From the IMG/VR virus record IMGVR_UViG_3300025598_000103, positions 1 to 33,831 of that record: 33,831 bases of DNA; one strand, 5' to 3'. Below the pieces are notes generated by a model, which saw only the letters and a list, made by a program, of their open reading frames with translations, had not been told where the DNA came from and ran no database searches. Position 1 is the first letter of the stretch. Each line of letters opens with the position of its first letter. A program made the translations under genes and the position numbers. Below are positions 1 to 33,831 of this stretch, piece by piece. Origin of the DNA: a virus.

Positions 1-10
1 ATTCCATATT

Positions 11-1150
11 TTAGAAACCTCTTGTGTTATCAGTAACAACTTCAGTAGTAGTATTAGCAGGTGATTCTACTTTAGCATCAACTTTAGAATACAAGTCTAA
101 GAATGCCTCTTTAGTTTCAGTATCAAACCTATTTACACACATTGTAATTGCTTTCATCTTATCGCCAAAAATTTTATATGCTTTAGCGATATGTACCAAA
201 CGGCGAGTAGAGATAATTTCATCAGTAGCACCGTTGTCAAATGATTGACGGACAACTTCAGCCCATTGAACTAAACAAGAAACAAAATCAGCATCATCAA
301 TCAATGGTGTAAGAATCTTACGCTCTGTTTTAGCATCAGGATATTCTTGTTCAACAGTAATTGGAAAACGCTCTAAGAAAGCATCATCAAGAATTTGTGA
401 TAGGTATTTACCTTCATCACTACCACGACCTTTTGTATTAGCAGTAGCAACTACGTTGAAACCTTCAGCAGGATAAACCATCTCACCAGTTTTCTTATTG
501 AAGTATGGCTTACCTTCGAGAATACCTTGTAAACACATCAATTTATTTGAACCACGGTCAACTTCGTCAATCAAACAAATTGCGCCACGTTTCATAGCGG
601 TAATAACTGGACCATCTTTATACACAGTATTACCATTAATCAACTGATAACCACCAAGTAAATCGGATTCATCAGTTTCAATAGAGATATTAACACGGAC
701 ACATTCACGATTTAATTCAGCACATACTTGTTCAACCATCAATGTTTTGCCGTTACCAGATAAACCAGTTACGAATACAGGATAAAACATTTGAGATTTA
801 ATAATGTTACGCAAATCTTTGAAGAAACCAAAGGGTACATAATCAGGATATTTTGTAGGAACAGCAGGTTCATTATCATCAACTAATTTTGGTTGACGTA
901 ATTGTACCACATTATTGTATGCGACTTCCATTTCAGGTTCTTTTTCTTTCACAGTTTCAACTTTCTTGCCAGATGGCGGTACTTTGTATTGTCCACGACC
1001 ATATCTATATTCGGTTTTTGTAGTCAACCAATAAGGATACGGTGCACCTGATTCTGATACCACTTCAGCGATACCATCTCTAGTAATGATACATTCACTA
1101 CCAAACATTTTTTCACAAGCTTCAATAAAAGATAATGCGTTTCGATTCAT
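11..1150 (-). CDS. CobS-like AAA+ ATPase (MoxR/dynein-related type)
   Basis: A 379-residue AAA+ ATPase of the type annotated as CobS in T4-like marine phages. Visible motifs are a Walker A (GLSGNGKT, about residues 129-136), a Walker B (ICLIDE, about 191-196), a sensor-1 Asn in VVATANT (about 238) and a possible arginine finger in FLERF (about 261). The first 100 residues are a phage-specific region followed by a charged linker. True CobS is part of the cobaltochelatase; no CobT or CobN partner is in the window, so a cobalamin role is not supported and a remodelling ATPase role in the phage is equally likely. The start is supported by AGGA upstream and by a sigma70-type promoter at 1178-1205. 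The family is confident, the function is not. Confidence 0.85.
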   Translation of the reverse strand: MNRNALSFIEACEKMFGSECIITRDGIAEVVSESGAPYPYWLTTKTEYRYGRGQYKVPPSGKKVETVKEKEPEMEVAYNNVVQLRQPKLVDDNEPAVPTKYPDYVPFGFFKDLRNIIKSQMFYPVFVTGLSGNGKTLMVEQVCAELNRECVRVNISIETDESDLLGGYQLINGNTVYKDGPVITAMKRGAICLIDEVDRGSNKLMCLQGILEGKPYFNKKTGEMVYPAEGFNVVATANTKGRGSDEGKYLSQILDDAFLERFPITVEQEYPDAKTERKILTPLIDDADFVSCLVQWAEVVRQSFDNGATDEIISTRRLVHIAKAYKIFGDKMKAITMCVNRFDTETKEAFLDLYSKVDAKVESPANTTTEVVTDNTRGF

Positions 1151-1177
1151 AATATAGTCCTAATCAAGTAAAATACT

Positions 1178-1205
1178 AGTATAACACAACCACGGTTGGT
1201 GTCAA
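1178..1205 (-). promoter_or_regulatory. Sigma70-type promoter for the CobS-like gene
   Basis: On the minus strand, TTGACA (1205-1200) and TATACT (1183-1178) are separated by 16 bases, about 28 bases upstream of the start codon at 1150. The spacer contains the dyad CAACC-GT-GGTTG, which could be an operator. A small hairpin lies just upstream at 1211-1230. The host RNA polymerase would be expected to use it early. Confidence 0.75.
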
Positions 1206-1210
1206 GTAAG

Positions 1211-1230
1211 TTGTTGTTTATATACAACAA
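1211..1230 (-). other. Hairpin upstream of promoter
   Basis: TTGTTGT, a six-base loop and ACAACAA form a perfect 7-base-pair stem, five bases after the stop codon of the gene ending at 1236. There is no U-run after it on the minus strand, so a classical intrinsic terminator is not supported. Its core GTTGT-N6-ACAAC sits exactly 7 bases upstream of the -35 box at 1205, the same geometry as at 1994-2009. Confidence 0.5.
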
Positions 1231-1235
1231 AGTGA

Positions 1236-1397
1236 TTATTGGTATGTTTCCCTAAGTTTTTGGTAAGCATTTTGGTCTTTTTCAAATCCAGACAATGCTG
1301 CCCACTTTCTGGTAACAATATCTAGTGCTTTCCAAGCAGGAATTTCTGCATCATCTACTTTAGCATTAGCCCAAAAATTCAAATTTTCTTCATTCAT
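1236..1397 (-). CDS. Small conserved-type phage protein, function unknown
   Basis: A 53-residue acidic protein starting MNEENLNFWANAKVDD. The start at 1397 is preferred over an in-frame ATG at 1421 because GGAAG lies at the right distance upstream of it, and the longer form would extend further into the preceding gene. It overlaps the stop region of that gene by 8 bases, which suggests translational coupling. It has Trp and Ala residues but no cysteines, membrane segment or recognisable domain. It is the last gene before the hairpin and the promoter of the CobS-like gene. Confidence 0.65.
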   Translation of the reverse strand: MNEENLNFWANAKVDDAEIPAWKALDIVTRKWAALSGFEKDQNAYQKLRETYQ

Positions 1398-1578
1398 GTT
1401 TACTTCCTTCGTTTTTATCAAAAAATTGTTGCGAAATTGCAGTTGCTAACTCATCCGCAAGATTCGGATTGAATTTTACTAAAAAATATGCGACATCATC
1501 AATAGGTACATGACGTAAATTGAACATAATTTCATCAATTCCTCTCAAAATTTGCGTTTCCTCTTGTCTTTGTAACAT
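1390..1578 (-). CDS. Small hypothetical phage protein
   Basis: A 62-residue protein starting MLQRQEETQILRGID, with a very good ribosome binding site (GAGGAGAT) before the ATG at 1578. It has a predicted helical, mixed-charge composition, no cysteines and no membrane segment. It sits two bases after the 115-residue gene and overlaps the next gene, so the three form one short transcription unit driven by the consensus promoter at 1958-1986. I do not recognise a family. Confidence 0.65.
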   Translation of the reverse strand: MLQRQEETQILRGIDEIMFNLRHVPIDDVAYFLVKFNPNLADELATAISQQFFDKNEGSKHE

Positions 1579-1580
1579 TT

Positions 1581-1928
1581 TTATCTCCTCATGCTCGAAA
1601 TTTCTTTAGCTTCGTTGTCGGTAAACACAGGAACTGCGTTGGATTTGTGCATTGTCGCAACTCCTTTCATTTTTTCGCCAGTATATGTGTTTCCTTCGAC
1701 AGGTTTTGTGCAAGGAACAAATCCGGTGTTCAAGGATTCGTATTTTGGTGTTTCTCTACGATAAGGAGTATTACTTTTTGTTGAAATTGATGATTTTTTT
1801 GCAGGACTTTTTGAATAACTTTTGCCGGCAATTTGATTTAGCGCTTTTGTGAAAGCATCTTTCTGCTCTTGTTGAGCTTTTGATAGTTTTTTAGGCTTGG
1901 ATTTTGGAATGTAGCCGTAAATCATCAT
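1581..1928 (-). CDS. Basic T4-like phage protein of unknown function
   Basis: A 115-residue, strongly basic, Ser/Lys-rich protein beginning MMIYGYIPKSKPKK and ending KEISSMRR. The N-terminal half looks disordered and nucleic-acid-binding in composition. The C-terminal third (KSNAVPVFTDNEAKEISSMRR region) has the look of a conserved module I associate with small proteins of T4-like marine phages; that is memory of a pattern, not a search. AGGAG precedes the start, and a perfect consensus sigma70 promoter lies about 30 bases upstream, so it is likely expressed strongly and early. Confidence 0.7.
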   Translation of the reverse strand: MMIYGYIPKSKPKKLSKAQQEQKDAFTKALNQIAGKSYSKSPAKKSSISTKSNTPYRRETPKYESLNTGFVPCTKPVEGNTYTGEKMKGVATMHKSNAVPVFTDNEAKEISSMRR

Positions 1929-1957
1929 AATAAAACTCCTGTATCAATAGAAGTTCT

Positions 1958-1986
1958 ATTATATAATAATATAGGCTATATGTCAA
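1958..1986 (-). promoter_or_regulatory. Consensus sigma70 promoter
   Basis: On the minus strand, TTGACA (1986-1981), a 17-base spacer and TATAAT (1963-1958) are an exact match to the bacterial housekeeping consensus at optimal spacing. It lies 30 bases upstream of the gene starting at 1928. A GTTGT/ACAAC hairpin sits at 1994-2009, 7 bases upstream of the -35 box. Confidence 0.85.
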
Positions 1987-1993
1987 GTGATGT

Positions 1994-2009
1994 GTTGTAT
2001 GGAAACAAC
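1994..2009 (-). other. Hairpin upstream of consensus promoter
   Basis: GTTGT, a six-base loop and ACAAC form a five-base-pair stem that partly overlaps the TAG stop codon (2009-2011) of the upstream small gene. Its position relative to the -35 box is identical to that of the hairpin at 1211-1230. Confidence 0.4.
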
Positions 2010-2182
2010 TACTTGTCGGTATAATCTTCTAGGTATTCTTTTACATCTTCCAATTGATACTCATAATCCCTAGTCAATAATTTTTTAATCTCGGAATGCT
2101 CATCACGATGCCGTTTTACTTCGTAATTATAATCATCATTGTAATTTTTATTTTTACGAAATTTACCTACAAATTTAGTCAC
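2009..2182 (-). CDS. Small charged protein with GTG start
   Basis: A 57-residue protein that is easily missed because it starts with GTG. AAAAGGAGATATGA precedes the GTG at 2182, a near-perfect ribosome binding site, and the frame is open to a TAG at 2009-2011. The product begins MTKFVGKFRKNKNYNDDYNY and ends in an acidic EDVKEYLEDYTDK tail; it is rich in Tyr, Lys, Asp and Glu, without cysteine or membrane segments. It fills an otherwise empty 270-base gap in a genome with almost no gaps. An ATG three bases upstream gives only a three-codon frame. Function unknown. Confidence 0.7.
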   Translation of the reverse strand: MTKFVGKFRKNKNYNDDYNYEVKRHRDEHSEIKKLLTRDYEYQLEDVKEYLEDYTDK

Positions 2183-2197
2183 TCATATCTCCTTTTG

Positions 2198-2620
2198 TTA
2201 CGGCAACAATTGTGGAAAAGCTTCTTTAACAAATTTATAATTTAAACCATTAACCCCTTGGTCTTTTCTAAAAATGCCAGCAACCACTTCAGCTTCTCTT
2301 GGTTCTAATGATTCTAGTAATTGTAATAAAACTTCATTTTGTTTCTTCGGGTTTAATGCGTGAGCTGCAGGTTCACCTTTTCTGAACAAATAGAGTTTTC
2401 TGATTTCGGTGGATAGTTGAGCATATCCCATACCTTCTGGAACATTTTTGATTTTGAAATTTTCTGGCATATCATGCACTAGCCATTCAATTTGTGGATG
2501 ATAAGTTAACTCTAAAACTTGAACCAATGTTTTGGTTAAGTTTTTTGCAATAACATCCATTCTTTCTTTTTTATTTTTTGCTGCTTCAAATTCATCAAAT
2601 ACTTCATAAATGTTTTTCAT
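2198..2620 (-). CDS. Conserved T4-like phage protein (resembles DUF6433)
   Basis: A 140-residue soluble protein starting MKNIYEVFDEFEAAKNKKER. The central LVQVLELTYHPQIEWLV and the C-terminal YKFVKEAFPQLLP segments resemble a family found beside RNase H in T4-like marine phages, which I recall as DUF6433; this needs a profile search. Its start codon overlaps the stop of rnh by one base, so the two are probably co-translated, suggesting a role linked to DNA replication or processing. No catalytic motif is apparent. A TATAAATA string lies about 100 bases upstream inside rnh but is not convincing as a promoter. Confidence 0.75.
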   Translation of the reverse strand: MKNIYEVFDEFEAAKNKKERMDVIAKNLTKTLVQVLELTYHPQIEWLVHDMPENFKIKNVPEGMGYAQLSTEIRKLYLFRKGEPAAHALNPKKQNEVLLQLLESLEPREAEVVAGIFRKDQGVNGLNYKFVKEAFPQLLP

Positions 2621-3468
2621 TAGAATTCCTCAATCACTTCCATTAGGTTTTTAAGTTTATGTTCCATAAAATAGTTCAATAACTTTTGGCGAGATGCCGG
2701 TTTTGTTTCATCATAAGTATTTATAATCTTTTGTTTAATTTCTTGTGGAATCTTTGTAAGGTCAATTAAGGTCGAATTCCTAGAAAAGTTTGCCTTATCT
2801 GTATCATTATACTTCTCAACATTTTCACTAAGGTATTTTTCTAATACATTTTTAGTGATTGGCTTTTGACGGAGGTCACGAACAAAACAATCTGATGGTG
2901 AGAACATATTAGGAATGCCATCACCTTTATCACCACGAATAATCTTTTCTTTTAATTCAAGTAAAGGATTTTCTGATTTGATATATTTCTTCAATGATGG
3001 ATTATATTGTTTAACATTAGAACCATATTGTTGTAATTGCAAGAAGTCGCCATCACTCGATAGAATCAAAATCTTTTGGTCACGAGCATAGATTGGAACT
3101 AATGTACCAATGATATCATCAGCTTCAGCACCTTCAACATCAATTACTTTATATGGAAATGTTTCTCTGAGTTCTTGTTTGAGTTTGGCAAGAATATCAA
3201 AAATCAAATGCCAATCTAAATCGGATTTTTCTCTTGTTTTCTTACGACCTGCTTTGTAAAAAGGAAAAAATTCTTTACGCCAGTATTTACGGTTATCACA
3301 ACATAATACTACTTCACCGTATTCTGTTTTAAAATTCTTTACATGATTGCGAATAATGTTTAATACCATATGACGAATTAGATTTTCATCCAACTTGGTA
3401 TTTTTTTGGTTTGATATTTGTGCCATAAGACCGGCAAGTAATACCTGGTTTAAATCAACGAGAATCAT
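2620..3468 (-). CDS. rnh: RNase H, T4-type 5'-3' exonuclease (FEN/XPG family)
   Basis: A 282-residue 5' nuclease that removes RNA primers and flaps from lagging-strand fragments. The metal-binding acidic residues of the family are all visible: Asp5 (ILVDLN), Asp58 (CCDNRKYWR), the VEGAEADD cluster at about 111-118, the SSDGD cluster at about 138-141, and GDKGDG at about 179-184, the helix-hairpin-helix entry. KEFFPFYKAGRKK at about 65-77 matches the basic helical arch. The length is close to T4 RNase H (305). It has its own sigma70-type promoter at 3497-3525, embedded in the end of the preceding gene, and the 140-residue gene follows directly. Confidence 0.93.
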   Translation of the reverse strand: MILVDLNQVLLAGLMAQISNQKNTKLDENLIRHMVLNIIRNHVKNFKTEYGEVVLCCDNRKYWRKEFFPFYKAGRKKTREKSDLDWHLIFDILAKLKQELRETFPYKVIDVEGAEADDIIGTLVPIYARDQKILILSSDGDFLQLQQYGSNVKQYNPSLKKYIKSENPLLELKEKIIRGDKGDGIPNMFSPSDCFVRDLRQKPITKNVLEKYLSENVEKYNDTDKANFSRNSTLIDLTKIPQEIKQKIINTYDETKPASRQKLLNYFMEHKLKNLMEVIEEF

Positions 3469-3496
3469 AATAAACTTTCAATAGTTTCAAAATTCT

Positions 3497-3525
3497 ATTG
3501 TATCAGACTTTCGTCATTTTGTCAA
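3497..3525 (-). promoter_or_regulatory. Sigma70-type promoter for rnh
   Basis: On the minus strand, TTGACA (3525-3520), a 17-base spacer and TACAAT (3502-3497) lie about 29 bases upstream of the rnh start. The -35 box and most of the spacer overlap the last codons of the preceding gene, which ends at 3503. Confidence 0.7.
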
Positions 3526-3844
3526 ACAAATTATCAATAATTTTGTGAGAATTTTTAGTTTTTCTGGCAATTATACCACACCAATCTTGTGGTATTAGTG
3601 TAGAGATATATTCTAGTGGGTCAATAAGAATAGCTTCAAATTTATCTGGATGAATACAAGTACCATCTGTGTCGTGTTTATACAACAAAATCTGATAACA
3701 CTCTCCTAATTTTGTATTAGCTATAGATTCTTCATTTTCTTTGAACTGCCTTAATTGAATGTCAATAGAATCTTTTTCATCACCAGCAATAAAATACATG
3801 ACATCAAATTTTTCGTTTTTTATTGGATTGAGCCAGTCGAGCAT
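3503..3844 (-). CDS. Hypothetical phage protein
   Basis: A 113-residue protein starting MLDWLNPIKNEKFDVMYF. The start at 3844 is chosen because AAGGA lies 6 bases upstream; a longer in-frame start at 3889 would overlap the preceding gene by 70 bases and lacks such a site. It is acidic, with an alternating sheet/helix appearance and three cysteines (GECYQILLY, GTCIHPD, DWCGIIAR) that do not form a standard zinc site. It overlaps the GIY-YIG-like gene by 25 bases. I do not recognise a family. Confidence 0.65.
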   Translation of the reverse strand: MLDWLNPIKNEKFDVMYFIAGDEKDSIDIQLRQFKENEESIANTKLGECYQILLYKHDTDGTCIHPDKFEAILIDPLEYISTLIPQDWCGIIARKTKNSHKIIDNLFDKMTKV

Positions 3845-4251
3845 AATAGTCCTTGTATGTGTGATTTCCTCACTCGTACCATTATCCAAGTATTGTAATA
3901 GTCATCTGATTCTAAAGCACCTTTGATAAATTGCTCTTTAGCTTCAAGATAACCACATTCTCCTTTAGAACGGCAAAGATGTAGAATTTCACGTTTAAAA
4001 TTATCGTGTCCTAATTGTAACACATCTTTGGTTAAACTGTCACTACTCCCGTAGTAAGTTTGCCAATCTGAAGGCGCCTTATACTTCTTTCTCTTACCTT
4101 TGACTTGTTTGGTTTTGGCAGAATAAAAGAATTTCTTGCCTATGTACTTCTTACCATTTGTAAGATTGGTTATTTGATATACAAACCCATAATTATCACC
4201 AATCAAGTCTTCCGTAAAATCTTTATCATTGTATTGCCAAGTTAGTCCCAT
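3820..4251 (-). CDS. GIY-YIG-like nuclease domain protein
   Basis: A 143-residue protein with the two signature segments of GIY-YIG endonucleases: GFVYQITNLTNGKKYIG at residues 22-38, followed by YYGSS at about 67 and the helical CRSKGECGYLEAKEQF segment at about 93-108, where the catalytic Glu would lie. The first motif reads GFVY rather than GIY, as in several phage members. Close relatives in T4-like phages are usually stand-alone and of unknown role; a homing enzyme is possible, but there is no intron or disrupted gene nearby. The start overlaps the zinc-ribbon gene by 10 bases, with GAGGA just ahead of it. Confidence 0.65.
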   Translation of the reverse strand: MGLTWQYNDKDFTEDLIGDNYGFVYQITNLTNGKKYIGKKFFYSAKTKQVKGKRKKYKAPSDWQTYYGSSDSLTKDVLQLGHDNFKREILHLCRSKGECGYLEAKEQFIKGALESDDYYNTWIMVRVRKSHIQGLLCSTGSIQ

Positions 4252-4424
4252 TCCTCATCTTCGTCAAGTAGTTCATCATCCTCTATATATTCTTCTAATT
4301 CTTGAATGGTTTCACCACAAAACGGACAATGTTCTGGTAACTCTTGTGATACAAATTCTTCCATGAAAACTACATTATAAGATGATTCGCAATTTTCACA
4401 CTCGGCTGATAATTGTTTTTGCAT
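4242..4424 (-). CDS. Small acidic zinc-ribbon protein
   Basis: A 60-residue protein with two cysteine pairs, CENC at about residues 9-12 and CPFC at about 33-36, separated by about 20 residues: a four-cysteine zinc ribbon. The last 20 residues are almost entirely Asp and Glu and end in Trp-Asp. AAAGG precedes the start. Such small zinc ribbons are common in T4-like phages, and their role is not known; acting as a DNA mimic or an adaptor to the transcription machinery would be speculation. It lies between the epimerase and the GIY-YIG-like gene. Confidence 0.7.
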   Translation of the reverse strand: MQKQLSAECENCESSYNVVFMEEFVSQELPEHCPFCGETIQELEEYIEDDELLDEDEEWD

Positions 4425-4428
4425 TTTA

Positions 4429-5322
4429 TTAACCTTTTCTTTGTAGGCTTTCGTTGATATAATCTTCTAACTTTATTTTTGGTTCCCATTTCAAATCTTT
4501 TTTAGCTTTTGAATTATCTGCTAATGTTACTCTAGCCTCACCTTGCCTAGGTGGAATAAATGTAACAGTATCGGATATCATTCTAGCCAAATCAATAACA
4601 GAATGGTTTATTCCTGTACCAATATTAAACAATCCCGTTACATTAGATTTCATTGCTAATATATTGGCATTTACTGCATCACTAACATGCGTAAAATCTC
4701 TACGTTGCATTCCATCACCAACAATCGTCAATGGTTCGTTATTTGCTTTTTGTCTTAAAAATAATCGAACAACTGGTGCATATGGTCCTTTAGAAGGTTC
4801 TCTTGGTCCATAAATGTTAAAATATCTAAACACTACTGTTGGCAATCCAAACAGTTCTGTATACATATGGCAAAACTTTTCACCAGACACTTTAGATACA
4901 GAATACGGGTTTAAACAATCTTCAGACATTTCTTCAAACAAAGGTGGTGTGTTTCTACCATATGCAGAAGATGTCGAAGAATAAATTACCTTCTTAACTC
5001 CTGCTTCTCTTGCACATTGTAGGATGGTTGCTGTACCCATTACATTAGTTCTTACAGCAAGTAATGGATTATCAATTGTTGGTTGAATTCGAGATTCAGC
5101 CGCCAAGTGAAACACATAATCTACTCCATCAAACAGATAACGAATCATAGGATAATCAGCAATATCTTCTTTGACATATTTTGCTTTTTTATTATGATAG
5201 AATTCGTCATTTGATGTTGCTGATTCGTTATCAATCACCGTAACATCATTTTTCATTTCAATTAATTTATCTACAAGGTTTGAACCTATAAACCCTGCAC
5301 CACCCGTAACAATAATTTTCAT
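4429..5322 (-). CDS. NAD-dependent sugar-nucleotide epimerase/dehydratase
   Basis: A 297-residue extended short-chain dehydrogenase. The NAD-binding GGAGFIGSNL motif is at residues 7-16, the catalytic Ser/Thr in YSSTSSAYG at about 114-122 and the Tyr-x-x-x-Lys pair in YSVSK at about 140-144, followed by a substrate-binding RYFNIYGPRE segment. Closest in layout to UDP-glucose 4-epimerases and related UDP-sugar epimerases. The ATG at 5322 is chosen over a GTG at 5328 because AAAGG is correctly spaced only for the former. It sits right after nrdB and far from the glycosyltransferase cassette, but a supply of a sugar nucleotide for that cassette is a natural guess. Confidence 0.9.
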   Translation of the reverse strand: MKIIVTGGAGFIGSNLVDKLIEMKNDVTVIDNESATSNDEFYHNKKAKYVKEDIADYPMIRYLFDGVDYVFHLAAESRIQPTIDNPLLAVRTNVMGTATILQCAREAGVKKVIYSSTSSAYGRNTPPLFEEMSEDCLNPYSVSKVSGEKFCHMYTELFGLPTVVFRYFNIYGPREPSKGPYAPVVRLFLRQKANNEPLTIVGDGMQRRDFTHVSDAVNANILAMKSNVTGLFNIGTGINHSVIDLARMISDTVTFIPPRQGEARVTLADNSKAKKDLKWEPKIKLEDYINESLQRKG

Positions 5323-5334
5323 TTTCACCTTTCA

Positions 5335-6318
5335 TTAAGCCCAAACTTCACTCCAATTACCACTCAATGCACCCTTTGCATAATCTGTTGCTCTATTCTC
5401 AAAGAAATTAGTATGTGTAGGTGCATTAATCATTTCTTCTACCCAAGGTAGAGGATTCTTCTTTACTTTAAACACACCTTTGAGTCCTAAAGAAATCAAA
5501 CGTCTGTCTGCTATGTATCGAATATACTTCTTAACATCTTCAGAAGTTAAATCTTCCATTGCACCCATTTCAAAAGCAAGGTCAATGAACTTATCTTCTA
5601 ATTCAACCATCTTTTCAGCGATAACATAAATTCTGGATTTTAAATCATCATTCCAAATTTCACGATTTTCTTCTATATATGTTCTGAATAATTTAATCAT
5701 GTTTTCGGCATGTTGCGTTTCATCAACGATTGACCATGTTACGATTTGACCCATACCTTTCATTTTACCATGGCGTGGGAAATTTAGTAACATAATGAAT
5801 GATGAGAATAACTGCATACCTTCAGTAAAAGCAGAGAACACGGCAATATGTGTTGCTGTATTTTCTTTTGTAGTATTCTTAGCGGAGATGTCCATGATAT
5901 AATCATGTTTCTCTTTCATCTGAGCATACTCCATAAATTCTGAGTATGTTGTTTCTGGTAATCCTAATGTTTCAATCAAATGTGAATATGCAGCAACGTG
6001 TAATGCTTCACGAGCAGCAAAGCCCATTAACATCATACGAATTTCAGGTTGACTAAAGTATGGTAAATAATTTTTAACATAACCACCAGCCACATCAATA
6101 TCACCTTGTGTAAAGAAACGGAAAATATGTGTAAGAAATTTCTTTTCACTATCGGTTAATTTTTTCTTCCAATCTTTTACATCTTCAGCCATAGGTACTT
6201 CTGTATGTAACCAATGTGACTGTTCGTGTTTTAACCATGCATCATAAGCCCAAGGATAATTAAAAGGCTTAAAATAGGTTCTTTCTGAAGTAATATCTAA
6301 ATCTGTTTTCTTAATCAT
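5335..6318 (-). CDS. nrdB: Ribonucleotide reductase class I, beta subunit
   Basis: A 327-residue radical-generating subunit that, with NrdA, makes deoxynucleotides. All metal ligands can be placed by spacing against E. coli NrdB: Asp73 (QGDID), Glu104 and His107 (REALH), Glu166 (FTEGM), Glu200 and His203 (DETQH). The radical Tyr is present at residue 111 (HVAAY), four after the first His as in E. coli, so this is a Tyr-radical enzyme. The ATG at 6318 is preferred to an upstream GTG-type start because GAAGGA lies 5 bases ahead, inside the end of nrdA. Translational coupling with nrdA is likely. Confidence 0.95.
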   Translation of the reverse strand: MIKKTDLDITSERTYFKPFNYPWAYDAWLKHEQSHWLHTEVPMAEDVKDWKKKLTDSEKKFLTHIFRFFTQGDIDVAGGYVKNYLPYFSQPEIRMMLMGFAAREALHVAAYSHLIETLGLPETTYSEFMEYAQMKEKHDYIMDISAKNTTKENTATHIAVFSAFTEGMQLFSSFIMLLNFPRHGKMKGMGQIVTWSIVDETQHAENMIKLFRTYIEENREIWNDDLKSRIYVIAEKMVELEDKFIDLAFEMGAMEDLTSEDVKKYIRYIADRRLISLGLKGVFKVKKNPLPWVEEMINAPTHTNFFENRATDYAKGALSGNWSEVWA

Positions 6319-6320
6319 TC

Positions 6321-8102
6321 TTATCCTTCGCAAGCAATACAGTCGTTACCTTGAGCTACTTGTGTCATATCTAGCTCTTTAATAACTTGTCGTTCTATCT
6401 TCTTAGAAACTTTATCAGCCTTACCAATCTTTTCAGAACGGCAGTAGTATAAAGTTTTAAGTCCCTTTTTCCATGCCATATAATGAATGGCGTGAACATA
6501 TTTAATATGTGCATCTGGTCTAAAAAATAAATTCAAAGATTGTGCTTGGTCAATATATTGTTGTCTATCTGCAGCCAACTCAATAACCCAGCGTTGGTCA
6601 ATCTCCATTGATGTTTTAAACACTTCCTTCTGATTCTCGTCAAGAATGTCCAAGTGCTGTACTGAACCATCATTAGCAATAATACTAGACCAGATATCAT
6701 TGTAATCTTCTTCTTTTACTTTTTCTTTTATGAGTTTATCCAACCAACGATTCTTATTTAAGAAAGAACCCGAAAGAGTATCTTGCCTATAAGCGTTGGC
6801 ACGATAAGGTTCAATACTAGGAGAAGTATTGCCCATGATAATGGAAGAAGAAGCATTGGGAGCAATAGCCATAACATGACTAAACCTACGGCCAGTACCA
6901 ACTGCATCAGGAGCTTCACCACGTTCCAGTCCAAGTTGAAGATTTGCTTCATCTAAACCCTTTCGTATTGATTTGAAAATTCTATTATTAGCAACTTTAG
7001 CCATAACACCTTCAAAGGCAATACCGTTTCTTTGCAGATATGCGTGGAAACCTAATGCTCCAATTCCAATACTTCTTTCACGACTAGCAGAAAACTTAGC
7101 ACGGCTAATGGAGTCAGGAGCATTATCAATAAAATACTGAAGCACGTTGTCAAGCATTTCAGCAACATCTTTAAGAAATAATGGTTCATTTTTCCATTCA
7201 TCGTAATTCTCTAAATTCAAACTAGATAAACAACATACTGCTGTTCGCTCTTCGTTAGTTGGTAAAATAATTTCTGAACATAAATTAGATTGATGTACTT
7301 TCAATCCTTTATCTTTTAACCATTGTGGTAGATGTTCGTTACTTATATCAATGAAATGTAAGTATGGTTCTCCTGTATGCATCCTTAACTCTAGGATCAT
7401 CTGCCATAACATCTTAGCAGATACAGTTTCTCTTACTTCTTTTGACTTAGGATCAATCAATGGCCATGAATCGTCTGCGCTTGGATCCAACATACAGTTT
7501 TCAATAATCTGCATGAAGTCATTTGTGATGTTGATACCATGATGTAAGTTTAAACACCTTTGATTTTGGTCACCAGTCGGCTTACGCATTTCAAGGAACC
7601 CAATAATATCAGGATGACTAATATCAAGATAAGCGGCATAGCTACCACGGCGAGTACGACCTTGACGATAAGCCAAAGAACTCGCATCATAAATTTTAAG
7701 ATGTGGCATAACACCAGTAGACTTATCATCGGCAGACCGAATACCAAAACCAATACCGACACCACCGCCCAACATAGATAACCAATTAGTTTCCGAAAGA
7801 TTATCAACTAATCCCTCCGCAGTATCTTCAATATAGTTAAGGAAACATGATATAGGCATACCACGCTTGCTGCGACCAAAAGAAAGAATGGGAGTGCTAT
7901 AAGATAACCAATGCTTACTAGCATAGTCATATAATCTTTGAGAATGTTCAAGATTACTTCCAAATGCTTTCGATACAAATGCAAACCTGTGCTGAGGAGA
8001 AGTTTCATCCTCTCGCATATAACTTTCTTTAAGTCTTTTAATTCCAAGTTCATCGAATAGTTTATCTCTTTCTAAATCTATATTAATACTTAAGTATTCC
8101 AT
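6321..8102 (-). CDS. nrdA: Ribonucleotide reductase class I, alpha subunit without ATP-cone
   Basis: A 593-residue catalytic subunit. Visible residues are Cys86 (PISCFLN) and Cys290 (AVCCLSSLN) as the redox pair, the thiyl-radical Cys275 with Asn273 and Glu277 (NLCSE), the two radical-transfer tyrosines at about 552-553 (LYYC) and the C-terminal CxxC shuttle (CIACEG). E. coli NrdA has about 760 residues; the missing length is at the N-terminus, where the ATP-cone that switches the enzyme off with dATP would be. AAGGCGATTAC precedes the start. It is followed directly by nrdB and preceded by the primase and a CPFA-motif gene. Confidence 0.95.
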   Translation of the reverse strand: MEYLSINIDLERDKLFDELGIKRLKESYMREDETSPQHRFAFVSKAFGSNLEHSQRLYDYASKHWLSYSTPILSFGRSKRGMPISCFLNYIEDTAEGLVDNLSETNWLSMLGGGVGIGFGIRSADDKSTGVMPHLKIYDASSLAYRQGRTRRGSYAAYLDISHPDIIGFLEMRKPTGDQNQRCLNLHHGINITNDFMQIIENCMLDPSADDSWPLIDPKSKEVRETVSAKMLWQMILELRMHTGEPYLHFIDISNEHLPQWLKDKGLKVHQSNLCSEIILPTNEERTAVCCLSSLNLENYDEWKNEPLFLKDVAEMLDNVLQYFIDNAPDSISRAKFSASRERSIGIGALGFHAYLQRNGIAFEGVMAKVANNRIFKSIRKGLDEANLQLGLERGEAPDAVGTGRRFSHVMAIAPNASSSIIMGNTSPSIEPYRANAYRQDTLSGSFLNKNRWLDKLIKEKVKEEDYNDIWSSIIANDGSVQHLDILDENQKEVFKTSMEIDQRWVIELAADRQQYIDQAQSLNLFFRPDAHIKYVHAIHYMAWKKGLKTLYYCRSEKIGKADKVSKKIERQVIKELDMTQVAQGNDCIACEG

Positions 8103-8120
8103 GTAATCGCCTTATTGTTA

Positions 8121-8585
8121 TTATTTGCCGTAATTCAAAATCTCATTTTTATATTCTTCTGACCAGTAGTCATAATACTTTGTTTTTAATAATTTATTTC
8201 TTGCCTCAATCAATCTATCTTTGGGGTTTACGAGTATAACTGGATACTCTAGATTACCTGTATTTAATCCATTAATAAAACCGGGATTTTCTGGATGGTC
8301 CTTTAAAAAAATTAAGTCGGAACGTTTTGATTGTAATTTTGATATTAGGTTTAATAAATCCTCATCAGTTAAATTTTTTGATAGGTTATAAAAAACAATT
8401 AATTCAAAATCACATATTGATTCGATGTATCGTAGTATATAGGATTCACATTCATAAGCAATCGATGACCAAAATATTTTTTTATCTTCTAATGCTTTTT
8501 TTGCAAATGGACATATACTAAATCCACCAAGTTCATCCTTCTTCTCAGAGATTCGTTGTATCCATGATATTAAATTTTCTTCCAA
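8121..8585 (-). CDS. Hypothetical phage protein with CPFA motif
   Basis: A 154-residue protein containing GGFSICPFAKKA at about residues 20-31, then a mixed helix/sheet region and a Trp/Tyr-rich end (KYYDYWSEEYKNEI). The CPFA segment recurs in hypothetical proteins of T4-like phages; a redox or metal role for its Cys cannot be shown. The start is TTG at 8585, supported by GGAG eight bases upstream and a 16-base overlap with the primase gene; no in-frame ATG exists nearby. It lies between primase and nrdA. Confidence 0.6.
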   Translation of the reverse strand: MEENLISWIQRISEKKDELGGFSICPFAKKALEDKKIFWSSIAYECESYILRYIESICDFELIVFYNLSKNLTDEDLLNLISKLQSKRSDLIFLKDHPENPGFINGLNTGNLEYPVILVNPKDRLIEARNKLLKTKYYDYWSEEYKNEILNYGK

Positions 8586-9577
8586 TTCACAAACTCCATT
8601 TTAGCTCTAAGATTAACGAATGTATTATTACTTATAATGTCTTGAATTTCATCAGGAGAAAACCCATCTAGCACCATTTCATTAATGTCTTTAGAATCAA
8701 TGTATTCTGGCCAAATCACTATATTGAAGTGTTTATCAACAGCAGAATTTATTTTTTCTACAATTTGTTTATTACGTGGTTCATTATCAAATACCAGAAC
8801 AACCTTATCTTTAGGTAATATATTGATGATAGATTCTAAATTAGAATCGGCAGTAGCCACCGCATTCTCCAAGAACATAGAATCAATTGGTCCTTCTACG
8901 ACATAGATTGGTTTATTCAAATCAATCCTATCAAGTCCATAGACTTTTTGGTTATCGTCATGTAACTTGATTGTGATATATCTTAATTTAGATTCACCTA
9001 ATGCTCGACCTTGTATCGCAACCAAATTCTTTTTTTCATCAAAGAATGGAATAATTAACCGATGGTCATTCTTTTGGAGTCCTTCTTTCTCAATCCCAAG
9101 ACTTTGTATGAAGGATGCGAAATCTGGCGCATAGTATAGTTGCGATTGTAAGGCCTCGGGTATCCTTCTCTGTCGAACATAGTTTTTAGCAAAATGCTCC
9201 TCTGGTAAGGAGTTGATTGACTCCAGTTGAATCTTTTCTTTGAATACTGGTTTCTCTTTCGCCTCTGTAAAGCTGGGCGGTGGAGTATTTGCGTGTTGTG
9301 TACCATTCTTATACCTTTCCAATTGATATTCTTTGCATAAAGATTCATCTACTTGTCTTAAAAAATTATAGAATGTGGTAGATGCACTGCAATTATGACA
9401 CATATAAAAATAGTCATCTTTTTTGCGGTATATAAAACCACGAGCTTTAATTTTATTTTTTTGAGAATCGCCACATAATGGGCATCTGAAGTTGTACAAA
9501 TCGGTTTTCTTTTGAGTAAACCGTTGCAAACGGGCTGAAACACGCAGCAGGTAAGTCCTATCAATAAAAACACTCAT
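8570..9577 (-). CDS. 61: DNA primase, DnaG type (T4 gp61-like)
   Basis: A 335-residue primase that makes RNA primers for lagging-strand synthesis, partner of the gp41-like helicase seen at the right edge of the window. It has an N-terminal zinc-binding domain with Cys32/Cys35 (CPLC) and Cys60/Cys63 (CHNC), and a Toprim domain with the catalytic Glu in VVEGPIDS (about 228) and the metal-binding Asp in VFDNEP (about 264). The length equals that of T4 gp61 (342). The start has no obvious ribosome binding site. Nucleotide metabolism genes follow. Confidence 0.9.
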   Translation of the reverse strand: MSVFIDRTYLLRVSARLQRFTQKKTDLYNFRCPLCGDSQKNKIKARGFIYRKKDDYFYMCHNCSASTTFYNFLRQVDESLCKEYQLERYKNGTQHANTPPPSFTEAKEKPVFKEKIQLESINSLPEEHFAKNYVRQRRIPEALQSQLYYAPDFASFIQSLGIEKEGLQKNDHRLIIPFFDEKKNLVAIQGRALGESKLRYITIKLHDDNQKVYGLDRIDLNKPIYVVEGPIDSMFLENAVATADSNLESIINILPKDKVVLVFDNEPRNKQIVEKINSAVDKHFNIVIWPEYIDSKDINEMVLDGFSPDEIQDIISNNTFVNLRAKMEFVNWKKI

Positions 9578-9597
9578 AATATTATTTTTTTAAAAAG

Positions 9598-10008
9598 TTA
9601 TTTGGTTAGATGACCAAGTATATCAAGATTTACGTGAGAAATCAACCATGTTACTACAACAATACCACCAACAATCATCCACTTCCATTGTAATAACTTA
9701 TCTAATGTTTCTTTTTCTTTTGCATTGTGTTTATCAATACAGGTACGTAAATCTTCAATTTTAGCCAAAATACTTTTTTCGGTAGTTTGAACTTTTTCTA
9801 ATACCATATCAATACGGTCGTGTATTTCTTTAATGTCCGATTCTGTTTCTATTCTACGTGCTTCCATATCGTCATACACCTTTGCTATATGTCTATCGTG
9901 TTGGTCAACCAATTTATCAATAATGACATCTAATTTTGTCGCAATACTAGTCAGAGCCGAAACTTGGCCCTTTAATACTCCAACATCATTGATAATATTA
10001 TCTGCCAT
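9598..10008 (-). CDS. Coiled-coil protein with C-terminal membrane anchor
   Basis: A 136-residue protein. Residues 1-105 are a long heptad-like coiled coil rich in Ile, Leu, Lys, Glu and Asp, and WKWMIVGGIVVVTWLI at about 109-124 is a single membrane segment near the C-terminus. It is the last gene of the lysis/envelope block, overlapping the next small secreted protein by one base. The layout is compatible with a tail-anchored accessory of holin or spanin function, or with a superinfection-exclusion protein; nothing decides between these. Confidence 0.65.
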   Translation of the reverse strand: MADNIINDVGVLKGQVSALTSIATKLDVIIDKLVDQHDRHIAKVYDDMEARRIETESDIKEIHDRIDMVLEKVQTTEKSILAKIEDLRTCIDKHNAKEKETLDKLLQWKWMIVGGIVVVTWLISHVNLDILGHLTK

Positions 10009-10190
10009 TATTTTTTCTTTTTCTCTGGAATCTTTGTGGCATCTTCAATTTTTTTATGAATCTTTACCATCTTACATACTTGTTTACCTTTTACGTCATG
10101 GCAAACTTTTTGTGTTTCAACGGCTTGAGCTTCATTAACTACAATAATACCAACGAAAGCAGCAATAATTAAAAATGGAGCTAATATCAT
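10008..10190 (-). CDS. Small secreted protein with signal peptide
   Basis: A 60-residue protein with a clear N-terminal signal (MILAPFLIIAAFVGIIVVNE) and a likely signal peptidase site after AQA at about residue 23, leaving about 37 residues of a basic peptide with two cysteines (KVCHDVKGKQVCK) that could form a disulphide in the periplasm. The end is a run of lysines. GGATAAAAAAATG gives a good start. Its place between a coiled-coil membrane protein and a holin candidate suggests a role in the host envelope. Confidence 0.65.
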   Translation of the reverse strand: MILAPFLIIAAFVGIIVVNEAQAVETQKVCHDVKGKQVCKMVKIHKKIEDATKIPEKKKK

Positions 10191-10200
10191 TTTTTTATCC

Positions 10201-10671
10201 TTATAGTGGTGGAAAACTTGTTGTAGGTACTGCTGATTTTGAAGATAACGGTGGTGTTACAGGAGGTGGAGTAATTGTTGGAGCAGGACTCATTGGAGTG
10301 CTCATTGTGTTATTTACTAAAGGTGCACTACCTACTCTACTCATACCAATATTACTAGGTACGCTATTCATATTAGTATTGTTTACTATTGGTTGATTTG
10401 TTACAATTGGATTAGCTGCTGTACCGGCTAACTTCTCTTGTGTTCTACCAAATGCAGCGATACCAAGAACAGCACCCATTGCGATATGGAACAATCCTGC
10501 ACCTTGTAGTGTTAATGGATTCCATTGTGTAATTTGTTGATGTGTCATGGCTTGTAGTAACGACCAAAGAACAGGGAATACTGCCATATCTAATAGACAG
10601 ATAAGCATATACATCCAACCCATTGCTGGGCGCCACAATGTTTGCATCCAATTATCGTTACTCTTTGACAT
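10201..10671 (-). CDS. Holin candidate (resembles three-TM GTA-type holin)
   Basis: A 156-residue membrane protein. RPAMGWMYMLICLLDMAVFPVLWSLLQA (about residues 14-41) and GAGLFHIAMGAVLGIAAFG (about 57-75) form two to three hydrophobic segments with an amphipathic W-N-P-L-T-L link, the layout of the three-TM holins described for gene transfer agents and marine phages. The remaining 75 residues are a low-complexity, Pro/Thr/Asn-rich tail. AAAGG precedes the start. It lies two genes from the endolysin, where a holin is expected. Family assignment rests on motif memory. Confidence 0.6.
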   Translation of the reverse strand: MSKSNDNWMQTLWRPAMGWMYMLICLLDMAVFPVLWSLLQAMTHQQITQWNPLTLQGAGLFHIAMGAVLGIAAFGRTQEKLAGTAANPIVTNQPIVNNTNMNSVPSNIGMSRVGSAPLVNNTMSTPMSPAPTITPPPVTPPLSSKSAVPTTSFPPL

Positions 10672-10682
10672 TTATTTTTCCT

Positions 10683-11240
10683 TTAGAACCACAAAAATAA
10701 ACCTTGGCTCATAAAAATCATACCAATAAATGCAACTCCAAAAGATGCCCAAAACATAGGCATACTTACTGCCAAGATACTTGCTGATAATAATACAATA
10801 CTTAATTGATATGAAGTAGATGCGTAAGCAATCCATGGTGATTTCTTTTTAGCTAAATCACGGTCAGCTTCTAATTTTTTGGCTTTAGCAAAAATGACTG
10901 GTTTACCTTCTTCACCTTCTTCATATGAAGCAGCTTTATCAGCCCACTTCTTTGCTTTGATTGGGTCATTAGTTTGTTCTGAAGCTAATTGATATTCTGT
11001 TTGTTTAATACTCTTAGCTTGATAGAAGTTCCAAAGGTCATTTGCTTTGATTGTATTGTTCATAATAGTAGAACTTAATCCACCACCAATGAATGTATTA
11101 ACTGCTAGTAATAGAGCAAAAACATTAATGACCAAACCTGCTTTATCTTTAATCTTTGCTTCACGTTCAGACCTAGAACCTGCAGGTGGATTATTTTCTT
11201 TTTTGGTGACTAAATTTAATACAGAATCTATTAATGACAT
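10683..11240 (-). CDS. DUF4337-like membrane protein
   Basis: A 185-residue protein with an N-terminal membrane segment (VINVFALLLAVNTFIGGG), a central helical region containing the WNFYQAKSIKQ segment characteristic of DUF4337 proteins, and two C-terminal membrane segments. The ATG at 11240 (MSLIDSV) is preferred over a GTG at 11249, which would overlap the endolysin by eight bases. DUF4337 proteins are inner-membrane proteins of unknown function found in bacteria and phages. The context suggests a part in lysis or membrane modification. Confidence 0.75.
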   Translation of the reverse strand: MSLIDSVLNLVTKKENNPPAGSRSEREAKIKDKAGLVINVFALLLAVNTFIGGGLSSTIMNNTIKANDLWNFYQAKSIKQTEYQLASEQTNDPIKAKKWADKAASYEEGEEGKPVIFAKAKKLEADRDLAKKKSPWIAYASTSYQLSIVLLSASILAVSMPMFWASFGVAFIGMIFMSQGLFLWF

Positions 11241-11241
11241 T

Positions 11242-11850
11242 TTAAGCACTCAATATTTGTAAAGCGTGTTGATAATACTGGCGTCTTTCTTCTTGACCTA
11301 ATGTTCCACCATTAATGATGTGAGAAATATGGTCAATATTACCTTGGTCGGCCAATGCGTTAAGATTGTTTGTTTCCCAAAACCAGCAAGCAGATTGGAC
11401 TGCACCTTCAAAAGTTTCTGCATATGAAGCAGCTTCATCAATACCAATTTGTAATGAGTCAGCAAAAGATTGGTAATTATCATGGCCAGTCATTTGAATT
11501 AGACCACGACCACGGAACTTCCAACCATCACCAGAAGATTCATCACCATTACCCATACGACCACCGTAAGCACGGTTTGCAATCTTCTCTGGATTATGTG
11601 CATATTGTTCAGCAATACCTGCTGGAAATAATCTTGGCCATACACGACTTAATGAACCAGCAGTATAATTTAAATTTTCTTGTACAGCAGTAAACTTTGC
11701 AGACTCAATACAGCACTCACCCATGAATGCAGCCATACGTTGTGGTGTAGTGATATCATAATCAGGCCAAACTCTATTTAATGCTTCGACCCAATGTTCT
11801 GAATTTGGATTATTACCTACAATCGCTTGAAATTGTTCTATTGTAATCAT
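11242..11850 (-). CDS. Endolysin, glycoside hydrolase family 19 (chitinase-type)
   Basis: A 202-residue cell-wall hydrolase. The GH19 catalytic pair is visible as Glu49 (CIESAKF) and Glu58 (ENLNY), followed by the conserved AYGGRMGN segment at about 94-101 and GWKFRGRGLIQMTGHDNY at about 109-126, which lines the substrate cleft. There is no signal peptide or membrane segment, so it needs a holin to reach the peptidoglycan; a holin candidate lies two genes downstream and spanin genes upstream. The length is typical of single-domain phage GH19 lysins. Confidence 0.92.
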   Translation of the reverse strand: MITIEQFQAIVGNNPNSEHWVEALNRVWPDYDITTPQRMAAFMGECCIESAKFTAVQENLNYTAGSLSRVWPRLFPAGIAEQYAHNPEKIANRAYGGRMGNGDESSGDGWKFRGRGLIQMTGHDNYQSFADSLQIGIDEAASYAETFEGAVQSACWFWETNNLNALADQGNIDHISHIINGGTLGQEERRQYYQHALQILSA

Positions 11851-11851
11851 T

Positions 11852-12061
11852 TTAGTATATTGCTCCCGCTAATTGTACAGCACCCATTAAAATTTGATAT
11901 GCTTGTTGATTTTCTGTTAAGTCATCAGCAGCTGCATTAATATGACCCATAATATTTAAGTTACCAATCAATTCTTTATAATCTTCAGCAGATAATTGAC
12001 CAGTTTGATACTGTTGTGTATATTGGTCAGCTAAGTATGAAATTTCTTCTAATTGACTCAT
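11852..12061 (-). CDS. Small helical protein in lysis block
   Basis: A 69-residue acidic helical protein starting MSQLEEISYLADQYTQQYQ, without cysteines, ending in a mildly hydrophobic ILMGAVQLAGAIY. The SAEDYKELIGNL segment resembles short phage proteins that accompany lysis genes. The start overlaps the stop of the lipoprotein gene by 4 bases (ATGA), and the endolysin follows after one base, so the three are co-translated. Function unknown. Confidence 0.65.
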   Translation of the reverse strand: MSQLEEISYLADQYTQQYQTGQLSAEDYKELIGNLNIMGHINAAADDLTENQQAYQILMGAVQLAGAIY

Positions 12062-12429
12062 CTTGGTTTACTCCCGGTAACTTGTTGAATTTTATCTGCC
12101 GTAATTTCTATAATATTTAGTTTCGCTTTACAATATACAGCACTTGGATTTTCTTTTTTATATAATTCTTCGACTATTGTGAATAATTCTTGTTCCATAT
12201 TATATGATGCTTCACCTCTTGGTAAATGCTGACTATAATTTTTTAATTCTAATGAAGTTGTATATAACATACTTACAGTAAATCTATCACAAGTACCAAA
12301 TTGAGATATGGTTCTTAACTTGTTAATTAACATATATTCATTAGCATCATATTTTGATGGAAAAACAATATCTGTTACTGTAGCACAACCAGATAAAACT
12401 AATAAACAACACAACAATAATTTTTTCAT
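12058..12429 (-). CDS. Phage lipoprotein
   Basis: A 123-residue protein with a textbook lipoprotein signal: MKKLLLCCLLVLSGC, lipobox LSGC, cleavage before Cys at residue 15. The mature part has two further cysteines (GTCDRF and VYCKAK) that could form a disulphide in the periplasm. It overlaps the Rz-like gene by four bases. A second, shorter lipoprotein is nested inside that gene and is the better o-spanin candidate, so this one may have another envelope role, such as superinfection exclusion or a spanin accessory. Confidence 0.75.
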   Translation of the reverse strand: MKKLLLCCLLVLSGCATVTDIVFPSKYDANEYMLINKLRTISQFGTCDRFTVSMLYTTSLELKNYSQHLPRGEASYNMEQELFTIVEELYKKENPSAVYCKAKLNIIEITADKIQQVTGSKPR

Positions 12430-13013
12430 GGATTTAATTCCTTTTGTTTAGCTACCCATTCTTGTAATGCTTTTAATTGTTCGGCAACTTGTTGGTATTG
12501 TCCGTAGTTTTCAATGATGGTTCTTTCGGCCTCAGAGAGTGCAATTCCGGAGGCGGTACCATCAACTCCTGTGGAGGTGTCGGGAACGGTACCTTGAGCG
12601 GCGCTGTCGTGCAACCTAACAAAAGATTCAGGCAAAGTACACATATGGTCATCTTTAGTATTGACTTGATTGAGTATTTTTTCATTTGTTTCCTTTATCA
12701 CTTGGGTTTGTATAATGTAATGTTCAACAATCTTTTGTGTAATTTCTTCTTGTTTGGCTTGTAATATTTCTATTTCTTTTTTGGAATCAACCAAAACGTC
12801 TACTCTACCTTTAATATACGCACCACTCAAGCTTAAAATAATACCAGAAAAATATACAGCAATTATAACTATACGATATTGTATAGGCAAAAATATTTTG
12901 ATTAATGAACTTGATATAATCAAACATATACCAGTTCCCATTATAACTAATGGAATCCAAGCTGGTAGTAGACCGAACCAGAAATTAAGGTTAAACAATT
13001 GTCCGATAAACAT
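12426..13013 (-). CDS. Rz-like inner-membrane spanin
   Basis: A 195-residue protein with two N-terminal hydrophobic segments (about residues 11-40 and 45-66) followed by a long coiled-coil periplasmic region (DSKKEIEILQAKQEEITQKI onward), a short Gly/Thr/Ser-rich break and a final helix (YGQYQQVAEQLKALQEWVAKQ). This is the layout of an inner-membrane spanin, which bridges to an outer-membrane lipoprotein and fuses the membranes at the end of lysis. The key support is the lipoprotein gene nested inside it in another frame. Most Rz proteins have only one membrane segment, so the two here are slightly unusual. Confidence 0.75.
   Translation of the reverse strand: MFIGQLFNLNFWFGLLPAWIPLVIMGTGICLIISSSLIKIFLPIQYRIVIIAVYFSGIILSLSGAYIKGRVDVLVDSKKEIEILQAKQEEITQKIVEHYIIQTQVIKETNEKILNQVNTKDDHMCTLPESFVRLHDSAAQGTVPDTSTGVDGTASGIALSEAERTIIENYGQYQQVAEQLKALQEWVAKQKELNP
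12473..12685 (-). CDS. Rz1-like outer-membrane spanin lipoprotein, nested in Rz gene
   Basis: A 70-residue protein read in a different frame wholly inside the Rz-like gene. It has a basic start (MKKYSIKSILK), a hydrophobic stretch and a lipobox (LLLGC, Cys at about residue 25), then a Pro-rich mature part (PFPTPPQEL, VPPPEL) typical of Rz1 proteins. AAAGGAAACAA in front of its ATG is a good ribosome binding site. Embedded Rz1 genes are known from lambda-like and T7-like phages. The nesting, signal and proline content together make this a real gene rather than a shadow. Confidence 0.8.
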   Translation of the reverse strand: MKKYSIKSILKMTICVLCLNLLLGCTTAPLKVPFPTPPQELMVPPPELHSLRPKEPSLKTTDNTNKLPNN

Positions 13014-13014
13014 T

Positions 13015-13263
13015 TTATATCAATATCAATTCTTTTTTATTTGTTTTTTCTATTTTGATCCAGCCAAAATCGGATATTTTATAACCTGCAAGTTCTCTAT
13101 CTTTTACTGTAACTTTAACATTATCAAATTCTTCTGTAATCCATTTTGCTAAACTATAATTATCTAAACCTTTTATTTTTAATAATGCTACGTTTGATGT
13201 TATTGTGACTTCTGCTGATAAACCAAACTTTTCTTTAATTCTAGTAGCAACTTTATGAATCAC
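13015..13263 (-). CDS. Small hypothetical phage protein (GTG start)
   Basis: An 82-residue protein starting at a GTG at 13263 with AAAGGA upstream, directly abutting the preceding gene. It has a beta-rich pattern (EVTITSNVALLKIKG, NVKVTVKDRELAGYKISDFGWIKIE), like a small alpha/beta fold, with no cysteines or membrane segment. It links the capsid-targeted block upstream with the lysis block downstream and is co-directional with both. Family not recognised. Confidence 0.65.
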   Translation of the reverse strand: MIHKVATRIKEKFGLSAEVTITSNVALLKIKGLDNYSLAKWITEEFDNVKVTVKDRELAGYKISDFGWIKIEKTNKKELILI

Positions 13264-13497
13264 TTAGAAATCCTTTCGTTTGCCAATACCCATCGGTAAT
13301 CGTGGATCGGCAACTTTTTTCTTGCGTTTTCTCAAATCAACACCCGGTTCACCAGACTTACTACCTGGTGGTTGTCCCATACCTGCAACTTGACCACCGC
13401 TTGTTGTATTTGTTGGTCCAGCAGCAACAGCGCCTCCTGCTGCTCCTCCGCCACCGCCTCCACCCATTTCTTGGATGTATTCTTTGAAAGATTTCAT
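13264..13497 (-). CDS. Gly-rich small protein with capsid-targeting-like leader
   Basis: A 77-residue protein. It starts MKSFKEYIQEMG, very like the T4 internal-protein leader MKTYQEFIAE, with an I-Q-E prohead-protease type site at residues 8-10. The leader is followed by seven Gly in a row, a Gly/Ala/Thr-rich stretch and a basic tail (DLRKRKKKVADPRLPMGIGKRK). AAGGA precedes the start, and the stop is directly followed by the next gene. A basic, disordered peptide would suit a DNA-binding protein packaged in the head; that is inference. Confidence 0.65.
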   Translation of the reverse strand: MKSFKEYIQEMGGGGGGGAAGGAVAAGPTNTTSGGQVAGMGQPPGSKSGEPGVDLRKRKKKVADPRLPMGIGKRKDF

Positions 13498-13880
13498 ATT
13501 TTCCTTAATATGTCTGCTATATGCATATCTACCGGTATATCATCAGTAAATATATTTTTATTATTAATACCGTATACTATTTTTGGTAATATATTTAAAT
13601 AAAGCAAAAAAGTTTTCAATATATCATAATCTCTTTCATCAATTCTATAAAATAATATTCTTGATGTTGGTTCTGGCCCAAAAACATTATTTAATAGAAT
13701 GATATGATTTAATATTAATCTTTCTTTAAGTGATTTGGTAACTTTGTATCTACGAAATAATCTTTTGAGATATTTGGTTCTTTTAATATCACTTTCAAAT
13801 TCAGACATTACACAATTTGGAGTATTATAACACTTCATTGCATATATCATAATGTTTTCTTCATTCAATTCTTCAAACAT
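13494..13880 (-). CDS. Conserved T4-like phage protein of unknown function
   Basis: A 128-residue, all-helical, basic protein with the pattern MIYAMKCYNTPNC, a KRTKYLKRLFRRYK segment and ERLILNHIILLNNVFGPEP, which I recognise as widespread in T4-like marine phages, but without a named function. The first ATG (13880) has no ribosome binding site and sits just after a hairpin; the internal ATG at 13850 (MIYAMKCYN), where many relatives seem to start, has GAAGA upstream and may be the real start. It overlaps the next gene by four bases. Confidence 0.75.
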   Translation of the reverse strand: MFEELNEENIMIYAMKCYNTPNCVMSEFESDIKRTKYLKRLFRRYKVTKSLKERLILNHIILLNNVFGPEPTSRILFYRIDERDYDILKTFLLYLNILPKIVYGINNKNIFTDDIPVDMHIADILRKI

Positions 13881-13886
13881 ATTATT

Positions 13887-13908
13887 GTGGGTATGAAACC
13901 ATACCCAC
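13887..13908 (-). other. Strong hairpin between virion-protein gene and next gene
   Basis: GTGGGTATG, a four-base loop and CATACCCAC form a perfect nine-base-pair stem. On the minus strand it lies between the stop of the virion-protein gene (13924) and the ATG at 13880, and is followed by AATAAT rather than a U-run. It may be a processing or stability element, or a regulator of translation of the downstream gene. Confidence 0.6.
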
Positions 13909-13923
13909 CCTTAACAATTAATA

Positions 13924-14556
13924 TTAAACACCAGGAACGAAAGGGCTACCCCAACCAGTATTACCAGAATAAACATTTGATGCTGTTGGATTTGCTAATA
14001 CAACTAAAGTTTCATGACGGTAACGAACTGTTCCATCATTATTAGTTGTTTTGATAATATTAACCCATCCAGCGTTTAGATTACCTAAAGAAACAGCTTG
14101 ATTTGCTGTCATTCCTCTAGTATCTGTTACCAAAACTGTGTTTGCATTATATGCACTACCACCCATATTTGGTTTAGATGCACTATAAGCAATAGTTTTA
14201 TCAAATTCAACAGTAAATCCAGCGGATACAGTATTAAACAGATTATTAGTTAATGTAACTGTATTACCACTTGTTGAAGAAACGGTTGTATTAGAGAAGA
14301 ACATACCTGGTACGCCATTACCTGATTGACCACCATAAGTGTTTGCTCCATTTGCCCAAAAATAAACATATTGACCAGCAACAACGCCAATATTAGCTAC
14401 GTTATTTTGAGCACCGTCATTGTATGAAACAACAATGATATTGTTTCCAGGTGTATTACCAGTTAAAACTGGCAACTGAATTACTTCTCTTGTCTGTCTT
14501 TCGACATCCCATTTTGGTTTTGCATTTGGCGCATCTGTATTTGACCATGCTGGCAT
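13924..14556 (-). CDS. Virion structural protein candidate (beta-rich)
   Basis: A 210-residue protein that begins MPAWSNTDAPNAKPKWDVER and is rich in Asn, Gly, Thr, Val and Ser with many short beta strands, no cysteines and no membrane segment, as in capsid or neck decoration proteins. The start has a very strong ribosome binding site (AAGGAG) and a late-type GATAAATA box about 35 bases upstream, both pointing to high late expression. The RHETLVVL segment near the C-terminus recalls virion proteins of T4-like marine phages. The exact position in the particle cannot be told. Confidence 0.65.
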   Translation of the reverse strand: MPAWSNTDAPNAKPKWDVERQTREVIQLPVLTGNTPGNNIIVVSYNDGAQNNVANIGVVAGQYVYFWANGANTYGGQSGNGVPGMFFSNTTVSSTSGNTVTLTNNLFNTVSAGFTVEFDKTIAYSASKPNMGGSAYNANTVLVTDTRGMTANQAVSLGNLNAGWVNIIKTTNNDGTVRYRHETLVVLANPTASNVYSGNTGWGSPFVPGV

Positions 14557-14588
14557 TTTTTTCTCCTTAATTAGCCTTGGTTATATTG

Positions 14589-15677
14589 TTATTTATCTTT
14601 CTTCTTTTCTTCTTTTTTATCGTCTTTTTTCTTGTCATCCTTTTTGGTGACATCTGGCTGACCAGGACGATTACGCATCATAGGATCGATTTCAACGGTA
14701 TCACGTTTTTCACCAGTTAATGTTGTACCACCAGTCATTATTGCAGCAGCCGATGGTTTTTTCTCACCTTCACTATCTTTTTTATCAGCTTTATCAAATT
14801 TTGGTTTTTTACCATAAGTTTGTACCGATTTATCTTCTTTTTCATGGTCATATAAATCTTCTTTGACCATTTTATTTTTAACTATCATCTTAATCATTTT
14901 GGCTCTAGATGGTTTCATTTTTTCATCAGCGAGTTCTTTACCGCCATTTGCACCGTCAGCTGGAGATATCTCAGCAGCCTTTGGGTCACCCATTAAATCT
15001 CCACCTTCTTTAAAAGTATTAAAATCGGAACGTTTCCTAACACCTTTTAATTCTTTAGCAACAAAATTAGCTTTAGGTGAATTTGGATTCATATCTTCAT
15101 TATGCATAGCCGCTCTATTTGCTTTGATTTTATCCATTATAGCTTGCATTTGGTCTTTATTTGGTAGATGTTCAATACTTTTCATAAATTCTTTGTGTGC
15201 TCTATCTATATCACTCAAATGTTTACGCCACCTATCAGCACCAGACATTCTTTTTGTTTTCTTTGCTTCATTCATTTGTGTTTCCTCAGGAGTCAATTGA
15301 GTTGTTTGTGAACCTTGCGTTCTATCTATTGTTTTTAAAGCAGTTGGTGCATTTTTAATTACGCCTGATTTATTTAATTTTCTTAAAGCTCCAGGCGGCG
15401 TTTTTACCAAATAATGTTTTTCAGCTTGTTTAATTCTTTGCACGTGTTGTAATGTAGGAGAATCTTTATCGCTCGACCTTGGTGCTCCAGCTTCTTTACC
15501 ACGAATTTTAGGAGGTTTTACACCTCTTTTACTTGTGGTCATATCTTCTGATACTTGATTCTGTGCGGAGTATTGTCCTAATTGGCCAGGGTCCACATAA
15601 TTGGTACCTCTGGCCGGTTCAGGATTTCTCTTAACAACATCTTTGAGAATTTTCTTTAGTTTAGACGCCACCAGCAA
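14589..15677 (-). CDS. Lys-rich disordered late protein
   Basis: A protein of up to 362 residues, very rich in Lys, Asp, Glu and Ala, ending in a run of alternating Asp-Lys and Glu-Lys (KKDDKKKDDKKEEKKKDK). No globular domain is apparent; a helical segment lies at about 145-195. The start is uncertain: TTG at 15677 has GGGG four bases upstream and overlaps the preceding gene by 17 bases, while a GTG at 15671 is an alternative. It lacks the MKxFxEF leader of its neighbours but shares their composition, so a scaffold or packaged core role is possible. Inference only. Confidence 0.6.
   Translation of the reverse strand: MLVASKLKKILKDVVKRNPEPARGTNYVDPGQLGQYSAQNQVSEDMTTSKRGVKPPKIRGKEAGAPRSSDKDSPTLQHVQRIKQAEKHYLVKTPPGALRKLNKSGVIKNAPTALKTIDRTQGSQTTQLTPEETQMNEAKKTKRMSGADRWRKHLSDIDRAHKEFMKSIEHLPNKDQMQAIMDKIKANRAAMHNEDMNPNSPKANFVAKELKGVRKRSDFNTFKEGGDLMGDPKAAEISPADGANGGKELADEKMKPSRAKMIKMIVKNKMVKEDLYDHEKEDKSVQTYGKKPKFDKADKKDSEGEKKPSAAAIMTGGTTLTGEKRDTVEIDPMMRNRPGQPDVTKKDDKKKDDKKEEKKKDK
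14590..14597 (-). promoter_or_regulatory. T4-type late promoter box (GATAAATA)
   Basis: The minus strand reads GATAAATA (14597-14590), overlapping the stop region of the preceding gene and 34 bases upstream of the virion-protein start. T4 late promoters are TATAAATA at -10; one mismatch at the first position is commonly tolerated in marine T4-like phages. Position and the strength of the downstream gene support it. Confidence 0.55.
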
Positions 15678-17754
15678 TTTTCCCCATCATTGTTTCTTTT
15701 TTAAGTTTTTTAAATGCTTGACGAGCTAAATCTTTTGCACGACTCATTGGTGTATGTACTGCACCAGATTTATCTTTCACATTTTTTGGATTTTTTGTAT
15801 AAGGACCTTCAAATGGAATTTCAGCTGCTTCCATTTGATGGTTTTGTTTCCATCTCATGAATTCATTTGATTTAGCATAACTAATTTTTTTATCTCTTGA
15901 AAGATTTACTGTATTAAGTCCCTTTTGCGAAAGAAATTGGTCTAATGCAGAATCTTCATCTAATTCTTCAACTTCTTCTTTTTTGAAGGCATCTTTTTCC
16001 ATTTTTTCAAAGTGAGATAATTCTTTATTGTGCTCTTTTTTTTGATGGTCACGCATCTTCTTTAATTCACCACGAATTTCTTCACTTGTAATATGTTTTT
16101 CATCTTTAAAGTGTGTATATGCATTAGGATGACCTAATTTATCATCAAATTTAATATCTACAGGACCTGGATTAGTAGTAATCTTTTGTTTCTCTTTTGT
16201 ATCTTCACCTTCTTCCATATCAGTTGGGGCTTCCATACCACCACCAACTTTTAATTCTGATTTATAATTTTTAAATGAATTTGTCTTAGCAACACCACTT
16301 ACACGACCACGTAACATATCAGTTGAATATGTTTCTTTTTTACCTGTTGTAACAACTTCTTCGGCCTCATTGAAGTATTCTTCTTTAACTGTCATATGAC
16401 GTTCTACTTTAGATAAACGGCAACCTTTTTCACAATTTTTATGTGCTTGGCGAATAGCATCTTGGTCATCTCTAGCAGTAAACAACTTCATACCACTCCA
16501 TTCACCAGTTTTTGGATCTTCATAATGGGCAGCATAATTGTGTGCATCATTCTTTTCGGATAATTCAACTTCTTCTTTCAATGAAGAAAGGTGTTTATCC
16601 AAACTAGCAAAGTTATTATCACTACCTCCATGAGCTTTAGATGATTTTGAACCAGCAGGATAATGATGCCATTCTCCATAACGATTAATAGAAATTTCAC
16701 CTTTGGTTTTGTGTTTCATTCCTGCACCATAAGTAGTTTTCTTATATTCCATACCATGTTTTTTGGCAATAGAATCAAGACTTTCATCTTCGTTCAATTC
16801 AACTTCTTCTTTTACTTTACCTGTACCAAAGTATTGACGACCTTTTAACAAATCTTTAACAGTCTTTTTACGGTCAACAACATCAGCCATTTTTGTTCTT
16901 GGAGGATTCTTTTTGTAACTTGCATCACCTTCTTCAATTTCAACTTCTTGTTCACTAATTACAAAATCGTATGAACCGTTCCATGTATCAGAAGAATCTT
17001 CTTTCATCGCTTGTTTTGTAGCAGTAGCATACATTACATTCTTCCAATTTTTACCGTAACGCTGTTTGAAACCTGCCATACCTTTTTTCATTGACATGAC
17101 AATCTTTTCACGCTTCTTCATTTGAGCGTCAGTCATTTCTTCTTCACCAAGATTATTGTCGGTAAATTCTTCAGGAGCACCAGCCAAAGGACCTTTAGCT
17201 TCGGTCATAGCTAATAACTTAGAAGCAAAAGTACCTTCTTTAACAGTATTCTTTTGGCCTTTGTGCATTGTTATATTATGGTGACTAACTTCTTTTTTAG
17301 CAATCTTTTTTGCTTGTGGTTCAGTAACACAATCACCATCTTCTTTTACGCTGTGGTGATATTGTACACCTGTAGAGCTTTTATTATTAATATTTTTTTC
17401 TGTTGGACCTTTTTTAACATCATCAACAGGAGATTTCAACTGGTCTTTGCGAGCTTTCATCGAATTGCCATAACTTGAACCATATACTTTCATGCCGGTA
17501 GCAGTAGGTACTTTCTCAGCAGCTTCATCCATTTCAATGGCTTCTTTGTAGGATTTAACAGTAACAGGATATTTTTTACCTTGGAACTCAAAATGAGATT
17601 GGCCAGATTTACGAGCAGCATGAGCAGCTTTATGAAAGCCTGTTTCATCTATTTCTTTTTTCTTTGGTTCAAGCAACAATTCTTTCTTTTCTTCATTTAA
17701 TACAGAATTAACCGCATCAATCATTGATTGTGATACTTTATTTTTTGCAAACAT
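15661..17754 (-). CDS. Large modular late protein with repeated EEVELxE sites
   Basis: A 697-residue Lys/Glu-rich protein. The leader MFAKNKVSQSMIDAVNSVLNEE is an amphipathic helix ending in L-N-E. The body is a string of small modules separated by near-identical acidic motifs: EVEIEE, EEVELNE, EEVELSE, EEYFNE and EEVEELDE. Most contain [L/I]-x-E, the specificity of the T4 gp21 prohead protease, so the product may be a polyprotein cut after assembly. Modules include a FEFQGKKYPVTVKSYKEA segment (about 55-72), a Gly/Lys-rich YGEWHHYPAGSK segment (about 362-373) and a basic C-terminus. GGAGAAAAAAATG gives a strong start. No enzymatic motif was found. Confidence 0.7.
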   Translation of the reverse strand: MFAKNKVSQSMIDAVNSVLNEEKKELLLEPKKKEIDETGFHKAAHAARKSGQSHFEFQGKKYPVTVKSYKEAIEMDEAAEKVPTATGMKVYGSSYGNSMKARKDQLKSPVDDVKKGPTEKNINNKSSTGVQYHHSVKEDGDCVTEPQAKKIAKKEVSHHNITMHKGQKNTVKEGTFASKLLAMTEAKGPLAGAPEEFTDNNLGEEEMTDAQMKKREKIVMSMKKGMAGFKQRYGKNWKNVMYATATKQAMKEDSSDTWNGSYDFVISEQEVEIEEGDASYKKNPPRTKMADVVDRKKTVKDLLKGRQYFGTGKVKEEVELNEDESLDSIAKKHGMEYKKTTYGAGMKHKTKGEISINRYGEWHHYPAGSKSSKAHGGSDNNFASLDKHLSSLKEEVELSEKNDAHNYAAHYEDPKTGEWSGMKLFTARDDQDAIRQAHKNCEKGCRLSKVERHMTVKEEYFNEAEEVVTTGKKETYSTDMLRGRVSGVAKTNSFKNYKSELKVGGGMEAPTDMEEGEDTKEKQKITTNPGPVDIKFDDKLGHPNAYTHFKDEKHITSEEIRGELKKMRDHQKKEHNKELSHFEKMEKDAFKKEEVEELDEDSALDQFLSQKGLNTVNLSRDKKISYAKSNEFMRWKQNHQMEAAEIPFEGPYTKNPKNVKDKSGAVHTPMSRAKDLARQAFKKLKKETMMGKIAGGV
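15955..15978 (-). repeat. EEVELxE-coding repeat (copy in 697-residue gene)
   Basis: Encodes EEVEELDE. Shares the core string ttcaacttcttctt (plus strand) with copies at 16555, 16789, 18393 and 18558. Contains L-D-E, a prohead-protease type site. Confidence 0.6.
16555..16575 (-). repeat. EEVELxE-coding repeat (copy in 697-residue gene)
   Basis: Encodes EEVELSE (L-S-E) with the same codons as the other copies for E-E-V-E, between two short modules. Confidence 0.6.
16789..16809 (-). repeat. EEVELxE-coding repeat (copy in 697-residue gene)
   Basis: Encodes EEVELNE (L-N-E), followed by a DESLDSIAKKHGMEYKK module. Confidence 0.6.
16930..16953 (-). repeat. Degenerate EEVELxE-coding repeat
   Basis: Encodes EQEVEIEE (I-E-E), a diverged copy that keeps the ttcaacttctt core. 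Confidence 0.45.
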
Positions 17755-17768
17755 TTTTTTCTCCTATT

Positions 17769-18770
17769 TTATCTGCATTTCCACTTGCGTAATGCTAGTG
17801 CTTTTCTTGTTGGTTCACCATTCGGTTTTTTCATTGGACCTTTCATACCACCCATTCTGGCACAAAATGACTTTCTACGTTTAGCTGCTTTACTTCCGGG
17901 TTTTACTTTACCTGTAACGGCCATACTTAACTTAGAACCTGGATTCTCTCTACGATAAGACATAATACCTTTACGGTTTAATCCACCGGTAGGATTCTTA
18001 CCTTCTTTTCTACGCCAAGCAGCAGTTTCAAATAATTCTTCGTCTGTAACATCTTCCAGATTTTCCCAAAGAATATCTGGATCAATATTGCTTTCTTCAG
18101 CAATACCATCAACAACTTCTTCTAAGATATCAAATAATTCTTCAGTATCATATTCTTCGTAGAATTCAACTTCTTCATTTTTAGATTTTAATGCAGTTTT
18201 AAGTTTAGCTTGTTGTTCTTTTTCATCTCCGCCTTGATGACCTAATGCTTTAGCATGAGCAACTTCATGGCCAGGTTTTCTTCTATTGGCTAAAGTGTCA
18301 TATTGTTTTTTGCCACCAAATAACTCAGCACCTTTATCACGACCACCGATAATACCTTTTGTTATTGGATGTCTACTAGCATAATCTGACCTTTCATCTA
18401 ATTCAACTTCTTCTTTTTTTAATAACTTGTTTAATAATTCCAAGGTATCTTTCTTTACTTTTTTTGAAGTAATTGGTTTAACCATGTTTACATCTTTATT
18501 TTTAATACCAAGAGGATAATCACCGTGGCGTTCCTGTGATTTTTGACTTTTATCCATTTCATCTAATTCAACTTCTTCTTTAGTGCTTCTCCAACCACCA
18601 CCCATTGATTTGTATTTCTTAGAAGCCCAAGCATTAGCATAAGCAGAAGGATAAACAGCAAACTTAGATTTAGCTGCCGCCTTAGCACGAGCCCATTTTT
18701 CAGGTTGCGTTGGCTTATTTTTTTCTTCTAAATTCTCAACTTCAGTAATGAATTCGTTAAACTTTTTCAT
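17769..18770 (-). CDS. Modular late protein with DUF5872-like and DUF6321-like domains
   Basis: A 333-residue protein. The leader MKKFNEFITEVE matches the capsid-targeting pattern with an I-T-E site. Then comes a PEKWARAKAAAKSKF..YANAWASKKYK module (about 24-55) resembling DUF5872, two EEVELDE motifs and a related EEVEFYE motif, an acidic helical stretch (about 205-245) and a C-terminal AAWRRKEGKNPTGGLNRKG..KSFCARMGGM..RKALALRKWKC module (about 248-333) resembling DUF6321, highly basic with two cysteines. The basic domains look able to bind DNA, and the acidic motifs could be cut by the prohead protease. AAGGACAAAATAA precedes the ATG. Confidence 0.7.
   Translation of the reverse strand: MKKFNEFITEVENLEEKNKPTQPEKWARAKAAAKSKFAVYPSAYANAWASKKYKSMGGGWRSTKEEVELDEMDKSQKSQERHGDYPLGIKNKDVNMVKPITSKKVKKDTLELLNKLLKKEEVELDERSDYASRHPITKGIIGGRDKGAELFGGKKQYDTLANRRKPGHEVAHAKALGHQGGDEKEQQAKLKTALKSKNEEVEFYEEYDTEELFDILEEVVDGIAEESNIDPDILWENLEDVTDEELFETAAWRRKEGKNPTGGLNRKGIMSYRRENPGSKLSMAVTGKVKPGSKAAKRRKSFCARMGGMKGPMKKPNGEPTRKALALRKWKCR
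18156..18176 (-). repeat. Degenerate EEVELxE-coding repeat
   Basis: Encodes EEVEFYE; it keeps the ttcaacttcttc core but has Phe in place of Leu and so would not be a canonical cleavage site. Confidence 0.4.
18393..18413 (-). repeat. EEVELDE-coding repeat
   Basis: Encodes EEVELDE with the same 21 bases as the copy at 18558, about 165 bases apart in the same gene. Confidence 0.65.
18558..18578 (-). repeat. EEVELDE-coding repeat
   Basis: Encodes EEVELDE directly after the DUF5872-like module, marking a domain boundary. Confidence 0.65.
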
Positions 18771-19130
18771 TTATTTTGTCCTTACATTAATTGCTTTGCC
18801 ACGGCGTTCTGGATTTGGATCCTCACGGCGCTTTCTCTGTGCTGCTTTTGCTCGACCTTCTTTACCTAATGCTTGTGCTTTGGCCTGTGGTAAACATTTT
18901 GGTTTACCTTCACCTGGTTTTCTAGCACATTGACCTTTAATATTACCTTTGGTGTCCATACGAACCCATTTTTGTTTAAACCATTGTCTTAAATCTTCTT
19001 TGAGAGCTTCATCTCTTTCTTCATCTTCTTTTTTACAACTTCCTGGAGTATAAGGAGTTTTTCCTGGAACTGGTTTATAACCAGACCAACATCTACCTTT
19101 TTCATCCAAAAATTGTTTAAAAGTTTTCAT
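18771..19130 (-). CDS. Basic Cys-containing late protein with capsid-targeting-like leader
   Basis: A 119-residue protein. The leader MKTFKQFLDEKG carries an L-D-E site at residues 8-10. It continues with CWSGYKPVPGKTPYTPGSC, a helical acidic segment, a Trp-rich WFKQKWVRM and a strongly basic region GQCARKPGEGKPKCLPQAKA followed by AKAAQRKRREDPNPERRGK. Four cysteines (about 14, 32, 68 and 79) could bind zinc or form disulphides. AAGGA precedes the start, and the next gene's start follows its stop directly. A packaged nucleic-acid-binding protein is the best guess. Confidence 0.65.
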   Translation of the reverse strand: MKTFKQFLDEKGRCWSGYKPVPGKTPYTPGSCKKEDEERDEALKEDLRQWFKQKWVRMDTKGNIKGQCARKPGEGKPKCLPQAKAQALGKEGRAKAAQRKRREDPNPERRGKAINVRTK

Positions 19131-19494
19131 TTATTTTCCTTGATATTTCTGCCAATTTTGACGACAAAGTTTGCAATTCTTTTTTTACATCCATATTTGT
19201 ATCATAGGTCGTATTTTCTTTAATCCACTCATCAGGTATTTTACCGTGTTTATTCTTAAAATCGTTGTGTAAGTCTTTACCTGTAATACCATGTTTCTTT
19301 GCAATATCTTGCATTAATCTATCAATTGAATCGTAACTATGACTTTTTAACTTTTTTAAACCATTTTCTAATTCTTTAACACGATTCGTTTCTTCATCCC
19401 AAAAATCAAACTTCTGCATTATTGGTGATAATTCTCTATTCTTTATTAATTTAGTTTTATTCAATTCTTTAGATAGATGTTTGAAACGTTTCAT
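19117..19494 (-). CDS. Helical late protein, function unknown
   Basis: A 125-residue, Lys/Asn-rich, mainly helical protein starting MKRFKHLSKELNK. The beginning resembles the leaders of its neighbours but lacks a good [L/I]-x-E site. The IAKKHGITGKDLHNDFKNKHGKIPDEWI segment (about 65-92) looks like a small helical DNA- or protein-binding unit. The end, LSSKLAEISRKINENF, is a short coiled coil. It overlaps its neighbours by 14 and 4 bases, so it belongs to the same transcription unit. Confidence 0.65.
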   Translation of the reverse strand: MKRFKHLSKELNKTKLIKNRELSPIMQKFDFWDEETNRVKELENGLKKLKSHSYDSIDRLMQDIAKKHGITGKDLHNDFKNKHGKIPDEWIKENTTYDTNMDVKKELQTLSSKLAEISRKINENF

Positions 19495-21425
19495 TGTCCG
19501 TCCTTACCATCGTCTTTTGATTGATTAAACTTTTTATTCACTTTTCTTTTTATTTGAACACCAATATTACGCTGTTGGTCAAAATAACTATCCATACCTT
19601 GTTTGTTACCAGCACCACTTAATGTACCAGAAACTCCCATATCTACTGTATGGTGGTCAATTGCTTCTTTTTTAATCTTCTTTCTAAATCTATCAAATGA
19701 CTTCTTTTGTTCATAAGCTGAGCTTAGAGGATTCGCTTGAACTGAACCACTTTGAGCACTAAAATTAGATACGTCATCATTATTATAATCTACTGTTTCG
19801 CTGTATGTTTGGTCGCCAAGTCCGGCACCAGCTGCAGCGCCTTGACCACCTGCTCTTGTATCGTATGTTGGTGTAACACCATCCGGTCTAGCTACACGTC
19901 CTGCACTTAAACTTTTATCGCCTTTTTTTTGCTTTTTGAGCTTGTCTTTGTCGTAGTTGAAGTTTGGTTCTTTGGCCGGCGGGTTGAATTTGATGGTTGG
20001 ACCTTTTTCTTCGGTGTTATAACTGGTATTGTAGACTCCTGACCATGCTCCACCGGAGTGTCCTCTACCGTTAGGGTCTTTTCTTGGACCGGTATCTCCT
20101 GAGATTTGGTCTTTTCCGTAGACAAGGGAACCGGAGTTATCTCTTTTGATATCGGCTGGTCCTTTTGCTCTAAAACTTGAGTTGTATTTTCCAACGGTTT
20201 TAAGCTGAATAGCTTTTGCATTAGTTTTCTTAACATTTTCTTCCTTAATGGTTTTACTTAGCCAATTATCAACTACCATATCTACTTTCGTAGAATCCAA
20301 GAAATTTTGAGTAGTTTGATATATTTCAGTTATATCTTCTTCTTTATTATCTAAATTTCCTGTATTATCAAAATTGATAAAATTATTAAATAACTCGGTG
20401 AAATATTTAGTATTTTCTTGAGATTTACACCATTTTTCTTGTCTAATTGATTCTACCATAACTCTAGACAATGAAGAATTTCTTTCTTGACTGGTTTTAT
20501 TATCGGTATTAACAAAAATCATCATGGTAGAATAACCGATTTCTTCTAATTCTTCTTTGATATGATTAATCTTTTCTAAATCATCTGCTGGGCCATTAAT
20601 AATAAGTGGATTTCTGGTTCGAACTGATTCAAATTTTGGATTCATTGATTTCATTGCAAGTTTATGTTTATCATTAAGAATATCAAGAACTTGTGTGAAA
20701 TTTAATTCGGTTGCTTTCTCAGAAGCAATGGCTTCACGAATAATAACATCTTTACCAGAACCTGGCCCACCAGTAATAAAAATAGCTTTGAACATACCAC
20801 GATTATAAGATTCGTTTAATCCCATACCTTTACGAACATCATGCATTAACTCTTTTGCGTGTTCAGCGGAAACATGATGTGGTACGCCTTGACGGAATGA
20901 AGAAAAGTCATTATTCTTTGCATGCTCTCTCATTTTAGTACCAGACATACCTTCTGCACCTTCAGCATCAGGATCACGGTGACCAGCAGAATGTACTCTT
21001 ATTTTTTTAAAATTATAATAACCATGTTTACCTTTTACACCATTATATTTGTGTAATAGATGTTCCATTTCTTTAACACGGTCAGACCCAGCAATAACAT
21101 GAAGTTCGTCATGTCCCATTCCATGTAATTTTGCAGCATGGTGCAATATTGTTGGATGTTGACTAGATGAAGATTGAAAATTGGTACCAGAAGAATAACG
21201 TTTTAGGTGTTTAATCTTCTGTTCGCCAGATAAAGGATTTTTCTTAGAATCTTGTGAATGTGAAACTACAACGGTGTGTTTAGCTCCAAGTTTTTCAGCT
21301 GTGGATTTTACTTTATCAATAAGTTTTAAATGACCAGTTGTTGGAGGATTCATGCGGCCAAACGCCATCACCACCGGTTTGGCACTCTTTTCTGCTTCTT
21401 CAAGTATTTCTAAAAATGATTTCAT
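19491..21425 (-). CDS. Nucleotidyltransferase (NMNAT/cytidylyltransferase-like) fused to P-loop kinase-like domain
   Basis: A 644-residue multidomain protein. Leader: MKSFLEILEEAE, with L-E-E. Residues 17-185 are a nucleotidyltransferase of the HxGH type: GRMNPPTTGH at about 23-32, IAGSDR at about 111-116 and SGTKMREHA at about 161-169, the family's C-terminal signature. Residues 212-390 are a P-loop domain with FITGGPGSGKD (Walker A) and LIINGPADD (likely Walker B), of zeta-toxin or small-kinase type. The last 250 residues are Gly-, Asn- and Lys-rich and unstructured. The domain order recalls bifunctional NadR (NMN adenylyltransferase plus ribosylnicotinamide kinase), but the substrate is not proven. 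It overlaps the next gene by one base. Confidence 0.8.
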   Translation of the reverse strand: MKSFLEILEEAEKSAKPVVMAFGRMNPPTTGHLKLIDKVKSTAEKLGAKHTVVVSHSQDSKKNPLSGEQKIKHLKRYSSGTNFQSSSSQHPTILHHAAKLHGMGHDELHVIAGSDRVKEMEHLLHKYNGVKGKHGYYNFKKIRVHSAGHRDPDAEGAEGMSGTKMREHAKNNDFSSFRQGVPHHVSAEHAKELMHDVRKGMGLNESYNRGMFKAIFITGGPGSGKDVIIREAIASEKATELNFTQVLDILNDKHKLAMKSMNPKFESVRTRNPLIINGPADDLEKINHIKEELEEIGYSTMMIFVNTDNKTSQERNSSLSRVMVESIRQEKWCKSQENTKYFTELFNNFINFDNTGNLDNKEEDITEIYQTTQNFLDSTKVDMVVDNWLSKTIKEENVKKTNAKAIQLKTVGKYNSSFRAKGPADIKRDNSGSLVYGKDQISGDTGPRKDPNGRGHSGGAWSGVYNTSYNTEEKGPTIKFNPPAKEPNFNYDKDKLKKQKKGDKSLSAGRVARPDGVTPTYDTRAGGQGAAAGAGLGDQTYSETVDYNNDDVSNFSAQSGSVQANPLSSAYEQKKSFDRFRKKIKKEAIDHHTVDMGVSGTLSGAGNKQGMDSYFDQQRNIGVQIKRKVNKKFNQSKDDGKDGQ

Positions 21426-22834
21426 TAGTGTGAGTACGCTGGAGTTACAGTATAGTTTGAAGTATCAGATTTTAAAGCATTACTGTTTGTTTTTGGTCTA
21501 TAATGTGCTAATGCAGTATGTGAACCATCTTTTTCAACTTTGTGTAAAGTTACAGTAGCACCACTTCTTGATACTGCGTATTTTGTTTTTTTACTATTAA
21601 AAACTTTATTTAAAGGATGTTCACTTCCTGGAGTAACTGAAGCTTTAACTTTATGTTCTTCATTACCCATCACATGAACTTTAGACCAAGGCATTCCAGT
21701 ATGTGGTGTTAAATGTTTTTTCAACATACGACCAACCATTCTATGTCCTTCATCTCCGGTATTGTGTAATAAATGATGTATGTGGTCATGTAATTCTTCA
21801 GCTGTTGCTTTATGTACAGGTTGAGCTAATTTACTTGCTTTTTCTTCAACAGAAGAACGATTTGGTACACCTTCTTTCTTTCTGACAGCCTCGATATATC
21901 TTCCCCTTTCAGCAGCAGACTTATCGCCGTGACCCATTTCATGGTGAACTTTTTTCAATCCATCTCTTGCAATTTTTTCTGTATTTAATTTTCTAGTTGA
22001 ATGGTCCAACATACCATCTAAATGTATTGCAGGATTTTTAGTTGTTATTCTTTTTGAAGATTTAGATGATTTTAATGAAAATCCTTCATAACTATGCTCG
22101 TGTCCGGCACCAAATTCTTCTTTTAAATGACCTGGTACATAAGTTTTTACTGTAACATCCGACGGATTATCTTGAGTATCATTATGTTTGCCATTAGTAA
22201 ATCTTCCAATGTCGCCTTCTTTTGCTGTATGACCAACTGCAGCAATTCTAACGTGTGGTCCATGTTTTTGTTTCAATGATTCTATCATCGAACTTGCTGC
22301 TGCTTTACCGTGAGCTTGTCTAACTCTAAATTCTTTTTCTTGTGTTTTATTTGTAACATATTTGCTCTTCATATCTTTTAGAGCTTTTTCGTGCGGCGCC
22401 AAATCTTTTTTATGCTCTACTGAACCATATGTTCCATGTTGTGTGTGCATATGATGAATTAAGTGTATAATTGCTGAGTGTTCTGTTACTTTTCCTCCAG
22501 TATCACCTAAAAGTCCTAATTCTTTTTTTTCTTCATTTAAACGTGTATTTTCTTCTTCAAATTCTTCGTGCCCAGCTTTTTCCAATTCATCTTTAGTCGG
22601 ATGTTCAGCATTATGTTCCCAATGAACCAATTTTGTTATACCATTCAAATTTTTATTATAAAAAATAGCATGTTTACCATTAGGATTATTGAAGATATGA
22701 ACATCAACTTGGTGACCATCTTTTGTTGTATAAGAATGATGTGGTTTTAAAGAACTAAAATCATGGTCATCGCCAAAATTTTCTTTTAGTAATCCTGCCC
22801 TTTCACGATAAATCATTTCTTGTATTGTTGTCAT
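21425..22834 (-). CDS. His-rich late protein with possible PD-(D/E)XK-like core
   Basis: A 469-residue protein rich in His and Lys. The leader MTTIQEMIYRERAGLLKENF ends in L-K-E. A central segment reads DNPSDVTVK (about 222-230) followed by EGFSLKSSK (about 250-258), the spacing and residues expected of a PD-(D/E)XK nuclease core (Asp, then Ser/Glu-x-Lys), but only two motifs are visible. A helical, His-rich C-terminal part (about 330-400) follows, with a beta-rich end. It overlaps the ligase-like gene by four bases (ATGA). I rank nuclease as a hypothesis; otherwise it is a virion-associated protein of unknown role. Confidence 0.55.
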   Translation of the reverse strand: MTTIQEMIYRERAGLLKENFGDDHDFSSLKPHHSYTTKDGHQVDVHIFNNPNGKHAIFYNKNLNGITKLVHWEHNAEHPTKDELEKAGHEEFEEENTRLNEEKKELGLLGDTGGKVTEHSAIIHLIHHMHTQHGTYGSVEHKKDLAPHEKALKDMKSKYVTNKTQEKEFRVRQAHGKAAASSMIESLKQKHGPHVRIAAVGHTAKEGDIGRFTNGKHNDTQDNPSDVTVKTYVPGHLKEEFGAGHEHSYEGFSLKSSKSSKRITTKNPAIHLDGMLDHSTRKLNTEKIARDGLKKVHHEMGHGDKSAAERGRYIEAVRKKEGVPNRSSVEEKASKLAQPVHKATAEELHDHIHHLLHNTGDEGHRMVGRMLKKHLTPHTGMPWSKVHVMGNEEHKVKASVTPGSEHPLNKVFNSKKTKYAVSRSGATVTLHKVEKDGSHTALAHYRPKTNSNALKSDTSNYTVTPAYSH

Positions 22835-24009
22835 TTTCTTACCTTTAATAAATTGGCACGAGCAAACTCGGCACGGTTGACTAATTTTGTTGGTTCACCT
22901 GCATGATTCACTACAAAACCCTCAGGACCAGTTCTCTTACTATCTATATGATGTTCCAAACCACCTTCATGTTGTTCCAAATTTTTAACTAAAATATTTT
23001 TAGCTTGTTGTAAATGATGGTGCATTTTTAACAAATTATCATAGTCTTTCTTGTGTGCATCTATGTGTTTTATGTGTGCAGATAACTCAGTATTTTTACG
23101 AGCTTGTGCTGCTGGAGTTTTTAACTTACTGGATATTTTTTTATACTTATCAGTAATGTGAGCTTTTAAACCCTCAGCTGACGGTGTTTCACCTGTTCTA
23201 ACTGTATGATTTATATAGGTTGCTAAGTGTCCGGATTCACCTTGATGAGGTTCTGTGGACTTATACATGGTTTTACCATGTTCTTTGTGTATTTTTTCAG
23301 CCGCATCCATATGTTTATGAAACTCAGCTTGGTCTTTTTCAGAATAATGAATTTGTTTTGTGTCGTGATTAGGTGATTTTTGCCAAACATCAGGATGTTG
23401 TTTGAAATTGTGTAAGTCTGGATGAGAATCAGCTTTCATCGAGGTAATATCTTTACCGTGATATTGCGTGTGAATTACTATACCAATTTTAGATTTTTTG
23501 ATTCTATCAGCTTCATCTCCAGATGCGGTATATTTAATTGTGTTAGGCGTAAATGATACTTTACCATTCTTCTCATTTTTTAAATCAGTACCAGAGTGCA
23601 TAATATCACCTTGATATACGCCAGTTTTTGGTGCAACTTTTTTGAGGTGATTTAATGCTGCGTGGAGTTTTTCTACTAATCCTGGAGCATGACCATGGTT
23701 TTTTACGATATCTGCGTGTGTATAATTAATTTTTGGATTTTTATTGAAAGCAGATTTAGAAGCTACAAAGAATTTACCTGTTTCTGGATGATGACCAAAA
23801 ACCACAGAAGGAGAACCATCATACTTCATAGTCAAAGCAGAACTATTACCACCAGACTTCATATGTTCATGAGCTTGGTTTAGTGCGCCTTTGGCATGTT
23901 CAAATCCTTTTTTACCGTGAAATAGAGGCCTATCTTCAGCATGATGTATATGCTTAAGTTTTGAACCTTCTTCGGTTTCTTCTTTTAAAAAAGTTTTAAA
24001 CGATAACAT
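22831..24009 (-). CDS. Ligase-like covalent nucleotidyltransferase candidate with capsid-targeting-like leader
   Basis: A 392-residue protein, first gene of the late block. The leader MLSFKTFLKEETEE carries an L-K-E site. The core has features of DNA/RNA ligases and capping enzymes: a KxDG motif (TMKYDGSPSVVFG, Lys62), GVYQGDIMH at about 130-138 (motif III-like), KIGIVIHTQYHG at about 174-185 and a C-terminal EGFVV (about 363-367) followed by KLVNRAEF (about 375-382), as in motifs IV and V. A helical His/Lys-rich insert of about 170 residues separates these. The start at 24009 has AAGGA upstream and a late promoter box at 24055-24062. Other names used for relatives are of the DUF type; activity is unproven. 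Confidence 0.65.
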   Translation of the reverse strand: MLSFKTFLKEETEEGSKLKHIHHAEDRPLFHGKKGFEHAKGALNQAHEHMKSGGNSSALTMKYDGSPSVVFGHHPETGKFFVASKSAFNKNPKINYTHADIVKNHGHAPGLVEKLHAALNHLKKVAPKTGVYQGDIMHSGTDLKNEKNGKVSFTPNTIKYTASGDEADRIKKSKIGIVIHTQYHGKDITSMKADSHPDLHNFKQHPDVWQKSPNHDTKQIHYSEKDQAEFHKHMDAAEKIHKEHGKTMYKSTEPHQGESGHLATYINHTVRTGETPSAEGLKAHITDKYKKISSKLKTPAAQARKNTELSAHIKHIDAHKKDYDNLLKMHHHLQQAKNILVKNLEQHEGGLEHHIDSKRTGPEGFVVNHAGEPTKLVNRAEFARANLLKVRK

Positions 24010-24054
24010 TGATTTCCTTACAGACTTGCAACACACTTCGGTTGCCGTACACCT

Positions 24055-24062
24055 TATTTATA
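24055..24062 (-). promoter_or_regulatory. T4-type late promoter (TATAAATA)
   Basis: The minus strand reads TATAAATA (24062-24055), an exact T4 late-promoter core, 46 bases upstream of the ligase-like gene start in the only gap of more than 100 bases in this part of the window. It would be read by host polymerase with the gp55/gp33-type late factors and drive the capsid-targeted block. Confidence 0.7.
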
Positions 24063-24133
24063 CAACTTTTAAAATTTAATAATATAACTGTATAAATGTT
24101 GGCTTCGATACATAGTGCCAAAAAATGTTCGAT

Positions 24134-24847
24134 TTAAAACTTAGTTCCTTCAAAATCCAGCCAATAAGTTCTCATTTCACCTTTGCCTTTGAGTAAATAA
24201 AAAGGTAATGTGTGTACTAAACCTCGACTAGAGTTATAATAGATAAGTTCTTTAGGTCCGGTATCGAGAGCCCATGCAAAATGAGATGTACCGGTATCAC
24301 CACCTATAAAAACCTGTGTATTCATAATGTGGTGAAGATTTTCTATAAAATTAGTACTGACTTGCCATCTAGATGTATCATAATCAGTTAAATCAACATT
24401 AGGTGATACACAAAGAACTCTTTCAAAATTATTCGGATATCCTTGTTCACATATTTTTAATATTTTTTCAAAAACTGGCTTAGGCCAATTTCTGTATGTA
24501 TTGTACGGAGCATCTAAGACTGGACATACAACAATTTTGAATTCTGGTTTTTGATGGTTTGGTATTTTTACCAAATCTCCAATGATATCACGAAAATCCC
24601 ACAGATTGACATTTTTCCAAGGTAAATCTTGATTTCCTTCAAAAGCAGAAAAATAATCGGTCATTCCAATCATCCAAGTATGAAAATTTTGTACATATTT
24701 TTCTTGACTTAGTGCCGCAGGATCAATCCAAAATCTAATTTTATCATCATTAACTTTTCTTAGATGTTCAACTACATTAGCAACTGCAATTAAATCTCCG
24801 TTGCGAATACAATTACCAAAAACACCTTTACGAATATTATAAATCAT
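24134..24847 (-). CDS. Glycosyltransferase family 9-like protein
   Basis: A 237-residue protein with the C-terminal signature of heptosyltransferase-type GT-B enzymes: QVFIGGDTGTSHFAWAL at about 178-194, where the sugar nucleotide binds, preceded by a VLCVSPN strand. The N-terminal half looks like a shortened first Rossmann domain (GNCIRNGDLIAVANVVEHLR), so the protein is smaller than the 320-350 residues of typical heptosyltransferases. It closes the glycan cassette, overlaps the next gene by four bases and is followed by a 124-base gap containing the late promoter. Confidence 0.65.
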   Translation of the reverse strand: MIYNIRKGVFGNCIRNGDLIAVANVVEHLRKVNDDKIRFWIDPAALSQEKYVQNFHTWMIGMTDYFSAFEGNQDLPWKNVNLWDFRDIIGDLVKIPNHQKPEFKIVVCPVLDAPYNTYRNWPKPVFEKILKICEQGYPNNFERVLCVSPNVDLTDYDTSRWQVSTNFIENLHHIMNTQVFIGGDTGTSHFAWALDTGPKELIYYNSSRGLVHTLPFYLLKGKGEMRTYWLDFEGTKF

Positions 24848-25572
24848 ATTACTAAATCCTTAACATAAACTAATTTTGATTTGCGATTACCATAATAGTG
24901 TCGCTTGAAGTCAAACTCAACAGGTTGACCATCCCACATTCTCATATCTTCGTCCCAGCAAACAATAGTTTCTTTATTCATTAAATCAGCAATAATACCA
25001 ATACCTGTAAACGTAGTAATAAAAGGATTAGGATTATTTTTAATAATATTCAAATTTTCCATAATTGGTTTTGAATAGTCGAGATAGATTACTTTTAATG
25101 GGTCTGGTTTTACCCCATGTTCAACTATATTGGTATTTCTTCGTGTATCAATCGTTTCATGATTCCATCGGTCACCAATGACAGTTTTACTCATAATATC
25201 ACTTAAAGTAAAAGGCATTGGTCCAACCTGTATCTCAAAATCATCATCCACTTCAAACAACATTCTGTAATTATCATTCACCCAATTCTCATAACGACAA
25301 GTTTCAATAGGTCGATTTTCATTCTCTTGGTCCATGCGAGTCCATGAACTAAGCTTCATAATATCACCATAGGTAAATACTTCATCAGCAAATTCAACTG
25401 AATTAAACATTGGCTGATATAGTAAAAATTCTTTAATGCCATTGAACTTACGCATTTCTGGTCGAATAATAATATCAATTTTTTCATTAACATATTTTGA
25501 AATGCCAGAAATTACTGGTAAAGCATTACAAAAATCACCAAGATTGGCCGTACAATCAATTTGTATTTTCAT
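24844..25572 (-). CDS. Glycosyltransferase-like protein (GT-B, GT9-related)
   Basis: A 242-residue protein beginning MKIQIDCTANLGDFCNALPVISG, the N-terminal loop-rich start of GT-B enzymes that build a nucleotide-sugar cleft. TFTGIGIIADLMNKETIVCW near the end resembles the second-domain substrate loop. The start at 25572 is chosen because AAGGA is correctly spaced; a longer frame to 25641 would overlap the preceding gene by 86 bases. It may act as a partner of the following GT9-like protein. Classification is tentative. Confidence 0.6.
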   Translation of the reverse strand: MKIQIDCTANLGDFCNALPVISGISKYVNEKIDIIIRPEMRKFNGIKEFLLYQPMFNSVEFADEVFTYGDIMKLSSWTRMDQENENRPIETCRYENWVNDNYRMLFEVDDDFEIQVGPMPFTLSDIMSKTVIGDRWNHETIDTRRNTNIVEHGVKPDPLKVIYLDYSKPIMENLNIIKNNPNPFITTFTGIGIIADLMNKETIVCWDEDMRMWDGQPVEFDFKRHYYGNRKSKLVYVKDLVI

Positions 25573-26359
25573 TATATTCCTTAAAAGCAACAAACCAGTT
25601 ATCTGGAGATACTGGATGTAATTCAAATATATTTGGTGCAAACAGATATGACATCAATAACATAGTTTGGTCATCATCAATTAAATCGTTCTTAACCATT
25701 TCTTCAATAGAATGGTGAACAAGATATTCTAATTTTGACCACATTTCTCTGCCAGCAACAATACACGGGCCAGTAATATGGACATCATTATTAGCAATAA
25801 CATCTTGAATAATTGTTCCTTCTTTCCATTCTTTGATGTTAAACAAATGAATTTTTTCTTTATCGAACGGATATTGCCAAAGTTCCACACCATTAAGTGT
25901 AGATTCATCACGGCAATAACCAAAGTCAAGCCAAGCAACCAAGTCAGTTACAGCATGACCTAGTTCAATAGCTTTAGAAACAAAAGTGGATTTTAAAGCA
26001 TTTACTACAACATAATCAGCATTCCAATATTCTGGATTGCGTACTTGCATGGGATTTATTTTCGCTTGATATTCTGGATTCTTTTGAACCGTAGAAACTT
26101 TTTCACGGAGTTTTTCAAATGAATTTTGAAAATCAACTACAAGAATTTCGGTTGGATTATCTTTACGATAAAATTTAATATCTTCAACAAATCTTTCTTC
26201 GGTATACACAATCATTTTATTTTTGATTGTGCTCATATTACCAAATCTTTGTAGATAAGTTTGATTAGTTCTCTGTAAATAATGTGGTAGACCTTTGTCT
26301 GGAGTCCAATCACCACGACCAATATCAAAGAAGGCTGTTACAATAGTAATTTCATTCAT
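25556..26359 (-). CDS. HtrL/YibB-type glycosyltransferase-like protein
   Basis: A 267-residue protein with the N-terminal signature of the HtrL/YibB/WlaTC family (EITIVTAFFDIGRGDW) and its YVVVNALKSTFVSKAIELG..AWLDFGYCRD segment at about 122-157, where an acidic pair would bind the metal and sugar nucleotide. Members are found in lipopolysaccharide and capsule gene clusters. It overlaps neighbours on both sides by 8 and 17 bases. No ribosome binding site is evident, suggesting coupled translation with the upstream gene. Confidence 0.75.
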   Translation of the reverse strand: MNEITIVTAFFDIGRGDWTPDKGLPHYLQRTNQTYLQRFGNMSTIKNKMIVYTEERFVEDIKFYRKDNPTEILVVDFQNSFEKLREKVSTVQKNPEYQAKINPMQVRNPEYWNADYVVVNALKSTFVSKAIELGHAVTDLVAWLDFGYCRDESTLNGVELWQYPFDKEKIHLFNIKEWKEGTIIQDVIANNDVHITGPCIVAGREMWSKLEYLVHHSIEEMVKNDLIDDDQTMLLMSYLFAPNIFELHPVSPDNWFVAFKEYNENTN

Positions 26360-27080
26360 AATAATATTTTTTATAATTGTTAATAATTTGTATATCGCTT
26401 GATTGGTTACTTATAAACGATTCATAATCAAATCCAGGTTTATGGTTATGTGTATCAGTTCTATGTGGATTTACCGAATAATCTTTTCCACAAAGATAAT
26501 AATAAACATTCATCAAACAATCAACATAACCTAAAGGTGGATATTGATTATGTAATTTATAAATTTCTCCAAGATACTTAGTTATTTTATCATAATTTTC
26601 TAAAAATGTCAAGACATTAAATATTGAACCGCCACCAGCACCATACTGTTTAAATGTAGGTCTTTTACCACAAAACTTTTCAATCAAATCATGTATTTGT
26701 TCCGGTATAATATTACCAATTCTTGTATCAGCACAAGCGTGTTCCCAAGTTGCTTCTACCGTAATTGGTCTGGTAATTAATACATCATCTTCCATCATAA
26801 TAATATGTGATGTGTTGCATCGTTGGCAAGCTTCTTTAAATCTTTCTAAAAATTGAAGAACATTCTCAAGTGGCCATCCATATTCACCAAAAGTACCACC
26901 AAGGCGATTTTCATAGATTACACAATCACAATTATATTGTTTGGCAATATTAAGATATTCTGGTCTGTTTCCGTCAACAGCTAAAAAATAATAACTATCA
27001 GGATGATGTAACCTGACATTTTGAATAGCAACTTCCGTAGCTTTCGGATAAACCGAAGCAATATGAAAAAATGATATCAT
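26352..27080 (-). CDS. GT-A-type glycosyltransferase-like protein
   Basis: A 242-residue protein with a DxD-like metal site in IIMMEDDVLITRP (Glu97-Asp98-Asp99) and the preceding ISFFHIASVYPKATEVAIQNVRLH, a strand-helix start of nucleotide-sugar transferases. GAGGGSIFNVLTFL and PPLGYVDCLMNVYYYL segments lie where the acceptor side would be. It is likely to add a sugar to a phage or host glycan in concert with the other transferases. A chance sigma70-like string lies inside the gene and is not called. Donor and acceptor unknown. Confidence 0.7.
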   Translation of the reverse strand: MISFFHIASVYPKATEVAIQNVRLHHPDSYYFLAVDGNRPEYLNIAKQYNCDCVIYENRLGGTFGEYGWPLENVLQFLERFKEACQRCNTSHIIMMEDDVLITRPITVEATWEHACADTRIGNIIPEQIHDLIEKFCGKRPTFKQYGAGGGSIFNVLTFLENYDKITKYLGEIYKLHNQYPPLGYVDCLMNVYYYLCGKDYSVNPHRTDTHNHKPGFDYESFISNQSSDIQIINNYKKYYYE

Positions 27081-27625
27081 GCTTTTATTCCATAAAAATA
27101 TAAATCCATAGGTTCTGTACCACTAAACCAACCTAAACTAAATTGAAACTCTTTAAACATTGATTCAATATCAAAGTGTTCACGAAAATCTTTTTCACTT
27201 AAATTTCTGTAATATTCCCAACCAATATTTCTTGTTAATGGTGATGCATCTGGATCCGACCTACTTGTACCATGTTCTAATCTAGCACCAGTTGCACAAG
27301 TCATTATAATCAATCCGTCAGTCTTACACATTCTGTGCATATTAGTAAATGTTGCAACCCATTCTGGATTATGTTCAAAACACTCACATGAAATAATTGT
27401 ATCGAATGTTTCATTTGGTGCATCAAAGTCTTGACCTTGACAAACAATATCAACACCATTTCCTGGACCCACATCAATTCCAACGTAATCACAATTAGAG
27501 AAAAAATCTCTTGCGGATCCATTAATGTTTAGACTTCCAACTTCTAATACTTTTTTGCCATTAAAATAACCAGAAAAATTATTTTTAACTGATTGTAAAA
27601 ATTCTCTTTGTTGTGGATGTGACAT
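27077..27625 (-). CDS. SAM-dependent methyltransferase (class I)
   Basis: A 182-residue Rossmann methyltransferase. The SAM-binding motif I reads KVLEVGSLNINGS at about residues 25-37, the acidic residue binding the ribose is Asp51 (VGIDVGPGNG) and motif IV is FDTIISCECFEHNPEW at about 72-87, where the Glu-His pair is typical of small-molecule or sugar methyltransferases of the Methyltransf_11 type. It lies in the glycan cassette with a four-base overlap to the next glycosyltransferase; a sugar O-methylation is plausible. AGGATATTAAA precedes the ATG. Confidence 0.85.
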   Translation of the reverse strand: MSHPQQREFLQSVKNNFSGYFNGKKVLEVGSLNINGSARDFFSNCDYVGIDVGPGNGVDIVCQGQDFDAPNETFDTIISCECFEHNPEWVATFTNMHRMCKTDGLIIMTCATGARLEHGTSRSDPDASPLTRNIGWEYYRNLSEKDFREHFDIESMFKEFQFSLGWFSGTEPMDLYFYGIKA

Positions 27626-27626
27626 T

Positions 27627-28382
27627 TTAATATCCTGACCTTTTTTTGATTAACTCTTTAACTTCTTCATTATCTTTTTGTTCTGCTCTTGGTACAAATA
27701 AAGCTTTTTGTCTTTTATTTTTTACATCATCCGTTGGTATTAAATAATAAGTAGCAATACTTTTTCTGTATTGTCCCTCAGGTGAAAATATACCTTCGGT
27801 TACTCCATGCCAAGAATTTTGTGTAGTATCAAATATGACTGCTCGATTAAAAAGTGGAGGTATTGATTTGATAAGTTCTTTTGGTTGTTGTGCTTCTTCA
27901 TCATGTGACCATAAACCCAAATTACCACCCCAAGATTCTTGCCAATTAGGATTCATGTATACAATTAAATTGAGTTTGCGCTTCATGTCTAATTTAGGAT
28001 GAATATCATAATCAAAATGAACATTCAAATAATCACCTGCTTGGTGCATGTGCACACCACCTCCGTGTAAACCATAATCAGCAACTAATTGTTTTTGTTT
28101 AGTTAGTGTTCTAAGATTATTTACAAATTCAAAATCAAGCAAATGAAATATTGCTTTATAAACATTCTTATCAAGTTTTAACCAATTCTGAATAGTTCTT
28201 TTCTTTTCAATCGCATTATCATATTTGCCATCAACATTTTTCTCGTAATCGGATGGTAAATCTTTAACAATTTCTTCTGCAAATTCTTTAGTAAAGAAAT
28301 TATCAATCACTACATGATTAAATGGTTCTTGTGAAAGAAAATCTTCAGATAATTTATTCCAATTTTGTTTATTAATATACAT
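27627..28382 (-). CDS. 2-oxoglutarate/Fe(II)-dependent dioxygenase
   Basis: A 251-residue double-stranded beta-helix oxygenase. The Fe(II) triad reads His122-x-Asp124 (LNVHFDYD) and His192 (NSWHGVT), with Arg206 (YRKS) as the likely 2-oxoglutarate anchor; RKLNLIVYMNPNW and GGNLGLW are the core strands of the prolyl 4-hydroxylase-type family. It may hydroxylate a sugar, a lipid A or a protein; the neighbours (methyltransferases and glycosyltransferases) favour a glycan target. Such oxygenases are common in marine T4-like phages. The start overlaps the next gene's stop. Confidence 0.88.
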   Translation of the reverse strand: MYINKQNWNKLSEDFLSQEPFNHVVIDNFFTKEFAEEIVKDLPSDYEKNVDGKYDNAIEKKRTIQNWLKLDKNVYKAIFHLLDFEFVNNLRTLTKQKQLVADYGLHGGGVHMHQAGDYLNVHFDYDIHPKLDMKRKLNLIVYMNPNWQESWGGNLGLWSHDEEAQQPKELIKSIPPLFNRAVIFDTTQNSWHGVTEGIFSPEGQYRKSIATYYLIPTDDVKNKRQKALFVPRAEQKDNEEVKELIKKRSGY

Positions 28383-29035
28383 TATATTTTTGTTTTATAT
28401 TCATTTAAATAATTCATACCACCAGCATGGTAAAAATTTACTCTTTGCTCACCGATAAGTAAAAGTTGGCCATCAGTTTTATAATCCATACAAACATCAT
28501 CTAACCAACCTTTTTCTCTAATATATTTTTTCCATGCCATCTCTGCAATATTATCAAAGCCATATTTTCTTAACATATCAAAGTTCCATGTTTCTTTGAT
28601 AAAACTAATTTCACCAAAGTAAGATAACATAGCACACTCATCACCATTGGTTGTTGCCACCAATTTTTTATTTTTAGAAGCGTGTGTTTCAATAATTTTG
28701 TTAATATCAATACTAGGATTTACATCATAATTTGTTTTAAATACATGAGTAAATCCTTTTGATTGTAGATAATCTAACCCCATGTTCATGCAAGTAGTTT
28801 CGGCAGGAGTATTATTAGTCATAGTATTTCTACCATCAACTAAAGTTGAATTATCGGCATCATAGAGAAAGCTATTACAATACTTTAATGCTTTTTCTGT
28901 CACCAAAGTATGACTAGTTAGGCAGATATGGTAACCGGATTTACTTAACTTCTCACAAATTGTTTCGGTCATAAAATGACGTATTTCATTATCACAATAA
29001 GTTGTAATAAGAATGGCAATTTTATTTTTATCCAT
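28382..29035 (-). CDS. Glycosyltransferase-like protein
   Basis: A 217-residue protein with a strand-helix start (KIAILITTYCDNEIRHFM) and VFKTNYDVNPSIDINKI at about 98-114, a DxD-like site as in GT-A enzymes. CAMLSYFGEISFIKETWNF and YKTDGQLLLIGEQRV fit the acceptor half. Sequence divergence is high and no family name is given. It is flanked by a methyltransferase-like protein and the dioxygenase, with overlaps on both sides, so a role in the same glycan pathway is the simplest reading. Confidence 0.6.
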   Translation of the reverse strand: MDKNKIAILITTYCDNEIRHFMTETICEKLSKSGYHICLTSHTLVTEKALKYCNSFLYDADNSTLVDGRNTMTNNTPAETTCMNMGLDYLQSKGFTHVFKTNYDVNPSIDINKIIETHASKNKKLVATTNGDECAMLSYFGEISFIKETWNFDMLRKYGFDNIAEMAWKKYIREKGWLDDVCMDYKTDGQLLLIGEQRVNFYHAGGMNYLNEYKTKI

Positions 29036-29561
29036 GAACTCTCTTTAGAATTGTCAAACCATTATTATTGATACGTCTTTCAATCAATTGCCATTCAGGA
29101 TGAGAATCTATAAACTCTTGAATAGCAGGCCAAATACCTCTGCCACCAAATTCTCCGTTTGTAGCATAAGTTGTTGTATCATGAAAACCAATATACTTTC
29201 TTGCTTTATTGGCATGTAACTGTAATTCAACCTTTACTTGTTCGTAGATATGTAAACTATCAACAAATAAGAAATCTGTTGGTGCAATTTCTACAGCTCT
29301 CGTATCATCAATATGTAATGTTACATTACGACCAGCATTTCTAAAATCTTCAAATAATTTTGGAATATAATCATGTGGTCTATATTCATAACTATGTAAT
29401 TCAATATCATGTCTTAGGAAAGCAAGTGTGCTTTGTGCATGACCAACACCCAATTCAGTAACGTGTTTACATTCAGATGTTAATTGCGATAATAATGGTA
29501 AATGCTCATGAATGTCTGTATCTTTTGCACAAGCGTCTTGGTATAATTGTTCAAAGTTCAT
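29028..29561 (-). CDS. Class I methyltransferase-like protein
   Basis: A 177-residue Rossmann protein. CKHVTELGVGHAQSTLAFL at about residues 31-49 is the SAM motif I, HSYEYRP at about 56-62 carries the ribose-binding acid and DFLFVDSLHIYEQVKVEL at about 95-112 is motif IV. KYIGFHDT further on is shared with the Methyltransf_24/cephalosporin-hydroxylase-type group, whose members act on sugars in antibiotic and polysaccharide pathways. AGGACTTAAAA gives the start. Eight-base overlap with the next gene. Confidence 0.75.
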   Translation of the reverse strand: MNFEQLYQDACAKDTDIHEHLPLLSQLTSECKHVTELGVGHAQSTLAFLRHDIELHSYEYRPHDYIPKLFEDFRNAGRNVTLHIDDTRAVEIAPTDFLFVDSLHIYEQVKVELQLHANKARKYIGFHDTTTYATNGEFGGRGIWPAIQEFIDSHPEWQLIERRINNNGLTILKRVHG

Positions 29562-29563
29562 TT

Positions 29564-30436
29564 TTAAGTCCTGTAAATAAAATATTGTGATTCATCTTCT
29601 TGTCCGTATTTCTTTTGGATAAACTTCTTCCATTCTGGTACTCTATCGTATTGATGAACAATAGCAAACTTACTTGCCGGACTATCAGGTAAATTTAAAA
29701 CATAACCATCTTCAAATGTAGGTTCTTTACATAATAAACATGGTCTAAATTGGTCAATCTTTGATGGGTCTACTGTTGTACCAGCTTGAACTGCCCAACC
29801 ATAATCGTGTGCATGAAATTGAATAACATCTTTGAATGGTTGTGTATTAATTAACACATTATATACCGCCTGGTCGCAAATAGGAATAGGCCGATTTGTT
29901 GCATTAGTAAATATGTTAAACACTAAATCTTTAACATATTCGGAGTAACCACCAATCACTCCAACATTATAAATTTCATTATCTTTAAACTTATCGTAAA
30001 CATACTGGCCATAAGCCTGATGTAAATTTTCATTACCCCAAGGTTCATCTTTATATCTTAACCCTTCTGATGCTGCAATAATTTTCTTTGATTTCATTAA
30101 ATATGAATCTAAGTATGTAAAAGGATTTGTTTGAAAATAAACATCTTTTACATCTGTGGTAACAACATAGTTATATGTTTGCCAATGACCACATAAGAAG
30201 TCATAAATTGACAAGAATCGTAGTACATGAATAGGTACATTTTGTACTTGTATCATAGGTATAACAACAACGCCTTGTTGTGTTAACCATTGTACTGTTT
30301 CTTTTGATGTACTGCCGGCAATTAAAACAACATCTGTATTATCGTCAGCAACTTCTAATGCTGATAATACCCAAGGTTTTAATTGATTAATACCGTAGTT
30401 TGTATAACCACCGATAATTAGATTTTTTTTCGCCAT
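29564..30436 (-). CDS. GT-A-type glycosyltransferase-like protein
   Basis: A 290-residue protein. YNYVVTTDVKDVYFQTNPF at about residues 88-106 contains Asp95 and Asp98, the metal/nucleotide-sugar site, and EIYNVGVIGGYSEYVKDLV (about 154-172) and the CDQAVYNVLI segment (about 187-196) match the acceptor region of this broad group. The C-terminal IVHQYDRVPEWKKFIQKKYG is a typical end. It overlaps the GT2 gene by 19 bases, with GGAG ahead of the start. Sugar specificity cannot be told. Confidence 0.75.
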   Translation of the reverse strand: MAKKNLIIGGYTNYGINQLKPWVLSALEVADDNTDVVLIAGSTSKETVQWLTQQGVVVIPMIQVQNVPIHVLRFLSIYDFLCGHWQTYNYVVTTDVKDVYFQTNPFTYLDSYLMKSKKIIAASEGLRYKDEPWGNENLHQAYGQYVYDKFKDNEIYNVGVIGGYSEYVKDLVFNIFTNATNRPIPICDQAVYNVLINTQPFKDVIQFHAHDYGWAVQAGTTVDPSKIDQFRPCLLCKEPTFEDGYVLNLPDSPASKFAIVHQYDRVPEWKKFIQKKYGQEDESQYFIYRT

Positions 30437-31131
30437 GGGAAAACTCCATCATATTTTTCATTCATTACTGCATTACCATTGATAAAGAATTCTTCACTAA
30501 CAGAACCTTTACCGCCATCAACACGATAACTCACCGTGTATTCATTTGTACAATCCCATTTAGGAAAGTGTTGAGTTATTGCTTGTAAAAATACTCTATC
30601 TTGGCCCCAACCACCATGCCATACAGATGCTATTTTAGTTGCAACATCTGTTTTGATGAAGTATGTATTAGTATCTATGTGATGTATTCCATGATATGTT
30701 GGCCATTTACCTAACGATTCACAATCATCGAAACAAGCAAAATCACCATTCTTTTTATGGATTTTACGGAGAGAATAACACCAATCAAGATTTCTATTTT
30801 CGATTGTTTCAATACATTTTGCTACGTGAGATTGATATAACCAGTTGTCTTGGTCAAGGTACATGACATAATCAGTATTGACTAAATGTGTAAAAGCAGC
30901 ATACACACGATGGCCATAGAAACCTTTGGCTCCCACATTAATTGGTAGAGTAGCCATCACTAATCTATCATCATCAAATTTACATTTTATTTCAATTGCT
31001 TTTTCTAATGCTTGTTCACCATCAACCACAACATAACAAATAGTATCTTTGTGTGATTGATTCAAAACAGATTCAATCGCATCTCTTAACTCTGGCGAAC
31101 CAGTAGTTGGTATAATCACCGTTACACTCAT
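30418..31131 (-). CDS. Family 2 glycosyltransferase
   Basis: A 237-residue GT-A enzyme. VTVIIPTTGSPELRDAIESVLNQS (first 26 residues) is the classical GT2 start, VVVDGE is the first acidic site and MYLDQDNW with Asp93-x-Asp95 is the DxD motif. The GGWGQDRVFLQAITQ segment at about 173-187 corresponds to the acceptor-side acid. No membrane segment is present. It is the first gene of the glycan cassette; AGGTGATTAT precedes the ATG. No distinct promoter is visible in the 19 bases before it, so it is probably read through from the nuclease gene. Confidence 0.88.
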   Translation of the reverse strand: MSVTVIIPTTGSPELRDAIESVLNQSHKDTICYVVVDGEQALEKAIEIKCKFDDDRLVMATLPINVGAKGFYGHRVYAAFTHLVNTDYVMYLDQDNWLYQSHVAKCIETIENRNLDWCYSLRKIHKKNGDFACFDDCESLGKWPTYHGIHHIDTNTYFIKTDVATKIASVWHGGWGQDRVFLQAITQHFPKWDCTNEYTVSYRVDGGKGSVSEEFFINGNAVMNEKYDGVFPWRKKI

Positions 31132-31150
31132 ATAATCACCTATTAATATA

Positions 31151-31939
31151 TTATGTGAAAGCCAATAAAATTGGATTACTCTTTAACTCTTTTGTATCTA
31201 TTTCTGATTTTGTATTTTTTTTAATTGGGGCAATATTGTATTCTGATTTTAAAACACTTGTAAAATCCAAATTCATAACAAACTGATAATCACCACCACC
31301 TTTGTATTGAGGTCTAATACGAATTATTAATTTAACTGTATCAGCAAAATTAGGTATTGATGGGTATTTCATTTTTTTCAAAATATTGTTTAAACCCAAA
31401 TCATCTTTGTTATTTAATGTATAAAATCCGTGTGTTCCAACATTCAAATAAGAACATTTCTTTATTATATAGTAATCACAAATTGCTTTTCCTGGTACAG
31501 GAATCTTAATTTCATTTTGTGCACCAAATTGACCCAAATCTTTTTTTCTTGCTTCTTCGATGGTTCTAGCACCAATAATAACTTTTTTTCTTGGATTTTC
31601 TGGATCATTTTGTAAATGTGGAATTTTTCCTTTCCATTTTTTCTGGTTTAATTCTTTCAAAACTCCCATTTTTGTACCCAAATCAACTAGAAATTCTTTT
31701 TCTTCTTTGCCTTCTGTATCACCAAAATACCATTTATTTTTGTAATACTTTAAAACTATTGAACCACCAGAAGCCGTTGTAGTTTTTAATTCAACGCCAG
31801 CTTTCTTTTTCGTTTTTGGTAATTGTATAGTTAAATCTGGTTTATCACTTGAAGCACCTGCTAAAACTCCGGTCGATATATCAAATTTTTTTAACTCTTT
31901 GTAAGCCTTTTTTTCGTATTCAAAACCTTCTTGTGCCAT
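31151..31939 (-). CDS. PD-(D/E)XK-like nuclease candidate
   Basis: A 262-residue basic protein. The first 60 residues fit a PD-(D/E)XK restriction-type core: FEYEKKAYKELKK helix, then KPDLTIQLP (Asp35) and AGVELKTTTASGG (Glu50-x-Lys52). The remaining part is Lys-rich with several beta strands and no further recognised motif. GAGGG precedes the start, and it has its own sigma70-type promoter (31972-31999) and an overlapping late-like box. It may cut host or competitor DNA, or process phage DNA; no methyltransferase partner for DNA is visible, so a restriction-modification pair is not supported. Confidence 0.65.
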   Translation of the reverse strand: MAQEGFEYEKKAYKELKKFDISTGVLAGASSDKPDLTIQLPKTKKKAGVELKTTTASGGSIVLKYYKNKWYFGDTEGKEEKEFLVDLGTKMGVLKELNQKKWKGKIPHLQNDPENPRKKVIIGARTIEEARKKDLGQFGAQNEIKIPVPGKAICDYYIIKKCSYLNVGTHGFYTLNNKDDLGLNNILKKMKYPSIPNFADTVKLIIRIRPQYKGGGDYQFVMNLDFTSVLKSEYNIAPIKKNTKSEIDTKELKSNPILLAFT

Positions 31940-31966
31940 GTTAATACCCTCATAATTGTTTAAGAG

Positions 31967-31974
31967 TATTTATT
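31967..31974 (-). promoter_or_regulatory. Late-promoter-like box (AATAAATA) overlapping an early promoter
   Basis: The minus strand reads AATAAATA (31974-31967), 28 bases upstream of the nuclease gene start. It overlaps the TACAAT -10 box of the sigma70-type promoter, so it may be coincidental or allow both early and late use. Confidence 0.35.
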
Positions 31975-31999
31975 GTACACGATTACCTAATGATGTCAA
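31972..31999 (-). promoter_or_regulatory. Sigma70-type promoter for nuclease gene
   Basis: On the minus strand, TTGACA (31999-31994), a 16-base spacer and TACAAT (31977-31972) lie 33 bases upstream of the start at 31939. The -35 box lies in the last codons of the preceding gene. ACAAC occurs 7 bases upstream of the -35 box, as in the promoters at 1178 and 1958. Confidence 0.65.
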
Positions 32000-33095
32000 T
32001 ATTTTTGTTGTTTGTCCACACTTCAAGTTCTGTTCTTAATCGGCCCTCTGCTTTGAGAGTTTCATATCTATTTACAGCTTTGTTCCGCCACCATTCAACA
32101 ATGTTTACCAGTTCATGTTTATCATAGTTTTCGCCCTTCTCCAACTTATCGGTTCTACATGCCAACACATCCACGATGTTACTAAAACCATAATCTGATA
32201 CATAATATCTTTTTTTCTCTGTCAACTTCTTAGCGTTCTCAATCGTTAGCAAGAATGCCTCCCCTTCAGAAGTACCTTTAAGTGCTGCTTTAGTTAAAGC
32301 TACTATCTTAGTAAAGGTCCTTAGCTTTCTACTTGTAGTTGATTCATCAATACCTAGAATATCTCCACCAACTTTAGCTTCAACAAATTCTTTCAAATCG
32401 GTATATGTTTTACCATTAATCATCGGTATCATATCAGAATCAGTTAAACCTTTATATCGAATAAATGGTTTCATGCCATCATATTGAGATATTGCTTTAG
32501 TTGAACCATATAAACTGGTAGTTTCAAACAAACACAAATTCATACCATACTTTTTATTTACAATTTCTCTTACAGTATGTGATGTACAAATGGCTGCTAG
32601 TAATTTACCACCAAGATAATTAAAACCAAATGGTTGACTTGGTACAATTACAAAACCCATAATTGTTGAATGATTGAATCGCTTAGCAGTATCTTCATTC
32701 TGTATCCAAACTTGGCCAAGCATTTCATTTCTTGGTTTCATATAGATGACAGGCGAACCCAACCGAATGAATCCTAGAATCTTTCCTGAGTTTCTTTCTC
32801 TGACTGCCAGTTGTATATTTCTTCCAACTGGTGCTTTATTGACATGAGATGATGTAATCGCAAGTAATGTTTCCCAAGTATCATTTGGTATTTCACACAC
32901 TTCTATATCCATATCTTTTGGGTGCATTGTAAAATCTGAAAACAAATCATCTTCAGGTGGAAACAATGAAAACGGTATTTCAGCCACCAATTTCAATTTT
33001 TCTTCTCTCATGTATTGTTCAATGTTTGATGTATCATTAAAATAATCAGCAAACACTTTAGCACAATGAAGTGCATCATCTCTAGTTAATATCAT
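31983..33095 (-). CDS. DUF4338/DruA-like protein
   Basis: A 370-residue protein. The central part, ILGFIRLGSPVIYMKPRNEM (about 105-124), the MGFVIVPSQPFGFNYLGGKLLA segment (about 145-166) and the LYGSTKAISQYDGMKPFIRYKGLTD segment (about 194-218), resembles the DUF4338 fold of the Druantia component DruA (a segment of glycine-rich loop, a YLGGKLL helix and a SLYGS-type turn). The assignment is from pattern memory. No transposase or other Druantia gene is nearby. It lies between the replicative helicase and the nuclease, with a four-base overlap to the helicase, suggesting a DNA-replication-linked function in the phage. Confidence 0.6.
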   Translation of the reverse strand: MILTRDDALHCAKVFADYFNDTSNIEQYMREEKLKLVAEIPFSLFPPEDDLFSDFTMHPKDMDIEVCEIPNDTWETLLAITSSHVNKAPVGRNIQLAVRERNSGKILGFIRLGSPVIYMKPRNEMLGQVWIQNEDTAKRFNHSTIMGFVIVPSQPFGFNYLGGKLLAAICTSHTVREIVNKKYGMNLCLFETTSLYGSTKAISQYDGMKPFIRYKGLTDSDMIPMINGKTYTDLKEFVEAKVGGDILGIDESTTSRKLRTFTKIVALTKAALKGTSEGEAFLLTIENAKKLTEKKRYYVSDYGFSNIVDVLACRTDKLEKGENYDKHELVNIVEWWRNKAVNRYETLKAEGRLRTELEVWTNNKNIDIIR

Positions 33096-33831
33096 ACTTT
33101 AAAGCCTTCAAATTTCTTTTCTTTAGTACCAAAAGTGTTTAATGGTTTATCTTTATGACCAGCATCTGTAATATGTATCTCTGATGATTGTTCGATATCA
33201 TATAACTTCATTTTAGCACGGTCAACACCAACAGTAAATCTTTTGTAATATGTTGGGTCATTGTAACGATTCTTTAATTGTTTGACCATGATTTGACCAA
33301 GTGCTTCTAAATCTTCACTTGTAATCAAAGCAAACATCAAGTCTGCGGTGGCTGGCAATCCAAATGATTCTGAGGTATCTTCAAGACCAGGATCGCTTGA
33401 TGTAAATCCTGAGCGAGTGGTCTGTGTGGCGCTAACAATAGGTACATTATACTCAACAGCAAGACCTCTAAGTTCTTCTGCAATTGATTTGACGTATGTG
33501 TATGAGTTAATATTTGCGCCTGCTTTAATACGAGATGAGCAACAGATATTAAGATAATCAACAAAGATAATATCAGGTACAAAAGACTTTTTAAGATTAA
33601 GTTCATTGAGTAATGTTCTAAAGTGTATAGTTGAAGCCGAAGCAGTTGGATATTCTTTAATGATTAATTTACCTGTACATTTTTCACGAACACGAGCAAC
33701 TTTCTTATCATACAAATCTTTTGGTAAACCCATCAAATCATCTAGTGTTACATTGAGAAGGTTAGCATCTATTCTTTCAGCAATCTTTTCTTCAGCCATC
33801 TCCATGGTGATGTACAAAACATTTTTGCCTT
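33092..33831 (-). CDS. 41: Replicative DNA helicase, C-terminal part (T4 gp41-like, partial)
   Basis: The last 245 or so residues of a DnaB-like hexameric helicase; the frame continues upstream as GKNVLYITMEMAEE, so the N-terminus and the Walker A loop lie outside the window. Visible are LYITMEMAEEKIAERID (helix after the P-loop), DIIFVDYLNI with the Walker B Asp, VPIVSATQTTRSG (the sensor/H3-type segment with the catalytic Gln) and a QIMVKQLKNRYNDPT segment with the arginine finger. It unwinds the fork with the gp61-like primase at 8570-9577. The stop overlaps the next start by four bases. Confidence 0.92.
   Translation of the reverse strand, partial: GKNVLYITMEMAEEKIAERIDANLLNVTLDDLMGLPKDLYDKKVARVREKCTGKLIIKEYPTASASTIHFRTLLNELNLKKSFVPDIIFVDYLNICCSSRIKAGANINSYTYVKSIAEELRGLAVEYNVPIVSATQTTRSGFTSSDPGLEDTSESFGLPATADLMFALITSEDLEALGQIMVKQLKNRYNDPTYYKRFTVGVDRAKMKLYDIEQSSEIHITDAGHKDKPLNTFGTKEKKFEGFKV

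Follow-up and report, generated by a model that had tools for sequence, protein, structure and literature searches.

The dyad GTTGT-N6-ACAAC is a cis-element that lies at a set distance from the −35 box of the promoter behind it. Its symmetry, the independent variation of its half-sites and its phasing strongly support a role as a protein-bound operator, and its position suggests activation of the class I type. The explanation that we favor, and consider probable, is that the box is the operator of a dimeric class I-type activator at the σ70 promoters of a large T4-like phage group in which no MotA, AsiA or Ogr was detected. In many uncultured T4-like phages, the element and its position rules mark a regulon, and the box makes it possible to predict operons of metagenomic phages from their sequence. 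Cyanophage-type T4-like phages (cyanomyoviruses) lack MotA, AsiA, Alt and Mod, and a review describes their early and middle control as unclear (PMC2984593). A well-defined cis-element that obeys position rules makes this question testable.

Two complete elements in the window

The window, namely the whole stretch of DNA analyzed, is a 33.8-kb virus record in which nearly all genes lie on the minus strand. It contains T4-like replication and nucleotide genes, including those for primase, ribonucleotide reductase, an exonuclease, a DnaB-like helicase and cobS. An earlier note on this DNA had claimed GTTGT-N6-ACAAC, 7 bases, TTGACA and a good −10 box at two minus-strand sites, and the reading proves exact: the elements lie at 1228-1200 and 2009-1981, with the −10 box following after 16 and 17 bp, respectively. 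They are the only two copies of GTTGT-N6-ACAAC-N7-TTGACA in the window (Table 1). The shuffled window gives 0.58 matches to the full pattern, even at 3 mismatches. Transcription would start near 1171 from promoter P1 and near 1951 from promoter P2. P1 probably serves the cobS operon, and P2 the 115-aa gene together with the small ORFs behind it. The upstream ORF ends with a stop codon whose last base is the first G of dyad 2.

Table 1. Coordinates of the two elements, the genes behind them and the rejected third site in the window
Feature	Position	Strand	Basis or remark
Dyad (putative operator) 1, GTTGT-ATATAA-ACAAC	1213..1228	-	Exact match; centre about −50 of the cobS promoter
Spacer 1, 7 bases (AACTTAC), dyad 1 to −35	1206..1212	-	Sequence read; distance 6–8 is the main peak in relatives
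Promoter P1, TTGACA-N16-TATACT, TGn before −10	1178..1205	-	Consensus match; −10 at 1183-1178
cobS-like AAA ATPase (phrog_249, AAA_5), first gene behind P1	11..1150	-	Family matches
Dyad (putative operator) 2, GTTGT-TTCCAT-ACAAC	1994..2009	-	Exact match
Spacer 2, 7 bases (ACATCAC), dyad 2 to −35	1987..1993	-	Sequence read
Promoter P2, TTGACA-N17-TATAAT, 12/12	1958..1986	-	Consensus match; −10 at 1963-1958
115-aa conserved phage protein, function not assigned (phrog_27048), first gene behind P2	1581..1928	-	
Proposed third site, ACAAC-N7-TTGACA half match	31994..32011	-	Rejected as member

The earlier note had also proposed a third member of the set. ACAAC-N7-TTGACA is present there as described, but membership does not hold. 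Specifically, the 5’ half of the site is AGTGT (3/5), giving 8 of the 10 dyad bases overall, and the site lies inside the last codons of a 370-aa gene. Relatives that are up to 94% identical at the protein level differ in this stretch and have neither box. Dyads of this quality (8/10) show a flat, background-level distribution of distances to promoters. The site was rejected as a half match in a coding end, unconserved and with a background-level score.

Loop length, distance to the promoter and symmetry of the box

We analyzed a set of 160 loci (1.32 Mb), which had been picked by homology to two window proteins and not by the motif. Without any promoter demand, GTTGT-N6-ACAAC occurs there in 82 non-redundant copies, compared with 0–7 for the other loops from 0 to 15. 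ACAAC before TTGACA peaks at a distance of 7 bp (52 matches, 20 of them distinct), while the other distances give 0–7, and the full element with N7 is found with loop 6 only. From the dyad end to TTG-N3-(16-18)-TANNNT, 13 distances are 6 bp, 33 are 7 bp, 5 are 16 bp and 18 are 17 bp; these two classes hold 69 promoter matches, against 0.35 per bin in a random-position control. A larger set adds whole motif-bearing records, some chosen for holding the motif, and hence is not unbiased; in it, of 94 exact dyads beside a promoter, 86 stand at 6–8 or 16–17 bp. Most matches with N8 spacing are promoters with consensus −10 boxes. Distance 8 is thus a real variant in other phages, so that the preferred distance differs between phage groups.

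These counts bear on the possibility that the two elements are merely a chance likeness of two AT-rich promoters. Half matches do arise by chance, as the third site illustrates. However, two exact matches to a 16-base pattern in 34 kb, hundreds in relatives and sharp spacing peaks leave this reading with a practically negligible probability, and it is refuted by the excess of loop 6 and by the height of the distance peaks above the control.

The two distance peaks are one helical turn apart and place the dyad centre near −50 (near class) or −60 (far class). No part of the box extends downstream of about −42 (near class) or −52 (far class), which keeps it clear of the −35 box, the spacer and the start. 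In 127 of 159 sites the dyad is preceded by T and followed by A, which extends the box to TGTTGT-N6-ACAACA. Tandem dyads before one promoter, abutting at 16 bp or lying 22 bp apart, occur at G005 27693/27709, G006 87964/87980 and L023 4938/4960.

The earlier note had held that the geometry is kept and the loop and spacer sequences are not, and the regions upstream of cobS bear this out. In the closest relatives the dyad and its spacing are retained; the loop (atataa, atagaa, gtaaaa, caataa or tttttt), the spacer and the flanks vary. A TGTTGC-N6-ACAACA variant is kept upstream of cobS in some relatives. The box lies 6–7 bp from the −35 box in the clade of the window, with a spacer of 6 in L053, L054 and L057, and 16–17 bp away, one helical turn further, in L040, L047, L059, L063 and L066. 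Far-class promoters have weaker −35 boxes (TTGACT, TTGCCA, TTGTGG) and a conserved A/T-rich stretch, AAATAATGC, between the box and −35, which appears to resemble a proximal UP element.

A palindrome beside strong consensus promoters would look the same if it were the operator of a repressor, and such promoters do not obviously need activation. A repressor operator nevertheless seems improbable, since the box lies upstream of the −35 box, the spacer and the start and not over them, and since the one-turn spacing and the weaker −35 boxes of the far class fit activation better.

The earlier note had suggested two roles: termination of the upstream gene, linked to a fresh promoter behind it, or binding of a phage early-promoter activator. 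The first idea, or any other RNA hairpin, is very unlikely. The sequence is foldable, and both dyads stand right after stop codons in the window. However, the two 16-mers, with a 5-bp stem, fold with only −2.5 and −2.9 kcal/mol, neither window dyad is followed by a U tract or is among the terminators predicted for the window, and an Rfam search gave no match. The distance is fixed to −35 and not to the stop codon. Furthermore, the inner stem pair is T/A in 104, C/A in 39, T/G in 14 and C/G in none of 159 sites. One side of the stem changes often and both never, which points to dimer-like half-sites and not to a stem under selection. An intrinsic terminator and an RNA or cruciform hairpin were rejected for lack of a U tract, weak folding and lack of compensatory stem changes. 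Loop sequences are found in either orientation, as with TTCCAT and ATGGAA. Of the two ideas, the activator binding site has the better support, given the fixed distance to −35, the two positions one turn apart and the hundreds of instances in related phages.

Distribution of the element and the genes behind it

Further instances, which the earlier note had proposed to seek and whose absence would have counted against its reading, are abundant. IMG/VR holds at least 120 stretches with the exact element at N7, at least 120 with N8, and at least 120 with a stricter pattern that includes the −10 box. The stricter pattern has only 4 matches in 84,980 bacterial and archaeal species genomes (257 Gb), about the chance level, and the four matching genomes hold 1–3 dyads each. 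Perfect TATAAT is present in 60 of 106 N7 matches, although the IMG/VR N7 scan did not ask for a −10 box. Among 414 non-redundant motif promoters, which were partly selected by promoter score, the −35 box is TTGACA in 291 and the −10 box is TATAAT in 266. Relatives of a T4-like protein set are encoded by 160 of 168 motif loci.

No dyad is present in the named phages HTVC008M, P-SSM2, DSL-LC02, P2 and T4, and Melnitz has one; no motif promoter was found in the named phages checked, and a 58-base promoter query against named phages returned nothing convincing. A literature search for the box sequence returned no described site. PhaR, which surfaced in this search, was rejected since its motif differs.

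Among the gene families that follow the motif, that of the 115-aa protein comes first (55 of 364), ahead of cobS (44), a phrog_459 peptidase (31) and SWIM zinc-finger proteins (25). Many small ORFs also follow the motif, as do what look like tRNA clusters. SWIM-type zinc-finger proteins with varied N-terminal parts stand directly behind motif promoters at L061:5113, L174:3425, L239:4750 and L457:4722 (motif coordinates).

Two further features were seen among the 414 motif promoters. An extended −10 (TGn) is present in 165, often within GGTTGTGTTATAAT; P1 of the window is among them. A boxA-like leader, TTGTTCTTTAAAAA, lies just downstream of the −10 box in 41 (L173, L202, L205, L232, L264, L368, L385, L387 and others). 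Ribosomal RNA leaders carry a similar sequence, so that the feature may hint at antitermination and at the identity of the host group.

Candidate binding proteins and proposed mode of action

In the explanation that we favor, a sequence-specific dimeric protein would occupy TGTTGT-N6-ACAACA, and the bound dimer would help host σ70 RNA polymerase to start at the adjoining promoter. The dimer would act from the upstream face of the helix in class I style, probably contacting RNA polymerase through the alpha C-terminal domain. Two operons, those of cobS and the 115-aa gene, would be served in this way in the window. The timing of the regulon may be early or middle, where "early" is a guess. The explanation is supported by the conservation of the box upstream of orthologous genes and by its concentration in T4-like phages. 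Against it, −35 and −10 boxes in the near class often match the consensus and such promoters should need no activator, a centre near −50 is not a classical CRP position, and the best candidate for the binder, A1 (see below), is missing from G022, G023 and G086.

Three known systems resemble the element in part. The activator box of P2 Ogr, P4 Delta and 186 B is centred at about −55. It likewise is a dyad upstream of σ70 promoters, in a similar place, and a GTTGT (or ACAAC) half-site is present in the late promoters of P2. The consensus of this late-promoter box is TGT-N12-ACA (PMC3931495), which TGTTGT-N6-ACAACA formally contains. However, GTTGT-N6-ACAAC has no copy in P2, the motif promoters combine a good −35 box with a dyad at either of two positions, and the Ogr_Delta profile (PF04606) matches none of 27 records searched, with a positive E. 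coli control. In T4 middle promoters, the MotA box replaces the −35 box. The T4 MotA/AsiA system is similar in that a phage-specific box marks off σ70 promoters of T4-like phages, but the MotA box stands in the place of −35, and the MotA (PF09114) and AsiA (PF09010) profiles match only T4 among 20 records. CRP/FNR-type class I sites, TGTGA-N6-TCACA, lie at −61.5 and further turns. These sites, with the NtcA boxes of cyanophages among them, share the two 5-base half-sites, the 6-base gap and positions one helical turn apart; the half-site sequence differs here, the nearer position is −50 and the binder is putative.

Ogr, MotA and AsiA were rejected as binders because, MotA and AsiA in T4 apart, their profiles have no match in the 27 (Ogr_Delta) and 20 (MotA, AsiA) records searched. 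A2, an HTH_39 winged-helix protein, was rejected because it also occurs in box-less phages, e.g. G010, Melnitz and HTVC008M. A comparison of BLAST families in 10 motif and 3 non-motif genomes yielded no protein family separating the two groups.

A1 is a small family of about 115 aa with ~55 unique relatives (e.g. L059:2076-2423, L305:6952-7377 and G017:C1:27550-27894). Neither Pfam nor PHROG contains a match to the family, nor do 50,697 named phages. AlphaFold with 25 sequences predicts three helices and a beta hairpin (H-H-H + beta hairpin), with AF2 block pLDDT mostly 73–92 for residues 11–90. The structural neighbors are winged-helix DNA-binding domains, namely BirA (best, Z 8.3), PadR and Fur-like proteins, and the predicted fold of A1 is a winged helix.

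Where a record has at least three exact dyads, A1 accompanies them in 16 of 21 cases; G010-G013, G036, G038, G040, G043 and five named phages, all with 0–1 dyads, lack A1. Furthermore, a dyad lies upstream of some A1 genes (L059, L069, L207 and L416). On the other side, G019, G021-G025, G086 and many further motif records lack A1; some of these are fragments, whereas G022 (160 kb), G023 (170 kb) and G086 (193 kb) are long. G014 has A1 and no dyad, and the winged helix is a common fold. A1 appears to track the box inside the cobS clade, but its presence follows phylogeny, so the association is confounded. We regard it as rather doubtful that the phage-encoded A1 family is the regulator, even in the cobS clade only. 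A broader reading is put forward tentatively: T4-like phages without MotA and AsiA may run the regulon through a phage-encoded winged-helix activator of an undescribed family that acts from two phased positions, while in distant phages the regulator may be a related one or may have been replaced. The regulon would include cobS and the genes for the 115-aa protein, the phrog_459 peptidase and a SWIM zinc-finger protein, as well as the tRNA clusters.

Alternatively, a regulator of the host may bind the box, the phages exploiting the host protein. This and the A1 reading are sub-cases of the favored explanation, the one difference being the source of the protein. A host regulator would agree with the occurrence of the box in distant phages (G022, G023 and G086 share only 17–18 ORFs with G005, at ~33% identity) and with the lack of a phage protein family that divides box-bearing from box-less phages. 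G010 has no box though it is nearer to G005 (69 shared ORFs at 61%), a pattern compatible with a regulator that depends on the host, with exchange of the regulator or with loss. The presumed use of NtcA boxes by cyanophages (PMC3037559) provides a precedent for reliance on host regulators. Against a host regulator stands the near-chance frequency of the full promoter form in the cellular genomes, with few dyads in those that match, although that scan would miss host regulon promoters with a weak −35 box. Because A1 is missing from distant box-bearing phages, a host regulator stays a serious rival, a real possibility though less than an even one.

In G005, the terminase large-subunit ORF (locus L433:9325-9711) is interrupted after KCPRQVGK; the sequence that follows, CFQLNTPIRLKNKKTGEIIETTVGEF, resembles the beginning of an intein.
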